Positions 1 to 64,000 of a stretch of 64,000 bases of DNA are shown here, one piece after another. The stretch is from NCBI RefSeq assembly GCF_014652675.1, contig NZ_BMZG01000007.1, positions 62,001-126,000 of the forward strand, in the 5' to 3' direction. Numbering within the stretch: the stretch's first letter is position 1; each line of letters begins with the position of its first letter. The DNA is from Formosimonas limnophila. Lineage in GTDB: Bacteria > Pseudomonadota > Gammaproteobacteria > Burkholderiales > Burkholderiaceae. The translations under genes were made by a program, and so were the position numbers. The notes below the pieces were generated by a model, which was not told the origin of the DNA, did not search any database, and was given only the letters and a program-made list of their open reading frames with translations.

Positions 1-545
1 CAGTAAGTTTCGGGGTGCTGTGCGTTTTGGTTGAGGACACGTGCCATGATAAAAAACACATCTGAGCAACGGTTGAGAAATTGTATTGCAGTGGCGTTGA
101 TGGGTTCGAGTTGATTCAATGCAACCAGACTGCGCTCCGCACGACGTGCCACAGTACGGCAGACGTGTGCTTGACTGGCGGCGAGTGTACCACTGGGCAG
201 AATGAATTCTTTGAGTGCTGATAGCTGCGCATTGTACCGTTGTCCCCAGCCGTCCAGCGTGTCTAATGCACCTGCTGCCAAAAACGTCATTCCTGGCACG
301 GCCAGCTCTGAGCCGACTTCAAACAAATGGTGCTGCACGACGATGAGAAACTCATCAATGGCTTTGTCATCGTCAGATGCGTGGACGCGCAGGCGCGAGC
401 GCAGTAAACCGATGTGGGCGTTGAGCTCGTCCACGTCTCCCATTGCGACAAATCGCGGGGCGGATTTTGGGTGACGCGAGCCATCGGCTAGTGCGGTTGT
501 GCCATCGTCGCCTGTTCGTGTGGTGATGTCGTCAAGTCGGTTCAT
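1..545 (-). CDS. ATP:cob(I)alamin adenosyltransferase, PduO type (partial)
   Basis: The reading frame stays open from an ATG at 545 to the window edge, so the C-terminus is missing. The N-terminus carries the family signature RTGDDGTTALADG, followed by MGDVDELNAHIGLLR. Near the cut end is LNRCSDVFFIMARVLN, matching the conserved C-terminal helix of PduO/MMAB enzymes. These enzymes transfer adenosyl from ATP to cob(I)alamin in the cytoplasm to make coenzyme B12. The gene ends at least at base 1, giving 181 or more codons, close to the full family length. yajQ lies 8 bp upstream on the same strand, so the two are probably co-transcribed. Confidence 0.9.
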   Translation of the reverse strand, partial: MNRLDDITTRTGDDGTTALADGSRHPKSAPRFVAMGDVDELNAHIGLLRSRLRVHASDDDKAIDEFLIVVQHHLFEVGSELAVPGMTFLAAGALDTLDGWGQRYNAQLSALKEFILPSGTLAASQAHVCRTVARRAERSLVALNQLEPINATAIQFLNRCSDVFFIMARVLNQNAQHPETY

Positions 546-553
546 AAAGCTTC

Positions 554-1039
554 TTAATCGCGGAAATTGTCAAATGACAAAGGTAAATCAGCCAAGTCTT
601 TGCGCAGCAGTGCCATTGTCGCTTGTAAATCATCGCGTTTGGCACCTGTGACTCGCACGGTATCGCCTTGGATGGCGGCTTGGACTTTGAGCTTGGCGTC
701 TTTGATGACTTTCACGATTTTTTTGGCATCTTCTTGAGCAATGCCGTTTTTGACTTTAATCAGTTGTTTGACTTTATCACCACTGACTTTCTCGACTTTT
801 TCTTCAACGAGAAATTTCGCGTCGACGCCGCGCTTGGTGCATTTGTTGCGTAAGATGTCGAGGACTTGCTCGCGCTGAAAATCAGAGTCAGCGTGGATGG
901 TTAAGTCGAATTCTTTTTGATCGACTTTGGCATTTGAGCCTTTGAAGTCAAAACGGCCTGTGATTTCTTTGTTGGTTTGGTCAACAGCGTTGCGAAGTTC
1001 TACCGCGTCGGCTTTTAAAACTGTGTCAAATGAGGGCAT
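554..1039 (-). CDS. yajQ: YajQ family nucleotide-binding protein
   Basis: This 161-residue protein matches the UPF0234/YajQ family in length and motifs. It begins [21 protein letters not shown], has [10 protein letters not shown] in the first ferredoxin-like fold, and ends SFDNFRD. Members bind nucleotides, and cyclic-di-GMP binding is known for some (family knowledge). The role here is unproven. The start is the ATG at 1039, with an AGGAGAA-like site just upstream on the minus strand. It faces murB across a 91-bp divergent region and lies 8 bp before the adenosyltransferase gene. Confidence 0.93.
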
Positions 1040-1083
1040 GTGGTTCTCCTGTTGCGAAAAATAGTGGGTAATTATACCTGTGT

Positions 1084-1092
1084 TGCTATAAT
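1084..1092 (+). promoter_or_regulatory. Extended -10 promoter for murB
   Basis: TGCTATAAT is a perfect extended -10 box 39 bp before the murB ATG. No good -35 is seen at the right spacing, as expected for extended -10 promoters. Confidence 0.5.
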
Positions 1093-1130
1093 GTCGCGTT
1101 TTCTTTACTTAACTTAAATAAGTGCTTTGT

Positions 1131-2180
1131 ATGAATGAGTTTTTGCCGCAGCGTGATGTGGATTTGACATCGCTCAATACGTTGGGCTTCTCTGTGTGCG
1201 CACATCGCTATGTGGCGATACGTTCGGCACGGGAGTTATCGTCGTATTTCAAAGCGTATCCCGATGAGGATTGCTTTGTACTCGGTGGTGGTAGTAATCT
1301 CGTCCTCACGCGCGACATCGATGCGACTGTGTTGCACATGCAAAGCCGTGGTGTGGCAGTGTACGAGGAGACAGATACTCACGTCGTTGTCGGTGTTCAG
1401 GCGGGTGAGATCTGGCATGACTTTGTGATGGCGAGTGTGGCGCGAGGTTGGTTCGGCTTAGAAAATTTGGCGCTGATTCCAGGTACGGTGGGCGCATGTC
1501 CTGTGCAAAACATCGGCGCGTATGGCGTTGAAATCAAAGATGCGTTACACAAAGTCAAAGCATGGGACAGACTGACCCAGTCGTGGGTGTGGTTTGACAA
1601 TGCGCAGTGTGAATTTTCCTATCGAGACAGTGTGTTTAAACATGCGTTTTTGGATGAGGCTTGTACACAGTCGCGTTACGTGATTAGTAAAGTGTTTTTT
1701 AAACTGCTCAAAGACAAAACGCAGTGGCAACCGAAAATCGGTTATGGCGACGTTGCGACACGTGTGGCTGATTTGGCAGCAGGCGGTGAGGTTACAGCTG
1801 TGCATGTTGCGCAGGCCATCATCGAGATTCGCAGCACTAAGCTCCCTGACCCTAAAGTTTTGGGTAATACGGGAAGTTTCTTTAAAAATCCCATTGTGGA
1901 TGCAGCACTTGCCGCTCAACTGAAAACGACTCATCCGAATGCACCCATGTACCCACAACCCGATGGCACCGTCAAAATCGCAGCCGGTTGGTTGATTGAA
2001 CAAGCGGGTTTTAAAGGCTTGCGAGATGGCGCGGTGGGTGTGTATGAGAAGCAAGCATTGGTGCTCGTGCATCATGGCGGCGGAACTGGTGCTGAATTAA
2101 TGGCGCTGGCACAGCGAATTTCGGCAGCGGTTTTTACGCAGTTCGGCGTGCGTATTTCACCAGAGCCAATGGTGATTTAA
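1131..2180 (+). CDS. murB: UDP-N-acetylenolpyruvoylglucosamine reductase
   Basis: MurB reduces UDP-GlcNAc-enolpyruvate to UDP-MurNAc with NADPH and FAD in cytoplasmic peptidoglycan synthesis. The N-terminal LNTLGFSV and the FAD-binding VLGGGSNLVL are clear. PGTVGACPVQNIGAYGVE follows, and the C-terminal substrate region has GNTGSFFKNP and AAGWLIEQAGFKG. The length of 349 residues fits the E. coli-type (type I) enzyme. I chose the ATG at 1131 over the in-frame GTG at 1122, since MNEF fits the family N-terminus. The glycosylase gene starts 2 bp after the stop, suggesting one transcript. Confidence 0.95.
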   Translation: MNEFLPQRDVDLTSLNTLGFSVCAHRYVAIRSARELSSYFKAYPDEDCFVLGGGSNLVLTRDIDATVLHMQSRGVAVYEETDTHVVVGVQAGEIWHDFVMASVARGWFGLENLALIPGTVGACPVQNIGAYGVEIKDALHKVKAWDRLTQSWVWFDNAQCEFSYRDSVFKHAFLDEACTQSRYVISKVFFKLLKDKTQWQPKIGYGDVATRVADLAAGGEVTAVHVAQAIIEIRSTKLPDPKVLGNTGSFFKNPIVDAALAAQLKTTHPNAPMYPQPDGTVKIAAGWLIEQAGFKGLRDGAVGVYEKQALVLVHHGGGTGAELMALAQRISAAVFTQFGVRISPEPMVI

Positions 2181-2182
2181 TC

Positions 2183-2800
2183 ATGGATGACGCGCAATGG
2201 GCGAGTGCCTGCCGTGAGTTATCGCGCCGCGACCCAGTCATGAAAGAGCTGATTCGTACGTTCAAAGGCTCGCGCATTGTCAGTCGCGGTCAGCCGTTCG
2301 TCACGCTGGTACGCTCGGTGGTGGGGCAACAAATTTCGGTTAAGGCTGCCGATGCGATTTGGACACGGTTTTGTGTGTTGTGTCCGTGTATCACGCCGAG
2401 GCATGTTTTGGCACTCACGCATGATGAGTTGCGCAGTGTTGGCTTGTCCGTGCGTAAAGTCGAATACATCCACGCAGTTGCCGAGTTTTTTGATACGCGC
2501 CGTGTTGGGCCTGCTTATTGGGCACGTCGCACAGATGATGAGATCATCGCCGAGTTGTCCAGTATTCGCGGCATCGGTCGCTGGAGTGCTGAGATGTTTC
2601 TCATGTTCACTCTGTTGCGCCCGAATGTTTTTCCCACTGATGACATCGGGTTGTTGCGTGGATTAGAAAAACATTACGGCGTTGGACGGCTCACGCCTGC
2701 TGCGGCCAAACACCAATTTTTTGAGCAATTTTCGCCATGGAACACCGTCGCCACTTGGTTTCTCTGGCGCAGTTTAGACCCCGTTGAAGTCCAATATTAA
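2183..2800 (+). CDS. HhH-GPD DNA-3-methyladenine glycosylase, AlkA-like
   Basis: This 205-residue protein has the HhH-GPD base-excision fold. [15 protein letters not shown] is the first conserved helix. [17 protein letters not shown] is the helix-hairpin-helix, and [12 protein letters not shown] holds the catalytic aspartate near residue 152. There is no four-cysteine iron-sulfur loop, so it is AlkA-like rather than Nth or MutY. It should excise alkylated bases from DNA. It is tightly coupled to murB upstream and trmB downstream (22 bp gap). Confidence 0.88.
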
Positions 2801-2822
2801 TCAAGTTAATGAAGTTGACCTT

Positions 2823-3542
2823 ATGACCCAAGAAGAAAATTCATCGATTTACGGCCACATCAAAAGTTTTGTCTACCGAAAAGGCCATTTTTCAGAAGCG
2901 CAGCGACGCGCTTACGAAACGCTCACCCCTATTTACGGTGTCCCTTATGAAAAACAGTTAAAAACTGAAGCCGACTGGGCGACGATATTTGGTAACAACA
3001 ACCCAGTCGTGCTCGAAATCGGCTGTGGCATGGGCGAAACCACCGCCAGTATCGCCGCCGCCAACCCTGATACCAACTACATCGGGGTAGAGGTATTTAC
3101 CGCAGGCGTTGGCGCACTGCTCAAACGCATTCAAGAACGCGATCTTAAAAACCTACGCGTCATTCAACACGATGCAGTTGAAATCATCCGCGATATGATT
3201 GTGCCTGAAACGCTGCAAGGTGTTCATGTCTATTTTCCCGACCCGTGGCACAAAGCGCGACATCACAAGCGTCGCCTCATTCAGTCGCCTTTCGTTCATG
3301 AACTGGCATTGCGGTTGAAAGTAGGTGGATATATACACTGTGCGACGGACTGGCAAAATTATGCGGAACAAATGTTGGAAGTCTTGTCGCAAGAGATGCT
3401 TTTGAATAATACGGCCCAAGATACATCATTGGGTGGCTATATCCCCCGACCCGATGCTCGTCCTTTGACGAAGTACGAAAATCGCGGTAATCGCCTTGGG
3501 CATGGTGTTTGGGATGTACTTTTTGAGAAAAGTCGGTTATAA
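2823..3542 (+). CDS. trmB: tRNA (guanine-N7-)-methyltransferase
   Basis: TrmB methylates G46 of tRNA using S-adenosylmethionine. The SAM-binding [16 protein letters not shown] and the family signature [16 protein letters not shown] are both present, with a [12 protein letters not shown] motif later. I start it at the ATG at 2823 (239 residues). An in-frame TTG at 2784 would run into the glycosylase gene. Codon use leans to A and C at third positions more than its neighbours do. It is last in the murB-glycosylase-trmB run, with the pilin gene 40 bp downstream. Confidence 0.93.
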
Positions 3543-3582
3543 TCGCCGCGTTATTCGTATTTATACACAAGGTGTGGCAAAA

Positions 3583-4071
3583 ATGAACGTTTGTGATTTT
3601 TTATCAAAACTTTTAAAAGTGCGTAAATCAAGCGCAGTAGCCTCACAAGCAGGTTTTACGTTGCTTGAAATGTTGGTGGTCATCGCTGTGGTGGGGGTTT
3701 TGGCAGCGATTGCGGTGCCACGATTTCAAAATAGTTTGCAAAAAGCCCAGTTTGTTGAGGTAGTGAATGCGGCTGGTCCTTACAAAGCAGCTGTTGAACT
3801 ATGCCGTCAAAAAACTGGCTCCTACACAGATTGTGATGAAGCCACAAACGGTGTTCCTCCCAAAACGACCAATGATACAACTACCACAAAGAGTAATGTG
3901 AAGTCGGTCAGTGTAGCTGATGGTGTTATCACTGTAACTGCGGCTGATAAATTTAAGTCTGCGGGTAAAACAGAAGATATGACCTACGTTCAAAAACCAG
4001 CAGACTCTGGTTCAGCGATATCATGGAGTGTTAGCGGAGAATGTGTTGCAGCAGCTTTATGCGACAATTGA
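3583..4071 (+). CDS. Type IV pilin / pseudopilin-like protein
   Basis: The 162-residue product has a 24-residue positively charged leader ending SQAG. The prepilin-peptidase site G-FTLLE follows, with glutamate at mature position 5. A hydrophobic helix (LVVIAVVGVLAAIAVPRFQ) comes next. Two cysteines near the C-terminus (GECVAAALCDN) could form the usual pilin disulfide loop. The middle is Thr/Lys-rich and low in complexity. The start is the ATG at 3583, with AAGGTG upstream. An in-frame ATG at 3496 lies inside trmB and would spoil the leader. No other pilus genes are in the window. Confidence 0.88.
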   Translation: MNVCDFLSKLLKVRKSSAVASQAGFTLLEMLVVIAVVGVLAAIAVPRFQNSLQKAQFVEVVNAAGPYKAAVELCRQKTGSYTDCDEATNGVPPKTTNDTTTTKSNVKSVSVADGVITVTAADKFKSAGKTEDMTYVQKPADSGSAISWSVSGECVAAALCDN

Positions 4072-4090
4072 TAGGTTGTATGCAATAAGA

Positions 4091-4114
4091 AACCGCTCAT
4101 CTGGGCGGTTTTTT
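4091..4114. terminator. Terminator between pilin and ribF
   Basis: ACCGC and GCGGT arms are followed by a run of T. The run of A on the other side lets it serve ribF on the minus strand too. Confidence 0.7.
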
Positions 4115-5051
4115 ACATTTGGTTCTTAATGAAAAACGACTTGGCATCGTCAACGTCTTGTTGAATTGCATCCATCAGTGTGGTGAGGTTGTCAAAATGC
4201 GCTTCGTCTCTGATTTTGTGATGCAGCGTAACCTGAGCGATTTGCCCATAAACCTGCTCGTTGAAATCAAAAATAAACACCTCTAACCAACACTGACCGT
4301 TGTTTTTGACGGATGGTCTGTGACCGATGCTGGCAACACCTTGAAAGGTTCGCGTACCCAAAGCGACGGTGACAGCATAGATGCCATGACTTGCGAGGTG
4401 CTCTGGCATTTTTAGATTAATTGTGGGGACGCCGATGGTGCGTCCCAATTGTTGTCCGTAGATAATGTGGCCTGACAATGTGAGTGGGTGGCCAAGCTGC
4501 TGCGTTGCTTGAGTCAAATCCCCAATCGCTAAAGCCGCGCGGATCGCTGAACTGGAGACACGCTCGCCTTCGAGTGTCACAGTTGGTGAGCTGGCCAGAG
4601 TGTAACCATGGGTCTTTTGCTCTTGAGTCAGTTGTGCGAAGTCACCTTGGCGTTTTGCGCCGAATCGAAAGTCATCACCGACCATTAAATGTTGGGTGTT
4701 GAGGGCGTCAATCAGAATTTGTTTGATGAAATCTTGTGCGCTCATTTTGGCCAAATGAGTATTGAACGGCAAGATGACCACATCATTGATGCCATGACTC
4801 TGCAATAAACGAACTTTATCTCTCAATGTCAGAATTTGTTTGGGAATAGGGTGGTTGGCTTTTTTGGCAAAAAAAGCTTTGGGATTAGGGGTGAAAGTGA
4901 TGACGGTGGACGTGAGTTCGCGCTGCTTTGCGACGCTGACCAGCTCTTTGAGTATTTCACTGTGACCAAGGTGAACGCCGTCAAAGTTGCCGATGGTGAC
5001 GGCACGCGCGATACATGCATGGTGTGGTCTGAGGCGGCGAATGAGTGGCAT
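4113..5051 (-). CDS. ribF: Bifunctional riboflavin kinase / FAD synthetase
   Basis: RibF converts riboflavin to FMN and FMN to FAD in the cytoplasm. The N-terminal FAD synthetase domain has VTIGNFDGVHLGH and VGDDFRFG, plus SSSAIRAALA. The C-terminal flavokinase domain has GRTIGVPTINL and GIYAV, with WLEVFIFDF later. I start it at the ATG at 5051 (312 residues, family length), giving MPLIRRLRP. The frame stays open further upstream to 5306, but that stretch overlaps the divergent HTH-Ogt gene and has no homology. The 144-bp gap to that gene is a shared divergent promoter region. Confidence 0.94.
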   Translation of the reverse strand: MPLIRRLRPHHACIARAVTIGNFDGVHLGHSEILKELVSVAKQRELTSTVITFTPNPKAFFAKKANHPIPKQILTLRDKVRLLQSHGINDVVILPFNTHLAKMSAQDFIKQILIDALNTQHLMVGDDFRFGAKRQGDFAQLTQEQKTHGYTLASSPTVTLEGERVSSSAIRAALAIGDLTQATQQLGHPLTLSGHIIYGQQLGRTIGVPTINLKMPEHLASHGIYAVTVALGTRTFQGVASIGHRPSVKNNGQCWLEVFIFDFNEQVYGQIAQVTLHHKIRDEAHFDNLTTLMDAIQQDVDDAKSFFIKNQM

Positions 5052-5195
5052 ACTAACGATTGGTTGATGAGGGTGCGCAATTATAACGCATGGGACTGGC
5101 GTGGTGAGTATTTGATGTGTTTCGCAAGAATCGGGTCGCTTGATAGGATGAGTCATTTTAAAATCAAACATTTTTATTGGCGCGAGGGTAACTAA

Positions 5196-6053
5196 ATGAA
5201 TCATTTTGAGCGAGCAGCTCAAGCCATGCAGTGGCTGATTGAGCACCAGCATGAGCAACCGAGTTTGACTGAGCTGGCCAAAGCAATGTCGGTGAGCGAG
5301 TTCCATCTACAACGTTTGTTCTCTGATTGGGTCGGTGTGAGCCCCAAGCGGTTTTTACAGCAGTTGACCATTGAACGTTTGAAATCGGGATTGCGTCACG
5401 ATGCAACAGGAGCTTTGTTAAATCATGCGTTTGATGCGGGTTTGTCTGGTGGTGGGCGGCTGCATGATTTGTTTGTGGGCTTAGAGGCGATGACACCAGT
5501 GGAGTATCGTGATGGAGGTGCAAACCTGACGCTGAGGTGGGATGTGTTTGCAACCAAATTCGGTGACATGGTGGTGGCGCAGACGACTCGTGGGATTTGT
5601 GTGCTAGCGTTTGTGGATGCAGAGCAAAAGCCAGAGACTTTGATTTTAGAGCGTTTTCCGCAGGCACAACTGCTTCAAGGCGACAGTGATTTTCGTGATG
5701 ATTTGACCGCTTTGTTGGATGGTGTCATGCGTGCACAGCCGAGGCGAGCATTGCCTGTTTTGGTTAAAGGAACGAATTTGCAAATTCAGGTTTGGCGCGC
5801 TTTGTTGACCGTGCCATTTGGCAAGGTGGTGACTTATCAAACATTGGCTAAACAAGTGAATCGGCCTGCGGCGGTGCGGGCTGTCGCGAGTTGTGTGGCG
5901 GCCAATGCCATTGCGTACTTGATACCTTGCCACCGCGTGATTCGCAGCAGCGGCGTGCTCAATCACTATCGTTGGCGTCCTGAGCGTAAAGCGGCTTTGA
6001 TTGGTTGGGAGCGGGTTTTGTCTGATCCATCGCCTGAGATTAAGCGACTGTGA
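5196..6053 (+). CDS. AraC-type HTH fused to methylated-DNA-cysteine methyltransferase
   Basis: This 285-residue protein has an N-terminal AraC helix-turn-helix (residues about 20-105, LTELAKAMSVSEFHLQRLF). A C-terminal Ogt/AGT domain carries the methyl-acceptor motif IPCHRVIRSSGVL and the GKVVTYQTLAKQV helix. It looks like E. coli Ada without the N-terminal zinc domain that senses methylphosphotriesters. It should repair O6-methylguanine by suicidal transfer. Whether the HTH still regulates anything is open. A terminator follows directly. Confidence 0.9.
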   Translation: MNHFERAAQAMQWLIEHQHEQPSLTELAKAMSVSEFHLQRLFSDWVGVSPKRFLQQLTIERLKSGLRHDATGALLNHAFDAGLSGGGRLHDLFVGLEAMTPVEYRDGGANLTLRWDVFATKFGDMVVAQTTRGICVLAFVDAEQKPETLILERFPQAQLLQGDSDFRDDLTALLDGVMRAQPRRALPVLVKGTNLQIQVWRALLTVPFGKVVTYQTLAKQVNRPAAVRAVASCVAANAIAYLIPCHRVIRSSGVLNHYRWRPERKAALIGWERVLSDPSPEIKRL

Positions 6054-6062
6054 CACAATAAG

Positions 6063-6095
6063 AAACCCGACTCCCTGAGAGTCGGGTTTTCTTTT
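6063..6095. terminator. Terminator after HTH-Ogt gene
   Basis: AAACCCGACTC and GAGTCGGGTTT arms flank a CCTGA loop, with T-rich tracts. It sits between two convergent genes and probably works both ways. Confidence 0.8.
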
Positions 6096-6133
6096 GGTGG
6101 CGATTTACAGACAGAGGCAAGATTTTAGGAGTG

Positions 6134-7039
6134 TCACATTTTGGCGGCGTATTGCTCATAAATGGTTTGGATGATTGAAAGCGTCGATTGTATGAGTTCT
6201 GAAGACTCAAGGTTCTTTTGATAAGCAACAATGTAATCAAACTGTACTGTTGGTGTAATGGGGCGCGTGGAGACACCTAAGCCAAGCCAATTCTTAGCGG
6301 TAAAGGGTTCTGTGATGGATAGGCCCAAACCTGCGGCAATCAGAGCGTAGCGAGTATGAGCCGTTTGTGTTCTGAGAAGACATGTGTTGGTGATGTGGTG
6401 ACGCTCGAGCAGTGCATGTTCATCTGAGTGAACGAAGGGGCTGATGGGAAGCCATTCAATGATGGATTCGCCCTCTAAATCTTCGAGTTTAACTTGTTCT
6501 TTTTGAGTTAATCGATGCCCATGTGGCATGGCGCACAAGGCATCGACAGAGCCGAGTCGCCTGCGGTTCACGCCAGATGTCACGGGAAAGTCGAGGCACA
6601 TAGCCATATCGGCAACACCTCGTTGCATCATGCTGCGGATGTTGGCCAGTTCTGTGGTGTGAATATCTATATGCAGCTGTGGGTATGTTTTTTGAATGGC
6701 GGCAATACATTCGGGAAGCAATGTGCTGGAAATCGTCGGCGAACATGCCAGTGTGATTTTTTGAACAGTGTTCTGTCGAATGGTTTTGGCCGTGTTGCTC
6801 AGTCGCTCTATGCCTAAAAAATGAGTTTCCATTGACTCGAAAAATAATGAGCCTTGTTCTGTTAAAGCCAATCGCCCTTTAGCTCGGTCAAACAGCATGA
6901 ATCCAAGTTCATGCTCAAGGTCTTTGACCAAGCGGCTCACGGCAGGCTGTGTAATAAACAGTTGAGTGGCGGCCTCTTGGACTGAGCCTGCGCTGACGAC
7001 GGCGCGAAAGGCTTCGAGTTGCCTGAACTTAAAACTCAT
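6134..7039 (-). CDS. LysR family transcriptional regulator
   Basis: The 301-residue protein has an N-terminal winged helix (FRQLEAFRAVVSAGSVQEAA, then FITQPAVSRLVKDLE) and a LysR substrate-binding domain. Sequence around FDRAKGRLALTEQG resembles the OccR/NocR branch that senses amino-acid derivatives. It diverges from the peptide transporter gene across 150 bp. An A/T-rich imperfect palindrome of the form ATAA-N-TTAT near 7090-7114 could be its site. That link is inferred from layout only. Confidence 0.88.
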   Translation of the reverse strand: MSFKFRQLEAFRAVVSAGSVQEAATQLFITQPAVSRLVKDLEHELGFMLFDRAKGRLALTEQGSLFFESMETHFLGIERLSNTAKTIRQNTVQKITLACSPTISSTLLPECIAAIQKTYPQLHIDIHTTELANIRSMMQRGVADMAMCLDFPVTSGVNRRRLGSVDALCAMPHGHRLTQKEQVKLEDLEGESIIEWLPISPFVHSDEHALLERHHITNTCLLRTQTAHTRYALIAAGLGLSITEPFTAKNWLGLGVSTRPITPTVQFDYIVAYQKNLESSELIQSTLSIIQTIYEQYAAKM

Positions 7040-7189
7040 AATCCACCCCTTGGCATAAAAAAGTTAGTTTATAACATTTACATATGTCACATAAGTTTTA
7101 ATAATTAGATTTTATGAGTTATCCAGCCTATGATTCAAACTGAAGGTTCTAATTAAAAACGGGTTCAAAAATAAACTCAAGGAGACAAT

Positions 7190-8710
7190 ATGAACACCAG
7201 CGTTCGATACCCAGCAGGTTTGGGCTCGCTCTTTTTCGCAGAAATGTGGGAGCGTTTTAGTTACTATGGCATGCGCGCCATTTTGGTTTTATTCTTGGTT
7301 GATCAGGTCAATAACGGCGGTATGGGGCTCGAAAAGAGTGAGGCTGCTGCGATTTATGGCCTTTATACAGCGGCAGTCTATATTTTTGCGCTGCCTGGTG
7401 GCTGGGTGGCAGACCGATTCTTAGGGGCGAAAAAGTCAATCATTCTGGGCGGCGTGATTATCATGATTGGTCATATTTTATTGGCCGTTTCGTCAGACGT
7501 ACAAAGTATTTTTTATTTTGGTTTATTTTGCATTGCGGTCGGTACGGGTTTATTAAAGCCCAATATTTCAAGCATTGTCGGCAGTTTGTACGATAAGAAT
7601 GATGTGGGTGGACGCGATGCGGGGTTCTCTGTTTTTTACATGGGCATCAATTTAGGTGCCATTTTAGGTGGCTTTGTGGTCGGCTATTTGGGCGAGTCTA
7701 TTAATTGGCACTTGGGTTTTGGAGCGGCAGCCGTCGCTATGTTTTTGGGCTTGGTTAACTTTATGTACGCCAGCAAACGCTCCTTAGCAGGTAAAGGCGA
7801 AGCCCCAATGCGCCAGCCTACCGCAGCATTAATTGCCAAACCACCTACTCACCGTGGTTTGACGCTCATGATTAGCGCAGCATTTGTCGCTCTGGTCGGT
7901 GTTTTGGCTGTACTTGGTAAAATTGATTTATCCAACGCGGTTGGCTGGGCTGGTGCGATGGGGGTTATCATTGTCGGTATTGCGGTGGCGTTTTTCATCA
8001 ATATTTACTTAGCTGGTGGTTTAACGACTGATGAGAAAAAGCGCATGATTGTATTGGCTGTGCTGTTTTTTGGTGCTGCATTGTTTTGGTCAGGCTTTGA
8101 GCAAGCTGGCTCGTCATTGAGTATTTTTGCCAGCGACATGACACAACGGCAGTTTGGTGATACAGAGGTTCCTGCATCGTGGTTTCAAAACTTAAACCCC
8201 TTTTTTATCCTCACATTAACGCCTTTTATCGCATGGTTTTGGATGCGGCAACAAGCCAAGGGACGCAACTTTTCAGTGTTCACTAAGTTTGGTTTGGCGT
8301 TGATTCTGATGGGAGTTGGTTATTGGATTTTAGTTCCTGCGGCGAAAATCGCTGTGACGGGTGAGAAAGTCTCGTTTATGTTTTTAACCATGACTTACCT
8401 GATTCACACCGTGGCTGAGTTGATGTTAAGCCCAGTTGGTTTGAGTACGTTTTCACGTTTGGCACCTGAGCGCTTTACCAATCAGTTGATGGGCTTTTGG
8501 TTTGTCGCAGCGTCATTGGGTAATTTATTGGCGGGTTTGCTGGTGGCGGGTATGGATACTGAAAGTCCAACGGGCTTGCCTGATGCATTCAACCAAATGT
8601 TCATCACCAGCACGGTGTTTGGTGTGGTGTTGCTCTTGCTCGCTAAACCGATTACTAAATGGGCTTTGGGAGGCAAAGAGATGTTGGCGGATGATTCTGC
8701 TAAGCATTGA
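7190..8710 (+). CDS. POT family proton-dependent di/tripeptide transporter
   Basis: This 506-residue, roughly 14-helix inner-membrane protein has the POT signature EMWERFSYYGMRAIL in helix 1, which includes the proton-coupling ExxERFxYYG motif. GGWVADRFLG follows, with GTGLLKPNISSIVG and the helix-7 motif FWSGFEQAGSS. It should import di- or tripeptides with protons. A strong AAGGAGA site lies 6 bp before the ATG. The LysR gene faces it and a terminator follows, so it is a single-gene unit. Confidence 0.93.
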   Translation: MNTSVRYPAGLGSLFFAEMWERFSYYGMRAILVLFLVDQVNNGGMGLEKSEAAAIYGLYTAAVYIFALPGGWVADRFLGAKKSIILGGVIIMIGHILLAVSSDVQSIFYFGLFCIAVGTGLLKPNISSIVGSLYDKNDVGGRDAGFSVFYMGINLGAILGGFVVGYLGESINWHLGFGAAAVAMFLGLVNFMYASKRSLAGKGEAPMRQPTAALIAKPPTHRGLTLMISAAFVALVGVLAVLGKIDLSNAVGWAGAMGVIIVGIAVAFFINIYLAGGLTTDEKKRMIVLAVLFFGAALFWSGFEQAGSSLSIFASDMTQRQFGDTEVPASWFQNLNPFFILTLTPFIAWFWMRQQAKGRNFSVFTKFGLALILMGVGYWILVPAAKIAVTGEKVSFMFLTMTYLIHTVAELMLSPVGLSTFSRLAPERFTNQLMGFWFVAASLGNLLAGLLVAGMDTESPTGLPDAFNQMFITSTVFGVVLLLLAKPITKWALGGKEMLADDSAKH

Positions 8711-8745
8711 TGGGTGCTATAAAAGTATCTGAAGTATAGAGTATT

Positions 8746-8775
8746 AAAAGGCCGACTCATGTGAGTCGGCCTTTT
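8746..8775. terminator. Bidirectional terminator between peptide transporter and lysS
   Basis: A perfect 15-bp inverted repeat, AAAAGGCCGACTCAT and its complement, lies between two convergent genes. It has A and T runs on its two sides. Confidence 0.85.
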
Positions 8776-8805
8776 ATGTGATTGCAGGTTACTTAAAAGA
8801 TTTGC

Positions 8806-10332
8806 TTAAAACTCTTCTTTACGCAAATGCGGGAACAGCAGCACATCGCGAATATTGGGTGAGTCAGTAATGAGCATCATTAAGCGATCAATGCCAATAC
8901 CGCAGCCACCTGTTGGAGGCATACCGTATTCCAAAGCGCGGATGTAGTCGGCATCGAAATACATGGCTTCGTCATCACCCGCATCTTTGGCCGCGACTTG
9001 GGCGAGGAAACGAGCGGCTTGATCTTCTGGATCATTCAACTCGGAGAAGCCATTGGCGATTTCTCGACCTGTCATAAACAGCTCAAAACGTTCTGTTATA
9101 TTGGCATCTTTGTCAGAAGCACGCGCCAATGGTGAGACTTCGACAGGGTAGTCGATGATGAATGTCGGATTCCACAGCAGATGTTCAGCGACTTCTTCAA
9201 ACAATGCCAATTGCAATGCGCCCAAACCTGCGTTTTTCATCGGTGCGGCATTCATGTCCACACCCTTTTTCTTAAGCTCACTGCGCAAGAATTCGAGGTC
9301 GTCCAAAGCCGTACCAACATAGTTTGGCGCGTATTTTTCAATGGCGCCCGTGATGGTGAGACGGTCAAATGGTTTGGATAAGTCCAACTCTTTCGTTTGG
9401 TAGGTTAACACGGCGCTGCCCGTGGCGCGAGTGGCGACTTCGCGGATGACTGACTCGGTGTAGTTCATCATCCATTCGTAGTCTGTATAAGCCGCGTAGA
9501 ACTCCATCATGGTGAATTCAGGGTTGTGACGGGGCGAAACGCCTTCGTTGCGGAAGTTGCGGTTGACTTCAAACACGCGCTCAAAACCGCCAACAATCAA
9601 ACGCTTGAGGTAGAGTTCAGGCGCAATGCGTAAGAACATTTCCATATCAAGTGCATTGTGGTGGGTTTTGAATGGTTTAGCCGACGCGCCACCCGGAATC
9701 GGGTGCAACATCGGCGTTTCAACTTCCATGAATTGATTGTCAATCATGAATTCGCGCAGCGCATTCATGGCTTTGCTGCGTTTGATGAATGTGTCACGGG
9801 TTTGTTCTGAGACGATCAGATCGACATAACGTTGGCGATATTTGAGCTCTTGATCGGCCAAGCCGTGGAATTTGTCTGGCAAAGGGCGCAATGATTTACT
9901 GATGAGCTGTAGCTCAGAGCAACGCACGGATAACTCGCCTTTGTTGGTTTTGAATAAGGTTCCGCTTGCTGCAATGATGTCGCCCATATCCCAGTGTTTG
10001 AACGACTCATGTGTGTCCGCGCCGATGCCTTCATCATTGATGTAAAACTGGATTTGACCGGTTGCATCTTGCACCGTGGCGAAACTGGCTTTGCCCATCA
10101 CGCGCTTGAGCATCATGCGACCAGCGATTGATACTTCAATTGCGCGCTCCTCTATCTCTGTTTTGTCCAGAGCCTCAAACTCGGTTTGGAGTGCACCTGC
10201 TCGGTGAGAGGGTGTGAAATGATTGGGGTAGGCTGCACCTTGCTCACGCCATTTGGTGAGTTTCTGGCGTCGTTCAGCGATGATGCTGTTTTCGTCAATG
10301 ATGGGGTCGGTGCTTTGATTTTGGTCGGTCAT
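8806..10332 (-). CDS. lysS: Lysyl-tRNA synthetase, class II
   Basis: LysRS charges tRNA-Lys. The 508-residue protein has an N-terminal OB-fold anticodon domain ([20 protein letters not shown]). The class II core follows: motif 1 near [21 protein letters not shown], motif 2 with [20 protein letters not shown], and motif 3 [13 protein letters not shown] use the ATG at 10332 (MTDQNQST). An in-frame TTG lies three codons upstream. It is downstream of prfB and the Ivy-like gene, but a terminator separates it from them. Confidence 0.96.
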
Positions 10333-10348
10333 GATAGTCAATGGTTAA

Positions 10349-10382
10349 AAAATAAAAAACGCCGTGGTCACATTCACGGCGC
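10349..10382 (-). terminator. Terminator after the Ivy-like gene
   Basis: On the minus strand, CGCCGTG and CACGGCG arms are followed by TTTTTTATTTTTT. It separates the prfB/Ivy-like transcript from lysS. Confidence 0.8.
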
Positions 10383-10399
10383 TTGAGAAAGATGTTGAT

Positions 10400-10849
10400 T
10401 TAACGAAGTCCGCTGGCCGTGCTTAAAATCTGCTTCACAGTGGCGTTGGGGTTGCCAATCCACGTGGTTTTGCCATCGAGTTGACCCACGGCAAAGGCTG
10501 CTTTTGTGACGGGATCGAATACGACAAACAATTCATTTTTATCACATTCGCGTGCTTTGCAGGTGTTGAGTAAAACAAATTTGGTGGCGCCACTGGTGAT
10601 GACTCGAGCGGGTGCTGCAGGACCTGCCCCTTGTCTAACCCATGAAGGTACTGTGATTTTTGATGTTTTAAATGCCTTGTAAATGGCCGCACGAAATGTT
10701 GAGTTGCGGTTCCAGTCAAAATAATAAGACTGCTCAATCTGCTTTTGGGTCAATGTCTCAAACTTGGTTATTTGCACAGCCTGTGCATTTGGTACAGATA
10801 ACCCCAGTAGGCTGACGAACAATGTGACGGCTGATATTTTTTTTAGCAT
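10400..10849 (-). CDS. Ivy-like (inhibitor of vertebrate lysozyme) periplasmic protein
   Basis: This 149-residue protein has a clean signal peptide (MLKKISAVTLFVSLLGL...AQA). The mature part ends with a pattern typical of Ivy: LNTCKARECDKNELFVVFDP, then AAFAVGQ and TTWIGNPN. In Ivy the CxxxxC loop contacts the lysozyme active site. Here the loop reads CKAREC. The region FDWNRNSTFRAA is also Ivy-like. It likely protects peptidoglycan from host or competitor lysozyme. It starts 3 bp after prfB ends, so it is probably translated from the prfB transcript. Confidence 0.72.
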   Translation of the reverse strand: MLKKISAVTLFVSLLGLSVPNAQAVQITKFETLTQKQIEQSYYFDWNRNSTFRAAIYKAFKTSKITVPSWVRQGAGPAAPARVITSGATKFVLLNTCKARECDKNELFVVFDPVTKAAFAVGQLDGKTTWIGNPNATVKQILSTASGLR

Positions 10850-10852
10850 TGT

Positions 10853-11957
10853 TTAGATTCCCTGTTTTAAACTTTCTTCGATGAACATGTCTAAATCGCC
10901 ATCAAGTACTTTGGTGGTGTTAGAGACCTCGACATTGGTACGTAAGTCTTTAATTCGTGACTGGTCAAGGACATAAGAGCGAATTTGGTGTCCCCAACCC
11001 ACGTCGGACTTGGTCGCTTCGAGCTTGTCTTGCTCGGACTGGCGTTTGCGCAGCTCAAGCTCATACAAACGCGATTTGAGCATTGACATCGCTTCTGTAC
11101 GGTTTTTGTGCTGTGAGCGGTCGTTTTGGCACTGTACGACTGTGTTAGTTGGTAAATGCGTGATGCGCACGGCTGAATCGGTTTTGTTGATGTGCTGACC
11201 ACCCGCGCCTGAGGCTCGGTACGTGTCGATGCGCAAATCGGCTGGATTGATGTCGATTTCAATCGAGTCATCTACCTCAGGGTAAACGAAAATACTCGCA
11301 AACGATGTGTGGCGACCACCTGAAGAGTCAAACGGTGATTTGCGCACAAGGCGATGAACACCTGTTTCGGTACGCAGCATGCCATAAGCGTATTCGCCAT
11401 CAACCTTCATAGAGGCTGACTTAATGCCCGCGACATCACCTGCGGACTCTTCGAGAATCTCAACCTTGAAGTCTTTGCGCTCGCAGTAGCGCACGTATTG
11501 ACGCAACAGCATGGATGCCCAGTCACAGGCTTCCGTGCCGCCTGCACCAGCCTGAATATCAATAAAGCATGGTTGCGGATCCATCGGATTGGAGAACATG
11601 CGACGAAACTCTGCTTTGGCGATTTCGTCCTCTAAAGCATGAATGTCTGACTCAAGCACCATGATGGTGTCTATATCGTCCTCCATTTGCGCCATTTCAA
11701 ACAATTCGGCAGTATCTGCCTGATGTTGTTTGACATGGTCGAGCATGTGAACGGTGCTCTCTAATAATTTTTTTTCTTTACCCAAATCCTGTGCGCGTTT
11801 GGAGTCATTCCAAACGTTCGGATCCTCAAGGTCGGCATTGACCGCGGCTAATCTGTCTGCTTTGCCAGCGTAGTCAAAGATACCCCCAAAGCGCTTCGAT
11901 GCGGTCGCGCAAATCGTTGAGTTGGTTGGATAGGGCGTTGATGCGTTCGATTTCCAT
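10853..11957 (-). CDS. prfB: Peptide chain release factor 2 (programmed +1 frameshift)
   Basis: RF2 reads UGA and UAA stop codons. The first segment (ATG at 11957, [12 protein letters not shown]...) ends at an in-frame TGA at 11876-11874. The +1 frame continues from [13 protein letters not shown] to the stop at 10853. The main frame has the SPF anticodon-like tripeptide ([12 protein letters not shown]) and the catalytic GGQ ([15 protein letters not shown]). The joined product is about 367 residues, the RF2 length. The Ivy-like gene follows directly. Confidence 0.95.
11874..11887 (-). promoter_or_regulatory. prfB programmed frameshift site
   Basis: On the minus strand the sequence reads GGGGGTATCTTTGAC. 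This is an internal Shine-Dalgarno-like GGGGG, 3 bases, then the CTT-TGA-C slip site. It matches the classical RF2 autoregulation site, where scarce RF2 lets the ribosome slip at CUU before UGA. Confidence 0.95.
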
Positions 11958-12218
11958 GATGATGACGGTATAAAAAAATATGGGTTTGGGGGCGCGTTGA
12001 CAACAAATGTCGCCGAAAAGCAAAGGATGTCATTATAAGTCTTAATGGGTGAAAACGCCAGTCATGCACTGTTTATGAGTTGTTTAGAGAGTTTTGGATT
12101 GAAGTAGATTGCTGGAAATGTGTTTTCTCTTTAGTTTTTTGGGTGTATCTCTTTAGGTTTGATATCCTCTTTTTTATCGTGTTTTGATGTCAGTCAATCA
12201 TTACATGGTTTGAGCTTG

Positions 12219-13046
12219 ATGGCGCAGGAGATTAGCCGCGTGATTTTGGAGCGTGCTAAATCAGTAGGGCGCTTAAGTGTGGATCAAATCATGTCGATTT
12301 TTGAATTGGAGCGTCAAAATCAAACCGATATTGACCGCGTGTTGACCAAGCTCGAAGGCTGTACTAAGCTGGTTTTGCTGGATATGGATGGTACGATTAC
12401 CACAGAGCGTTTTGTCAGTGAGCTGGCCAAAGCGACGGGAAAGACGGAGCAATTAATGGCTTTGCTTGACTCCGAGAATGTGGACGCGGCGACTCGCAGT
12501 CAAGACATCGCGGCGCTGTTTCGTTTCGTACATAAATCACAATTTAAGCAGGTGGCGCGTGCGATACCGATTCGCGACGATGTGATTGCTGTGGTGAATG
12601 CGCTTCGCCGACGTGGTTACAAGGTCGGAGTGGTCAGCGACAGTTATTTTGTGGCTGCGGAGATTGTGCGTCGACGGATTTTTGCGGATTTTGCCTTGGC
12701 GCATACTTTGAGTTTTGATGCGGGCGTGTGTCAGGGGAGTTTGCTGGTTAATCGGGCGTTTTATCATGTTGATGGTTGTGCAGAACATGAATGCTGTAAA
12801 AGCAATGTGCTGCGTTATATTTTTGAACAAGAGCCTGTCTTGCAGCAAGCCAACGTGGTTGCTGTCGGTGATAATCTCAATGACGTTTGTTTGCTCAAAT
12901 TAGCACAGAGAGCGTTCACGATTGAGCCAAAGCATCCTGCACTGTCGGATGCCTCAATTACTCAAATCAGCCACTTTGGGCAGTTGCTCATATTGATGAG
13001 CCAAGAAACCGCAGTGCCAGAAGACATGGAGCTGCAGGTGGTGTAA
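12219..13046 (+). CDS. HAD-IB family phosphatase (phosphoserine phosphatase-like)
   Basis: The protein has the HAD nucleophile motif LLDMDGTITTE, motif II VVSDSY, a lysine in KSNVLRYI, and motif IV VGDNLNDVCLL. About 60 residues of charged helix precede the HAD core. The arrangement is close to SerB, but the nucleophile loop is DMDGT rather than the usual SerB DVDST, so the substrate is uncertain. I prefer the ATG at 12219 (MAQEISRV). The frame is open back to a TTG at 12159. A terminator follows at 13081. Confidence 0.8.
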   Translation: MAQEISRVILERAKSVGRLSVDQIMSIFELERQNQTDIDRVLTKLEGCTKLVLLDMDGTITTERFVSELAKATGKTEQLMALLDSENVDAATRSQDIAALFRFVHKSQFKQVARAIPIRDDVIAVVNALRRRGYKVGVVSDSYFVAAEIVRRRIFADFALAHTLSFDAGVCQGSLLVNRAFYHVDGCAEHECCKSNVLRYIFEQEPVLQQANVVAVGDNLNDVCLLKLAQRAFTIEPKHPALSDASITQISHFGQLLILMSQETAVPEDMELQVV

Positions 13047-13080
13047 TGGGCATTTTATCCTAGACTGTGCACACCAAAAA

Positions 13081-13110
13081 AACCTCAGGTAGTACGCCTG
13101 AGGTTTTTTG
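13081..13110 (+). terminator. Terminator after HAD phosphatase gene
   Basis: AACCTCAGG and CCTGAGGTT arms flank TAGTACG, followed by TTTTT. The remaining 210 bp up to ppc show no other feature I can support. Confidence 0.85.
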
Positions 13111-13322
13111 ATGATGAATGTTGTAAGCGCTGCACCGCATCATTTTCACCTTGTTTTTGCTCGCGTCGCGCGGTACACTTGCCTCAAGGTTTGTAAAAAC
13201 CACAAAACATAAGAGTGGTTCTCCCCATTCATCACACGAGTAAAAAAGACAACAATGCTTTGCATCATGCAACGCATTGTTTTTGTTCATAAAAAAATAA
13301 CGTGATGAGAAGAGGATGAAAG

Positions 13323-16127
13323 ATGAGTTTACCAGCCACACCATTTTTGGCACCGCCTGTTGATGAAAAACAACAGCCACTGGTCGAGGATACTCGGCTG
13401 CTGGGGCGCTTGCTGGGTGATGCCTTGCGCATGCATGCTGGCGTGCAAGCATTTGACCACACCGAAAATATCCGCCAAGCAGCCGTGCATTTTCGTAAAA
13501 GTGAAGCGTCTGATGCCCCAGACGATATGGCCAATTTGGCACGTCAGTCATTGACTGACTTATGCGCCAGTTTGGACGACGGTGAAGCCTTGCGCGTGAT
13601 TCGGGCGTTTAGCTTGTTTTCCTTGCTGGCCAATATTGCTGAGGATGTCCATCAAAATCGCCGCCGTCGTGCCTATCGGCTCAAAGGGGCTGCACCGCAA
13701 ACAGGTACTTTAGCGCGGGCGCTGCAAAATTTGCAGGCAAAAGGTATTTCGAGCAAAGATGCTTTGGCCGCCATGAGCCGCGTTGCTGTTGTGCCTGTGT
13801 TGACTGCACACCCGACACAAGTTCAGCGAAAAAGTATGCTGGATTTAACCCGCTCTGTCGCACATCTATTGGCCAAGCGTGATCATGGTGCGATGGATGA
13901 GTCAGAGGAAGAGGAATGGATCACTGAGTTAGATCGTTTGGTGCAGACGCTTTGGCAGACCTCGATTTTGCGCACATCGAAACTCAAAGTGGCTGATGAG
14001 ATCACCAATGCGATTAGTTATTATCCCGTGACTTTTCTCAAGCGCATTCCTGCCTTGGTCGCACGCTATCAAGCTGCGGCTCGAGCACTCGGTGCCAATG
14101 AAGATCAGACACGTGCTTTGCGTCCCATCAGTATGGGCATGTGGATTGGCGGTGATCGTGATGGCAATCCGTTTGTGACTGCTGAGACGCTTGATTACTG
14201 TGCTCATGCGCAGGCGACGGCGGTGTTTGAGCATTATTTGGAACAATTACATGCGCTCGGTGCTGAATTGCCTCTCGCATCAACCATTGTGCAAGTGAGT
14301 GATGAGGTATTGGCATTGGCGGATGTATCGGGGGACTTATCTCCTCACCGAGCGAATGAGCCGTATCGTCGCGCCATCATTGGCTTGTATGGCCGTGTGG
14401 CACAGACGGCGCATGATTTGTGTGGCTTGGTGGCGACTCCCGCCTCGCAGGTGACGGCACAGCCTTATCTGCATGCGGATGAGTTAGCAGCGGATTTGCG
14501 CGTGATTGCCGACTCTTTGGTGGCTAATCGCAGCGAAGCGCTGGTGAGCGGTCGTTTGAATCATTTGATTGAAGCGGTGCATGTGTTTGGTTTTCATTTG
14601 GCGACCATTGATTTGCGGCAGAACTCTGATGTGCATGAGGCGTGTGTGGCCCAGTTGCTTCAATCCGCACAAGTTACCCCTGATTATTTGGCGTTGTCTG
14701 AAGTGCAGCGTTGTGAATTGTTACTCAAAGAGTTAAACAGCACACGTCTCTTGGTTAATCCATGGGTGGATAAAAGCGAGTTGCTCATCGGGGAGATGGC
14801 GATTTTTAACAAAGCGCGTGAGCTGCGTGAGCGATTTGGTGCGCCGTTGATTGAGCAGGCGATCATTTCTAAAGCCACCAGTGTTTCTGATATGCTCGAA
14901 GTGGCGGTGTTGATGAAAGAGGCGGGTCTCGCAGCAGGTGGTGAGCAGGCGTTTTGCGCGTTTGACATTGTGCCGCTGTTTGAAACCATTGAGGACTTAC
15001 AAGCGGCACCAGAAGTCATGAAAGCATGGTTTGAGTTACCTGTCGTCAATCAATGGCTCGATGCGCGTGGTCGCACACAAGAGGTCATGCTTGGCTACTC
15101 AGACAGCAATAAAGACGGCGGTTTTCTCACTTCAAATTGGTCGCTTTACGAAGCGCAGCAGGCTTTGACCCAAGTCGCTGCACAGGCGAATGTGGCGATG
15201 TCGTTTTTCCACGGACGTGGTGGTTCGGTGGGGCGTGGTGGTGGGCCGAGTTATGACGCCATTCTTGCTCAGCCTGCGGGCAGTGTGCAAGGCAAGATTC
15301 GCCTCACTGAACAAGGTGAGGTGATTGGTGCGAAATATGGTGATCCTGATTTGGGGTTGCGCAACCTTGAAACGCTGGTTGCAGCCGGGTTAGAGACAGG
15401 TGCTGCGCATGTCTCCGATGCCAAAGATTGGCAAGTGTTTGAATTGGCCATGCGTGAAATGTCAGATTTGAGCTTTAAAGCCTATCGAAAATTGGTTTAT
15501 GAAACAGAAGGCTTCACAGAGTTTTTTCGTGCTGCCACACCGATCAACGAAATTGCCCAACTCAACATCGGTTCACGTCCATCAGCACGTAAACCATCGG
15601 CTCGGATAGAGGACTTGCGGGCGATTCCTTGGGTCTTTTCATGGTCACAGGCGCGAATCATGCTGCCTGGTTGGTATGGCGTGGGTTCGGCGTTCACGCA
15701 GTGGGTCGCCGATGATGCGGCGCGTCTGGCGATTTTGCAGAATATGTACCGTGATTGGCCGTTTTTTAAATCAGTGATTTCCAATGTGGACATGATTTTG
15801 TCAAAAACTGATTTGGCGATTGCGTCTCGTTATGCCGAAATGGTGGTCGATAGCGAGCTGTCTCAACGAATTTTTGGGGAAATTGTTGGCGAATGGCAAC
15901 GAACATTTACTATGTTGACCAAAATCACGGGTCAAGACGTCTTGCTTGCCGACAACCCCACATTGGCACGTAGTCTGCGCAATCGTTTGCCGTACTTGGA
16001 TCCACTCAATCACTTGCAAGTTGAGCTGCTCAAACGCTATCGAGCGGGGGATGAGTCGATAGAGGTGACCAATGGCATTCACATCGCCATTAATGGTTTA
16101 GCGGCGGGTTTGCGCAACAGCGGTTGA
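13323..16127 (+). CDS. ppc: Phosphoenolpyruvate carboxylase
   Basis: Ppc makes oxaloacetate from PEP and bicarbonate to refill the TCA cycle. The 934-residue protein has all catalytic signatures: LTAHPTQVQRKSM with the essential histidine near residue 161, GGDRDGNPFVT, GYSDSNKDGGF near 592, and the glycine loop FHGRGGSVGRGGGP near 629. It ends in the conserved GLRNSG C-terminus. The start is the ATG at 13323 after an AGAGGATG-type site. The broken pfkA follows 78 bp downstream. Confidence 0.97.
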   Translation: MSLPATPFLAPPVDEKQQPLVEDTRLLGRLLGDALRMHAGVQAFDHTENIRQAAVHFRKSEASDAPDDMANLARQSLTDLCASLDDGEALRVIRAFSLFSLLANIAEDVHQNRRRRAYRLKGAAPQTGTLARALQNLQAKGISSKDALAAMSRVAVVPVLTAHPTQVQRKSMLDLTRSVAHLLAKRDHGAMDESEEEEWITELDRLVQTLWQTSILRTSKLKVADEITNAISYYPVTFLKRIPALVARYQAAARALGANEDQTRALRPISMGMWIGGDRDGNPFVTAETLDYCAHAQATAVFEHYLEQLHALGAELPLASTIVQVSDEVLALADVSGDLSPHRANEPYRRAIIGLYGRVAQTAHDLCGLVATPASQVTAQPYLHADELAADLRVIADSLVANRSEALVSGRLNHLIEAVHVFGFHLATIDLRQNSDVHEACVAQLLQSAQVTPDYLALSEVQRCELLLKELNSTRLLVNPWVDKSELLIGEMAIFNKARELRERFGAPLIEQAIISKATSVSDMLEVAVLMKEAGLAAGGEQAFCAFDIVPLFETIEDLQAAPEVMKAWFELPVVNQWLDARGRTQEVMLGYSDSNKDGGFLTSNWSLYEAQQALTQVAAQANVAMSFFHGRGGSVGRGGGPSYDAILAQPAGSVQGKIRLTEQGEVIGAKYGDPDLGLRNLETLVAAGLETGAAHVSDAKDWQVFELAMREMSDLSFKAYRKLVYETEGFTEFFRAATPINEIAQLNIGSRPSARKPSARIEDLRAIPWVFSWSQARIMLPGWYGVGSAFTQWVADDAARLAILQNMYRDWPFFKSVISNVDMILSKTDLAIASRYAEMVVDSELSQRIFGEIVGEWQRTFTMLTKITGQDVLLADNPTLARSLRNRLPYLDPLNHLQVELLKRYRAGDESIEVTNGIHIAINGLAAGLRNSG

Positions 16128-16205
16128 TGGGGTGAGTCAGAACTGATTTGCGTGTTCTCACAGCTGACGTTATCATGCAGGCATATTAATCAATCACCTT
16201 TCTAT

Positions 16206-17100
16206 ATGACGCAAACTCTTAAACGCATTGGCTTATTGACCTCGGGTGGTGACGCTCCTGGTATGAACGCTGCCATTCGTGCCGTGGTACGCGCATGCGC
16301 GTACCACGGTATTACTGCTGTCGGAATCGAAATGGGTTATCAAGGCTTGATTGATAACCAAATGGCGAACATGGGCGCGCGTGATGTCAAAAACATCATT
16401 CACCGTGGTGGCACGATTCTCAAAAGTGCACGCTGTATGGTTTTTTATGATGCGGCTGGTCGAGAAAAATCGTTTAAAAGTTATAAGTCCAACTTCTTAG
16501 ATGCCTTGGTCGTGATTGGTGGTGATGGCACCTTCACGGGTGCCTTGGCATTTGAGTCTGAGTTTGGTGTACCTCTGGTGGGCTTTCCTGCGACGATTGA
16601 CAATGACATTTTTGGCACAGACTACACGATTGGCTGTGATACGGCGCTCAATACGGTGGTGGAAGCGATTGATAAAATTCGCGATACAGCAACGTCGCAC
16701 AATCGATTGTTTTTCGTTGAGGTGGGGGCATGACGCGGGTTTCATTGCCTTAAATGGCGGAGTTGGGTCAGGTGCGCAGGATATTTGATTCTCGAGGAGC
16801 AACGGACTTAGAAAAGCTATATGCCGTGCTCAATCACGGTTACGACGCGGGCAAGTCGTCATCCATCATCGTGGTTTCAGAAGGTGAAGAAGGCAGTGTG
16901 TACGAAATCGTCAAGCATGTGCTAGCGCGCTATCCGCATTACGATATTCGTGTATCGGATATTTTGGCTATTTGATTGATGGTTGTGCTGCGTGGCTGGC
17001 GCTGAGTCGTACTCTGCTGCGTGGCTGGCGCTGAGTCGTACTCTTGTTTCATTGGGGGGGGGCGTCATGAGCAACTGCTGGGGGCTCTTTTAGCCCAAAT
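16206..17100 (+). pseudogene. pfkA: 6-phosphofructokinase, broken by several frameshifts
   Basis: The first 176 codons are clean PfkA: LLTSGGDAPGMNAAIRAVV, then GGDGTFTGA, and FPATIDNDIFGTDYTIGCDTA with the catalytic aspartate. At about 16727 the frame is lost where VEVMGRDAGFI is expected. HDAGFIALNGGVGSGAQDI continues in another frame, and TDLEKLYAVLNHGYDAGKSSSIIVVSEG in a third. After YDIRVSDIL the homology fades into a region with a 29-bp tandem duplication. At least three indels are needed, so no functional enzyme is expected. The indels sit at short homopolymers, so a read error could explain some but not the duplication. The 3' limit is approximate. Confidence 0.88.
16986..17043 (+). 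repeat. 29-bp perfect tandem duplication in the pfkA remnant
   Basis: The unit begins TGCTGCGTGGCTGGCGCTGA and ends GTCGTACTC. It is repeated twice head to tail with no mismatch. It is a further lesion in the pfkA 3' region. Confidence 0.97.
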
Positions 17101-17148
17101 CAGTGTTTTAAAATCGAACGGGCGTGCTGACGATTTTTGCTGCAAAAC

Positions 17149-17176
17149 TTGCAATGGCATTAAATGCTGTTACAAT
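17149..17176 (+). promoter_or_regulatory. Sigma-70 promoter for acpP
   Basis: TTGCAA (17149-17154) and TACAAT (17171-17176) are 16 bp apart, with TG just before the -10. The -10 lies 58 bp before the acpP ATG. Confidence 0.7.
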
Positions 17177-17233
17177 GACGCCCATCAGCAAGGCCTGATA
17201 TAGGCAACTTTATTTTTAAATGGAGATTACAGC

Positions 17234-17470
17234 ATGGAAAACATCGAACAACGCGTCCGCAAAATCGTCGCAGAACAATTGGGCGTGAACGAAGCCGAAA
17301 TCAAAAACGAATCATCATTCGTGAATGACTTGGGCGCTGACTCATTGGATACCGTTGAATTGGTCATGGCTTTGGAAGACGAATTTGAATGTGAAATCCC
17401 TGACGAAGACGCAGAAAAAATCACCACGGTTCAACAAGCGATTGATTACGTGACTGCCAACGTTAAGTAA
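17234..17470 (+). CDS. acpP: Acyl carrier protein
   Basis: This 78-residue acidic protein has the phosphopantetheine site [12 protein letters not shown], with the modified serine at residue 37. It matches FAS II ACPs throughout. It carries growing acyl chains in the cytoplasm. GGAGATT precedes the ATG. The usual fabD/fabG partners are not upstream, where the broken pfkA sits instead. Its own promoter and terminator make it a separate unit, with fabF next. Confidence 0.97.
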
Positions 17471-17514
17471 TTGCAGTTTCCCAATTTTTGGTCCGTTTTG
17501 AATCAAGATTGAAC

Positions 17515-17552
17515 ACAAAGAGACCTCACTTGCAGGTCTCTTTGTTGTTTTA
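17515..17552 (+). terminator. Terminator after acpP
   Basis: A 12-bp perfect stem, ACAAAGAGACCT and its complement, is followed by TGTTTT. It should attenuate read-through into fabF. Confidence 0.8.
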
Positions 17553-17606
17553 AGGTGGTTTGTTCGATGTCGGATAAATGCACTGTTACCAATAAGGAAA
17601 AAAATC

Positions 17607-18845
17607 ATGAGCCGACGCAGAGTGGTTGTCACAGGTTTGGGCATTGTTTCGCCTGTGGGCAATGATGTGGCTACAGCATGGGATAATTTAATCGCAGGTC
17701 GTTCGGGTATCACCCATATCACCAAGTTTGATGCATCGGCTTATAGTGTCAATATCGCTGGTGAAGTTAAGGGTTTTGACGTCGAGCAATACTTGGGCAG
17801 CAAAGAAGCGCGCACCATGGATACCTTCATTCATTATGGCTTGGCTGCAGGTATTCAGGCGTTTACTGATGCGGGTATCACGGTCACCGAAGAAAATGCT
17901 GAGCGCATTGGTGTGGCGATTGGCTCAGGCATTGGTGGTTTGCCGATGATTGAAGAAAATGCCGAAACCATGATCAATAAAGGGATGCGTCGCGTTTCGC
18001 CTTTCATGATTCCCGGCTCGATTATCAACATGATTTCGGGTCACATGTCGATTAAATACGGTCTAAAAGGACCGAATATCGCCATCGTAACCGCTTGTAC
18101 CACAGGCACGCACTGCATAGGCGAGGCGGCTCGCATGATTCAGTACGGGGATGCTGATGTGATGGTGGCTGGCGGTGCGGAGGCGACCGTGTCGCGTTTG
18201 GCGGTTGCGGGTTTTGGCAATATGCGTGCTTTGTCTACACGCAATGATGACCCTGCGGCGGCTTCTCGTCCGTGGGATGCAGACCGTGATGGCTTCGTAC
18301 TCGGCGAAGGCGCGGGTGTATTGGTGCTCGAAGAATACGAGCATGCTTTGGCGCGTGGTGCAAAAATTTATGCAGAGGTGGCAGGCTATGGCATGTCGGC
18401 TGATGCCAACCACATGACAGCACCTGCCGAAGATGGCGATGGCGGACGACGTGCCATGGTCAATGCCATGCGTGATGCGGGTGTGAACCCTGATGAAGTT
18501 GATTACATCAACGCGCATGGCACATCCACACCGCTGGGTGATGTGGCTGAGACGATTGGGGTCAAACGCGCTTTGGGGGATCATGCGACGAAGGTCGTTG
18601 TCAACTCAACCAAGTCCATGACGGGGCATTTGCTCGGTGGTGCTGGTGGTGTTGAAGCGGTGTTTTCGGCTTTGGCGATTGCGAACCAAATTTCACCACC
18701 GACCATTAATTTGGACAATCCTGGTGAGGGGTGTGATTTGGACTATTGTGCACACACCGCACGTGATTTGGCAATTAAAGTGGCCATCAGCAATTCATTC
18801 GGTTTTGGTGGCACGAATGGTTCGATTTTGATGCGAAAAATCTAA
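17607..18845 (+). CDS. fabF: 3-oxoacyl-ACP synthase II
   Basis: FabF elongates acyl-ACP with malonyl-ACP. The 412-residue protein begins [16 protein letters not shown] and has the active-site cysteine in [10 protein letters not shown] near residue 163. The catalytic histidines are in [11 protein letters not shown] and [13 protein letters not shown], and it ends [12 protein letters not shown]. It follows acpP, the standard pairing. A strong terminator closes the unit. Confidence 0.97.
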
Positions 18846-18864
18846 TTTATCGCATTCATGAACA

Positions 18865-18900
18865 AAGCCAGCCGAGCGAGTCTCGCGCTGGCTTTTTTTT
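18865..18900 (+). terminator. Terminator after fabF
   Basis: AAAGCCAGC and GCTGGCTTT arms are followed by eight T residues. Confidence 0.85.
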
Positions 18901-18975
18901 GTGGTTTAATAGCGCTTGTGGGTCTGTGCTGTCAATTGGCTTTTTATTGCCTTATTTTTTGATTTTTTGGGATGG

Positions 18976-20325
18976 ATGATGCGTTTGATTGGTGTTCGTG
19001 TGTTTTTAAGCGTTTGTTTGATGTTGTCGTTGCCTGTGGTGTCGGCAGCGCCTGATATTGCGCAAATTGTGCGCACCAGTGCGCCGAGTGTGGTAACGGT
19101 ACAGGCAGTTCAGTGGGTCAAAGTGAAAGTGCCTGAAGAATACAAAAACATCACAAGTGACCCTGTCTATCAGGTCTTTACACGGGTATTCGGTGATGGC
19201 GATGAGCCACCTGTAAAAGCAGACGCCGCACCTGTGGTGAAGAAAAAAACGCAAGGCAGCGGCTTCATCATCGCTCCAAATGGGGTGGTTTTGACGAATT
19301 ATCACATTGTGGTGGGCGCTCACGAGATTTATGTGCAGCTCTCTGACAAGCGACGACTCAAAGCGACATTGCTGCGTAGTGACTCGAAACGTGACATGGC
19401 CGTGCTCAAAGTCGCAGCAGGTAGCTTACCCGCTTTACCCATGGCGGACAATGTGGCTGAGGGTGAGTTCGTCTTGGCCGTTGGGGCGAATCAAAAAGGC
19501 GTGTCTGCAGGTGTGGTGCGTGCGGATTTGGCTCTGACCAAATCACTGGGTTTGCTCACTGATGTGGACATTGACAAGTCAAACACGGGCGGCCCACTTT
19601 TAAACACTCAGGGTGAAGTGCTTGCGCTGAACTCAAACTTGCTTAAATCGCAGCAGGGTTTAACACGCCATGTCATGGTGTCAAAACTGGTGAGCAGCAA
19701 AGATTTGGCACAAAAGCTACCGCAAACATGGCAACAGCTTGGCTTTCAAGCTGAGAATGTGACCGAAAAAACACAAACGGAACTGGGTTTACCGAACGCC
19801 ACAGGTGCATGGGTGCGAAACATCGATGCAGGCAGCCCTGCAGCTCGCGCCGGATTGCTTAAAGGCGATGTGATTGTGGCTCTGGAGTCTCAGCGGGTGA
19901 TTGATGTGTCGGATTTGAGTGCGTTGCGTGACTTTTTGAGTCAAGGCGATGAAGTTGAAGTGACCGTTTGGCGTGGTGGTGACCGTCGAGAGTTGCGCAT
20001 GTCGATTCCGAAGGCGACGAATGCTTTTGATGAGGCCAATTTCTTTGCATGGCAGCGATTGGGACTGAAAGTTCGCGGGCTAACGCCTGCTCAAAAAAGC
20101 CAAGTGTCCTCAGACAATGGTGTGCAAATTGCCTTTGTTCAAGGAGCTGCACAGGCGGCTGGCTTACAGGCTGGTGATGTTTTGCTCTCTTTGAATCAAC
20201 AGGATATCAGAAGTGTGGAAGGATTTAATCAAGCAGCCAAAACCTTTGCGACAGGTCAGAGTGTCTTTGTGTATGTCGTGCGTGGTGCCACACGCCAGTT
20301 TGTGGGCATTGAGGTGCGTGATTAA
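18976..20325 (+). CDS. DegP/HtrA-like periplasmic protein with Thr at the catalytic Ser position
   Basis: This exported protein (signal peptide MMRLIGVRVFLSVCLMLSLP, cleavage near SAA) has a trypsin-like domain and two PDZ domains (about residues 260-345 and 360-449). From the Met at 18976 the triad reads His110 (LTNYHIV), Asp140 (SKRDMAVL) and Thr204 in SNTGGPLLN, where HtrA proteases have NSGGPL. The oxyanion-side segment that usually reads GDPFG is GANQKG. It is probably weak, inactive or a chaperone-only form. The stop overlaps the next ATG (TAATG), so it is co-translated with the glutaredoxin-like gene. Confidence 0.88.
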   Translation: MMRLIGVRVFLSVCLMLSLPVVSAAPDIAQIVRTSAPSVVTVQAVQWVKVKVPEEYKNITSDPVYQVFTRVFGDGDEPPVKADAAPVVKKKTQGSGFIIAPNGVVLTNYHIVVGAHEIYVQLSDKRRLKATLLRSDSKRDMAVLKVAAGSLPALPMADNVAEGEFVLAVGANQKGVSAGVVRADLALTKSLGLLTDVDIDKSNTGGPLLNTQGEVLALNSNLLKSQQGLTRHVMVSKLVSSKDLAQKLPQTWQQLGFQAENVTEKTQTELGLPNATGAWVRNIDAGSPAARAGLLKGDVIVALESQRVIDVSDLSALRDFLSQGDEVEVTVWRGGDRRELRMSIPKATNAFDEANFFAWQRLGLKVRGLTPAQKSQVSSDNGVQIAFVQGAAQAAGLQAGDVLLSLNQQDIRSVEGFNQAAKTFATGQSVFVYVVRGATRQFVGIEVRD

Positions 20326-20594
20326 TGATGGTATTGCAGCTTCGTGTGATTGGGCGAGAAGACTGCCATTTGTGTCATGACATGGTGGCTGATTTGCAGG
20401 TGTTGCAAAAACGATTTGCCTTTGATTTAATGTGGCTTGATATTGAAGACGATGTGGCTTTGCAAGAGTTATGGGCAATGAAAATCCCTGTGTTGTTGGA
20501 TGAGATGGGGTGTGAATTGTGTCATGGCCGTTTGAATGTGGATGTTTTGGAACAACGGTTTTTGAGTCATCGTGGTTCAGTCAATAATGGGTGA
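20325..20594 (+). CDS. Glutaredoxin-like (DUF836-type) thioredoxin-fold protein
   Basis: The 89-residue protein has the redox motif CHLC (GREDCHLCHDM) at the start of a thioredoxin-like fold. A cis-proline motif, MKIPVLL, comes later, and a further pair of cysteines in GCELCHG may also be redox active. Such genes commonly follow degP/mucD-like genes in betaproteobacteria. Translational coupling to the protease-like gene (1-base overlap) supports a shared role in envelope protein quality control, which is inference. Confidence 0.82.
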   Translation: MMVLQLRVIGREDCHLCHDMVADLQVLQKRFAFDLMWLDIEDDVALQELWAMKIPVLLDEMGCELCHGRLNVDVLEQRFLSHRGSVNNG

Positions 20595-20597
20595 GAG

Positions 20598-21410
20598 ATG
20601 GATAAAGTGATAAAAGCACTGACACGTGCCGCTGTGATGATGTTGACGCCACGCGTTTGGGGTTTGGTGTGGCGTCCTGTGTTGGTGTCGTTGCTGTTTT
20701 GGGGCGTGATTATTGGTGTGGGTTGGTGGCTGATGGGCGACGCAATCAGCCTGCGACTCAACGATTGGCAGACATCTGCCACATCAACGCAAGGCTGGTG
20801 GTCTCGAGCCTTGGACTGGTTAATTGGTGCAGGGACATTTTTGCTGATTTCTTTGTTGTGGTTGATGGCTGTGGTATTCTCGTCAATGTTTTTGATTAGT
20901 GTGTTTGGCATGAGTCACATCAACCAAGCCGTTGCCGAACGACATTTCCCTGAATTGATGTCGCATAAGGGTTTATCGACTTGGCACAGTATTCGCCACA
21001 TGGTGGGCTGGACGTTTTGGTTCGCATTTTTTTGGTTGGTGACGACACCTGCATATTTCCTCGCAGGAATTGGCGCTGTGATTCAGACGGGTGTGATGGC
21101 GCGTTATAATCAAAAGGTGTTTGCGTTCGATGCCTTGGCCAACCATGCGACATCTGAGGAGTACGAGCGGATTGGTCGTGGACACAATATGAATTTATTT
21201 TTGCTGGGTGTCGCGGTGACATTGATGGGGGCTGTGCCGACGTTTATTTGGATGGGCTCGGTGATTGGGGTGGTGTTGATTCCACTCACGGCCTTGCTGT
21301 CTGTGTTGACTTTTACGGCATTGTTTACTTTTTGTGGTTTGGCTTATAGTTGTTATTGTTTAGAGGCTTTGCGTGATTTGCGTGCGCAAACGCCCATTTT
21401 AAAGAAATAG
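20598..21410 (+). CDS. EI24-domain inner-membrane protein (CysZ-like)
   Basis: The 270-residue protein has about five to six hydrophobic segments. It follows the EI24/CysZ-like pattern of betaproteobacterial membrane proteins, for example LTPRVWGLVWRPVLVSLLFW at the N-terminus and the central MLISV-like helix pair. The function of this branch is not known. CysZ itself carries sulfate, but that cannot be assumed here. It lies 3 bp after the glutaredoxin-like gene and 7 bp before the CinA-like gene. Confidence 0.78.
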   Translation: MDKVIKALTRAAVMMLTPRVWGLVWRPVLVSLLFWGVIIGVGWWLMGDAISLRLNDWQTSATSTQGWWSRALDWLIGAGTFLLISLLWLMAVVFSSMFLISVFGMSHINQAVAERHFPELMSHKGLSTWHSIRHMVGWTFWFAFFWLVTTPAYFLAGIGAVIQTGVMARYNQKVFAFDALANHATSEEYERIGRGHNMNLFLLGVAVTLMGAVPTFIWMGSVIGVVLIPLTALLSVLTFTALFTFCGLAYSCYCLEALRDLRAQTPILKK

Positions 21411-21417
21411 GAATCTG

Positions 21418-22209
21418 ATGGACTTTGGTTTGTTGATTATTGGCGATGAGATTTTGCATGGTACACGGGTTGATGCGCATTTTTCAGCGGTGAAGTCGAT
21501 GTTGGCTGATCGTGGCCTGCGTTTAAAATGGGTCACCTATCTTGCGGATGAGCCTGAACAGATTGTCGCGTCGTTGCAGCGCAGTTTTGCGGCGGGAGAG
21601 GTGGTATTTGTCACGGGCGGCATTGGTGGCACACCTGATGATCACACACGCCAAGCCGCTGCTGCTGCGCTGAACTTGCCGCTGGTTGAGCATCCTGAGG
21701 CGGCCAAGCTGATTAATCAGATTGGGTTAGAGCGCGGTGATGATTTAGACAGCCCATTACAAAAGCAGCGTTTGCAGATGGCGAACTTCCCAGAAGGTGC
21801 AGACATCATCCCAAATCCATTTAATCGCATTGCGGGTTTTAGCATTCGAGCGCATTATTTTGTCCCAGGTTTTCCTGTCATGGCGCACCCGATGTTGGCG
21901 TGGGTGCTGGATACTTACTATGCTGAACAATCTTTGCGAGCGCGGCACGAGCACATATCTGCACAGGTATTCGGTTTGCAAGAATCCCAAATTTCACCAC
22001 TGATGGTGATGATTGAGCAGCGATTCGCGGGTGTAAAAACCTACAGTTTGCCCACTGTAGGTGCTCAATTGAAAAACGGGGTCTCTGTGAAAGTCTATCA
22101 GATTGAGCTGGGCGTCAAAGCTAGTGGTGCTGCGTGCGATGATTTATCACCCGCATGGCAAACACTCGTGCAGGCAGTGCGTGATATTGGCGGTGAGATT
22201 GAGCTGTAG
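21418..22209 (+). CDS. Molybdopterin-binding, CinA N-terminal-like protein
   Basis: The 263-residue protein has the MoCF-biosynthesis/CinA fold: FGLLIIGDEILHGTRVDAH at the start, then FVTGGIGGTPDDHTRQA. NPFNRIAGF and FVPGFPVM follow. It lacks the CinA C-terminal amidase domain. Members of this stand-alone group are annotated as competence/damage-inducible A-like, with unproven roles. It closes the co-directional run that begins at the DegP-like gene. Confidence 0.85.
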   Translation: MDFGLLIIGDEILHGTRVDAHFSAVKSMLADRGLRLKWVTYLADEPEQIVASLQRSFAAGEVVFVTGGIGGTPDDHTRQAAAAALNLPLVEHPEAAKLINQIGLERGDDLDSPLQKQRLQMANFPEGADIIPNPFNRIAGFSIRAHYFVPGFPVMAHPMLAWVLDTYYAEQSLRARHEHISAQVFGLQESQISPLMVMIEQRFAGVKTYSLPTVGAQLKNGVSVKVYQIELGVKASGAACDDLSPAWQTLVQAVRDIGGEIEL

Positions 22210-22268
22210 AATACACCCACCCACAACTTGCTTTTGTCTGTTTGCTGGGGTAAGAAGATTCTTCGCTT

Positions 22269-23513
22269 TTAAATCAAGTCTTTCATGTGCAATGCGCGCA
22301 GTCGTGGTGCGACTTTTGTGGCTACTGCAACGACCAAGAACGTCACCCCCGCGCCTGTGAGCACGGAAGGAATCAATCCCAGCCATTTGGCAGCTAATCC
22401 TGACTCAAAAGCACCCAGCTCGTTTGACGAGCCAATGAATAAACCATTGATGGCAGAAACACGACCACGCATGTCATCGGGCGTGGACAATTGCAGGATG
22501 GTTGAGCGAAGCACCACCGACACACTGTCAAACAAACCCGATACTGCCAAAGCCAAAACGCTGAGCCAAAGTACTTTGGACAGGGCAAACACCATCATAC
22601 ATGCGCCAAAACCAGTGACAGCGCCGAGTAAAATCTTCCCCGCATGTCGGTCAATTGGGTGTTTGGTCAAATACAACCCCATGGACAAAGCGCCGATGGC
22701 GGGTGCTGCACGCAGTAAGCCGAGTGTTTCTGGGCCGCTGTGCAGCACATCGGCTACGAAGGCGGGTAACAGTGCCATCGCACCGCCAAACAGAACGGCG
22801 AACATATCCAAAGCCAAGGCGGAAAGCAAAATCTGATGGCCAAACACAAACCGCAACCCCTGGCCAATGTCTGAGAAAACAGCACGCACATCGCCAGCAT
22901 GTGGCAGTTTGGCTGGGGCGGCAACGACGTTTGGAATGAGCCACAAAGCCACGACAGACAGCACAGCGAATACAACTGTCACTCCATAAACCATGGACAC
23001 ACTGCCAAAGTACAATAAACCGCCAGCAATGGCAGGGCCACCAATTTGAGCCAACTGAAAGATGGATGAGCCGATACCTGCCGCGCGTGCATAGTCACTG
23101 CGCTCAACCAGCTGCACCAGCAATGTATTGTAGACAGGGCTTAAAAATGCGCGAGCGAAGCCAGACAGCGCAATGGCCGCATAGATGGGGACTGTTCCCC
23201 AGCTTTGCACCTGCTCAGAGGGCAGAAGCGAGTAAACCAATAAAGCCGATGTCATGAGCACCAGTAGCGAGCAAGCCATGAGGCCTAAGCGACGTTTGTT
23301 GTACCGATCAACGGCATAACCTGCAAACAAAGCGCTGGCGAAATAAGGGATTACTTCCGCCAAGCCGATCAAGCCCAAAGCTAGAGCATCAGCTGTCAGT
23401 TGGTAGATTTGCCAGCCAACCACCACCGCTGTGATTTGGTAACACAAGATGACAAATAACCGATAGGACAGCAAGGCGATAAATGAGCGGGAGACAAAAG
23501 TATAGTGCGGCAT
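22269..23513 (-). CDS. MFS transporter (enterobactin-exporter EntS-like)
   Basis: This 414-residue, 12-helix carrier starts at the ATG at 23513 (MPHYTFVSRSF). Features include VVVGWQIYQLTADALALGLIG, GYAVDRYNKRR between helices 2 and 3, and a central ARAAGIGSSIFQLAQIGGP motif. The pattern is that of the MFS_3/EntS group, which exports drugs or siderophores. The substrate is not readable. The frame is open further upstream, but that part crosses a terminator. It converges with the CinA-like gene. Confidence 0.87.
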   Translation of the reverse strand: MPHYTFVSRSFIALLSYRLFVILCYQITAVVVGWQIYQLTADALALGLIGLAEVIPYFASALFAGYAVDRYNKRRLGLMACSLLVLMTSALLVYSLLPSEQVQSWGTVPIYAAIALSGFARAFLSPVYNTLLVQLVERSDYARAAGIGSSIFQLAQIGGPAIAGGLLYFGSVSMVYGVTVVFAVLSVVALWLIPNVVAAPAKLPHAGDVRAVFSDIGQGLRFVFGHQILLSALALDMFAVLFGGAMALLPAFVADVLHSGPETLGLLRAAPAIGALSMGLYLTKHPIDRHAGKILLGAVTGFGACMMVFALSKVLWLSVLALAVSGLFDSVSVVLRSTILQLSTPDDMRGRVSAINGLFIGSSNELGAFESGLAAKWLGLIPSVLTGAGVTFLVVAVATKVAPRLRALHMKDLI

Positions 23514-23572
23514 AGTGTGTGTAAAATAGGCCAGCGCCAAGTTACCAAATAAAGATAAAAATAATAGAAAAC

Positions 23573-23602
23573 AAAAACCCCAGCACGCTGCTGGGGTTTT
23601 TT
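23573..23602. terminator. Terminator between NlpC/P60 gene and MFS gene
   Basis: A CCCCAGCA / TGCTGGGG stem is flanked by AAAAA and TTTTTT. It can terminate the NlpC/P60 gene on the minus strand. Confidence 0.8.
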
Positions 23603-23610
23603 GGTGTGGT

Positions 23611-24159
23611 TTACATCCCCTGTGGGGCGTTACCAGAAAAGCTGTTGGGGTTGACGCTGCTGCCACTGACGCGGCGTGCACCGTTGAAGCGGGACTTCCA
23701 GTAAGGAATGTCCAAACTTTCAACACTCACAGAGCGACCAGAGCGTGGTGAGTGAATGAACATGCTGTTTCCTAAATAAATGCCGACATGTGAGTTTGCA
23801 AAGCCACGTGTGTTAAAAAACACCAAATCACCAGGAGCCATGCTACCACTACCAACGGCTTCCCCTGTGCGACCCATATCAGACGCAATGCGTGGCAGAT
23901 TAATGCCTGCGCTTTTGAATACATATTGAACATATCCACTGCAATCGAGTCCTGTCGAAGGCGACGTACCGCCAAAGCGGTACTTAACACCGACCAAGTC
24001 CATGGCTTTGGATACCAAGCGTTGGGTGAATGAGTCATCAGCAGAAGCAGAAATACTGGCGATGGTTAAACTGGTGCCGATGGTGACGGCAATCATGCGT
24101 TTGAGGGTGCGTGTGAATCGAGTTGTCACAGCGCGTTTGAGGTCAATCGAAAAAAACAT
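23611..24159 (-). CDS. NlpC/P60 family peptidoglycan hydrolase
   Basis: This exported cysteine peptidase of 182 residues has an N-terminal membrane/signal segment (LKRMIAVTIGTSLTIASISASA). The catalytic core follows: cysteine in TGLDCSGYVQYVF, then MAPGDLVFF, histidine in NSHVGIYLG, and FIHSPRSG. It should cut the peptide stems of peptidoglycan in the periplasm. The start is taken at 24159 (MFFSIDL), after an AGGAAG-like site. A terminator follows. Confidence 0.9.
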   Translation of the reverse strand: MFFSIDLKRAVTTRFTRTLKRMIAVTIGTSLTIASISASADDSFTQRLVSKAMDLVGVKYRFGGTSPSTGLDCSGYVQYVFKSAGINLPRIASDMGRTGEAVGSGSMAPGDLVFFNTRGFANSHVGIYLGNSMFIHSPRSGRSVSVESLDIPYWKSRFNGARRVSGSSVNPNSFSGNAPQGM

Positions 24160-24450
24160 GTGCTTCCTTTTTAGCAATCATCCACTGAACTTCAGTATCA
24201 TCAGTGAATAGGTTGGGCGTCAGGTAAAAGGTCTTTCGTGCCAAATGTCATCCTGTGGGATGACATGGCGAAACCTGTGCGCCAAGTTTCAAAGGGAGCA
24301 TTGTACCCAAAGCCACCCTGTCTGTCAAATAAGGCTTTGATTGGATTGAGAAATTTGGTTTTTACCGTTTTTTGTAGGTTGCTTGAGCGATTCTGATGAG
24401 TCAGTACAAGCTCACGATTCGTCGATAAGGACATTGTGCTTGAGTAAAAT
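24160..24450. other. Gene-free stretch with an 8-bp hairpin
   Basis: No gene is supported here. The one clear structure is TGTCATCC-TGTG-GGATGACA at 24246-24265, a perfect stem with a 4-base loop. It lacks the T tract of a terminator on either strand. Confidence 0.6.
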
Positions 24451-25100
24451 TCAATTTTCACCCTCACGCGGTAGTGCAGGTAAGGTGACACGGACGATGG
24501 TACCCTGTGCATCGCCTTGTGTCTTTGAGCCTGTAAATACCACTATGCCATTGTGATTGCGTATAACGGTTGAGACCATGCGCAGGCCGACCACTAAGCT
24601 GCCTGCTGCGTCGGTGGTGCCTTGGCTGCTTTGATTCTGTTGCGTGGCGGTTAGTCCCATCAGCGTTTGGTTGAGTCCAGCGATTTGCTTCTCAGACATG
24701 CCGATGCCTTTATCACGGATGACACAATGCACTCGATTGGTGCTCGTGTCCACTGACAGTGATATGAAGACGCCGGCCTGAGTCACTGTAACGCACCGCA
24801 TTGGTGAGTAAATTCATGAAGGCACGCGTCAGCATTCCCGCATCACCCCAAACCCATGTGTGCTCGAATAGATTATCCATGGTGCGATTGAGTTCGAGGC
24901 GAATGTCTTTGGCTGTCGCTTGTGCTTGTATTTGACTCATGGCTAATTGCAGCAGGGTGACGGCATTGACCTCAAGCATGTTGTATCGACCATCTGGTGT
25001 TTATGCCAAATGCACCAGATTATTAATGGCATCCAAGGTGTGTTGCACCTTATATGACACCTGATGAAGCAGGCTGTCAATGCTCAAACCTGAGCCTTTT
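24451..25100 (-). pseudogene. Remnant of a sensor histidine kinase
   Basis: Pieces of a kinase C-terminus lie in different frames. A DHp-like helix (SLLHQVSYKVQHTLDAINNL) is stopped by a TAA near 25004. The N box, FMNLLTNAVRYSDSG, is followed by a frameshift near 24780. The G1 box, VIRDKGIGMSEKQI, and the G2 region lie in the next frame, which ends PREGEN. The phospho-acceptor histidine is not evident, and the N-terminal sensor and any response regulator are absent. It is a decayed gene with no expected function. Confidence 0.82.
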
Positions 25101-25182
25101 GAGCGATAACATTATTAATACTATTTGCGGCGAATAGCGGGATTAACAGTTACGCAGGCCTTTAAGTGTTTGTGTTTGATAT

Positions 25183-25211
25183 AAAAAAGACGCGATGAAT
25201 GCGTCTTTTTT
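25183..25211. terminator. Terminator after the small secreted protein gene
   Basis: AAAAAAGACGC and GCGTCTTTTTT arms flank GATGAAT. On the minus strand it follows the small secreted-protein gene by a few bases. Confidence 0.8.
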
Positions 25212-25213
25212 CG

Positions 25214-25465
25214 TCATTTGCTGTACTGATAGCCGAGGTCAATCTGACCGTAAAGTTGCACGGAGCTTTTCTCGGGTTGTGCACTATCACGTTTAAACAT
25301 ACGGGCTACGGCTTTGTCGCTGTCAGAGAGGGGCGCTTCGAGTCTGACTCCGACGTAACTGTCTTTACCGACGCTTTGCTCTTGCTGGACAAACACGCTG
25401 GTATCTGCGAATGCTGTTGAGCTAATCAAAGTCGTTGCAATGGCTAAAGTGGTTTTGATCTTCAT
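25214..25465 (-). CDS. Small exported protein with a porin-like C-terminal motif
   Basis: This 83-residue product has a good signal peptide (MKIKTTLAIATTLISSTAFA). The mature part ends SSVQLYGQIDLGYQYSK. SSV-x-LYG-x-ID-xG is the hallmark first strand of Burkholderiales general porins. Here it sits at the very end, before a clean stop and terminator. It may be a truncated porin relic or an independent small envelope protein. AAGGAGCGAC precedes the ATG. I cannot assign a function. Confidence 0.6.
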   Translation of the reverse strand: MKIKTTLAIATTLISSTAFADTSVFVQQEQSVGKDSYVGVRLEAPLSDSDKAVARMFKRDSAQPEKSSVQLYGQIDLGYQYSK

Positions 25466-25585
25466 GTCGCTCCTTGTGGGTGATGTGTGAAAAGATACCA
25501 CATGCTAATACACGAATGTGGAGAGAGGTTGACAAGTGGCCAGTACCGAGTTCTCCATGAAAGCACCTAAGTGAAACGTTTTGAC

Positions 25586-26302
25586 TCAGTATTTTGAGAC
25601 ATTCTGTAACCAACGCGTGTACAGATGTCTTGCGACGGCTTGTGCGCCTTCGGTATAAACCCAGTTATCGTGGCGGATCTTTTCTTCGGAGTGGATGTTT
25701 TGCTCATTGGCAAGCTCGATGTCGCTGCGAGCGGTGTCCAGCCAGTGGTTGATTTTTTCGGGCAACGCCTCGACGTGAAACTGCATGCCGAGGTGGATGC
25801 CATCGAGTGCGAATGCTTGGTTTAAGCAATACAAACTGCCTGCGAGTAGCTGTGCTTGTGGCGGCGGCAGGTAGGTTTCGTTGTGCCATTCGAACAATGT
25901 CACGGGGTTTAGTCCGCCAAACCATTCATAAGCAGCAGCGGTGTGCAAGGGACTGATTTTGTGCCAACCAATTTCTGAGGCTGGGGCTTTGATGACGATG
26001 CCACCTGCTGCTCGTGCGAGCATCTGACCGCCGAGGCAATGACCGATGACAGGGATGCGGTGTGAGATGGCTTCGTGAATCAGGCCATAGGCTTGAGCGA
26101 GGTGTGGGTAAACTGCATCGTCATTTGCGCTCATCGCGCCACCCATAATGGCAAAGCCGCTGTAGTCGAGAATGGAGTAAGGCAAAAGGTCGCCTGCTTC
26201 AATGTTGACGACCACATGAGGGATTTCCCAATTCACGAGGCAGTCTGTGAAGTAACCAGGCCAGTCATAGTGTGCGTGTTGGAGGACTAAGATGGGTTTC
26301 AT
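25586..26302 (-). CDS. Class I glutamine amidotransferase-like protein
   Basis: The 238-residue protein has the GATase1 nucleophile elbow VIGHCLGGQMLARA and the catalytic His-Glu pair in MQFHVEALPEK. It resembles stand-alone GMP-synthase-like amidotransferases (YfeJ type), which may cleave gamma-glutamyl compounds. No partner synthase domain is adjacent. The 204 bp before the next gene upstream hold nothing I can support. The substrate is unknown. Confidence 0.85.
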   Translation of the reverse strand: MKPILVLQHAHYDWPGYFTDCLVNWEIPHVVVNIEAGDLLPYSILDYSGFAIMGGAMSANDDAVYPHLAQAYGLIHEAISHRIPVIGHCLGGQMLARAAGGIVIKAPASEIGWHKISPLHTAAAYEWFGGLNPVTLFEWHNETYLPPPQAQLLAGSLYCLNQAFALDGIHLGMQFHVEALPEKINHWLDTARSDIELANEQNIHSEEKIRHDNWVYTEGAQAVARHLYTRWLQNVSKY

Positions 26303-26506
26303 AATAAGTGCCTTTGAAAATAATGTGGTTTATTTTAGCCGAATCCGATCACAATGGTAAAGAGGCTATGCATGGTTCTGATGCAATGATTAGAAGCCCA
26401 CTGGCCGAAAAAGACAAGTCCGCGCCACCAAAGGTTAGAGACACCATGTCAGATATTTGGTGGCGGTTGAACTCGGTTTCATTTACTCGGTGACATGTGT
26501 CGCCCG

Positions 26507-27877
26507 TCAGATAATCAGTTCTTTCACGCAGCTTTCAAATGCTGTTAAAAACTTCTCAATATCTGCATCTGATGTGTCAGGGCAAACCAGTGTCATATTA
26601 TGAAACGGGGTAATCATCACGCCACGGTTGAGCAGATAAAGGTGAACGGCTTGTTCTAATTCGGCATCCATCGCCGCTTCTGCTTCTTTGCCATTTTTTG
26701 GGGATTCGGGGCAAAACTGAAACTCACTGCGTGCGCCGAGCTGTGTGACGTTCCATGGCAAGTTGTATCGGGCAATCACCGCACGTAAACCATCCGAGAG
26801 TTTGCTTTGTTGTGCGATGATTTGCTCAAATGCCTCTTTGGTCGCGACTTCTGTCAGGTTGGTGGCGAGCAGTGACATGGTAATCATGTTGCCCGATAAA
26901 GTCGTGCCAATGCCTGAATGACCAGGGGGCGCGGCTTCTTTGGCGGCGCGCATTTTTGCGGCCACTTCAGCAGACATACCATACACGGCGCATGGCAAAC
27001 CGCCTGCAATCGCTTTACCCGCGACAATCATGTCTGGCAAAAAGTCGCACAAGCCCGTGTAGCCTGCATAACCCGCGCTGATGGTGTGGGTTTCGTCGAA
27101 AACGAGCAACGTGTCGGTTTCATTGCAGGCGTCGCGCAATTGCTTGAGAAAGCCATCGGCAGGCATTACCATGCCGCAGTTGGTTAGGGCGGGTTCTGTG
27201 AGGACGCAGGCGAATTCTTTGGACACTAGTTTGGCGCGCACGGCGTCGATGTCGTTGAATTCCACCACGTCAGAATACTGGGTCAAATCATAGACTTGAC
27301 CAAGTAAACTGGCACGAGTCGTCGGTGGTGCATCGGGATTGTTCGGGTCTAAATCCACAAACACGTCGTCAATCGTGCCGTGGTAGCAGCCATTGAACAC
27401 CAAGATTTTTTTGCGCTGCGTGATCGCACGCGCCCAACGCACCACAAAGCGGTTCGCATCGGTGGCGGTGGTGGCCAATTGCCAAAACGGCAAGCCAAAA
27501 CGTTCTGTCAATGCTTTGCCTGCTACAGCCGCAGCAGCGGTCGGCAGCATGGCGGTGTAGCCTTCTGTGGATTTTTCGGCGAGTTTGGCAGCGACTGCAG
27601 CAGGGCTGTGGCCAAACATCGCACCTGTGTCACCCAAGCAAAAATCTGAGTACGAGTGGCCGTCTACACAGGTAAAGTGCGCGCCTTGAGCACGCTCAAC
27701 AAACAGCGGCACTGGCGTGCCCCAATCCGCCATCCAATGCAGCGGTACGCCAAAAAGGTAATGTTGCTCTGTTTGTTCAGCGAGTTCTTTTGATTTTGGG
27801 CGAGCGGCGAGAAATGCGGCAGCTTCGCGTTGCGCGATCGTTTTGATACGGTCGCGCGAAATCGTGGGTGTGGTCAT
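26507..27877 (-). CDS. Class III PLP aminotransferase (GSA aminomutase-like)
   Basis: The 456-residue protein has the fold-type I aminotransferase layout. It includes GDTGAMFGHSPAAV, NGCYHGTIDD, LVFDETHTISAGYAG with the PLP aspartate, and the PLP lysine in DMIVAGKAIAGGLP. It is related to glutamate-1-semialdehyde aminomutase, but the ETHT sequence and the extended N-terminus set it apart from HemL. It diverges from a ureohydrolase gene, suggesting a shared guanidino- or amino-compound pathway, which is inference. ACTCC/GGAGT just upstream of the ATG is a good ribosome site. Confidence 0.85.
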   Translation of the reverse strand: MTTPTISRDRIKTIAQREAAAFLAARPKSKELAEQTEQHYLFGVPLHWMADWGTPVPLFVERAQGAHFTCVDGHSYSDFCLGDTGAMFGHSPAAVAAKLAEKSTEGYTAMLPTAAAAVAGKALTERFGLPFWQLATTATDANRFVVRWARAITQRKKILVFNGCYHGTIDDVFVDLDPNNPDAPPTTRASLLGQVYDLTQYSDVVEFNDIDAVRAKLVSKEFACVLTEPALTNCGMVMPADGFLKQLRDACNETDTLLVFDETHTISAGYAGYTGLCDFLPDMIVAGKAIAGGLPCAVYGMSAEVAAKMRAAKEAAPPGHSGIGTTLSGNMITMSLLATNLTEVATKEAFEQIIAQQSKLSDGLRAVIARYNLPWNVTQLGARSEFQFCPESPKNGKEAEAAMDAELEQAVHLYLLNRGVMITPFHNMTLVCPDTSDADIEKFLTAFESCVKELII

Positions 27878-28088
27878 AAAGTACTCCTTAAAAATAATTG
27901 AATAGCCATTGCATTAAAAATATCGCTCAAAAAGCGACGGCTGTATTGTCTCTGATAAATTGGTCTGGTGAACCAGCCAGTTATACGACGGTCATCCATC
28001 CACTTTCTGTGATTTTTTCAATTTTTCTTGCCCTTGCGCTTGCATGGTTTCACAATGCTCATATCCTAACGAATCACGGAGCGATTCT

Positions 28089-29009
28089 ATGCCTTATGCT
28101 TATCAAAGCAGTCAGACTTTCTTGGCCATCCCTCATGGTGTCACTGACAAACCTTTTGCGGTGGTCGGCATTCCTTATGACGGTGCGGTGACTAATCGCC
28201 CCGGTGCGCGCTTTGGCCCGTCGGCAATTCGTCAGGCAAGCCAAATGCTGTGTGATGGCACGCATCCGTACTTTGACGTCTCGCCGTTTGATGAAGTGAC
28301 GGATTACGGTGATTTGATGATGCCCAATACCAGTATTGAAGGGATGCGGGTCTCATTGGCCGCCCAAATACCTGACATCATTGCCAAACACCATGTGTGT
28401 TGGCTGGGTGGTGATCATTCGATTACATTGGGTTTATTGCGGGCTTATCGGGCGCATTATCAAAAGCCATTGGCGGTGCTGCATTTCGATGCGCATTGCG
28501 ATACGTGGGACACCCATTTTGACGAACCTTCGGGTCATGGCACATGGGTTTATGAAGCGATACAAGAGGGTCTGGTCGATGCTGAATCATTCATCCAAAT
28601 CGGTATTCGCTCGGCTGGGGTTCGCGAAGCGCGTGACTATGTGAAAGAGCAGGGCGGTGTGATTTACACTGCAAGAGATATGCGTGGTTTGGAGACTTTG
28701 GGCGAATTGTCAGAGGTGTTGAGCGTCATCAGAGCACGACTGACGGCGAAAGGCTTGCCGGTGTACTTGACTGTTGATATTGATCATCTTGATCCTGCAT
28801 TTGCGCCCGGTACTGGCACGCCAGAGCCTGCGGGTATGACCACGAATCAAACGTTCACGATTTTGGAGCAGACCCATGATTTGCCGTGGGTTAGCATGGA
28901 CTGTGTGGAAGTCGCACCTGCGTATGACCATGCGGAGCTGACCAGCAATGCTGCCGCGCAGATTGTGTGGACGTATTTGTCGGGACAAGTGGCCAAATTA
29001 GCAAAATGA
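28089..29009 (+). CDS. Agmatinase/ureohydrolase family protein
   Basis: The 306-residue enzyme carries the binuclear manganese-type motifs of the ureohydrolase family: WLGGDHSITLG, HFDAHCDTWD and TVDIDHLDPAFAPGTGTPEP. PGARFGPSAIRQAS near the N-terminus is typical of agmatinase-like members. Family enzymes hydrolyse agmatine, guanidinobutyrate, guanidinopropionate or guanidine to urea. The substrate cannot be read from motifs alone. I use the ATG at 28089, just after a CGGAGCG site. The class III aminotransferase gene faces it across 211 bp. Confidence 0.87.
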   Translation: MPYAYQSSQTFLAIPHGVTDKPFAVVGIPYDGAVTNRPGARFGPSAIRQASQMLCDGTHPYFDVSPFDEVTDYGDLMMPNTSIEGMRVSLAAQIPDIIAKHHVCWLGGDHSITLGLLRAYRAHYQKPLAVLHFDAHCDTWDTHFDEPSGHGTWVYEAIQEGLVDAESFIQIGIRSAGVREARDYVKEQGGVIYTARDMRGLETLGELSEVLSVIRARLTAKGLPVYLTVDIDHLDPAFAPGTGTPEPAGMTTNQTFTILEQTHDLPWVSMDCVEVAPAYDHAELTSNAAAQIVWTYLSGQVAKLAK

Positions 29010-29100
29010 TGGCGTGGTAACGAGCCTGTGTTTTGCGCTCAAAAGTGTTATTCTGCTACTCATGGATGATCAACAACACCAATGAGCATTGAGCACAGCG

Positions 29101-30249
29101 ATGACTTTTGAGATTAGATTTTTGGATTCTATCGGTGAAGTGGACGAGGCCTTGTGGGGCAAAGTCACTTCACCTTTTTTGTCGCGGGCGTTTTGGCTGG
29201 CGTTAGAGGCCTGTGGGGCGGTTTCCGTGCAAACGGGCTGGGCAGCGCGACATGTATTGCTACTTGAGAATGGTGTGCCGCGTGCGTGTTTGCCGCTATT
29301 TGTGAAGAATCATCATCGTGGCGAATACGTGTTTGACCACGGTTGGGCGCAGGCTTATGCGGAGCATGGGCTTGATTACTATCCGCGCTTTGTCAGTTCT
29401 GTGCCATTCACTCCAGTGGTCGGTGAGCGGGTTTGGTTGGCTGATGGTGTGGCGCTTGTTGAAGTCCTGCCTTATTTATTAGAGGCTGTGCGTCAGTTGG
29501 CGGTTGGGCTGGAGGCTTCGTCTTGGCATGGTTTGTTTGTTGATGAGTTGACTTTGTCGGTGGTGGCGCAGGCGGATTTGCCGATTGCGTTAGCGACTCG
29601 CTCGGGTTGTCAGTTTTTGTGGCGCAATCAGGCTTATGACTCGTTCGATGCGTTTATTGAGACATTCACCGCGAAACGACGAAAAAATGTGAAGGCAGAG
29701 CGGCGAAAAATCGCAGCGCAGGGCATTGTCTGCCAATTCATCGAAGGTGCGGATGTGACGCATGAGGATTGGCTGTTTTTTTACCAATGCTATGAGCGAA
29801 CCTACCATGTGCGCGGGCAGCGGCCTTATCTATCATTGGCGTTTTTTGAGCAGATTGGCCGAACCATGTCTGGTTTTATTGTGCTGGAGGTGGCTGTGGA
29901 TGCTGCGGGTGAGCGATTGGCGGCTGCGTTGTTTTTTAAGGATGCACAGACGTTATACGGTCGATATTGGGGTGCGTTGGCGGATATAGATTGTCTGCAT
30001 TTCGAAGTGTGTTATTACCAAGGGATTGAATACGCGATTGCTCATGGCTTGCGGTTTCTTGACCCCGGTACGCAAGGTGAGCACAAGCTCGTGCGGGGCT
30101 TCGAGCCTGTTTTGACGTACTCGCTGCATTGGTTGGCTGATTCTCGGTTTATGGCGGCGGTGTCGGATTTCGTCGCGCGTGAGCGCGTCGGCGTTGAAGC
30201 GTATTTTGATGAAGCGATGGCGGCATTGCCTTTTCGCAAGGGGGATTGA
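29101..30249 (+). CDS. GNAT/DUF482 family predicted N-acyltransferase
   Basis: The product matches the COG3146 (DUF482) pattern. PFLSRAFWLALEACGAV is followed by GWAARHVLL and GEYVFDHGWAQAYAEHGLDYYPR. VPFTPVVGER and a late FLDPGTQGEHKLVRGFEP follow. This family has the FemAB-like double GNAT fold, and its physiological role is unclear. I use the ATG at 29101 (MTFEIRF) rather than a TTG 12 bases upstream. The DNA ligase gene starts 1 base after the stop. Confidence 0.85.
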   Translation: MTFEIRFLDSIGEVDEALWGKVTSPFLSRAFWLALEACGAVSVQTGWAARHVLLLENGVPRACLPLFVKNHHRGEYVFDHGWAQAYAEHGLDYYPRFVSSVPFTPVVGERVWLADGVALVEVLPYLLEAVRQLAVGLEASSWHGLFVDELTLSVVAQADLPIALATRSGCQFLWRNQAYDSFDAFIETFTAKRRKNVKAERRKIAAQGIVCQFIEGADVTHEDWLFFYQCYERTYHVRGQRPYLSLAFFEQIGRTMSGFIVLEVAVDAAGERLAAALFFKDAQTLYGRYWGALADIDCLHFEVCYYQGIEYAIAHGLRFLDPGTQGEHKLVRGFEPVLTYSLHWLADSRFMAAVSDFVARERVGVEAYFDEAMAALPFRKGD

Positions 30250-30250
30250 C

Positions 30251-31081
30251 GTGATTTATCGAATTTTAGTGGGTTTTGCCCTGTTTTTGAGTGGTTTTGG
30301 CTCAGCTTTGGCCGCGCCTGAGCTGCTGTTGGCGAAAGAGTTGCCCGCTCGTGTAGAGGTTGGTGATTACCTGATTAGTGAAAAATACGATGGCGTTCGC
30401 GCCTACTGGGATGGCGACAAACTCTGGTTTCGTGGCGGCGGTACGATAAATGCGCCAAAGTGGTTTACCGATGGCTTTCCCAAGCAATCATTGGATGGCG
30501 AGCTGTGGTTGGCGCGTGGCGCATTTGAACAAACGTCGGGGACTGTTCGTCAAAACATACCGAACGACAACGACTGGCGGCAAATCAAATACATAGTATT
30601 TGAGCTACCCGATGCTGAGGGTGACTTCGCTACACGTGCTGCACAGATTGAGCAAATCATCAAAACTGCCCATCAGCCGCACCTCATCGCGGTCAAACAG
30701 TACCGCCTAAATACCCGCGCCGAGTTACAACGCGACTTGGATAAAATCGTCCGTGCAGGTGGTGAAGGTCTCATGCTGCATTTGTCCGGCGCGCCTTACA
30801 TCACGGGTCGCTCTGATGTTTTGTACAAACTCAAACCATTGTCCGACGCCGAAGCCACAGTCATTAAGCACATCGTAGGTCAGGGCAAATACGCCAACAT
30901 GCTCGGCGCACTGCGAGTGCGAGCCGCTGATGGGCGGGAGTTTAATATCGGTACGGGATTTTCTGACGAAGTGCGCAAAAATCCCCCTGCGATTGGTACG
31001 GTGGTGACGTATCGCTATCGTGGGCTGACGAAAAAAGGATTGCCACGGTTTGCGAGTTTTTGGCGGGAGCGGGCGAATTGA
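30251..31081 (+). CDS. Exported ATP-dependent DNA ligase, LigE type
   Basis: The 276-residue protein starts with a signal peptide (GTG at 30251, MIYRILVGFALFLSGFGSAL, cleavage near AAA). It then has the ligase nucleotidyltransferase domain: the AMP-accepting lysine in SEKYDGVRAYWDG (Lys45), LDGELW, GEGLMLH and YKLKPL. A C-terminal OB-fold follows (IGTVVTYRYRGLTKKG). It lacks extra DNA-binding domains, as in Lig E, the minimal periplasmic ligase of Haemophilus and Neisseria linked to DNA uptake. Members are known to be active (family knowledge). An in-frame upstream start would overlap the previous gene and bury the signal peptide. Confidence 0.9.
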   Translation: MIYRILVGFALFLSGFGSALAAPELLLAKELPARVEVGDYLISEKYDGVRAYWDGDKLWFRGGGTINAPKWFTDGFPKQSLDGELWLARGAFEQTSGTVRQNIPNDNDWRQIKYIVFELPDAEGDFATRAAQIEQIIKTAHQPHLIAVKQYRLNTRAELQRDLDKIVRAGGEGLMLHLSGAPYITGRSDVLYKLKPLSDAEATVIKHIVGQGKYANMLGALRVRAADGREFNIGTGFSDEVRKNPPAIGTVVTYRYRGLTKKGLPRFASFWRERAN

Positions 31082-31327
31082 GCTTGTTTTGTACGGGAAG
31101 TCAGCAACGCTGGGTGGCACAGTCTGTTGTTTGAGGTTTTTTTCAAACGAAATGTCGTTCATCTCACTCGCCAAAGAATTTTCAGCGACCACTGTCGCGC
31201 GTGATGGTTTTAATAGGTGTTTTTTTTGCGCAGAAGTCATAGCGATCAGTCATCAATTCACGTCTCGTAAACTTATCTTTTCTGTTGTATATGCCCCAAT
31301 TTTTCACGGGTTTTGACCCCTTGCCTC

Positions 31328-31336
31328 TGCTATAAT
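31328..31336 (+). promoter_or_regulatory. Extended -10 promoter for purL
   Basis: TGCTATAAT lies 39 bp before the purL ATG. The remaining intergenic bases from 31082 show no terminator or gene that I can support. Confidence 0.5.
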
Positions 31337-31375
31337 ACCGCCTTTATTCCCCCCACCTTTGTGAATAGGTTTTAC

Positions 31376-34300
31376 ATGTCTGTCATCACCATTTTGCGCG
31401 GTTCTCGTGCGTTGTCTGATTTTCGTGTGTCTCGATTATTGGTGAAATTTGCAACTGATTTCCCCCAGATTACTGATGTGCCGTCGCGATACGTGCACTA
31501 TGTTTGGTCTAACGAGGCTTTGTCAGCGGATGAGTTGTCCACGCTACAAAGCCTTTTGACTTATGGGGAGGCTGGGCAAGATGTGGCGGTGGATACGGTG
31601 GCTTTGACCGTCGTGCCGCGCATCGGGACGATTTCGCCGTGGGCGAGTAAGGCGACGGACATCGCGCACAATACTGGATTGTCGAATGTACGCCGCATTG
31701 AGCGCGGGATTGAGTATGGTTTGACGGTCAAATCTGGTTTGTTTTCGTCTTCTAAAGTTGATGTGAGTGCTGTGGCAGCACTGATGCATGACCGCATGAC
31801 CGAGACGGTGATTGAGGGTGAGTTTGACGGGGTGGCATTGTTTAATGACCTACCGAGCAAGCCATTGACCACCGTTGCGGTGTTAAATGATGGCAAAAAA
31901 GCGTTAGAGCAGGCGAATGGGGAGCTGGGTTTGGCGTTGTCGGATGATGAGATTGATTATCTGCTCGATGCGTATTTAACCCTAAAACGTGACCCGACGG
32001 ATGTGGAGCTGATGATGTTCGCGCAGGCGAACTCGGAGCACTGTCGTCACAAGATTTTTAACGCTGATTTCATCGTTGACGGACAAGCGCAGCCGATGAG
32101 TCTGTTCAAAATGATTCGCAACACGCACCAGCTCAACCCGGCGGGCGACGTGGTGGCGTATGACGACAATGCAGCCGTGATGCAGGGTGATGTGACGCAG
32201 CGATTTTTCCCCGATACGGACGGCGTTTATCGCAAACACGAGCAACTCACACACACGTTGATGAAGGTCGAGACCCACAATCACCCGACGGCGATTGCAC
32301 CGTTCTCTGGCGCAGCGACGGGGTCGGGCGGTGAGATTCGCGACGAAGGCGCGACAGGGCAGGGCAGTAAGCCAAAGGTCGGTTTGACAGGTTTTACTGT
32401 ATCGCATTTGAATCTACCCGATGCCAAACGTGCGTGGGAAACCGACGCGAGTAAACCCGAACGCATCGTCTCCTCGCTCGACGTGATGCTCGAAGGGCCA
32501 ATTGGTGGTGCGGCATTTAATAATGAGTTTGGCCGTGCGAATCTGAATGGTTATTTCCGCTCGTTTGAGCAAGTCATCGGTGGCGTGCGTTACGGTTACC
32601 ACAAGCCGATTATGATTGCAGGTGGTATTGGCAACATCAGCGCACAACACATTGGCAAAAAAGACATTCCCGAAGGCGCGTTGCTCATCCAACTCGGTGG
32701 CCCTGGGATGAAAATTGGTTTGGGCGGTGGCGCAGCATCGTCGATGGGCGCGGGTTCAAACACCGCTGCGCTCGACTTTGACTCTGTTCAACGCGGCAAC
32801 CCAGAGATTCAACGCCGTGCGCAAGAGGTCATCGACCGCTGCTGGCAGCTCGGTGAGGCGAATCCGATTTTGAGTATTCATGACGTGGGTGCGGGCGGTA
32901 TTTCTAATGCGTTCCCTGAAATCGTTCATGGCGCAGAGCGTGGCGCGATTTTTGATTTAAACAAAGTTGACCTCGAAGAGTCAGGTTTATCGCCACGCGA
33001 GATTTGGAGTAATGAAGCGCAAGAGCGTTATGTACTGGCGATTTTGCCATCGTCGTTGGCATTGTTTCAGTCCTTCTGTGAGCGCGAACGCTGCCCATTC
33101 GCCGTTATCGGTACAGCGACTGCGGAGCAACAACTCAAAGTTTTGGATACACGAGACGATGTGCAAAATCCGTGCGATCCTGTCGATATGCCGATGAATG
33201 TTTTGCTCGGCAAACCGCCGAAAATGACGCGCGACGTTAAACGTGTTGCCTCAAAAGGTGAAATGATTGATGTGGTTGGCTTAGATTTGGAGCAAACCTT
33301 GCTTGATGTATTGCGTCACCCGACGGTGGCGAGTAAGTCGTTCCTCATCACGATTGGTGACCGTACGGTTGGCGGCTTAACAGCGCGTGACCAACTGGTT
33401 GGCCCGTACCAAGTGCCTGTGGCTGATTGCGCCGTTGCATTGCGCGATTATACCAGCACGCTTGGTGAAGCGATGGCGATGGGTGAGCGCACGCCGCTGG
33501 CCGTGCTCGACGCGCCTGCATCGGGTCGCATGGCGATTGCCGAAGCGATCACCAACATCGCCGCCGCACGGATTGACGGCATCAGCAAAATCAAACTATC
33601 CGCCAACTGGATGGCCGCCTGCGGCGTCGAGGGAGAAGACGCGAAACTCTACGACACGGTCAAAGCCGTTGGCATGGAGCTATGCCCTGCGCTCGGCATC
33701 TCTATCCCCGTCGGTAAAGACTCCCTGTCAATGCAGACGAAATGGGATGGCCAATCTGTCCGCTCACCTGTCTCGCTCATCGTCACGTCATTTGCCGCTG
33801 TGACGGATGTGAACAAAACCCTTACGCCAGAGCTTGCCAAAGAATCAGGCACGATGCTTGTCTTGATTGACTTAGCGAAAGGCCAACAACGCCTCGCGCT
33901 GTCGATTCTCGCGCAAGTCACACAGCAGGTTGGTGAATCTGTCCCCAACTTGGATGACGCGGACATGCTGCGCAACGCATTCAACGCGATTCAGGAATTA
34001 AACGAAAAATCCCTCGCGCTCGCCTACCACGATAAATCCGACGGTGGGCTGGCCGCCGCCGTGGCTGAGATGGCGTTCGCCGCGCAAACCTCGGTTGCCA
34101 TCAACGCTGACCTCATCACCATCGACCCGAACACCGCCGATGCAGGTGATTTCAAAATCAACGGCGTACAAATGGCGGTGCAGCGTCGTGAATCACTCAT
34201 CAAAGCATTGTTTAACGAAGAACTCGGCATGGTGATTCAGGTACGCAAAGACCAGCTCGCCGATGTGATGAACGTTTTGCGCAGCCACCACCTCGGCGCA

Positions 34301-35335
34301 CACAGCCACGTCATCGGTCAAGTCATCCCGACGGAGCAATCGGCGGCTGAATTCAGTATTTGGCAAGACGGCGAAGCCCAGCTCAAGCTGCCACTGGCCA
34401 AACTCCACGCCGCATGGCAGGAAACCTCATTTCACATCGCCAAACTGCGTGATAACCCAGCCTGTGTGGAGCAAGAATACAGCCGCGCACCTGAGCCGCT
34501 CACGCCCGTGGTCACATTCACGCCGTCCGCAGATGCACACGCCAAATACCTCAACGTCGCCAACAAGCCAAAAGTCGCCATCCTGCGCGAACAAGGCGTC
34601 AACGGCCACGTCGAAATGGCCGCCGCCTTTGCGTCAGTCGGCTTTGACGCAGTGGACGTGCACATGAGCGACTTACTCGCAGGGCGCGTGTCGCTCGCCG
34701 ACATGCGTGGCCTCGTCGCTTGCGGTGGTTTCTCCTACGGTGACGTGCTCGGCGCGGGTGAGGGTTGGGCAAAAACCATTTTGCACCACCACAATCTGCG
34801 TGCTCAATTCGCCGAATTTTTCGCCCGTCCCGACACATTCAGCCTCGGCGTGTGTAACGGCTGCCAAATGATGAGCAACCTCAAAGAACTCATCCCCGGC
34901 GCAGACCACTGGCCGAAATTCGTGCGCAACACCTCTGAGCAATACGAAGCCCGCCTCGTGCAAGTCCGCATCGACGACTCACCATCGATTTTACTCAAAG
35001 GCATGACTGGCTCCGTCCTCCCTGTCGTCATCAGCCACGGCGAAGGCCGCGCCGCCTACGCCACTGCCGCAGATGTCAGTGCCGTCCAATTAGATAAAAA
35101 AGTCGCCCTGAGCTATGTCAACGCGGCGCATGAAAACACCGAAACCTACCCACAGAACCCGAACGGCGCACCGAACGGCTTTAATGGTTTCACCACCACC
35201 GACGGCCGCGTCCTCATCATGATGCCGCATCCTGAGCGTGTGTTTAGAAATGAATTGTTTTCGTGGAAACCGAGTGAGTGGAGCACGTCGCCGTGGTTGC
35301 AAGTGTTTCAAAATGCGCGGGAGTGGGTCAATTAA
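31376..35335 (+). CDS. purL: Phosphoribosylformylglycinamidine synthase, large type
   Basis: PurL converts FGAR to FGAM in purine synthesis using ATP and glutamine. The 1319-residue single-chain enzyme has an N-terminal domain, the tandem AIRS-like ATPase halves ([31 protein letters not shown]), and a C-terminal glutaminase. The glutaminase carries the nucleophile [10 protein letters not shown] near 1158 and the His-Glu pair in MMPHPER near 1283. The start is the ATG at 31376 (MSVITILRG). Third-position base use drifts from G/T-rich in the 5' half to C/A-rich in the 3' half. The stop overlaps the zeta-like gene by one base. Confidence 0.97.
35191..35298 (+). repeat. purL 3'-end direct repeat, copy 1
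   Basis: This part of intact purL is repeated at 36068-36175, exactly 877 bp away, with 10 mismatches in 108 bp by my count. Confidence 0.9.
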
Positions 35336-35850
35336 TGGAAAAAAAAGTAGTCATCATTGCAGGGCCTAATGGCGCGGGCAAAACAACTTTTGCCCGTGAA
35401 TTTTTACCAAACGAGGCACACTGCCCCATTTTTATCAATGCAGACCTCATCGCGGCAGGTATTTCACCGTTCGCACCTGAGCTTGCGGCAGTACAAGCTG
35501 GTCGAATCATGCTTAAGTTGATAGATGAACACGTACAGCGTGGTGATAGTTTTGCGATTGAAACGACATTAAGTGGTGTCGGTTATGCACGAGCCATCAA
35601 AAAATGGCACACTTTGGGTTATCACGTTAAGTTAATTTTTCTTGAGTTACCTAATCCTGAGTTTGCGATTGAACGTGTTACCGAGCGGGTCAAGCAAGGT
35701 GGGCATCATATTCCTAGCGATGTCATCACGCGACGCTTTCATTCGGGACTAAAGAATTTTCACGAAGTGTACAAACCGCTGGTGGATGCGTGGTTACATT
35801 TTGATAACTCGGGTGAACAAGCTGTATTGAAAAATTGGAGCGAGCAATGA
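35335..35850 (+). CDS. Zeta-toxin-like P-loop kinase
   Basis: The 171-residue protein has a Walker A motif (IIAGPNGAGKTTFA), then FINADLIAAGISPF and the substrate-side motif AIETTLSG. LIFLELPNPEFAIERV and RRFHSGLKNF follow. This is the pattern of the zeta_toxin/AAA_33 kinases widespread in proteobacteria. Classical zeta toxins phosphorylate UDP-N-acetylglucosamine, but toxicity of this short branch is unproven. It overlaps purL by one base (TAATG) and the next ORF by four (ATGA), so it may be read from the purL transcript. Confidence 0.85.
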   Translation: MEKKVVIIAGPNGAGKTTFAREFLPNEAHCPIFINADLIAAGISPFAPELAAVQAGRIMLKLIDEHVQRGDSFAIETTLSGVGYARAIKKWHTLGYHVKLIFLELPNPEFAIERVTERVKQGGHHIPSDVITRRFHSGLKNFHEVYKPLVDAWLHFDNSGEQAVLKNWSEQ

Positions 35851-36002
35851 ACCAAAAACCCATAGAGCAAGCCAAAGATGCAGACATTCGCAATGCTCAA
35901 GCTGCACTGCAACGCGCCGCTGTGCGCGCACGCGAGGTTGCACAGCAAACGCATACGGCATTGATTGTGAATAAGCATGGGCAAACAGTTAAAGTCCGCT
36001 AA
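35847..36002 (+). CDS. 51-residue partner of the zeta-like kinase
   Basis: This short ORF starts within the stop of the zeta-like gene (ATGA overlap). It encodes a helical, Ala/Arg/Gln-rich N-terminus (AALQRAAVRAREVAQQT) followed by TALIVNKHGQTVKVR. Small proteins with an alanine-rich helix and a short strand ending near the C-terminus often accompany this zeta branch (recalled pattern). It is a plausible antitoxin or cofactor. The overlap suggests tight co-translation. No homologue can be confirmed here. Confidence 0.7.
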   Translation: MNQKPIEQAKDADIRNAQAALQRAAVRAREVAQQTHTALIVNKHGQTVKVR

Positions 36003-36048
36003 AGGAAATTTCAATTTAACTTGACCGCATCGATTTCACCCAACGGCT

Positions 36049-36209
36049 ACAACGGCTACAACGGCTTCACCACCACAGATGGTCGCGTCCTCATCATGAC
36101 GCAGTATCCTGAGCGTGTGTTCAGAAATGAATTGTTTTCGTGGAAACCGAGTGAGTGGACTATGTCGCCGTGGTTAACTATCAGATCGAGCTTCCAGCGA
36201 AAGTGTTAA
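36049..36209 (+). pseudogene. Relic of the purL 3' end
   Basis: The sequence repeats the purL C-terminus ([11 protein letters not shown]...[18 protein letters not shown]...SPW). The glutaminase histidine motif MPHPER has become MTQYPER. After SPW the homology stops and the sequence runs into an unrelated HEPN gene fragment. It cannot encode a useful protein. It is best read as a displaced gene end left by an insertion or recombination next to purL. Confidence 0.88.
36068..36175 (+). repeat. purL 3'-end direct repeat, copy 2
   Basis: This is the downstream copy of 35191-35298, about 91% identical. Similarity probably extends about 20 bp further upstream with lower identity. Confidence 0.9.
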
Positions 36210-36301
36210 TAAATGAATTAGTTGATAATAGAAATGCTATTGCTCATGGCAGAGATTCTCCAATTAGTATTGGAGAAAAAACAAACTCATCTGAACTGAG
36301 A

Positions 36302-36309
36302 AAAAAATA
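36302..36309 (+). repeat. Target site duplication, left copy
   Basis: AAAAAATA directly precedes the IS left end and is repeated at 38513-38520. Confidence 0.93.
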
Positions 36310-36335
36310 GGTAATTATATACTTAATTGGACAAA
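36310..36335 (+). repeat. IS terminal inverted repeat, left
   Basis: The repeat reads GGTAATTATATACTTAATTG and then GACAAA. Two of its 26 bases differ from the right repeat. Confidence 0.95.
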
Positions 36336-36362
36336 ATTAATCTTTTTTAAGTTTTCTGACGC

Positions 36363-36388
36363 AAGCCAGTTTAAAGGCTGGCTTTTGT
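36363..36388 (+). terminator. Hairpin with T-run near the left IS end
   Basis: AAGCCAG and CTGGCTT arms flank TTTAAAGG, followed by TTTG. It probably blocks transcription entering from outside the element. Confidence 0.6.
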
Positions 36389-36423
36389 ATTTTGGCAACA
36401 ATCAAACAAAAGAATCAATTAAC

Positions 36424-36451
36424 TTGCAAGATTGATTCTTTGGTGTATAAT
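36424..36451 (+). promoter_or_regulatory. Promoter for the IS passenger gene
   Basis: TTGCAA and TATAAT are 16 bp apart. The passenger ATG lies 32 bp further on, with GGAGGT at 36472-36477. Confidence 0.75.
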
Positions 36452-36482
36452 GACTCCAGTTTCTTAATTATGGAGGTCTGAT

Positions 36483-36968
36483 ATGGCGGACTTAAACATT
36501 ATCCTGCAGGAAAAAGAGCGGGCTTTAGAGTATGCAGAGAAAGAGGTTGTTGAGCTTAAACAACAAATTCAATCACTCAGACAGACTATTGCAATGCTAG
36601 GGACTACCACTTTGTTTGAGAGCGCGTTAAAGTCAAGCCAAGTGGTAGTAAGTTTGCAAAAAGAAAAAAGCAATACAAAAGCCGATGATATTTACTTGAA
36701 AGCATTGGAACGAATTGAAAAAGCAAGTAAGCCGAAAGGTGCTTTATCGCAAGCAATCTTAGAAGTGCTATCGGATGGTGCTGTGCGTGATAGCCACGAA
36801 GTATTTTCTGAAGTTAGCAAAAAATTGGCAACAACCCTACGTTCAGTTCAGGTCACGTTAGGAAATCTTAAAAATCGCGGAGAACTTAAATCAGTAAGTT
36901 ATGGTAAATATCAGTTCATTAAAGACGAATCGCCAACAATTGGCGTTGTTGGCGATTCAATTTTGTAA
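36483..36968 (+). CDS. IS passenger protein: coiled coil plus winged-helix-like domain
   Basis: The 161-residue protein opens with a heptad-patterned helix (LQEKERALEYAEKEVVELKQ, residues about 8-45). A linker follows, then a region from about 90 to 150 with helix-turn-helix character (ALSQAILEVLSDGAVRDSHE, later TLRSVQVTLGNLKNRGEL and SYGKYQFIK). That suggests a DNA-binding regulator. It has its own promoter and a perfect GGAGGT site. It is transcribed away from the left end, opposite to the transposase. I do not recognise the family. Confidence 0.8.
   Translation: MADLNIILQEKERALEYAEKEVVELKQQIQSLRQTIAMLGTTTLFESALKSSQVVVSLQKEKSNTKADDIYLKALERIEKASKPKGALSQAILEVLSDGAVRDSHEVFSEVSKKLATTLRSVQVTLGNLKNRGELKSVSYGKYQFIKDESPTIGVVGDSIL
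36927..36958 (+). terminator. Perfect 13-bp hairpin at the passenger gene's end
   Basis: GAATCGCCAACAA and its exact complement flank TTGGCG, followed by AATTTTG. It lies inside the last codons of the passenger gene and probably works as a terminator or RNA stabiliser. Confidence 0.65.
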
Positions 36969-37012
36969 CCAAACGCCTTGAGGAAGGCACTAATAAGAAA
37001 GGAGATTAGCCT

Positions 37013-37087
37013 ATGACTGGTTTGTCGCTCGGCGCACTCGCAATTAGTTTTGCGTTGGTTGTGTTTGCAGCATTGCTCATAATATAA
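37013..37087 (+). CDS. 24-residue hydrophobic peptide in the IS
   Basis: The ORF encodes MTGLSLGALAISFALVVFAA followed by LLII. It is a single likely membrane helix with almost no charged residues. An AAAGGAG site at 36998-37004 has ideal spacing. Its size and nature resemble type I toxin peptides or translated leader peptides. It sits directly before a structured RNA segment, so a leader role is also possible. Translation is inferred from the ribosome site only. Confidence 0.55.
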   Translation: MTGLSLGALAISFALVVFAALLII

Positions 37088-37099
37088 GCGTTGCTACGT

Positions 37100-37225
37100 T
37101 GGCAAGGTGAAGCAGGGTAACCTGTCCCACCTACAGCCAGACTTGATTAGAGTCTGGCTACATTGTAGCGCAGATACTGGCTGTAGGCAATAGTAAAGTG
37201 CTCTGGGCTTCTTTAAGGAGCTTGG
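37100..37225 (+). other. Structured RNA segment inside the IS, with a hidden ribosome site
   Basis: Hairpin 1 is AGGTG-AAG-CAGG-GTAA-CCTG-TCC-CACCT (37105-37132), capped by a GNRA-type GTAA loop. Hairpin 2 is AGCCAGACT/AGTCTGGCT (37135-37159), perfect 9 bp with a 7-base loop. CCTACAGCCAG (37130-37140) is also a perfect complement of CTGGCTGTAGG (37177-37187) and competes with both. Near the end, GCTTC/GGAGC pairs across TTTAA and covers the AAGGAG of the next ORF. The layout suits a switchable leader or a small RNA. The family is unknown. Confidence 0.6.
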
Positions 37226-37226
37226 C

Positions 37227-37352
37227 ATGAGTTATAGCCTAAGAATTAAAGATGTGTTCGTTCGAGCATACATTCGTATTCGATTTGGAAAAATCGAGTT
37301 TGTTTGTCAGCACTATCGTTCACGTCCCCATCAGTTAGCGTTATTTAATTGA
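37227..37352 (+). CDS. 41-residue basic protein in the IS
   Basis: The ORF begins MSYSLRIKDVFVRAYIRIRF, continues with GKIEFVCQHY and ends RSRPHQLALFN. It has about nine Arg/Lys residues in 41 and a single cysteine. AAGGAG at 37215-37220 is at good spacing, but it can pair into a hairpin. Its C-terminal QLALF resembles the QL-x-LF ends of small phage and plasmid proteins (recalled, not checked). A terminator follows 11 bp after the stop. Function unknown. Confidence 0.6.
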   Translation: MSYSLRIKDVFVRAYIRIRFGKIEFVCQHYRSRPHQLALFN

Positions 37353-37505
37353 TGTGACTTTAAGCGCACCGTCTTTTGATGGTGCGGTTTTTTCTTTACT
37401 ATTTTGCTTCAAATTATCAGGTAGCCTATCTTTATCAAACTTTGCTATACGCTGCAAAGCCTCATTAAAGCCAACTTTTGGAACTTCCACTGGCTTATTG
37501 CTCAT
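37341..37505 (-). CDS. 54-residue ORF downstream of the transposase
   Basis: The ORF encodes a polar protein starting MSNKPVEVPKVGFNEALQRI, with many lysines near the end. A GAGGTAA site overlaps the transposase stop, so it is probably co-translated with the transposase. Its last 12 bases overlap the 41-residue ORF on the other strand, and the plus-strand terminator lies within its coding sequence. It may be an accessory transposition protein. That is inferred from position only. Confidence 0.65.
   Translation of the reverse strand: MSNKPVEVPKVGFNEALQRIAKFDKDRLPDNLKQNSKEKTAPSKDGALKVTSIK
37363..37394 (+). terminator. Terminator after the 41-residue ORF
   Basis: CGCACC-GTC and GAT-GGTGCG arms flank TTTT, followed by GTTTTTTC on the plus strand. 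Confidence 0.8.
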
Positions 37506-37513
37506 GTATTACC

Positions 37514-38440
37514 TCACTTGTTGATTAACGCTTTATAGGTCAATTTACGCCCTTGAGTTGATTTTAACAGAGAATTAACGCGCTCACCTTCTGACATTTC
37601 ACGACGATTCCAACGCCATGCAAACATCTCGGTGTAACGACCTATGTGTTTATCGCTTGCGTGGTGGTAGATGCCAACAATCGCACGTTTGAAGTGGCCA
37701 AAAGCACCCTCAATTGTGTTTGTGTAAGCATCACCATCTACGTACTGACCCAATGCATGTTTTACCTGCTTGTGCTCGTATTCACGGTGCATCCATTTAA
37801 AATGGCGGCCTTCGTCTGTGTTGACTGTTGCTGTATTGCTGATATTGCTACGAATAACAGGTTTAATAGAAGGCTCGCTTGCACGTTCAATAACATTTAA
37901 ACGCAAATCACCGCCTCGCTCAACCATACCAAATACAACGGTTTTAGACTTAGCAGAGCCAGCACCTTGAGCACCTTTAACACGCTTGTTTGCATGTTTG
38001 TTCTTTTCTTTGCCGCCAACATAGGTTTCGTCAACTTCTACAACGCCGCTTAATTGTGTGTCGCGGCTATCGGTTATAGCTTCACGAATACGATGCAACA
38101 TGAACCAAGCGGTTTTTTGAGTGACTTTAATATCACGGGCTAATTGACAGCTTGAAATGCCTTTCTTGTGATTTGTTGCCAAGTAAATAGCCATAAACCA
38201 CTTAGTCAAAGGCACTTTTGAATCATCGAATATTGTACCCTTGCGAACGCTGAATTTCATTGCGCATTCTTTTTCACCGCACTTGTGTGTACCGTCTTTC
38301 AAATTGTAAACCGACACAGAACCACAGTGTGGGCAAGCAACGCCATTAGGCCAACGAACGGCGCGAAAGTGATCAACACATTTTTTCTCGTCAGAGAAAA
38401 CTTGTATCATTGAAAATAAAGAATCGAATTCTTGAAACAT
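37514..38440 (-). CDS. IS1595-family transposase
   Basis: The 308-residue protein has an N-terminal zinc ribbon (CPHCGSVSVYN, then HKCGEKEC). A helix-turn-helix follows (GISSCQLARDIKVTQKTAW), then a DDE-type core: VEVDETYVGGKEKNKH, TVNTDEGRHFKW and NTIEGAFGHFKRAI. This order is typical of IS1595 (ISXO2-like) enzymes. The start may be 38440 or the Met ten codons in (38410, MIQVFSDEKK). It looks full length and uninterrupted. Confidence 0.95.
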   Translation of the reverse strand: MFQEFDSLFSMIQVFSDEKKCVDHFRAVRWPNGVACPHCGSVSVYNLKDGTHKCGEKECAMKFSVRKGTIFDDSKVPLTKWFMAIYLATNHKKGISSCQLARDIKVTQKTAWFMLHRIREAITDSRDTQLSGVVEVDETYVGGKEKNKHANKRVKGAQGAGSAKSKTVVFGMVERGGDLRLNVIERASEPSIKPVIRSNISNTATVNTDEGRHFKWMHREYEHKQVKHALGQYVDGDAYTNTIEGAFGHFKRAIVGIYHHASDKHIGRYTEMFAWRWNRREMSEGERVNSLLKSTQGRKLTYKALINK

Positions 38441-38486
38441 TTTAGCCGCCGTTGTTTAACCGATGACTAAATTGTACGCTTAAATA

Positions 38487-38512
38487 TTTGTCCAGTCAAG
38501 TATATAATTACC
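38487..38512 (-). repeat. IS terminal inverted repeat, right
   Basis: Read on the minus strand it begins GGTAATTATATACTTGACTG and ends GACAAA. It pairs with 36310-36335. Confidence 0.95.
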
Positions 38513-38520
38513 AAAAAATA
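38513..38520 (+). repeat. Target site duplication, right copy
   Basis: AAAAAATA is identical to 36302-36309. Confidence 0.93.
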
Positions 38521-38623
38521 TGACCAGATATATAATTGGATTTTTGAGCTAATAGATGAGTTTGAGAACTATTTAAAAATGAAATTTTTTTTAAAAGTCG
38601 AATACGCATCTTTATATGAAAAG

Positions 38624-38692
38624 GCCTAACGCGGTAAATGGCAGGCCACCAATAGCATGGCCGATATTGATTGGAGGCGGCAAAAGTTAGGG
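38624..38692 (+). other. attC-like imperfect palindrome
   Basis: GCCTAAC (38624-38630) fits the integron R'' consensus RYYYAAC and contains the TAA stop of the HEPN gene. GTTAGGG (38686-38692) fits the R' core GTTRRR but not the final pyrimidine. Between them GCCACCAAT pairs with ATTGGAGGC (8 of 9). The two flanking arms are uneven in length (14 and 7 bases), which is unlike a textbook attC. No integrase is in the window. Confidence 0.35.
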
Positions 38693-38815
38693 GTTCAATG
38701 AACCGAGGGCGCATTGTGCCGTATATATGGTCGTTGGCAAAGTCACAGTAATAGCCGATTTAGATAGGCTTCACAATGCTCAAAAAATCACATATTACGC
38801 GCTACGAATTAACAG

Positions 38816-39271
38816 GTGATTGATATCAATTCGAAAAAACTAAAAACATCTGCTGTGATATTTACATGGATCGGTCCTGGCTTGATCCTGATGTCTTTTT
38901 ACGTTTTTGTTATCGAATTTATTGAGCGATCAAAACATGAGGTGACCTATGGCGTTGTGGTTCGTGTAGAGGGCGAAAACAAGAGTTATTCGGCGCATGT
39001 TCGATTTGAAGATTTGTCAGGCCAGAGTTTTGTTTTTATAGAGCCTACAGACCATAGAAGGTATGATGTTGGAGAGCGTCTGACTGTCCATTATCCAGTT
39101 AATGAACCAAATCGGGCAGTTTTGCGTCGGACGGCTAACAAAAATTACTGGGGTGGCACGTGGCTGTTGCTGTTTGGCTTGCTTTATAGTTTTTCCGCAT
39201 TTGTGCAAAAGAGAGTTGAAAACGAAGAAGCAGATCAAACAATGGAACTCGATAACCGAGGTGGGGTATAG
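38816..39271 (+). CDS. DUF3592 membrane protein
   Basis: The 151-residue protein has one N-terminal and one C-terminal membrane segment around a beta-rich soluble part. The pattern is TYGVVVRVEGEN, then YSAHVRFED, VGERLTVHYPVNEPNRAVLR, typical of DUF3592. The function of this domain is unknown. The start is a GTG at 38816 with AACAGG upstream, and no ATG fits better. It follows the attC-like site by 123 bp. That gap contains only GGTTCA-A-TGAACC, a small palindrome. Confidence 0.8.
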   Translation: MIDINSKKLKTSAVIFTWIGPGLILMSFYVFVIEFIERSKHEVTYGVVVRVEGENKSYSAHVRFEDLSGQSFVFIEPTDHRRYDVGERLTVHYPVNEPNRAVLRRTANKNYWGGTWLLLFGLLYSFSAFVQKRVENEEADQTMELDNRGGV

Positions 39272-39369
39272 TCTCGTTTCAGCAGATCTGTGAGGCAATG
39301 CTTAAAACTACCGTACATGGCGTTCCACTCATCAAGCTGTACATCAGTGGAAACTTACTCGAAACGCTT

Positions 39370-39684
39370 ATGACCATATCTAATCCGCAACGCAACAACC
39401 CACTCCACGGCCTAACCCTCGAATTCATCCTCACTAAGTTGGTGGCGTACTACGGCTGGGCGGGTTTGTTTGAGCGGATTCCGCTTAAATGCTTTGACCA
39501 TGAGCCGAGCATCAAGTCAAGTTTGAAGCTGTTGCGCAAGACGCCTTGGGCGCGGGAGAAGGTTGAGGGGTTGTATGGGTTTATGCTGCGCGAGGTGCGG
39601 CGTGGTCGGGGCGCGGTTGTCTCTGATGAGGTTGATGACGCTGATGACGGGGTGGATAATCCGTGGCTGAGAAAGTCTGAGTAG
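39370..39684 (+). CDS. VF530 family DNA-binding protein (DUF2132)
   Basis: The core matches VF530: NNPLHGLTLEFILTKLVAYY, then RIPLKCFDHEPSIKSSLKLL and RKTPWAREKVEGLY. Members are small DNA-binding proteins (family knowledge). A 25-residue acidic tail (VSDEVDDADDGVDNP) is extra. I prefer the ATG at 39370 (MTISNPQRN) over 39298, since the family starts near there. Confidence 0.88.
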   Translation: MTISNPQRNNPLHGLTLEFILTKLVAYYGWAGLFERIPLKCFDHEPSIKSSLKLLRKTPWAREKVEGLYGFMLREVRRGRGAVVSDEVDDADDGVDNPWLRKSE

Positions 39685-39759
39685 GTTAAGGCCGATGACT
39701 GACAGGCTGAGGAATGAGTCGAGTGGTACGTTAATAATCAATCAAATGGAGCGTGAGTG

Positions 39760-39954
39760 ATGAAGTGGACAGATACTTTGGATATTGCGATTGAGTTGTG
39801 TGAGGCGCATCCTGAGGTGGATCCTACGACGGTGCGGTTTACTGATTTGCACAATTGGGTGGTGGGGTTGCCTGATTTCGACGATGACCACACGCGTGGT
39901 GGTGAGAAGATTTTAGAGGCGATTCAGCAGGCTTGGATTGACGAGGCGCGGTGA
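39760..39954 (+). CDS. iscX: IscX-like iron-sulfur assembly modulator
   Basis: The 64-residue acidic protein reads KWTDTLDIAIELCEAHPEVD, then FTDLHNWVVGLPDFDDD and ILEAIQQAWIDEA, matching IscX throughout. IscX binds IscS and iron and tunes cluster assembly. The start is the ATG at 39760 (MKWTDTL), right after a GTG. It is not next to an isc operon here. Confidence 0.93.
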   Translation: MKWTDTLDIAIELCEAHPEVDPTTVRFTDLHNWVVGLPDFDDDHTRGGEKILEAIQQAWIDEAR

Positions 39955-40010
39955 TTTGGCCACTGCCCTGAGGTGATTTAGAGGCATCGGCTGAAGTGGT
40001 TGGTGCGGGT

Positions 40011-40259
40011 TTAGCTGGGTTGACTGGTGTATGTGTGGCGCGGGTGTTTGTTTTGCCAGCGTTGCCAAACCTTTTCGTGGAAGAAAAAAGCGAATGCCTG
40101 CACCGTCGGTTCGAGCAAACTGAGGGTGATGGCGGTGAGCCAATCGCCTGTGACGGCGTAGGCGACTGCGGCAGCGACCGTGGTGTGGATGAGGTAGTAG
40201 GTGCCTGTTTTGGCGAGCGTCTGAGCGTTTTGGCGTAGTAGACTGTGTAAGGTGAGCAT
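40011..40259 (-). CDS. DUF2061 membrane protein
   Basis: The 82-residue protein has two hydrophobic helices, with KTGTYYLIHTTVAAAVAYAV and the family-typical ending SLLEPTVQAFAFFFHEKVW. DUF2061 proteins are small predicted membrane proteins of unknown role. The start at 40259 has an AAAAGGAGT site upstream on the minus strand. It converges with iscX. Confidence 0.85.
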   Translation of the reverse strand: MLTLHSLLRQNAQTLAKTGTYYLIHTTVAAAVAYAVTGDWLTAITLSLLEPTVQAFAFFFHEKVWQRWQNKHPRHTYTSQPS

Positions 40260-40382
40260 GATGGACTCCTTTTTGCTGGGTTTGGGTGTAGCTTACCGCA
40301 AAATGCAAACGGATGAAAGTTATTATCGTCTATTTGTCCGATAGTAAAAATTTATGGATTAATGATATAAGGAGTAGTGGCG

Positions 40383-40856
40383 ATGACGGTTCAGCAGGTG
40401 ATTGGTTTGGCGGTGCCTTTGGTGGCGATTTATTTTGGGCTGCAGGTGGTGCAGTCTCTGCGATTGGTGTTTTCATTAGAGGATGCTTCTTCTTTTTATT
40501 TTAGTGCGGTGCTTTATGCCACTACTGCCGTTTGGTTGTGGTTGTTCCCGATGAGCGTGGCGCATCGATTGTTGCCAAAAACGGTGCATAACGACAAAAT
40601 CATAACGAATACGAACCAACTGGCTGTGGCGGGTGTGGCGTTATTGGGGCTGTGGTTGTTTGCCGTTTCGACCCCGAGTGTGCTGTACGTCGTGCTATTT
40701 TCTATCATGGAAAGTGGCAAAGGCATTTCATTTTTTAATCTGCTCATCGAAGATAATAGTAAAGCAGCGATTTTTTTCGCGAATTTTTTGCAGGCGATAT
40801 TCGCTCTGGTCTTGTTGTTTAACGCGCGAAAAATCGCACGACTCATCACCAAATAA
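40383..40856 (+). CDS. Four-helix membrane protein, unrecognised
   Basis: The 157-residue product has four hydrophobic segments (VIGLAVPLVAIYFGLQVVQS; FSAVLYATTAVWLWLFP; LAVAGVALLGLWLFAV; FANFLQAIFALVLLFNA). I see no domain signature. AAGGAG at 40369-40374 favours the ATG at 40383 over a GTG at 40377. It ends 12 bp before sbcB and is probably co-transcribed with it. Confidence 0.72.
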   Translation: MTVQQVIGLAVPLVAIYFGLQVVQSLRLVFSLEDASSFYFSAVLYATTAVWLWLFPMSVAHRLLPKTVHNDKIITNTNQLAVAGVALLGLWLFAVSTPSVLYVVLFSIMESGKGISFFNLLIEDNSKAAIFFANFLQAIFALVLLFNARKIARLITK

Positions 40857-40868
40857 TTCTGAGACGCT

Positions 40869-42296
40869 ATGCACACCTTTCTTTGGCACGATTACGAAAC
40901 TTTTGGTAAAGACACACGCAGCGCGCGCCCTGCGCAGTTTGCGGCGATTCGCACGGATGCGGATTTGAACGAGTTGGGCGAGCCGATTGAGCTGTTTTGT
41001 CAGCCTGCGCCTGATTTTTTGCCTGAGCCTGAGGCGTGTTTGATTACTGGGATTTTGCCGCAGCAGTGTTTGGCTAATGGCGTGCCTGAGCGTGAGTTTG
41101 CGCAGCGGATTTTGCAAGAATTATCCGAGCCAAACACGATTGGGGTGGGTTATAACACGATTCGCTACGATGATGAAATCACGCGGTTTATGTTTTGGCG
41201 CAACCTGATTGAGCCGTATGCGCGTGAGTGGCAGAATGGCTGCGGGCGTTGGGACATCATTGATTTAGCGCGGGTGACGTATGCGCTGCGCCCTGAAGGG
41301 ATTGAGTGGCCAAAGAATGAAGCGGGGTTTACCAGTTTTAAACTGACGGATTTAACCGAGGCGAACGGCATCGCCCACGAAGCAGCGCATGATGCGGTGT
41401 CTGACGTGCGGGCGACCATCGCGTTGGCGCGATTGATTCGGGATAAGCAGCCGAAATTATTTGAGTTTTATTTCAAACTGCGACAGAAAAATGTCGTGTC
41501 TGATGAAATTGGACTGCACTTGTCTGAGCGCAAGCCGTTTTTGCACTTATCGAGCATGTTTCCTGCTGAGCGGGCGCACATGGCGCTGGTTTATCCGCTG
41601 GGTGTGCATCCGACCAATAAAAACGAGGTGATTGTTTGGGACTGTGCTTTTGATCCGACGGTGTTGTTTGCCTTGAATGCGGATGAGATTCGCACACGGA
41701 TGTTCACGCGAGCCGATGAGTTGGCCGATGGCGTGAGCCGTTTGCCGATTAAAACCATTCATCTGAATAAATCACCTGTGGTGGTGTCTAATCTCAAGGT
41801 ATTAGATGCGGCGGCACAAGAACGCTGTGGTTTGGATGTTAGTGCCTGTATGGTAAATGCTGAGAAAGCTGCGCGTGGTGTACAACAGCATGATTTAAGC
41901 GGTGTTTGGGCGGATGTGTTTCATCGGGTGTTCGATGATGTGCCTGATGTAGATGAGGCGTTGTACGCGGGTTTTGTCCCTGCGGAGGAACGACGGTTAC
42001 TGGAGCGGCTGCGCTTGATGACGGCTGAAGAAATCGCACGAGCCAATCCGCACTTTAGTGACGAGCGGCTGGCTGAGTTAGTGTTTCGCTACCGTGCTCG
42101 AAATTTCCCTGAGTCTTTGTCTGCTGAGGAAGCGCAAGAATGGCAGAAACATTGTTTTGAACGACTGCATCCACGCGTTGAGTCATACATTACAGCACTT
42201 GAGACGCTGGCTGAAACACAGGATGATCGCGGGCAAGCGGTGCTCGATGCCTTGTCTGAGTATGTGTTTCAGATTGTTCCTGAAGATGTGTACTGA
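40869..42296 (+). CDS. sbcB: Exodeoxyribonuclease I
   Basis: SbcB degrades single-stranded DNA from the 3' end. The 475-residue protein has the DEDDh exonuclease motifs: LWHDYETFGKD, GVGYNTIRYDDEITRF and EAAHDAVSDVRATIALA. The ExoI-type SH3-like and helical C-terminal regions follow. The length matches E. coli ExoI. The start is the ATG at 40869. Confidence 0.95.
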   Translation: MHTFLWHDYETFGKDTRSARPAQFAAIRTDADLNELGEPIELFCQPAPDFLPEPEACLITGILPQQCLANGVPEREFAQRILQELSEPNTIGVGYNTIRYDDEITRFMFWRNLIEPYAREWQNGCGRWDIIDLARVTYALRPEGIEWPKNEAGFTSFKLTDLTEANGIAHEAAHDAVSDVRATIALARLIRDKQPKLFEFYFKLRQKNVVSDEIGLHLSERKPFLHLSSMFPAERAHMALVYPLGVHPTNKNEVIVWDCAFDPTVLFALNADEIRTRMFTRADELADGVSRLPIKTIHLNKSPVVVSNLKVLDAAAQERCGLDVSACMVNAEKAARGVQQHDLSGVWADVFHRVFDDVPDVDEALYAGFVPAEERRLLERLRLMTAEEIARANPHFSDERLAELVFRYRARNFPESLSAEEAQEWQKHCFERLHPRVESYITALETLAETQDDRGQAVLDALSEYVFQIVPEDVY

Positions 42297-42334
42297 CTTT
42301 TTAGCCGCTAAAGTATTTTTAATGAAGCTCAGGT

Positions 42335-43267
42335 TTAGTCTGTCTCTACAGCACTTTGCAAAGTTTCGAAATGCTGCTTGATTAACTGGCGTAGCCATTG
42401 ATTGGCTGGGTCGTTGTTGTATCGCTCCGCCCAATACAACCTCTGAGAAATCGGTTGCTGCTCATAGGGCACAGGGCGTTGCACCAAGTCTAGTTCTCTC
42501 AAACTGTCTTGCATCAAAATTTTTGGCATCGTGGCGATGAGGTCGGTTTGAGCCAAAATTGGCGCGATGGCTGAAAATTTTGGTACCCAAATCGCTACGT
42601 GCCTTGTTAATCCTGCGTTGATACTGCTCTTTCCAACAGGGTTGTGCGGTGAGTCGCCGACGCGCACGGCAATATGCGAGTGACTTTGCCACAATTCGGC
42701 GGTCCATGTTTGCGATGCCGCTGGATGTTGACGACGCATGTAACACGCCCATTCTAAACCGCCCATGTCACACGATGTTACGCCATCGACCGTGCGCAGA
42801 TGCGCTGGAGCAAGGCAAGCATCGACCTGACCTTCAGCGATTTGCATCAATACTTTATCACCCACGTTGCACCATTCGAGTAGAGCATTGGGTGCTTGCT
42901 GAATAAAGCTCTGTGCAATCAAGGGAAACAAGTTGGGCACGACATCTGGCAGCGCAATACGAAAATTGAGCTTGCTTGTGTGGGGTTCAAAAGTTTCATG
43001 CGGTTGCAAAACCCGCTCAATATTGCGCAGTATCGGGCGAACCTCTTCGACCAATTGCAACGCAAAAGGACTCGGCTGCATTACACCACCAGCCTTGACT
43101 AAGAGCGGGTCGCCCAATTGCTCACGGAGTCGTGCCAATGCGTGACTGATGGCAGATTGGGTGCGGTTTAGGGCTTCGGCGGTGCGCGTCACGCTGCGTT
43201 CATGCATGAGCACTTCAAAGATGAGTAAAAGATTGAGATCAATTCTTCTTAAATCAATTTTGTTCAT
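42335..43267 (-). CDS. LysR family regulator of the SnoaL/oxidoreductase cluster
   Basis: The 310-residue protein has the LysR winged helix (RIDLNLLLIFEVLMHERSVT, then NRTQSAISHALARLREQLGD) and an effector domain with NodD/SyrM/LeuO-branch character. It diverges from the SnoaL operon across 104 bp. That gap holds ATTAA-N14-TTAAT at 43273-43296, a possible LysR operator. Control of the facing operon is inferred from this layout. Confidence 0.9.
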   Translation of the reverse strand: MNKIDLRRIDLNLLLIFEVLMHERSVTRTAEALNRTQSAISHALARLREQLGDPLLVKAGGVMQPSPFALQLVEEVRPILRNIERVLQPHETFEPHTSKLNFRIALPDVVPNLFPLIAQSFIQQAPNALLEWCNVGDKVLMQIAEGQVDACLAPAHLRTVDGVTSCDMGGLEWACYMRRQHPAASQTWTAELWQSHSHIAVRVGDSPHNPVGKSSINAGLTRHVAIWVPKFSAIAPILAQTDLIATMPKILMQDSLRELDLVQRPVPYEQQPISQRLYWAERYNNDPANQWLRQLIKQHFETLQSAVETD

Positions 43268-43272
43268 GGTGT

Positions 43273-43296
43273 ATTAAATTTATTCGTTTGATTAAT
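43273..43296 (+). promoter_or_regulatory. Candidate LysR operator
   Basis: ATTAA and TTAAT lie 14 bases apart in the divergent region just before the LysR start, a partial dyad of the LysR type. Confidence 0.3.
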
Positions 43297-43371
43297 GATG
43301 AGTGTACGATAACAATGGCAGCGTGTCACGTTTTCATTACTGTCTATCCACACTTTTTAAAGGAAATCATC

Positions 43372-43863
43372 ATGAACAAACGAATCTCTGTTTTAGCCGC
43401 CGCACTCTTGGCTGTTGGTGTTTTTTCAGCAACAGCACATGCCAAGCCAATGACTGAGGCACAGGCACGCACTATCATCGCGCCACTTTATAAAAATTTC
43501 ACAGTACCTCAAGGCAATGTAGCCGAAAACGTCAAGGCCGGTACGACAGCCGATTGGCAATCTTGCGTCAACGATACCAAATGTCGTGCTCAAGAAGAGT
43601 CGATTAAATCATTCAGCGGTTTGGCACAAATGATTCCAGATCTGAAGTTAGAAATCAAAGAAATCATTACTCAAGGCAATAAAATCGTCGTCCGTAGTGA
43701 GATGACTGGCACACCAGCGGGTGAGTTCTTTGGGGTGCCTCACACAGGTAAGAGCTTCAAAGTCATGACCATTGACATTCACACTGTCAAAAATGGCAAA
43801 CTTAGTTACACCAATCACTTAGAAGACTGGGCTGGTGCGCTGGGTCAGTTGCGGGCTAAATAA
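43372..43863 (+). CDS. Exported SnoaL-like protein
   Basis: The 163-residue protein has a signal peptide (MNKRISVLAAALLAVGVFSA, cleavage after THA). A SnoaL/NTF2-like fold follows: IPDLKLEIKEIITQGNKIVV, later GTPAGEFFGVPHTGKSF and IHTVKNGKL...HLEDWAGAL. SnoaL-like proteins are alpha+beta cone enzymes or binding proteins. The substrate is unknown. AAAGGAAATC precedes the ATG at 43372. The next gene is a cytoplasmic paralogue. Confidence 0.85.
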   Translation: MNKRISVLAAALLAVGVFSATAHAKPMTEAQARTIIAPLYKNFTVPQGNVAENVKAGTTADWQSCVNDTKCRAQEESIKSFSGLAQMIPDLKLEIKEIITQGNKIVVRSEMTGTPAGEFFGVPHTGKSFKVMTIDIHTVKNGKLSYTNHLEDWAGALGQLRAK

Positions 43864-43911
43864 AAAATTTTCTATTTTACTTCTTAATCATTTCAATCAA
43901 GGAATACGGCC

Positions 43912-44325
43912 ATGAATCCATTTGGACACGACGTTTTAGCACCCTTTTACAAACAAGCGCTCACGGTCAATACCGAAACCACTCCTACTGAGGTACTGAC
44001 AGGTGTATTGGCTGAAGATTTTCAGTCGCAAAACAATAACGAAGTCAAAGACAAAGCCACGTTAATTAAGCAGTTTGAATTTTTGTGGAAGCTCATCCCT
44101 GATTTGAAGTTTGAGCCGAAGCAGAAAGTGGTTGAAGGGAACACTGTCGTTATTCGCAGCATTGCTTCTGGTACACCCAAAGGCAATTTCATGGGAATTG
44201 AATGTGATGGCACTAAATCATTTTGCATTGATACCACAGATATTCACACGATCGAGAACGGTCAAATTAAGCATGTTTATCACATCGAAGACTGGGCGAG
44301 TGCGATGAAACAGCTTAAAGCCTGA
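43912..44325 (+). CDS. Cytoplasmic SnoaL-like protein
   Basis: The 137-residue protein is a paralogue of the preceding one. LIPDLKFEPKQKVVEGNTVV, then GTPKGNFMGI and IHTIENGQI...HIEDWASAM align with it end to end. It has no signal peptide and a Cys-containing GIECDGTKSFCID loop not found in the first. It starts 48 bp downstream and is in the same operon. Confidence 0.85.
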   Translation: MNPFGHDVLAPFYKQALTVNTETTPTEVLTGVLAEDFQSQNNNEVKDKATLIKQFEFLWKLIPDLKFEPKQKVVEGNTVVIRSIASGTPKGNFMGIECDGTKSFCIDTTDIHTIENGQIKHVYHIEDWASAMKQLKA

Positions 44326-44342
44326 TCAATTGGGGGGCTTTT

Positions 44343-44813
44343 ATGAGCAAGACTGAGCATTTACCTAAGGTTTTTCTATTCTCGATGACGTTTTGGATGC
44401 TGTTGCAATTGAGACGGCTGATTGCCGTTCCGTTGATTCAAAATGTACTGGTGCATCAGGATGCTGACGCTTGGCTTTACCCTGCCATCATTGATGTGGT
44501 GGTAGCGGTGGCGACATTGCCGCTTATTTGGTTTCTGTGGCAGCGGCCTCTTCCTGCTGTGTGGTTGGCATGTTGGACGTATTTTGTTGTATCTATTTTT
44601 GATCACGGTGGAGCCATCACAGCGACACTTTTTAGTGGTACGCCCAGCGTTTTTCAACGGATGTTTGATATGCCAGCGAGTGATAGCCTGTCTGCGCGAA
44701 TACAAGGTTTATTGATGGGACCTGGCGTCCAATCTCTAATTGATATTGTGTTCATTGTATGGTTGTTGCGACGGACTATCCGTGAAGGTTTTGGCATCAA
44801 GTTGTCGGCTTAG
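44343..44813 (+). CDS. Four-helix membrane protein in the SnoaL operon
   Basis: The 156-residue product has about four membrane segments (VFLFSMTFWMLLQLRRLIA; AIIDVVVAVATLPLIWFLW; AVWLACWTYFVVSIFDHGGA; LIDIVFIVWLLRR). I do not recognise the family. GGGGGC lies before the ATG, and it is 17 bp from the upstream gene. Its position between SnoaL and ferredoxin genes hints at a membrane role in the same pathway. Confidence 0.7.
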   Translation: MSKTEHLPKVFLFSMTFWMLLQLRRLIAVPLIQNVLVHQDADAWLYPAIIDVVVAVATLPLIWFLWQRPLPAVWLACWTYFVVSIFDHGGAITATLFSGTPSVFQRMFDMPASDSLSARIQGLLMGPGVQSLIDIVFIVWLLRRTIREGFGIKLSA

Positions 44814-44867
44814 CATAATGACTTGGTTATGCATGTACGAAAAACATTATGCCAAAGGAATTGATTT

Positions 44868-45167
44868 ATGACTAAAACACAAACCGTTTGCAAACATGAG
44901 GCTGGAAGATTCACCCCCGTCGTTGATTTCAAGCGTTGTGAGGGCAAAGCCGACTGCATTCGCGTTTGTCCTTATCAGGTTTTTGAGTTGCAACCGATTA
45001 AATCAGAAGATCGGTCGTGACTTAATTTTTTGCAACGTTTTAAACTGGCAGTTCACGGAGGGAAAGTAGCTTACGCTGTTAACGCAGATCAATGTCATGC
45101 TTGTGGTGATTGTGTTGCGGCTTGCCCTGAAAAAGCCATTACATTGATAAAAGCAGCGTCAACGTGA
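44868..45167 (+). pseudogene. 2x[4Fe-4S] ferredoxin with an in-frame TGA
   Basis: The 100-codon frame encodes two cluster-binding sites. The first is CEGKADCIRVCPYQVFEL (residues 24-41). After SEDRS a TGA at 45018-45020 interrupts it, and the frame continues with KLAVHGGKVAYAVNADQCHA and CGDCVAACPEKAITL. The second half matches Burkholderiales ferredoxins that end near VAY-x-PNADACQACGLCV. Nothing else is wrong with the frame, so it is a single nonsense change or one base error. Confidence 0.88.
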
Positions 45168-45257
45168 CTCTGGGCTAAACCAATTCAAGTAGCAGGTTAC
45201 TTTTTAAATACCACACATGATTGTTCACTTTTGATTTTAATATTTTGTTAGGACTTT

Positions 45258-46271
45258 ATGAAAGCACTCGTTTTAACCCAGTATAAAAAGGCAGGTTTAG
45301 ATACTGTTGTCTTGAAAGATTTGCCACAACCGCAGCCCACCAACAGCCAAGTCCTAGTTCGACTCAAAGCAGCGGCATTCAACCCAGCTGATTTGCACAT
45401 CATTAGTGGTGAAATGAAAGCTATGTCGCCAAATAAAGCCCCATTTGCCTTGGGCGTTGATGGTGCAGGCGTGGTTGAATCTGTCGGCTCTGGCGTTAGC
45501 CATTTCAAGGTTGGCGATGAAGTCATGTTTTATACAGGATTGGTTTGGAGCGGTACAGTTGCTGAATATATTGCTGTTGATGTGAATGCTTGCGCCATCA
45601 AGCCTGCCAGCTGGACATTTGAACAAGCTGCGGCTGCGGCATTGGGACTATTGTGCGCAAGGCAAGCATTGAATCGCGCACAAGTCAAAAGTGGACAACA
45701 CATCTTAATCCACGGAGGTGGTGGTGCAGTCGGTGCTGCGGCCATCGTTTTGGCACAAAATTTGGGCGCAACAGTTGATACCACCGCCAATGTGGCTGAT
45801 ACTGAATATCTTAAGTCGTTGGGCGTTCACATCGTGTTTGACTATAAAACACAGCCTCTGACGAGTTTGCCGAAAGCGCACTACGACATGGTACTCGACG
45901 GTCTGGGCGATGAAACATTGCTGCAGTCTTTGCCATTGCTCAAAAAGACGGGTGTGGTGATTTCGCTCAAAGTCATGACGGGTGTCGATGATATGGCACG
46001 CATGGGTATGAATGTGCCGTGGATTTTTAAGCTACTGATGCCTCTGATGTTCCGAAAATTTACCAAAGTGGCCCACAAAGCAGGCGTTCAATTGCATGGC
46101 GTCGCCACTTACCAAGATGGTAAAACACTTGAAGCTATAGCGAAAATTGCTGAACAAAAATCATATTTACCTCGAATTGATCGAACGTTTGCACTAAATG
46201 AAGCAAAAGAAGCACTCGAATATTTTGCCAATAGCAAAACTCGCGGCAAAGTGGTGGTGCGGATGGATTAA
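45258..46271 (+). CDS. MDR-superfamily NAD(P)H:quinone oxidoreductase-like
   Basis: The 337-residue protein has the zinc-less medium-chain reductase pattern: AAAFNPADLHIISGEM, then PFALGVDGAGVVESVGSGV, the Rossmann glycine motif IHGGGGAVGAAAIVLAQNLG, and VFDYKTQPL. It should reduce a quinone or enone with NADPH. It follows the ferredoxin and SnoaL genes, so it may be in the same LysR-controlled set, with a 90-bp gap. Confidence 0.88.
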   Translation: MKALVLTQYKKAGLDTVVLKDLPQPQPTNSQVLVRLKAAAFNPADLHIISGEMKAMSPNKAPFALGVDGAGVVESVGSGVSHFKVGDEVMFYTGLVWSGTVAEYIAVDVNACAIKPASWTFEQAAAAALGLLCARQALNRAQVKSGQHILIHGGGGAVGAAAIVLAQNLGATVDTTANVADTEYLKSLGVHIVFDYKTQPLTSLPKAHYDMVLDGLGDETLLQSLPLLKKTGVVISLKVMTGVDDMARMGMNVPWIFKLLMPLMFRKFTKVAHKAGVQLHGVATYQDGKTLEAIAKIAEQKSYLPRIDRTFALNEAKEALEYFANSKTRGKVVVRMD

Positions 46272-46339
46272 GCTTGGTAATGGTAAGAGAGAACTTCAAC
46301 TGAATTTTTGTCTCAGTTAAGGAGGTGCAGTAAATTTTT

Positions 46340-47350
46340 TTAACGGGGTGGCGGTGTCTCGTCGCCCTTGATTCTGGCCCATAGCCAGTCCAACTCTTCG
46401 GTGGTTACTTTCCGACCTTGGTCTGATTGGACGGGAGTGATGCTTTGCCATTGGCCATTCGTGTTTTTGGCCAATGTGAATTCAAACACATAGTTTGGCT
46501 CTTGCCCCATTCGTAAATCTGATAAAACCGCTAAATCATTAATTTGTTTGATGCTGTAAAAGCCCTGTGTGAACCAAGCCATGCGCTGAGCGGCCCAGTT
46601 GTTTTGTAAGTTTTGCATCAGTTCGGGCTGGCTACTGCATGAGTCAAAGTGAATGTTTTGGTCGTTATCAAAAAATGAATAAAAGCCCTCTTGATAACCA
46701 TCCTCACGCATGACGACAATACGCCAAGCGATGGTGTTGAGCGGGGTGGGGGTGACAAAAAATCTGGCTTCTGGAGTGCCTTCTTTGCTCAGTTGTGAGT
46801 GAACTGCCCGCTCAACTAAGTCCTGAGCCAAAACACTCCATGCTAAATAAGCACAAGAAATCCATAGACCCATCGCATTGAATTTCAATCCTCTAAAGTG
46901 CCGCATAGACAGTGTGAAGCCAAGTCCTATTACCAAAGGCAGCGTATAAAGTGGATCAATAATAAACATGCTGCCAATGGCAACAGGGTGATTTGAGAAA
47001 GGCTGAAATATCTGGGTGCCGTAAATGGTAAAGGCATCCAATAGAGGGTGTGTGAATAGCGCCAACCAAAGAGCTAGGCACCAGTATTTAAATAGGTGTT
47101 TTTCTCGATGAATATGGCAGACCAGCAGTGTCAGTAAGGGGGCGAGAAGTGTGAGCAACAATAACCCATGACTATAACTGCGGTGATAAGTCATGTTGCG
47201 GACTGCATCACCGAAGTCCCAAATCACGTCTAAATCAGGCAGTGTGCCAGCAATGCCGCCCCAGATGGCGGCTTTCCAAACAGCAGTGCGGCGTCCCATT
47301 ACAGCGACACCGCAGGCCGCGCCCAACGCCAGCTGCGACAGTGAATCCAT
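46340..47350 (-). CDS. YdjM/DUF457-type membrane-bound metal-dependent hydrolase
   Basis: The 336-residue protein has DSLSQLALGAACGVAVMGR, then TLPDLDVI, HRSYSHGLLLL and LFTHPLLDAFTIYGTQIFQP, plus several membrane helices. The His/Asp pattern is that of YdjM/DUF457 proteins, annotated as inner-membrane metal-dependent hydrolases of unknown substrate. A soluble C-terminal half of about 140 residues faces one side of the membrane. It ends near the MDR gene, convergently. Confidence 0.85.
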   Translation of the reverse strand: MDSLSQLALGAACGVAVMGRRTAVWKAAIWGGIAGTLPDLDVIWDFGDAVRNMTYHRSYSHGLLLLTLLAPLLTLLVCHIHREKHLFKYWCLALWLALFTHPLLDAFTIYGTQIFQPFSNHPVAIGSMFIIDPLYTLPLVIGLGFTLSMRHFRGLKFNAMGLWISCAYLAWSVLAQDLVERAVHSQLSKEGTPEARFFVTPTPLNTIAWRIVVMREDGYQEGFYSFFDNDQNIHFDSCSSQPELMQNLQNNWAAQRMAWFTQGFYSIKQINDLAVLSDLRMGQEPNYVFEFTLAKNTNGQWQSITPVQSDQGRKVTTEELDWLWARIKGDETPPPR

Positions 47351-47399
47351 AATTAGTGACAGTATATGGTTTGAACGCGGTGATCAGCCGAACGCTATG

Positions 47400-48755
47400 T
47401 TAAGGCTCAGTCCCACGCAATTCCAATTTGTGCTCTAAGTAGTGAATGCTAAAACCACCGTCATTAAAGGCTTGGTCATTCATCATTTCACGGTGCAGCG
47501 GAATGTTGGTTGAAATGCCTTCGACCACCATTTCGGACAAAGCGGTGCGCAAACGCGCGATGGCTTGCTCGCGGGTGTCACCGTAGGCAATGAGCTTACC
47601 AATCATTGAGTCGTAGTGTGGTGGGACGAAGTAGTTGGTGAACACGTGCGAATCCACGCGAATTCCTGGGCCGCCAGGGACGTGCCACATCGTGATTCGA
47701 CCTGGGCTGGGTGTGAATTTGAACGGGTCTTCTGCATTGATGCGGCATTCGATGGCATGGCCTTTGAGGACGATGTCTTTTTGTTTGTAGCGCAGTTTTT
47801 CGCCTGCGGCGATGCGAATTTGCTCTTGAACAATGTCGATGCCCGTGACCATTTCGGTAACTGGGTGTTCGACTTGAACGCGGGTATTCATCTCAATGAA
47901 GTAAAATTCGCCATCTTCGTACAAAAACTCAAACGTTCCTGCACCGCGATAACCCATTTTTTCACAGGCGCGGGCACAGCGCTCGCCGATTTTGTCAATC
48001 AACTTGCGTGGAATGCCGGGAGCGGGTGCTTCTTCGATGACTTTCTGGTGGCGGCGTTGCAGGGAGCAGTCGCGCTCACCTAGATAAATTGCATTGCCAT
48101 GTGTGTCGGCCAAGATCTGAATCTCAACGTGGCGCGGATTGGTGAGAAACTTCTCCATGTAGACTTCGGGATTGCCAAAAGCCGCTTGTGCTTCTGCCTT
48201 GGTCATGGCAACTGCGTTGAGCAGAGATTCTTCAGAGTGAACCACGCGCATCCCACGACCACCACCACCGCCTGCGGCCTTGATGATGACGGGGTATTTC
48301 ACTTCGCGCGCCATTTTCAGAATTTCGGTCGGGTTGTCACCGAGCGCATCAGGAGAGCCAGGCACGCAAGGAACGCCAGCGGCAATCATGGCTTGTTTGG
48401 CAGCGACCTTGTCACCCATGGTGCGAATCGAGTCAGCGGTTGGGCCGATGAACACAAAACCTGATTGCTCAACCTTCTCTGAAAATCCCGCATTTTCTGA
48501 TAAAAAACCATAACCCGGATGAATCGCTTGCGCGTCAGTGACCTCAGCTGCCGCGATAATCGCAGTCATATTCAAGTAGCTTTGTGAGGAGGGGGCAGGA
48601 CCGATGCAGACAGATTCGTCAGCGAGTTTGACGTATTTGGCTTCGCGGTCAGCTTCTGAGTGGACGACAACGGTTTTGATGCCCATTTCGCGGCAGGCGC
48701 GTTGGATACGCAATGCGATTTCACCACGATTGGCGATGAGGATTTTTTCGAACAT
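47400..48755 (-). CDS. accC: Acetyl-CoA carboxylase, biotin carboxylase subunit
   Basis: AccC carboxylates biotin on AccB using ATP and bicarbonate. The 451-residue protein begins [20 protein letters not shown] (ATG at 48755). It has the ATP-grasp glycine loop [27 protein letters not shown], and [20 protein letters not shown] with the catalytic arginine. An in-frame start 13 codons upstream is unlikely. accB lies 107 bp upstream on the same strand. Confidence 0.97.
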
Positions 48756-48862
48756 TTTTTGTCCCTGATAGTAATACATCGGGCGGGCAATCATGCACCG
48801 CCTCAGTGCTTGGTCTGTGAGCGGGGATGAGTGCCCGCCCGACGGGTCAATCGTGTGATTGT

Positions 48863-49318
48863 TTAGCCAATGACGAAGAGCGGCTGGCCGAATTCAACAG
48901 GTTGGCCGTTTTCAACCAAAATTTGTTTGATTACACCATCAGCATCCGCTTCGATTTCGTTCAAAAGTTTCATCGCTTCGATGATGCAGACTGTTTGGCC
49001 TTTTTTAACGGTATCACCGACAGCGACAAACGGCGCCGCGCCAGGTGATGACGCACCATAGAATGTGCCGACCATGGGTGATTTGACTTGATGTCCCGTC
49101 GGTGCGGCGGGTGCTGCCTCTACCGCGGCTGCGGGAGCTGGAGCTGCCATCGTTGCAGCCGCAGCGGCTGGGGCGGTGGCTTGGGTGGTGTAAACGACTT
49201 GTTGTTGCGTGCCGCCTTTGACGATGCGTACTTTGCCTTCGGCTTCTGTGATTTCGAGTTCAGAAATTTCGGATTCTGAGACGAGGTCAATCAGGGTCTT
49301 GAGTTTACGTAAGTCCAT
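48863..49318 (-). CDS. accB: Acetyl-CoA carboxylase, biotin carboxyl carrier protein
   Basis: The 151-residue protein starts [20 protein letters not shown]. It has a long Ala/Pro/Thr-rich linker (residues about 45-80), and a biotinyl domain with the modified lysine in [14 protein letters not shown]. It carries biotin between AccC and the carboxyltransferase. AAGGAGC lies just before the ATG at 49318. It is followed by accC. Confidence 0.97.
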
Positions 49319-49693
49319 GTGAAGCTCCTTAAAAATCAATATGAAAAAGCAAGTTGTTGCTTTTTCTGTGGCTTAAATTGGAAACTTTGTTAGGGTGGCC
49401 TTGACAAAGTTTGTAGAAATAGCACTTGGTGAGTGATGAGGCCATTGGTCAGGCCTCAAGTTAAATGCCGTCACCACGCACATTCAAATACCCGTTAACA
49501 GGCAGATGTGCTGCGGTGTCATACTTCTTTCAAATAGTGGCGCATTATAAGCGAACATTGAGTAATTGCGTTTAATTTTCGATTATTTCACGTTAAAAAA
49601 GCAAAACACCCGATAAAAAGAACGAGTGTTCGGTGCCTTCAAAGTGTGTTCATGGCTGTTTTAGTGGTTTGAGTGTATGTCTTTGGAATGGTT
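49319..49693 (-). other. accB upstream region and aroQ terminator
   Basis: There is no gene in these 375 bp. At 49595-49630 the minus strand has AACACTCG and CGGGTGTT arms with TTGCTTTTTT after them, a terminator for aroQ. Nearer accB, AAAAAGCAACAACTTGCTTTTT (about 49343-49364) forms a short hairpin in the accB leader. The rest presumably holds the accBC promoter, which I cannot place. Confidence 0.6.
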
Positions 49694-50131
49694 TTAGGTG
49701 TTGCGCTGCGCCAAAAACCTCAAAGCGGCTTCGTAACTGTAAGCACCCAGTCCGCTGATTACGCCAATGGCGATTTCGGAGAAGTAGGAGTGATGGCGAA
49801 ATGATTCTCGTTGGTACACATTGGACAAATGGACTTCGACAAACGGAATGGCAACGCCTGCCAATGCATCACGTATGGCCACACTGGTGTGGGTGTAAGC
49901 GGCAGGGTTGATGATGATGGCGTCAACTTGACCACGTGCTGCGTGAATGGCGTTGACCAACTCGCCTTCAATGTTGTTCTGGGTGTGGGTGAGTGTGATG
50001 CCTAAGTCGCTGGCGACAGATAGCAAATGCTGATTGATGTCGTTCAGGGTTTGTGAGCCGTAGACTTCGGGTTCGCGCGTACCGAGTAAATTGAGGTTAG
50101 GGCCATGGATGACGAGAATGCGACGTGTCAT
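49694..50131 (-). CDS. aroQ: 3-dehydroquinate dehydratase, type II
   Basis: AroQ dehydrates 3-dehydroquinate in the shikimate pathway. The 145-residue protein has the type II signatures: [21 protein letters not shown] with the catalytic tyrosine, [29 protein letters not shown] and [20 protein letters not shown] precedes the ATG. It is upstream of accB, a common order in betaproteobacteria. Confidence 0.97.
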
Positions 50132-50213
50132 GGAAACTCCTTTTAGATTAGTGGCGGCATTTTGCCATAGATTGGCTCATCGGTGTCAGTCACGCGAGGT
50201 CAGGCCAATGATT

Positions 50214-51071
50214 TCAGAACGCGTAGTTAACACCGACAGTTTGACCGACGCGAACGATTTGTTCAGCGCCTTCGATGACAATGGCATTCATGCCAAAGGT
50301 TATGGCACCGTTTAGGCGTGTGTCGTGGCGATAGGTTTGTAGGGTGTCACCGACGGCTTCTGGCTGATAGACCGCGGTATCTGGATCAATACTGGGAATC
50401 GGGCAGCGCTCGCAAGGTTTCACATTCTTGATGACGATGGGACTCTCAGAGTCAAGGTGTAACTCATCAATGAGGTCTTCGTCATGTGCGGGTAGGTCGG
50501 CTAAGACGATGTTCGGGCGAAAGCGTCTTTGGTCAACTTCGTTGTGGCCTTGGGTTGTGAGTTTTTGGTTGAGTTCGTCAACAGCAGAGCTGGTGGTGAT
50601 GAGCAGTGGATAGCCATCAGCAAATTCGGTGGTGGCAGTGTGCTCGCCCGTCCATTCTTGGCTGCACAGACGTGGTTGATCAGCATTAAATCGCATCAGG
50701 CGCAGTGGCTCGCCGAGGAACAGGCTAAACCATTCGGCGGCCAAGTCGCCCATATCAAAAGCACTGACCGTGCTTTTCCACACCTGTGCGGTTTTGAGTT
50801 CGCCCGTGGCTACTAATGAAAGGGCGAGTGGTGGCATATTCGGAGCATTGATGATGAGGTGACCATTCTGGATGCTCGGCACAATCAGAGCCATAAGTGC
50901 ATGGCTGCGCTGTGTGATGAATTGACCGTCAGGTTTTGTTACCATCCAGTGACGGTCGTATTGCAAACCCGTCGGCGTGAGCACCGCTTCATCTACCGCG
51001 ACAGCGGCGCAGGATTTGATGGGGTGAATGAATAGTTGTGCGATGGTTGCGCTGGCGTCGTGCGTGGTCAT
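50214..51071 (-). CDS. MOSC-domain protein, YcbX type
   Basis: The 285-residue protein has an N-terminal MOSC beta-barrel (AQLFIHPIKSCAAVAVDEAV, then LQYDRHWMVTKPDG) and a C-terminal MOSC domain. The molybdenum-liganding cysteine is in KPCERCPIPSIDPDT. E. coli YcbX uses a molybdenum cofactor to reduce N-hydroxylated bases (family knowledge). It lacks the ferredoxin domain of YcbX, so its electron donor would be separate. Confidence 0.88.
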   Translation of the reverse strand: MTTHDASATIAQLFIHPIKSCAAVAVDEAVLTPTGLQYDRHWMVTKPDGQFITQRSHALMALIVPSIQNGHLIINAPNMPPLALSLVATGELKTAQVWKSTVSAFDMGDLAAEWFSLFLGEPLRLMRFNADQPRLCSQEWTGEHTATTEFADGYPLLITTSSAVDELNQKLTTQGHNEVDQRRFRPNIVLADLPAHDEDLIDELHLDSESPIVIKNVKPCERCPIPSIDPDTAVYQPEAVGDTLQTYRHDTRLNGAITFGMNAIVIEGAEQIVRVGQTVGVNYAF

Positions 51072-51147
51072 GTGTTCTCCTAATGTTGGTCTACATTATA
51101 TGGCAAATAGACCAATCAACGTGTCGGAGATAGGGGCGCGGTCAAAT

Positions 51148-52021
51148 TAGAGTGAATGCAGCACACGCGAACGACGCCACGCCTGCGCTGAGGAAAATCC
51201 TGCATTGAGTGCGGCTTTTTCTTGGGACAATCCTGACGCTCGCCATTGCTGGAATAACGCATGTTTGAGCGAGATTTGGTAGTCATGGACGGTCATGCCA
51301 GTGCAAGTTTTGCCAAATCATCAAGCGCGTGTGGGGATGTGGGATTGGCACTGATGGTGTCTTGCACTTTATGGATTGTGCGATGCATGTGGTTGCGCCC
51401 GACGAGCTATGGCGAGAGTTCTGGATCATGGCTGCTGCGGCGAAAATACAGACTCATGTGACGCGCAGTTTGAATGGTAGTTTGCTCGCCGTAGTGCTTC
51501 GCCAACCAATGCAGTGCCAAATCAATGCCCGCTGTGATGCCCGCACTGGTGTAAAGCGTGCCGTCTTCGACGAACACACGGTTTGTTTGCACCAGTGCCT
51601 TGGGGAATTCATTTTGCAATGCATCGGTTAAAGCATGATGCGTTGTGCAGGTGCGGCCATCCAGTAAGCCTGCTTGACCGAGCAGATAAGCACCTGAGCA
51701 AATACTCATGACTTCGTGTTGTTTTGGATTCACCGCCGATTTGAGAAAACGGACAATCACCTGTGCCACCTCGCCACGAAAATCCAGATCTTCATCCAAT
51801 GCACCAGGAATTATCACCAAATCACCTGATGCCAGCTCGGTCGGCAGTGACGTCACGCCTGTGATTTGAATCGGTAGGGATGTCTCGATGTGTGTGGTGG
51901 GTGACACCACATGCAGAGCCAAATCAGCACCAAAGCGTCGAGCCACCCGAAACACCTCCAGCGGCCCAACCATATCGAGTAGCTCCACCGTCGGCGGCAA
52001 AATCATGTAAACATGGCGCAT
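51148..52021 (-). pseudogene. GlxA-type AraC regulator, broken by an amber codon and a deletion
   Basis: The N-terminal DJ-1/PfpI-like domain is intact (MILPPTVELLDMVGPLEVFR; VMSICSGAYLLGQAGLLDGR). At SHDPELSP the next codon is TAG where the family has tryptophan. The frame then resumes with LVGRNHMHRTIHKVQDTI and LDDLAKLAL, loses about 15 residues of the first HTH, and continues in another frame as MTVHDYQISLKHALFQQW and AALNAGFSSAQAWRRS. Two independent lesions make the DNA-binding part nonfunctional. It sits 7 bp after the OsmC gene. Confidence 0.88.
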
Positions 52022-52028
52022 ACTCAGC

Positions 52029-52496
52029 TCACCAAACAGGCTCGCAACGCAAATCGGTGGTTACAGAGTTAGCGATGAAGCAAGACTCATGCGCCAAATG
52101 ATGCATTTGCTCAATTTGCTCCCGTGTGGGCAGACGTTCGCCGCTGAAAGTGACTTTTGGGCGGAGCGTGACTGCAGTCATGGCCAATTTGCCTTGTGCA
52201 TTTTCTGCCATCACGCCGACGGCATGGTCATGATAGTTGTCCACGCAAAACCGCTTTTTGGCCGCAATACCGAGAAACCACAGCATGTGGCATGACGACA
52301 ACGAAGCCACGAATAGCTCTTCAGGATCAACGGCACTCGCATCCGAATACGGTAACGGTACGACGTGTGGTGATGAGGACATTGGCAAGATGATACCGCT
52401 ATCAAAGGTGGCGTCATGTCGGCGGCTGTATTGATTGTCGGTGAACGCCTCGTTGTCGTGGCGAGTCCATTGGGTGAGTGCGGTATATTGGGACAT
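52029..52496 (-). CDS. OsmC/YhfA family peroxiredoxin-like protein
   Basis: The 155-residue protein has the OsmC fold. The first conserved cysteine is in FVASLSSCHMLWFLGIAA and the second in HHLAHESCFIANSVTT. OsmC proteins reduce organic hydroperoxides. The start is the ATG at 52496, one base after the DUF1272 stop. The three genes DUF1272-OsmC-GlxA form a tight minus-strand operon. Confidence 0.9.
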   Translation of the reverse strand: MSQYTALTQWTRHDNEAFTDNQYSRRHDATFDSGIILPMSSSPHVVPLPYSDASAVDPEELFVASLSSCHMLWFLGIAAKKRFCVDNYHDHAVGVMAENAQGKLAMTAVTLRPKVTFSGERLPTREQIEQMHHLAHESCFIANSVTTDLRCEPVW

Positions 52497-52497
52497 A

Positions 52498-52740
52498 TTA
52501 TCGGGCTTGAAGTTTTGGGTTAAAGACACGTCGGTTTGAGGCAGGATGCTTTAGTAAGGCATCAGTAGGCCGACGTGGCCTTGGGGCAAACTCGCCGTTA
52601 CAATTCGGGCAGGTGTTATGCAAAACTTCATCTGCACAGGTACGGCAAAAAGTACATTCAAAGCTGCAAATTACCGCATTTTCAGACTCAGGTGGCAAAT
52701 CAGTATTACAGCATTCGCAGTTAGGGCGCAACTCGAGCAT
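52498..52740 (-). CDS. DUF1272 zinc-ribbon-like protein
   Basis: The 80-residue protein is cysteine-rich: ELRPNCECCNTDLPPES, then CSFECTFCRTCADEVLHNTC and PNCNGEFAPRPRRP. This is the DUF1272 pattern, probably binding zinc. The function is unknown. It starts the DUF1272-OsmC-GlxA operon and diverges from the nitronate monooxygenase-like gene. Confidence 0.9.
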   Translation of the reverse strand: MLELRPNCECCNTDLPPESENAVICSFECTFCRTCADEVLHNTCPNCNGEFAPRPRRPTDALLKHPASNRRVFNPKLQAR

Positions 52741-53029
52741 GGTGTGCTCCTCATGGTGTTTGATTGGTCATATCATACACTCGACCCATCTCTTTTGGCA
52801 TGGCCGATTGTGCCAAAAAAGTGGCAAAAACAGACATGCCAATACTGGCGTAATGAGTGGATGTTTCACAGGGGATTCTGGTTTTCAATGGTTATCGTAA
52901 GGGCATAGGTTAACATAGCCAAATACCTTGTTGTACGGCTTTAATTGTGGTTTAATTATTTAAATTATGAACGACCGTTCGATATTGGTGGCTCAATTAT
53001 TGCCTAAAAAACCTAACCAAGGAGACTTC

Positions 53030-53986
53030 ATGACGTTACCCGCATCTCTTCAAAATCTGCGTTTACCTGTGATTTGCGCACCGATGTTTATTGTGTCATC
53101 ACCTGCATTGGTCACCGCACAGTGCAAAGCGGGAATTGTCGGCTCATTCCCAGCACTTAATGCGCGTGGTGAAGGTGCATTAGATCAATGGTTGACCCAG
53201 TTAAAAGCTGACTTGGCTGCTGACAAAGCCGCAGGTGATAACCCAGCACCTTTTGCTGTGAACCAAATCGTCCATGCATCCAATGCACGACTGGCTGAGG
53301 ACATCACGGTGTGCCTCAAACACCAAGTACCGATTTTCATCACCAGCTTGCAAGCACCGCCGAAAGAATTGATCGATGGTGCACACGCTTATGGCGGTAT
53401 CGTACTGCACGACGTCATCAACGTGCGTCATGCCAAAAAAGCGCTGGAAGCGGGTGTGGATGGCTTAATTCTCGTTGCCGCAGGCGCGGGTGGTCACGCG
53501 GGCATGCTCAGTCCTTTCGCACTCGTGGGCGAGATCCGCAAGTTTTATGATGGTCTCATCGTCTTATCAGGTTCGATTGCACAGGGTGACGCCATCCTCG
53601 CTGCCCAAGCCATAGGGGCGGACTTGGCTTACATGGGCACACGTTTCATCGCCACACTCGAAGCGAATGCGGACGAGTCGTACAAACAAGGCATCATTGA
53701 TGCAGCGGCCAATGACGTGATTTACACCAATTTATTCACAGGCGTGCACGGCAATTACCTGCGCAGCAGCATCGTCAATGCAGGCTTAGATCCCGACAAT
53801 TTGCCCGTGGCAGACAAATCCAAAATGAATTTTGGTTCGGGTGGAAACACCGCCGCTAAAGCATGGAAAGACATCTGGGGTGTGGGTCAAGGTGTTGGCC
53901 TCATTGACAACGCGCCCAGTGTGGCTGAACTGGTCAATCAATTACAAGGCGAATACGAAGGAGCGCGCGCACGACTAGCGCTCTAG
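53030..53986 (+). CDS. Nitronate monooxygenase-like FMN enzyme
   Basis: The 318-residue TIM-barrel protein matches the NMO/2-nitropropane dioxygenase family: LPVICAPMFIVSSPALVTAQ, then PFAVNQIVH, and the phosphate-binding GLILVAAGAGGHAGMLSPF with the catalytic-type histidine. VLSGSIAQGDAILAAQAIGA and MGTRFIAT follow. It should oxidise propionate 3-nitronate or related nitronates with FMN and oxygen. CAAGGAGAC precedes the ATG at 53030. An in-frame start 21 codons upstream lacks a ribosome site. Confidence 0.9.
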   Translation: MTLPASLQNLRLPVICAPMFIVSSPALVTAQCKAGIVGSFPALNARGEGALDQWLTQLKADLAADKAAGDNPAPFAVNQIVHASNARLAEDITVCLKHQVPIFITSLQAPPKELIDGAHAYGGIVLHDVINVRHAKKALEAGVDGLILVAAGAGGHAGMLSPFALVGEIRKFYDGLIVLSGSIAQGDAILAAQAIGADLAYMGTRFIATLEANADESYKQGIIDAAANDVIYTNLFTGVHGNYLRSSIVNAGLDPDNLPVADKSKMNFGSGGNTAAKAWKDIWGVGQGVGLIDNAPSVAELVNQLQGEYEGARARLAL

Positions 53987-54005
53987 CATCGTGTTGTAAA
54001 AGCTA

Positions 54006-54036
54006 AAAATGGGCACTTCGCAAGTGCTCATTTTTC
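54006..54036 (+). terminator. Terminator after the nitronate monooxygenase-like gene
   Basis: GGCACTT and AAGTGCTC arms around CGC, extended by AAAATG/CATTTTT. Confidence 0.75.
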
Positions 54037-54083
54037 GTTTATAGTCTTGCCAAATACTCGCTCAAAAAACGAAGGAGCACATC

Positions 54084-54740
54084 ATGCCCATTCCCGCCGA
54101 TACGTTGCCCTTTCTCTCTGAACTCAAAGCCAACAACAATCGCGAGTGGTTTAATGAACACAAACCGCGCTATACGGCACTGCAAGCAGAGCTCATCGAT
54201 TTCATCGACAAACTCATCGGCACGCTGATTAGCCACGCCCCTGAGTTTGTCGGCATTGACCCGAAAAAATGCTTGTTCCGCATTCACAAAGATGCTCGTT
54301 TTGCCAAAGGTGAACCTTACAAAACCCACATTGGCATCCACATGGTCGGCTCAGGTCACCGAGCAGATTTCGGTCGCGCAGGATTTTACCTCCACATTGA
54401 ACCATCAGCGAGTTTCCTTGCAGGTGGCGCACATGCGCCCAGCAGTGATTGGCTTAAACGCATCCGTGAGCAACTCCTCATCAGCGGCAATGAGTTTGAG
54501 GGTATTCTCACTGATAAAACATTCAAAAAATACTTCACTGAGTTAGAAGGTGCAACACTTACTCGTCCTCCTGCGGGTTTTGCTGCCGACAGTCCGCATT
54601 TGGAACTGATTAAACGAAAAGCCTTTACCGTCTCGCATCCGCTGACAGATGAAGAGCTCACGAGTGCAAAGTTTCTCACGAAGTTTGGCAAAGTATTTTC
54701 GGTTTATCAGCCGTTTATGGATTACTTGAATAATGCCTGA
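54084..54740 (+). CDS. DUF2461 family protein
   Basis: The 218-residue protein matches DUF2461 (TIGR02453): FLSELKANNNREWFNEHKPR, then FRIHKDARFAKGEPYKTHIG, GFYLHIEPSASFLAGGAHAP and a late HPLTDEEL. The function is unknown, though family members are widespread. GAAGGAGCAC precedes the ATG. It stands alone between two terminators. Confidence 0.9.
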   Translation: MPIPADTLPFLSELKANNNREWFNEHKPRYTALQAELIDFIDKLIGTLISHAPEFVGIDPKKCLFRIHKDARFAKGEPYKTHIGIHMVGSGHRADFGRAGFYLHIEPSASFLAGGAHAPSSDWLKRIREQLLISGNEFEGILTDKTFKKYFTELEGATLTRPPAGFAADSPHLELIKRKAFTVSHPLTDEELTSAKFLTKFGKVFSVYQPFMDYLNNA

Positions 54741-54761
54741 TTGTGTCAATCATCAAGGTTA

Positions 54762-54793
54762 AAAAAACCGCTCATGGACTGAGCGTTTTTTTT
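54762..54793. terminator. Terminator between DUF2461 and SnoaL genes
   Basis: CGCTCA and TGAGCG arms flank TGGAC, with A and T runs on the two sides. It lies between convergent genes. Confidence 0.75.
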
Positions 54794-54813
54794 CACTTCA
54801 AACAGCGTTGTGT

Positions 54814-55701
54814 TTAAAACATGCCGTTGCTGTGTGCCATTTGCGCAGGGATTTCTTGTACCACGTCCCAATGCTCGACGATTTTGCCGTTTTCTACGCG
54901 GAATAGGTCATAAAATGCCTGTCGTTTGCCACTCCACTCGCCTTCGCTGACGGTCACGACGAAGTTGCCTTCGCCCAAAACTTTATGGACTTTGTTGTAT
55001 TTGAACATGTTGTTTTGTGCAATCAACGCGCCGATGGCTTCATTCAATCCAGACAAGCCGTCTTTGATGCCGACGTTGTGTTGGTGGTATTCGGTGGTGC
55101 TGATGTAGTCGGTAATCTTTTGTGGGGCTTTGCCAAACAATACGTCATCAACGAAGTTTTTCACCAAGGTTTTGTTCGCTGCAGTTTTGTCCAAATCAGT
55201 CACTTGTGTAGGGCCGTCCACTTGTGTTCGACCGCTAGCGGTTTTCTCGACCAATGGGTTAATCGCGTCCCAATGCTCAGCAACTTTGCCATTTGCAATG
55301 CGGAAAATATCAAAGGTCACGACTTTTTTCGCGCCAAAAGCTTCGGCGTTGTCGTAGGTGTTGTGCATGACCACGAGGTCGCCATCGACAATCATGCGGT
55401 GGTTTTGCGTGGTGGTGCCTGCTTGTTTGAGCAGCGGCGCAAAGCCTAACACTGGTTCAATCCCAGTGGGCACGTGCGGGTTGTGCTGAATGTAGTCTTG
55501 AGCAAAGTATTTTTTGATGCCGTCAGCGTCGTAGTCTTTAAAAAATGCTTGGACCGCGTTGAGGGCAACTTGTTTGTTGGCGTTTTGTTCCATTTTAGTT
55601 TCCTTTGGTGTTTGATGGTGCTGCTTGGTGGTTTTTGCGCTGACGTTGACCGCTGTGGCGGCCAACATCAGGGCGATGATGATGCGATTGGGTTTGTTCA
55701 T
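54814..55701 (-). CDS. Exported protein with two SnoaL-like domains
   Basis: The 295-residue protein has a signal peptide (MNKPNRIIIALMLAATAVNV, cleavage after VSA). Two SnoaL/NTF2-like domains follow. The first has QAFFKDYDADGIKKYFAQDY and IQHNPHVPTG. The second has FVDDVLFGKAPQKITDYIST, then YHQHNVGIKDG. Each ends with a GK-[IV]-[AV]-EHWD strand (VAEHWDAINPL; IVEHWDVVQEI), the mark of the SnoaL-like polyketide-cyclase group. I start it at 55701. It lies just after the MoaF-like gene and near an AraC regulator. Confidence 0.86.
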   Translation of the reverse strand: MNKPNRIIIALMLAATAVNVSAKTTKQHHQTPKETKMEQNANKQVALNAVQAFFKDYDADGIKKYFAQDYIQHNPHVPTGIEPVLGFAPLLKQAGTTTQNHRMIVDGDLVVMHNTYDNAEAFGAKKVVTFDIFRIANGKVAEHWDAINPLVEKTASGRTQVDGPTQVTDLDKTAANKTLVKNFVDDVLFGKAPQKITDYISTTEYHQHNVGIKDGLSGLNEAIGALIAQNNMFKYNKVHKVLGEGNFVVTVSEGEWSGKRQAFYDLFRVENGKIVEHWDVVQEIPAQMAHSNGMF

Positions 55702-55723
55702 GATATTTTTAGTCTCAGCCATC

Positions 55724-56038
55724 TCAGTTGATTTCAGTTAATGTGCCGCTAAAGTTTAAGAATGTGTCTTTGTCCACCGTGATGTTGGTGTGTACCACGC
55801 CGTTCTCAAAGTCCTCGACGTGCACCACGGTGGTGTTGGATTTTTCTTTCCAATACGCCATATACACATTCGGGCGAATCTCGACCATGGTGATGCGCAC
55901 AGTTTCTGGCGTACCGAAACCGTTGTCCAAAATCGGCGCGTAGGTCATTTCGGTGTCGCTGTGAAAATCGAGCTGAAAGACAAATTCGCCACCAAAGTTG
56001 ACTTTGAATTTTTTACCAATGACTTGGATTTTTTGCAT
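55724..56038 (-). CDS. MoaF-related small protein
   Basis: The 104-residue protein has the MoaF-related pattern: GKKFKVNFGGEFVFQLDF, then ETVRITMVEIRPNVYMAYWK and TTVVHVEDFENGVVHTNITV. These are small lipocalin-like proteins of unknown role. The ATG at 56038 follows AAGGAAACATC. It is upstream of the double SnoaL gene, 22 bp apart, so both form an operon that diverges from the AraC gene. Confidence 0.8.
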   Translation of the reverse strand: MQKIQVIGKKFKVNFGGEFVFQLDFHSDTEMTYAPILDNGFGTPETVRITMVEIRPNVYMAYWKEKSNTTVVHVEDFENGVVHTNITVDKDTFLNFSGTLTEIN

Positions 56039-56173
56039 GATGTTTCCTTGTGTAAAGTGTGGATGAAAATCTTCTGATGAACTTTGTTTTGAAGTGTGTG
56101 TATTGTGCCTATAAACAAAATAATACAATAGGTAAAAAAACATGTAAAAATAGTAAAAAAAGGACAAGCATAC

Positions 56174-57058
56174 ATGCCAATTAATCAAAAAAACAGCGTC
56201 ACTCCCATACTATTTGAGCCGCCAAAGGCGTATTCATTGGATATTGAGGTTTTGTTATTGTCTGAGTTCAAGTCTCGATTAAAAGACACCATTCACGAAA
56301 CCCAGCGGCCATTTTTTTATATGTTGTTTGTGGTTGAGCGTGGCGAGTTGATTCATTTTGTTGACTTCATGGAGCGGCGTTGCGTCGCCCACGACTATCT
56401 GCTGATTAAGCCCAATCAAATCCACCGCTTTTCCAATCAATTTGACTGGGATGGCTGGGTGCTGATATTCAGCGCCGAATTGTTATTGAGCAACAGCAAA
56501 GAAGAGGAAATTCTCTATCAGCTGCCGACGACGTTTTCGATGGGCCGCTCGTTGTTTGATGCGTGCGTGACCCACCTGAAGTCAATGAGCAAGGACACTG
56601 AGCTCAATGCGCCCAAGCATGAACTCAATGCATTGCTGCGCCATCAATTGAGCAGTTTGATTCTGCGTTTGCGTTTGGCGGAAGGTTTGTTTGATTTTAA
56701 TTTAGAAGCGGACAGCATCAGAAACGCACGCTTTAATCGCTTTCGCCTGCTGTTGGAAAGTCATTTCAGTACAGAGCATCAGGTGGGGTTTTATGCCGCC
56801 GAGTTGGGGCTATCGTTCAAAACTCTCAATCGTTTGTGCCTACAAATTGTCAACGCATCGGCCAAGTCATTGATCCGCGAGCGCGTTGTTTTAGAAGCCA
56901 AACGATTACTGGTACACACCACTGAGTCTATTCAATCAATTGGCGAGACGCTTGGTTTTGATGAAACCAGCAACTTTATCAAAGTATTCAAAAAAAACAC
57001 CGAGCTGACGCCGAGACAGTTTCGCAGTTTGCACAACCCAGCAACCCTTGATGACTGA
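56174..57058 (+). CDS. AraC family transcriptional regulator
   Basis: The 294-residue protein has an N-terminal cupin-like sensor region (FYMLFVVERGELIHFVDFME, then LIKPNQIHRFSNQFDWDGW). A C-terminal double HTH follows (FYAAELGLSFKTLNRLCLQI; SIQSIGETLGFDETSNFIKV; FKKNTELTPRQFRS). It diverges from the MoaF-like/SnoaL pair across 135 bp and is their likely regulator. Confidence 0.9.
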   Translation: MPINQKNSVTPILFEPPKAYSLDIEVLLLSEFKSRLKDTIHETQRPFFYMLFVVERGELIHFVDFMERRCVAHDYLLIKPNQIHRFSNQFDWDGWVLIFSAELLLSNSKEEEILYQLPTTFSMGRSLFDACVTHLKSMSKDTELNAPKHELNALLRHQLSSLILRLRLAEGLFDFNLEADSIRNARFNRFRLLLESHFSTEHQVGFYAAELGLSFKTLNRLCLQIVNASAKSLIRERVVLEAKRLLVHTTESIQSIGETLGFDETSNFIKVFKKNTELTPRQFRSLHNPATLDD

Positions 57059-57103
57059 CCGCCATAGATGGAACTTTGTTAATTTTAGAGTCATAAAAAT
57101 GAA

Positions 57104-57125
57104 AAAAGCGCGAATCGCGCTTTTT
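57104..57125. terminator. Terminator between AraC gene and THUMP methyltransferase gene
   Basis: AAAAGCGCG and CGCGCTTTTT around AAT, between convergent genes. Confidence 0.8.
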
Positions 57126-57138
57126 GTTGGTCAAAACA

Positions 57139-58314
57139 TTACTGTCCATCATCTTCATCCGCCACCACTCGTGGCTTCCTCGCGCTGCCTGCAACCATTT
57201 TAAATTCAAACAGTCTGCAGTCGAGTGCGCCATTAAACAATGGTATTTTTTTGCTGGCCGACAAGCGCATGTATTTGGGCACATCGCGGTCGCTGGTGAG
57301 TAGGTACGCGTTCCAGCCTGCGTAGTGGGCTTTGAGGTGGTCTGCCCAGTCTTTAAAAAAGGCAGCGTCTTCGGATGCTGTGACGACGTCAATGCGCTCG
57401 CCGTAGGGTGGGTTGGACAGCAGAATGCCGTTGGCAGCAGGCGGCATGGCTTTGAGGGCGTTTTGTTGTTCAAACGCGATTGGGAATGGCAAGCCTGCTC
57501 GTGTGAGGTTGCGTGCGAGGTCATTCACGGCGTGTGCGCTGATGTCGCTGGCGTATAAAGCACGTTGGGTTTTGTCGATTTTGATGTCGTTTTTGACTTT
57601 TTGCCACAGGGTTTTGTCGAGGGTGCGGTATTTCTCAAAGGCGAAGCCACGTTGCCAACCCGGTGGGACGTTGGCCGCCATCAAGCCCGCCTCGATGATG
57701 ATGGTGCCGCTGCCACACATGGGGTCAAATAAGGGTTGTGTCGGTTGCCAGCCTGACAGCATGACCAAACCTGCTGCTAAGTTTTCGCGCAACGGCGCAC
57801 GACCTTTATCCATTCTCCAGCCGCGTTTGAATAATGCCTCGCCTGAGGTGTCGAGGTAAATCGTCGCTTCGGTTTCGGTCAAAAACGCATAAATACGGGC
57901 ATCGGGGGTCACTGTGTCCACGGATGGGCGCACGTCCATGAGGTCACGGAAATAGTCGCACACGGCGTCTTTGATACGCAGGGTGATGAATTCGAGGCTG
58001 CGCAGCGGGCTTTTAATCGCTGTCACTTCGATTTTGATGGTGTGGTCAGGTGTGAAGTAGCTGCTCCATGGCATGCGTGCGGCGAGTTTGTAGATATCGT
58101 CTTCGTTGCGATAGCCTTGGTTGCCCAAGCGCAGCAGGATGCGCGATGCGATGCGCGAATGCATGTTCGCTCGGTACATGACTGCCGTGTCACCAGCGAA
58201 GGCCACACCGCCGTTGGTGGGTTTGATGTGCTCGGCGGAAATCTGTTCGAGCTCTTTGACCAATAAATGTTCAAGGCCGCGCGGGCAAGGGGCAAAAAAT
58301 GAAAGCAATGACAT
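57139..58314 (-). CDS. THUMP-domain SAM-dependent RNA methyltransferase, RlmL-like
   Basis: The 391-residue protein has an N-terminal ferredoxin-like/THUMP part (FFAPCPRGLEHLLVKELEQI; then GVAFAGD) and a Rossmann methyltransferase. The latter has FDPMCGSGTIIIEAGLMA and the catalytic ILLSNPPYGERI motif. It corresponds to the N-terminal half of E. coli RlmL (23S rRNA m2G2445), without the RlmK half. The stand-alone form is common outside enterics. Confidence 0.9.
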   Translation of the reverse strand: MSLLSFFAPCPRGLEHLLVKELEQISAEHIKPTNGGVAFAGDTAVMYRANMHSRIASRILLRLGNQGYRNEDDIYKLAARMPWSSYFTPDHTIKIEVTAIKSPLRSLEFITLRIKDAVCDYFRDLMDVRPSVDTVTPDARIYAFLTETEATIYLDTSGEALFKRGWRMDKGRAPLRENLAAGLVMLSGWQPTQPLFDPMCGSGTIIIEAGLMAANVPPGWQRGFAFEKYRTLDKTLWQKVKNDIKIDKTQRALYASDISAHAVNDLARNLTRAGLPFPIAFEQQNALKAMPPAANGILLSNPPYGERIDVVTASEDAAFFKDWADHLKAHYAGWNAYLLTSDRDVPKYMRLSASKKIPLFNGALDCRLFEFKMVAGSARKPRVVADEDDGQ

Positions 58315-58322
58315 AAAAAATC

Positions 58323-58745
58323 TTAAGAAGAAAACGGTTTAATCACGACCAAAGCGGTGATGATGAGCATCAAAATGACGGGAATTTCGTTAAACCAGCG
58401 ATACCAGACATGGCTGCGTTGGTTCTTTGCAGCATAAAAGCCTTTGAGCAAACGAGCGCAATACCAGTGATAGACCAAAAGTACCAGTACCAGCGTGAGT
58501 TTGACGTGCAACCAAACCCCTGTAAAACCAGCCATATACCACATCGCTAAGCCAAAACCCACGGCAGGAATCGCCAAAATGGTCATGAAACGGTACAGTT
58601 TACTGGCCATGAGCAATAATCGTTGTTGGGTGGGCGTGTCATTCACTGTGGCCAAATTCACGAAAATTCGTGGTAAATAAAACAGACCCGCGAACCAAGA
58701 GGCCACGAACACGATGTGCAGAACCTTAAACCAAAGATACAACAT
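58323..58745 (-). CDS. hemJ: HemJ-type protoporphyrinogen IX oxidase
   Basis: The 140-residue, four-helix membrane protein has the HemJ signature LWFKVLHIVFVASWFAGLFY-LPRIF, with the haem-ligand histidine. A later YRFMTILAIPAVGFGLAM and WLHVKL follow. HemJ oxidises protoporphyrinogen IX in haem synthesis in bacteria lacking HemG and HemY. It ends 8 bp before the THUMP methyltransferase start and is probably co-transcribed with it. Confidence 0.85.
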   Translation of the reverse strand: MLYLWFKVLHIVFVASWFAGLFYLPRIFVNLATVNDTPTQQRLLLMASKLYRFMTILAIPAVGFGLAMWYMAGFTGVWLHVKLTLVLVLLVYHWYCARLLKGFYAAKNQRSHVWYRWFNEIPVILMLIITALVVIKPFSS

Positions 58746-58887
58746 AAATCACCTGAAGGAAAGTGTGCCAAAGCCAGTATTGTACGTGATAAGCCATTGA
58801 AATATCGAGCTTCATGACCATATCAATATGGAAAGTGGCGCATAATGAAGTACATTTTATCCCGAAGAACCTCAAAGGAGAAAAAGC

Positions 58888-59220
58888 ATGAGTGACCTGA
58901 AAAGTATTTTAGAGCAAGCGGAAGAGTTACTCAAACAAGCGGCGAGCACCAGTGGTGTTCAAGCTCAAGAGTTGCGTGAAAAAGCCGTGGTGCTGCTCGA
59001 ACAAGTCAAAGAGCAAACCACTGTGCTGCAAGACAAAGCTGTTGAGAAAGCCCGCGAAGCAGGGGAGGCCACACAAGCCTTTGTTAAAGACAATCCGTGG
59101 AAAGCACTCGGTATTGCCGCAGGTGTTGGACTTTTACTTGGTGCAATGCTCAAGGGTGACAATGAACCCAAAGCCGATAGTCAACCCACACCACCAGATG
59201 AACCCCCACGGTTAAATTGA
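58888..59220 (+). CDS. DUF883 (ElaB/YqjD-like) membrane-anchored protein
   Basis: The 110-residue protein is mostly one long charged helix (LKSILEQAEELLKQAASTSG, then KAVVLLEQVKEQTTVLQDKA). NPWKALGIAAGVGLLLGAML follows at residues 71-90, the C-terminal membrane anchor typical of ElaB/YqjD proteins. E. coli members bind ribosomes at the membrane in stationary phase (family knowledge). A strong AAAGGAG precedes the ATG. A terminator follows. Confidence 0.9.
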   Translation: MSDLKSILEQAEELLKQAASTSGVQAQELREKAVVLLEQVKEQTTVLQDKAVEKAREAGEATQAFVKDNPWKALGIAAGVGLLLGAMLKGDNEPKADSQPTPPDEPPRLN

Positions 59221-59234
59221 GTTGGTTTTATCAT

Positions 59235-59267
59235 AAAAAACGCGAATGTCGATTCGCGTTTTTTATG
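59235..59267 (+). terminator. Terminator after DUF883 gene
   Basis: AAAAAACGCGAAT and ATTCGCGTTTTTT arms flank GTCG. Confidence 0.85.
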
Positions 59268-59399
59268 TTGGCTCGTTGTATATAAAACTGTCACACGAGA
59301 TTAAGATGGGGAGCATGGGCAAATGCCATCACTATTTATAAAGGCGCGGCTAATTGGAGTACATAGGCGGACATGCAAGCACGCGCACTGAACAGCGGG

Positions 59400-59728
59400 C
59401 CTGTGACCGAAGTGTGGGCATAGGGTGGCGCATTGGCCAGTCTTTAAATGATATGGGAATTGAGACGGTCGGTGATTTCACACGCGCTTCGACCACCATG
59501 ATTCGCCAAAGGTTCGGTGTCGTTGTTGAGCGAACACAACGAGAACTCCAAGGTGTGTCGTGTCTTGAAATGAAAGCCGTTAAGCCCAAGCGTCAGCAAA
59601 TCATTCGTAGTCGAAGTTTTGGGTAACCAGTTTGTGATTTAACAGGACTGCGCTCCGCCATATCACACCACGTTGCTGACGCGGGTCGTGAATTGCGCGA
59701 GGAGGGTGGCGTTGCCCATAATAAATGA
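59400..59728 (+). pseudogene. umuC (Y-family DNA polymerase) remnant
   Basis: A fragment of the UmuC little-finger side reads VGIGWRIGQSLNDMGIETVG, then MIRQRFGVVVERTQREL and KRQQIIRSRSFG. TAA (59624-59626) replaces the expected glutamine. The frame then continues PVCDLTGLRSAISHHVADAG and ends at 59726-59728. The catalytic palm domain and the C-terminus are gone. It is a relic of an SOS polymerase gene that borders the OLD-family gene. Confidence 0.85.
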
Positions 59729-59909
59729 ATTGCTTGTGGTCATGTAATTGACCGAGTCATAAAAGGTATAGAATTGGCCTTTGTGGCCAATATGCGGTAT
59801 AGGAAGCGGAGTAAGGGCATGATGGTTATATTTTTGTGAGCGTATGCAATTTATATTTAGATTAACCACCATATTGTAATAAATTAAGCAACGAAAGAAT
59901 TTTAAGGTT

Positions 59910-61898
59910 ATGAAGCTAAAAAAGGTCGCCTTGCAGAACGTAAGAAGTTTCGCCGATCGTCAGGAATTTGATTTAGATGGTAATATATCGATATTAATTG
60001 GTCCTAATGGTGGAGGTAAAACAAATTTATTAGATACCATTGTGTTGTCACTAAGACAGCATCTAATTAAATCATGGGAATTTACAGAAGATTCCTCTAC
60101 AAAAAAAACTACCATCAGCCTAAATCAAATTGTATCTTCGCAGGGTTTAGAAAAACATAGTCAGCGCTCTCAGGATGATCAAATCATTGAGTTTACAATT
60201 CAGATTACTCAGCCTGATATTGACAACATGAAATATTGGGTTGATAACTCAGAATCAATAATTAAAAATTTAGGTAAAGAATATATGAACCTGGGAGCAT
60301 ATCGGTTAAATAGAGAAATTGTCAATACTCTTGCTCCTGATGAGACTTTCGTTTTTGAAATAAAAAACAGCGTTTTGATGGGTGATGAACCAGATCCTAT
60401 GTCTTATCAATTTGAGCAGTTGTCAGTTGAGCCGACAGATAAGCGTTATCAATTTAGGAAATATCTCACTTTCTATGAAATTATTACTAGGCTATCTCAG
60501 GAAGAAAGCAAAGTAACCTTATCTACGCCGATGATGTTGATGCCTGTAGCGCGAGCGCATGGTGGGAATTTAGGGTCATCAGTAATCCTCTCTCAATATA
60601 GTGGAACAGAGCATAAAAGAATTTTAGATGCTGCATCTTCGAAGTCGCCAGTTAGCCAAAATGTCGGGCAATTGGCTATTGGAACTTTAGTCGAAATGCT
60701 TAGTGAGCTTACTCATAAGTATGGCAATGAACCAGCAATGAAAGCGCTGAGAGATAAAGAGTCTATAGATAGTTTCACTAAGACATTGGAAATGCTTGGC
60801 TATGAATGGGATTTGAAATGTACAAATACAAAAACAAACGCATACGAACTTAAGCTAAAAAAGCAAGGGGCTGAATTTAGCCTAGAAACCGCGTCTTCAG
60901 GAGAGCGTGAGCTTCTTACTTATTTGTTTGCGATATATGTATTAAACCTAAAAGATGCTTTGATTGTTATTGATGAGCCTGAGCTTCACCTTCATCCAAA
61001 ATGGCAAAGGAAATTAATTGAGCTGTTTGAAAAGCTTGCGGATGAAACGAATAATCAATTTGTTATGGCAACTCATTCACCTGCTTTCATTACACCTGCA
61101 TCTATTGGCTACGTTTCGCGAGTTTTTTCAGAAAGCCAAGAAAGTAAGATTGTTAGGTTAAAACATATTGATGATTTTGAAAAGAAACATTTATTTCACA
61201 TGGTTAATAGCCAAAACAATGAGCGAATATTTTTTTCAGATTTAGTTATATTGGTGGAAGGAATATCGGACAAAATATTTTTTGAAGCACTGTTCAAAGC
61301 GAAAGGTTTTGATAAAGAAATAAATAAAACATATGAAATCATTAGTGTTGGGGGCAAAGGGTTGTTTAAACAATATCAGTCACTATTAACTGGGTGTGGG
61401 ATTGCTTACGTTGTCATAGCTGACTTGGACTATGCTAAGGATGTCGGAACACCTGAAGTAAAGGAGCTATTTGATCCTAATGTCAAAAAAATCAAAAATA
61501 CTTTAAATTACTCTTTTAGTCTAGATGCAAAAAATTTTGTTAGAGAAATTGACTCTTTTATTAATAAAGACAACAAAGATGGATTGGAACAAGTTTGGGA
61601 ACACATTAAGAGTCGGCAAAGTAGTCATAAACAGTCTTTAAGCGAAGAGCAAAAAATGACGCTGTGCAAATTTATTAAAGGTCAGCGAGTGAACGATTCA
61701 ATCATTATCCTTTCGAAAGGACAGTTAGAAGACTATTTGCCGTCAAATTGCAAGAGCAAGGATGTTGAGGAAGTGATTAAGTTTACCCAAGAAGTCCAAT
61801 CATATTCGCATTTGCTGGGCGAGTTGAAACAGAATGTAATTGAAGAAATTAATATGATAGTGGATTATGTAGAAGCAAGAATTAGCCCCAAGCAGTGA
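59910..61898 (+). CDS. OLD-family ATPase with TOPRIM nuclease domain
   Basis: The 662-residue protein has an ABC-type ATPase domain: Walker A LIGPNGGGKTNLL at residues 30-42, signature ETASSGERELLTYLFAIYVL, and Walker B ALIVIDEPELHLHP near 350. A C-terminal TOPRIM domain follows (ILVEGISDKIFFEAL near 446; VIADLDYAKD near 505) with the Glu and Asp-x-Asp metal ligands. OLD proteins are nucleases, and several act in phage defence. No GajB or retron partner is next to it. The gene is markedly A/T-rich against its neighbours, which suggests transfer. Confidence 0.93.
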   Translation: MKLKKVALQNVRSFADRQEFDLDGNISILIGPNGGGKTNLLDTIVLSLRQHLIKSWEFTEDSSTKKTTISLNQIVSSQGLEKHSQRSQDDQIIEFTIQITQPDIDNMKYWVDNSESIIKNLGKEYMNLGAYRLNREIVNTLAPDETFVFEIKNSVLMGDEPDPMSYQFEQLSVEPTDKRYQFRKYLTFYEIITRLSQEESKVTLSTPMMLMPVARAHGGNLGSSVILSQYSGTEHKRILDAASSKSPVSQNVGQLAIGTLVEMLSELTHKYGNEPAMKALRDKESIDSFTKTLEMLGYEWDLKCTNTKTNAYELKLKKQGAEFSLETASSGERELLTYLFAIYVLNLKDALIVIDEPELHLHPKWQRKLIELFEKLADETNNQFVMATHSPAFITPASIGYVSRVFSESQESKIVRLKHIDDFEKKHLFHMVNSQNNERIFFSDLVILVEGISDKIFFEALFKAKGFDKEINKTYEIISVGGKGLFKQYQSLLTGCGIAYVVIADLDYAKDVGTPEVKELFDPNVKKIKNTLNYSFSLDAKNFVREIDSFINKDNKDGLEQVWEHIKSRQSSHKQSLSEEQKMTLCKFIKGQRVNDSIIILSKGQLEDYLPSNCKSKDVEEVIKFTQEVQSYSHLLGELKQNVIEEINMIVDYVEARISPKQ

Positions 61899-62129
61899 GC
61901 GAACTGAAAATCCTGTTAAATGTATAAAAAGTGAACACTTTGAATGATCTGTTCTCATTTGTTGATGGTTTTATGCTTCCTCCAAAGAAATAAAGGAAAT
62001 ATGATGGATAGGTAATGAACCCAAAAATTAAACGGGTTTCAAAGTAGAAAAAAGGGCTCTGCTGCATTAAAGTCAAAATTGGCCGAATTCACTCTTGATC
62101 ATTGATAGGAATGAAGTCGAGCATGTTTC

Positions 62130-62564
62130 TTAAGATTCTCGTGCATCATATTGTTTTTGAGCGGTTTCTATTTCTGTGAGATGTTCGGCAGTCCACTCTC
62201 CGAGTTGAATCAGTTGATCACGGAAAGAGCGACCCAGCTCCGTCAGCTCATAGTCCACACGGGGCGGTACGGTGGGAAATACGGTTCGTGTCACCAATCC
62301 GTCGCGCTCCAAGTCTCGCAGAGTGATGGTCAGCATGCGCTGTGAAATGCCTGATATGAGCCGACGGATTTCGCCGAAGCGTTTGGCACCTGAGCCGAGT
62401 AGGGTGATGATGAGGCAATTCCATTTGCTACCGACTTTGGATAAAAACTCGATCTTTTGGCGGACTTCTCGTGAGACGACCTCAAAACCGTCTTGCTCAA
62501 GCCGCATCAATAGGTGCTGTGATTTTAGGTCTTCTTTGGTTACTTCTGAGTGTGTGGGTTTCAT
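62130..62564 (-). CDS. HxlR family transcriptional regulator
   Basis: The 144-residue winged-helix protein has the HxlR pattern: FLSKVGSKWNCLIITLLGSG, then RFGEIRRLISGISQRMLTIT and LRDLERDGLVTRTVFPTVPP, ending RVDYELTELGRSF. Members sense electrophiles or oxidants. It diverges from the RND adaptor gene across 228 bp and is its likely repressor. The 231 bp between it and the OLD-family gene hold nothing I can support. Confidence 0.93.
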   Translation of the reverse strand: MKPTHSEVTKEDLKSQHLLMRLEQDGFEVVSREVRQKIEFLSKVGSKWNCLIITLLGSGAKRFGEIRRLISGISQRMLTITLRDLERDGLVTRTVFPTVPPRVDYELTELGRSFRDQLIQLGEWTAEHLTEIETAQKQYDARES

Positions 62565-62597
62565 GAATGTGCCTTCTTGCGTTGTTGCTTGGAGTTC

Positions 62598-62617
62598 GGT
62601 AACATCTCAATGGTTAC
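62598..62617. promoter_or_regulatory. Candidate HxlR operator
   Basis: GGTAACATCTCAATGGTTAC contains a GTAAC/GTTAC dyad about 35 bp before the HxlR start, in the divergent control region. Confidence 0.35.
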
Positions 62618-62792
62618 TATTTTATACTAATGTATTAAAACGAATGTGTTGCATTTCAAATTTAATTGTTTCATAAATCAAGCATGGCATATGGTTTGTG
62701 GTCAGCGCAGTGGTGTGTCTTTCTGACATACTTCGATGTGTGTATTTTTGGTTTATTTTAATCTGTGGTTTTATTGTGAAGAAGGATGACAA

Positions 62793-64000
62793 ATGAGGGT
62801 TTCATTATTGAACGCGTTGCCTGCGAAAAAAAGCTTGGGCGTGCTTCTGGTTGGCGCGGTTTTATTGAGTGCGTGTGGTGAAAAAGCACCACCACAACAA
62901 CCGCCTATGGCAGTCAGCGTGATCGAGGTTCAGCCTCAAGATGTACCTATCTCAATTGAAGCACCTGGTCAGACGGCAGGCTCCAGAGAGGTTGAAGTGC
63001 GTGCCCGTATTGGTGGAATTTTATTAAGGAAATTGTACCAAGAAGGACGTCCGGTTCAAAAAGGTGCTCCCTTGTTTGAGCTCGATACACAAACAGCCAA
63101 GGCTGCGGCAGATCAAGCTAGTGCCACACTGGCTGTTCAACAGGCTGCTTTGACTCAGGCGCAGCAAAATTTCAAACGCATCGCTCCTTTGTTTAAAGAA
63201 AATGCGGTCAGTCGAAAGGATTACGACGATGCCGCGGCTGCACTTGCAGCGGCTAAGGCCTCTGTTCAAGCAGCGCAAGCGCAGTACAGCAGTGCGAAAA
63301 TCAATCTCGGTTATACCACTGTCACAGCGCCGATCAGTGGCGTGACCAGCAGTGAGACGCGCTCAGAAGGTAGTCTCATTAGTCCTCAAGATATGTTGAC
63401 GAAAATTTCTCAGCTCGATCCGATGTATGTGAATTTCTCTTTCTCTGACTCTGAAATGATGCAGTTACGCAAAGATGAGGCCGCTGGTTTGGTTCGTATG
63501 CCAGAGGGTAATCAGTTTGAGGTTTCTCTTTTCTCTCAAGACGGTTCTGAGTATCCGCTCAAAGGACAGATGAATTTTACGGATAGCGTGGTCAGCACGA
63601 CAACGGGCAGCATTCGCGCACGCGCCACTTTCGCCAATCCCAGCAGTGATTTATTCCCAGGCTCGTTCGTCCGTGTGGCGCTCAAAGGTGCTGTGCGCAC
63701 CAACGCTATCTTAGTGCCTCAGCGTGCTGTGTTGTCAAGTGCTCAAGGTAAAAGTGTCTGGGTGTTGACCGAGGATGGTTCTGTGGCACCACGTCCGATT
63801 ACGACTGCTAATGACATCGATAAAAATGTTGTGGTGACCAGTGGTCTTAAAGCGGGTGACAAAGTGGTGGTGGACAATATCACCAAACTATTTATGTTGC
63901 CGCCGAAGAGCAAGGTCGAGCCCACCGTGGTGACATTAGAGCAATTCAACGCCGGCCCTGCACCGACGACTGCACCAGAGGGCCAAAAGCCAGCAGCAGA
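62793..64000 (+). CDS. RND efflux periplasmic adaptor (partial)
   Basis: The product runs off the window end after 402 codons. It has a lipoprotein signal with lipobox LLSAC at residues 25-29. The membrane-fusion adaptor order of AcrA-type proteins follows: a lipoyl half (VEVRARIGGILLRKLYQEGR), an alanine-rich hairpin (about 105-165), LGYTTVTAPISGVTSSETRS, and a beta-barrel ending GSFVRVALKG. It should link an inner-membrane RND pump, expected just beyond the window, to an outer-membrane channel. The ATG at 62793 follows GAAGAAGGATG. The HxlR gene faces it. Confidence 0.93.
   Translation, partial: MRVSLLNALPAKKSLGVLLVGAVLLSACGEKAPPQQPPMAVSVIEVQPQDVPISIEAPGQTAGSREVEVRARIGGILLRKLYQEGRPVQKGAPLFELDTQTAKAAADQASATLAVQQAALTQAQQNFKRIAPLFKENAVSRKDYDDAAAALAAAKASVQAAQAQYSSAKINLGYTTVTAPISGVTSSETRSEGSLISPQDMLTKISQLDPMYVNFSFSDSEMMQLRKDEAAGLVRMPEGNQFEVSLFSQDGSEYPLKGQMNFTDSVVSTTTGSIRARATFANPSSDLFPGSFVRVALKGAVRTNAILVPQRAVLSSAQGKSVWVLTEDGSVAPRPITTANDIDKNVVVTSGLKAGDKVVVDNITKLFMLPPKSKVEPTVVTLEQFNAGPAPTTAPEGQKPAA

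Follow-up and report, generated by a model that had tools for sequence, protein, structure and literature searches.

The question raised by this locus is whether a mobile defence gene has been traded for an SOS polymerase. In the 64,000-nucleotide stretch of the Formosimonas limnophila genome analysed here (the window), a gene for an OLD-family protein lies beside a fragment of umuC, and the original prediction was that an intact, compositionally foreign ATPase-nuclease gene had entered an SOS polymerase locus and thereby removed translesion polymerase function. The part of this prediction that concerns the gene itself held up. The reading frame is uninterrupted over 662 codons, and both domains of the product lie above their Pfam cut-offs, with AAA_21 (97.5 bits) and AAA_15 (92.2 bits) matching residues 1-394 and OLD-like_TOPRIM (PF20469; 57.6 bits) matching residues 441-507. 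An ABC ATPase and an OLD-type Toprim domain are thus joined in one chain, as is characteristic of the OLD family. The best PADLOC model was Old (139.5 bits), followed by AriA (109.7), PtuA (105.8), GajA (98.5) and AriAB (91). The GC content of the frame is 35.5% (GC3 31%), the lowest among the 35 non-overlapping window ORFs of at least 200 amino acids (mean 49.9%, sd 3.6, the gene itself included). A promoter scan of the region returned seven sites compared with 9.0 in shuffled sequences, none of them in the spacer upstream of the gene. The features of the locus are compiled in Table 1.

Table 1. Features of the OLD locus in window coordinates.
Feature	Position	Strand	Basis
Replacement interval, about 10.3 kb, reaching to BaxI at C7:131073 (window coordinate 69073)	58746..64000 in window		comparison with the UPF0093-BaxI junction of relatives
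DUF883 (ElaB-like) gene, left neighbour	58888..59220	+	Pfam; relatives in G001 and G004 located elsewhere
umuC remnant, internal codons about 152-287 of 422	59316..59720	+	match to G005 umuC
Spacer between umuC remnant and OLD start, 189 bp, 33.9% GC	59721..59909		composition
old, 662-aa OLD-family protein (N-terminal ABC ATPase, then C-terminal Toprim)	59910..61898	+	intact frame; Pfam
Walker A region, residues 28-39 (ILIGPNGGGKTN)	59991..60026	+	invariant in full-length family rows
ABC signature SSGE, residues 329-332	60894..60905	+	6/6 family rows
Walker B and D-loop, residues 355-363 (DEPELHLHP)	60972..60998	+	family alignment
OLD-like Toprim match, residues 441-507, with E450, D454, D505, D507	61230..61433	+	Pfam; P2 Old alignment
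Nuclease motif end, residues 604-615 (G604, E607, K615)	61719..61754	+	alignment
Probable insertion-sequence end remnant	62010..62054		83-84% identity to a 44-47 bp stretch in G005
HxlR-type regulator, right neighbour, then RND efflux operon	62130..62564	-	Pfam

The OLD gene is foreign to its host genus, being odd in composition and without an orthologue in the five genus relatives compared (G001-G005). Three of these genomes contain partial matches of at most 141 query residues and two contain none; G003, one of the latter, is 85% complete, which weakens its negatives. Syntenic, vertical inheritance of the gene would speak against import, and it was not seen in any of the five. At an E-value of 1e-40, the protein was found in 2 of 399 genomes of the order (its own and G027) and in 1 of 398 genomes drawn from the phylum (its own), the two draws sharing genomes. 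The gene had no DNA match in E. coli genomes, and searches of phage and plasmid records yielded distant matches alone, all below 60% identity (11 phage and 152 plasmid records); in one plasmid record the match extended over 80% or more of the query.

Judged from its sequence, the protein belongs to a rare, well-supported subfamily, which forms one clade in both trees that we calculated (100/100 and 99/99). The five other members found are the G027 homologue (45% identity over residues 1-467, up to a contig end; a second contig carries the rest, from about residue 481), L052 from a metagenome-assembled genome of Auribacterota (29%), and three viral loci: L054 (39%), which is in a contig of 84 kb, L055 (41% in the alignment) and L073 (41%, lacking its N-terminal part). 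PADLOC Old was the best model for three of the four homologues tested, and AriA and PtuA gave higher scores with the incomplete G027 row. Viral contigs hold three of the five, a share that is not a fair sample since the viral collection was scanned three times and the genome collection once, and 27 of the 30 viral loci went unused. These 27 matched at E 5e-11 or weaker and include L090 (45% in its best segment); a Rhizobium match (L053, 22%) was likewise left out of the family set. The scan of the genome collection with generic patterns gave at least two matches, and a scan of the viral collection with the single OLD protein gave none.

As had been suggested for the original locus, we inspected the surroundings of the homologues, which comprise three viral contigs of different types and one island. 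L054 is located between phage-type genes, one of which matches a large family of phage proteins (PHROG 9880, 1509 bits). L055 has a tyrosine integrase gene on one side and genes for terminase, portal and head protease on the other, and L073 resides in an inovirus beside a homologue of M13 pIV and an integrase N-terminal domain. In the island, the G027 gene follows hsdM with IrrE-type genes nearby, and the contig that carries its second part encodes a serine recombinase. With moderate confidence, we regard the window protein as a stand-alone OLD-family phage-exclusion nuclease that is cargo of mobile DNA, of the prophage or island kind that carries its relatives. The basis for this is an intact frame with both domains and most catalytic residues, foreign composition, absence from the genus relatives, the lack of an adjacent partner and homologues in three different viral contigs. 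Its defence function, oligomeric state, trigger, substrate and abortive outcome we infer from P2 Old, Gabija and PARIS.

A protein of this architecture might instead be an ATPase with a housekeeping task in DNA repair or the cell cycle and no role in defence. There is precedent in the archaeal OLD protein Cran1, which has a cell-cycle role according to excerpts of PMC12796447, and SMC/Rad50-type heads appear in the fold comparison of the predicted model. This AlphaFold model is of middling quality (mean pLDDT 67.7, alignment of 4 rows). In Foldseek, the E-values of Eco8, retron I-A, Thermus scotoductus OLD (TsOLD), PtuA and GajA differed from one another by no more than about 20-fold. A second structural aligner, run with residues 1-440 and with rows within 1 in Z counted as tied, put PtuA-type chains in the lead (Z 20.9, rmsd 3.9, 315 aligned) and SMC heads behind them. 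A housekeeping function is improbable given that the family is rare and patchy in the order and phylum draws, foreign, and found on viral contigs.

The original prediction also held that the OLD protein acts without a GajB-like or reverse-transcriptase partner, and the neighbourhood agrees with this. The gene is flanked by the DUF883 and HxlR genes. Neither a UvrD-like helicase nor a reverse transcriptase gene was present beside it among the flanking ORFs examined with Pfam, and an Rfam search of positions 58700-63000 reached the gathering score for no family; of its two sub-threshold matches none was a retron RNA. As a control, five OLD genes with an adjacent UvrD gene were recognised by the same approach. 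Class 1 OLD is defined as a single gene without a helicase or reverse-transcriptase partner in the relevant parts of PMC10568477 and PMC13261556, a description that fits the window gene. The UvrD/PcrA/Rep-like helicase gene that is adjacent in class 2 or Gabija systems is absent here, as are the reverse transcriptase and non-coding RNA of class 3 or retron Eco8. A degenerate ABC signature, which is a reported shared trait of class 1 homologues and not part of their definition, is replaced by SSGE in all six family rows. The protein is class 1 by context and a distinct variant by sequence. Elsewhere, its own genome does encode a genuine GajA/GajB pair, separate from this gene (704 and 430 bits).

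Could the gene be an orphaned and inert Gabija or retron effector whose partner was lost? OLD proteins of classes 2 and 3 do require partners, as stated in excerpts of PMC10568477. However, the best NCBIfam model for the window protein, the Eco8 retron effector, scores 73.7 bits against a cut-off of 250, no UvrD or reverse transcriptase gene was found among the neighbours read at the three viral homologues and in the G027 island, and a clade uniting the family with five class 2 proteins was rejected (p-AU 0.0155). An orphaned effector is thus very improbable. Eco8 effectors themselves had no match in any of 150 genomes of the order, where the controls were likewise unmatched, so that this negative carries no weight.

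Placement in a tree, which had been proposed as a way of classifying the protein, recovered the family as a clade of its own, rejected its grouping with all class 2 rows, and gave diverging answers for P2 Old and AriAB. Without AriAB in the data set, the family joins the P2 side (85/91); once AriAB is included, the family instead groups weakly (75/92) with AriAB and two class 2 rows, and a grouping of the family with AriAB was not rejected (p-AU 0.369). Four plasmid OLD-like proteins fall into the P2 group.

The two halves of the protein were compared as separate profiles. Fourteen targets were used: P2 Old, YbjD, five UvrD-adjacent OLD proteins, the four plasmid OLD-like proteins, AriAB, PtuA and the partial G027 protein, with the AriAB target (466.9 bits) and the PtuA target verified. 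The family profile of the ATPase half scored 533 bits with G027, 78.0 with PtuA and 61.2 with AriAB, and 41.8 with the best class 2 protein, 31.4 with P2 Old and 8.8 with YbjD. The Toprim-half profile gave 70.1 bits with G027, 54.3-69.1 with the plasmid proteins and 46.2 with P2 Old, followed by 25.3 with the best class 2 protein and 6.3 with AriAB. The reciprocal direction gave a concordant result: the Toprim profile of the P2 group scored 66.5-75.2 bits with the five family rows that have a full Toprim half and at most 24.5 with class 2, and its ATPase profile scored 84.4 and 73.0 with two class 2 proteins, 52.7 with the window protein, 38.0 with PtuA and 37.7 with AriAB. A class 2 Toprim profile used as a control reached at most 23.3 bits with everything, other class 2 rows included, and so does not discriminate.

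Solved structures gave a related picture for the first half. Here, the ATPase half matched the retron I-A ATPase (66.5 bits), AriA (60.3), PtuA-type chains (about 58-60) and TsOLD (57.2), and no chain named GajA at an E-value of 0.01. The Toprim half matched GajA first (26.5 bits) and then TsOLD (23.9), two scores that do not separate. To our knowledge, no structure of P2 Old has been solved. By these scores, a mosaic is supported for the ATPase half, and its Toprim side rests on P2 Old and the plasmid relatives.

Two readings take the ATPase head as their starting point. One is a one-chain PARIS-like (AriAB) or Septu-like system, in which a sensor ATPase would hold and release a tRNase upon triggering by phage anti-restriction proteins; excerpts of PMC12409363 describe the sensing of phage proteins by AriA of PARIS and the release of the AriB tRNase. 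PtuA and AriAB are indeed the best non-family targets of the ATPase half, the SSGE signature is shared with AriAB (LSSGE; the PtuA signature is LSDGE), and the AriAB clade survived the topology test. PARIS, however, combines an AriA-type ATPase with an AriB-type Toprim domain, and the Toprim half of the window protein is unlike that of verified AriAB, scoring far below its match to P2 Old. PtuA has no Toprim domain at all, and the PADLOC AriAB model lies well below Old. We consider such a system unlikely. The other, which we advance tentatively as a possibility, sees the family as a distinct lineage of exclusion systems made of one protein, in which a PtuA/AriA-type sensor ATPase with an intact signature would be combined with a P2-Old-type Toprim domain and spread by unrelated prophages, filamentous ones included. 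If true, this mosaic lineage would link OLD, PARIS and Septu mechanistically, through AriA-like sensing and P2 Old-like killing.

P2 Old resembles the window protein in consisting of one chain, with an ABC ATPase followed by Toprim, and in being encoded by a stand-alone gene carried by a phage. The two are 28% identical over 271 residues and differ in that the ABC signature of P2 Old is degenerate and that of the window protein intact. Among solved structures, TsOLD (6p74) scores best with the whole-length profile (84.1 bits), but its ATPase ranks behind those of retron I-A, AriA and PtuA in the split comparison. A degenerate signature for class 1 homologues including TsOLD, together with variant ATPase residues in the latter, is reported in the cited part of PMC7049728. 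In our alignment (13 of the 17 rows listed), the signature is degenerate in P2 Old, two class 2 rows and the four plasmid OLD-like proteins, and the five class 2 rows showed no signature of the SSGE form ahead of Walker B. Gabija GajA shares the OLD ATPase and Toprim domains, and solved GajA Toprim domains head the matches of the Toprim half; the missing GajB-type helicase and the rejected class 2 clade set the window protein apart from it.

The nuclease active site is largely retained. E450, D454, D505, D507 and E607 align with E398, E402, D453, D455 and E543 of P2 Old, residues that are needed, along with D541 and K550, for killing of recBC cells as reported in part of PMC7049728. The acidic residues of metal site A (E and DxD) are provided by E450, D505 and D507. 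In metal site B, D454 and E607 are present, and the middle ligand (D541 in P2 Old, S478 in TsOLD) is replaced by Q605. As this column varies within the family (Q, A, A, P, E, D), the active site is not likely to be identical to that of P2 Old. K615 follows E607 by eight residues and is offset by one position from P2 K550 in the alignment; four of six rows have K or R in its column, and this part of the model has low confidence.

Most likely, by analogy with the characterised systems, the protein works as a prophage-type exclusion protein, with infection sensed by its ATPase and the Toprim nuclease released in response. It would oligomerise and be kept inactive through the ABC ATPase head, which retains a complete nucleotide-binding site with its signature. 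A phage-caused signal would shift the nucleotide state of this head, and the C-terminal Toprim nuclease would then be unleashed on host tRNA or DNA, halting infection at the expense of the cell. Given an AriA/PtuA-like head and a P2-like Toprim domain, a sensor head that unleashes the nuclease of the same chain would be the most economical reading. P2 Old responds to RecBCD inhibition and cleaves tRNA, as reported in portions of PMC12904381 and PMC13261556. Not all OLD proteins need behave like it, as Cran1 and E. coli YbjD indicate. YbjD, an isolated OLD protein, confers anti-phage phenotypes on expression that persist without Toprim and are RecBC-independent (PMC13261556); thus, nuclease-based killing by the window protein is not assured. 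A 2023 review listed as an open question whether one OLD protein alone suffices for broad defence (pertinent section of PMC10568477), and isolated class 1 genes are said to be rare, with 0.45% of genomes cited in an excerpt of PMC13261556. The family described here offers a small set of one-gene test cases. In these, the ATPase head differs from that of P2 Old, which allows head type to be compared independently of nuclease type.

This leaves the umuC fragment next to the gene. The remnant is longer than the ORF first recognised (59354-59626) and is 87.8% identical over 409 columns to an intact umuC of G005 (E 1.6e-143) and 86.6% identical to a second G005 copy. Its alignment contains five gap positions, and the reading frame ends at 59626. 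As only internal codons are left, umuC has lost its N-terminal catalytic part as well as its C-terminal end, so the predicted loss of the catalytic part is correct. A search of the own genome with positions 59221-62129 found no second umuC piece, the outer parts of umuC not being among the queries.

The accompanying scenario, in which a defence element interrupted a resident chromosomal umuDC and cost the host the translesion polymerase of this locus, fared poorly. It would account for a remnant 189 bp from the OLD gene and for the absence of an intact UmuC from the own genome, whose only IMS-domain match is a 351-aa ORF. However, the remnant is cut at both ends, which argues against a simple insertion that would leave the two outer parts. 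Moreover, a single IMS-domain polymerase occurs in five of the six genus genomes, own included (frames of 356-388 aa), so that four of five relatives have no second, UmuC-type enzyme. G005 is the only genus genome with UmuC, having three IMS matches and two umuDC copies. Both of its intact umuC genes score above the NCBIfam UmuC cut-off (434.6 and 431.3 against 431 bits), and the gene preceding the copy tested (L051) passes the UmuD cut-off. One umuDC adjoins Rep3_C, ParA-type and ParB_N genes and an IS66 transposase gene, and the other is near a TrbC_Ftype gene. With its copies among plasmid-type genes, umuDC looks plasmid-borne in the genus; the umuC block had no blastn match in the plasmid collection, and this plasmid reading therefore draws on G005.

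The corresponding sites of the relatives point in the same direction. Comparison of the locus in relatives, as had been proposed, showed that UPF0093 adjoins BaxI in three of five (G001, G002 and G004) with no umuC there. The gap measures about 190 bp in G002 and about 1.1 kb in the other two, and that of G001 contains an OmpA-family ORF. In G003 and G005, UPF0093 has other neighbours. The umuC block had no match at the corresponding loci of relatives. Insertion into a resident umuDC was discarded as the main reading on the IMS counts, the UPF0093-BaxI sites and the plasmid-type umuDC neighbours; we give it very little credence. The fragment is best read as another scrap of mobile DNA and not as a lost host repair gene, and it may derive from a decayed umuDC that was formerly delivered to the site on such DNA.

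The F. limnophila interval holds, in place of the short junction, DUF883, the umuC piece, the OLD gene, the probable insertion-sequence end, HxlR and an RND efflux operon. Efflux operons of relatives are 53-56% (MFP) and 72-73% (RND) identical and lie on other contigs or in other places. The stretch at 62010-62054 matches seven listed places on six G005 contigs, at least five of which lie some 51 bases away from the end of a contig. Such positions are typical of insertion sequences that break assemblies, and we infer an insertion-sequence end here. The locus can be read as a patchwork of imports in which umuC is one scrap and not the target. The explanation that we consider fairly probable as a whole combines the stand-alone exclusion nuclease with the umuC piece and the probable insertion-sequence end as leftovers of other mobile elements at this variable site. 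The history of the locus would accordingly change from an SOS polymerase traded for defence to a putative defence gene amid scraps of mobile DNA. No integrase or prophage remains were found beside the OLD gene in this part of the window. Between 59180 and 62800, 11 direct repeat families (longest 25 nt, 76%) and six inverted pairs were detected, none convincing as an element boundary with the exception of a 16-bp hairpin at 59232-59267.

On a contig of the genome from which the window derives, a Tn7-like set (TnsA, TnsB-like, TniB and TniQ) immediately adjoins a Septu pair, PtuA/PtuB (306 and 144 bits), which is possibly defence cargo of a Tn7-like transposon. The same contig carries a Gabija pair identified by PADLOC with strong scores (704 and 430 bits for GajA and GajB). 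This pair is separate, and shikimate-type housekeeping genes adjoin it as judged from the ORFs.

Coordinates of the features described

Feature	Location	Remark
Tn7-like gene set and PtuA/PtuB	G000:C4, L043 818-7683	own genome
GajA/GajB	G000:C4, L044 5019-7749	own genome
OLD gene, two parts	ends of G027:C33 and G027:C10 (L071, L070)	order genome G027
umuDC, two copies	G005:C24 and C39 (L068, L069)	genus relative G005
Perfect 16-bp hairpin	window 59232-59267	after DUF883
Second AT-rich stretch	window 35278-39700	
Zeta-toxin-like ORF	window 35278-35850	inside AT-rich stretch
IS1595-type transposase	window 37514-38440	inside AT-rich stretch

The OLD homologue of G027 has hsdM on one side and, on the other, a region that carries IrrE-type genes and a serine recombinase. 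Two contig ends each hold part of this gene, which was perhaps split by an insertion sequence. In G005, each umuDC copy is preceded by a divergent gene, about 250 aa long and the same at both places, and plasmid Rep/ParA/ParB genes adjoin one of the copies.

Because stretches of 34-41 bp resembling the hairpin are present in the relatives G002 and G003, it may represent a terminator or a dispersed palindrome. Elsewhere in the window, the IS1595-type transposase ORF has a GC content of 42.6%, the second lowest among the 35 ORFs ranked.
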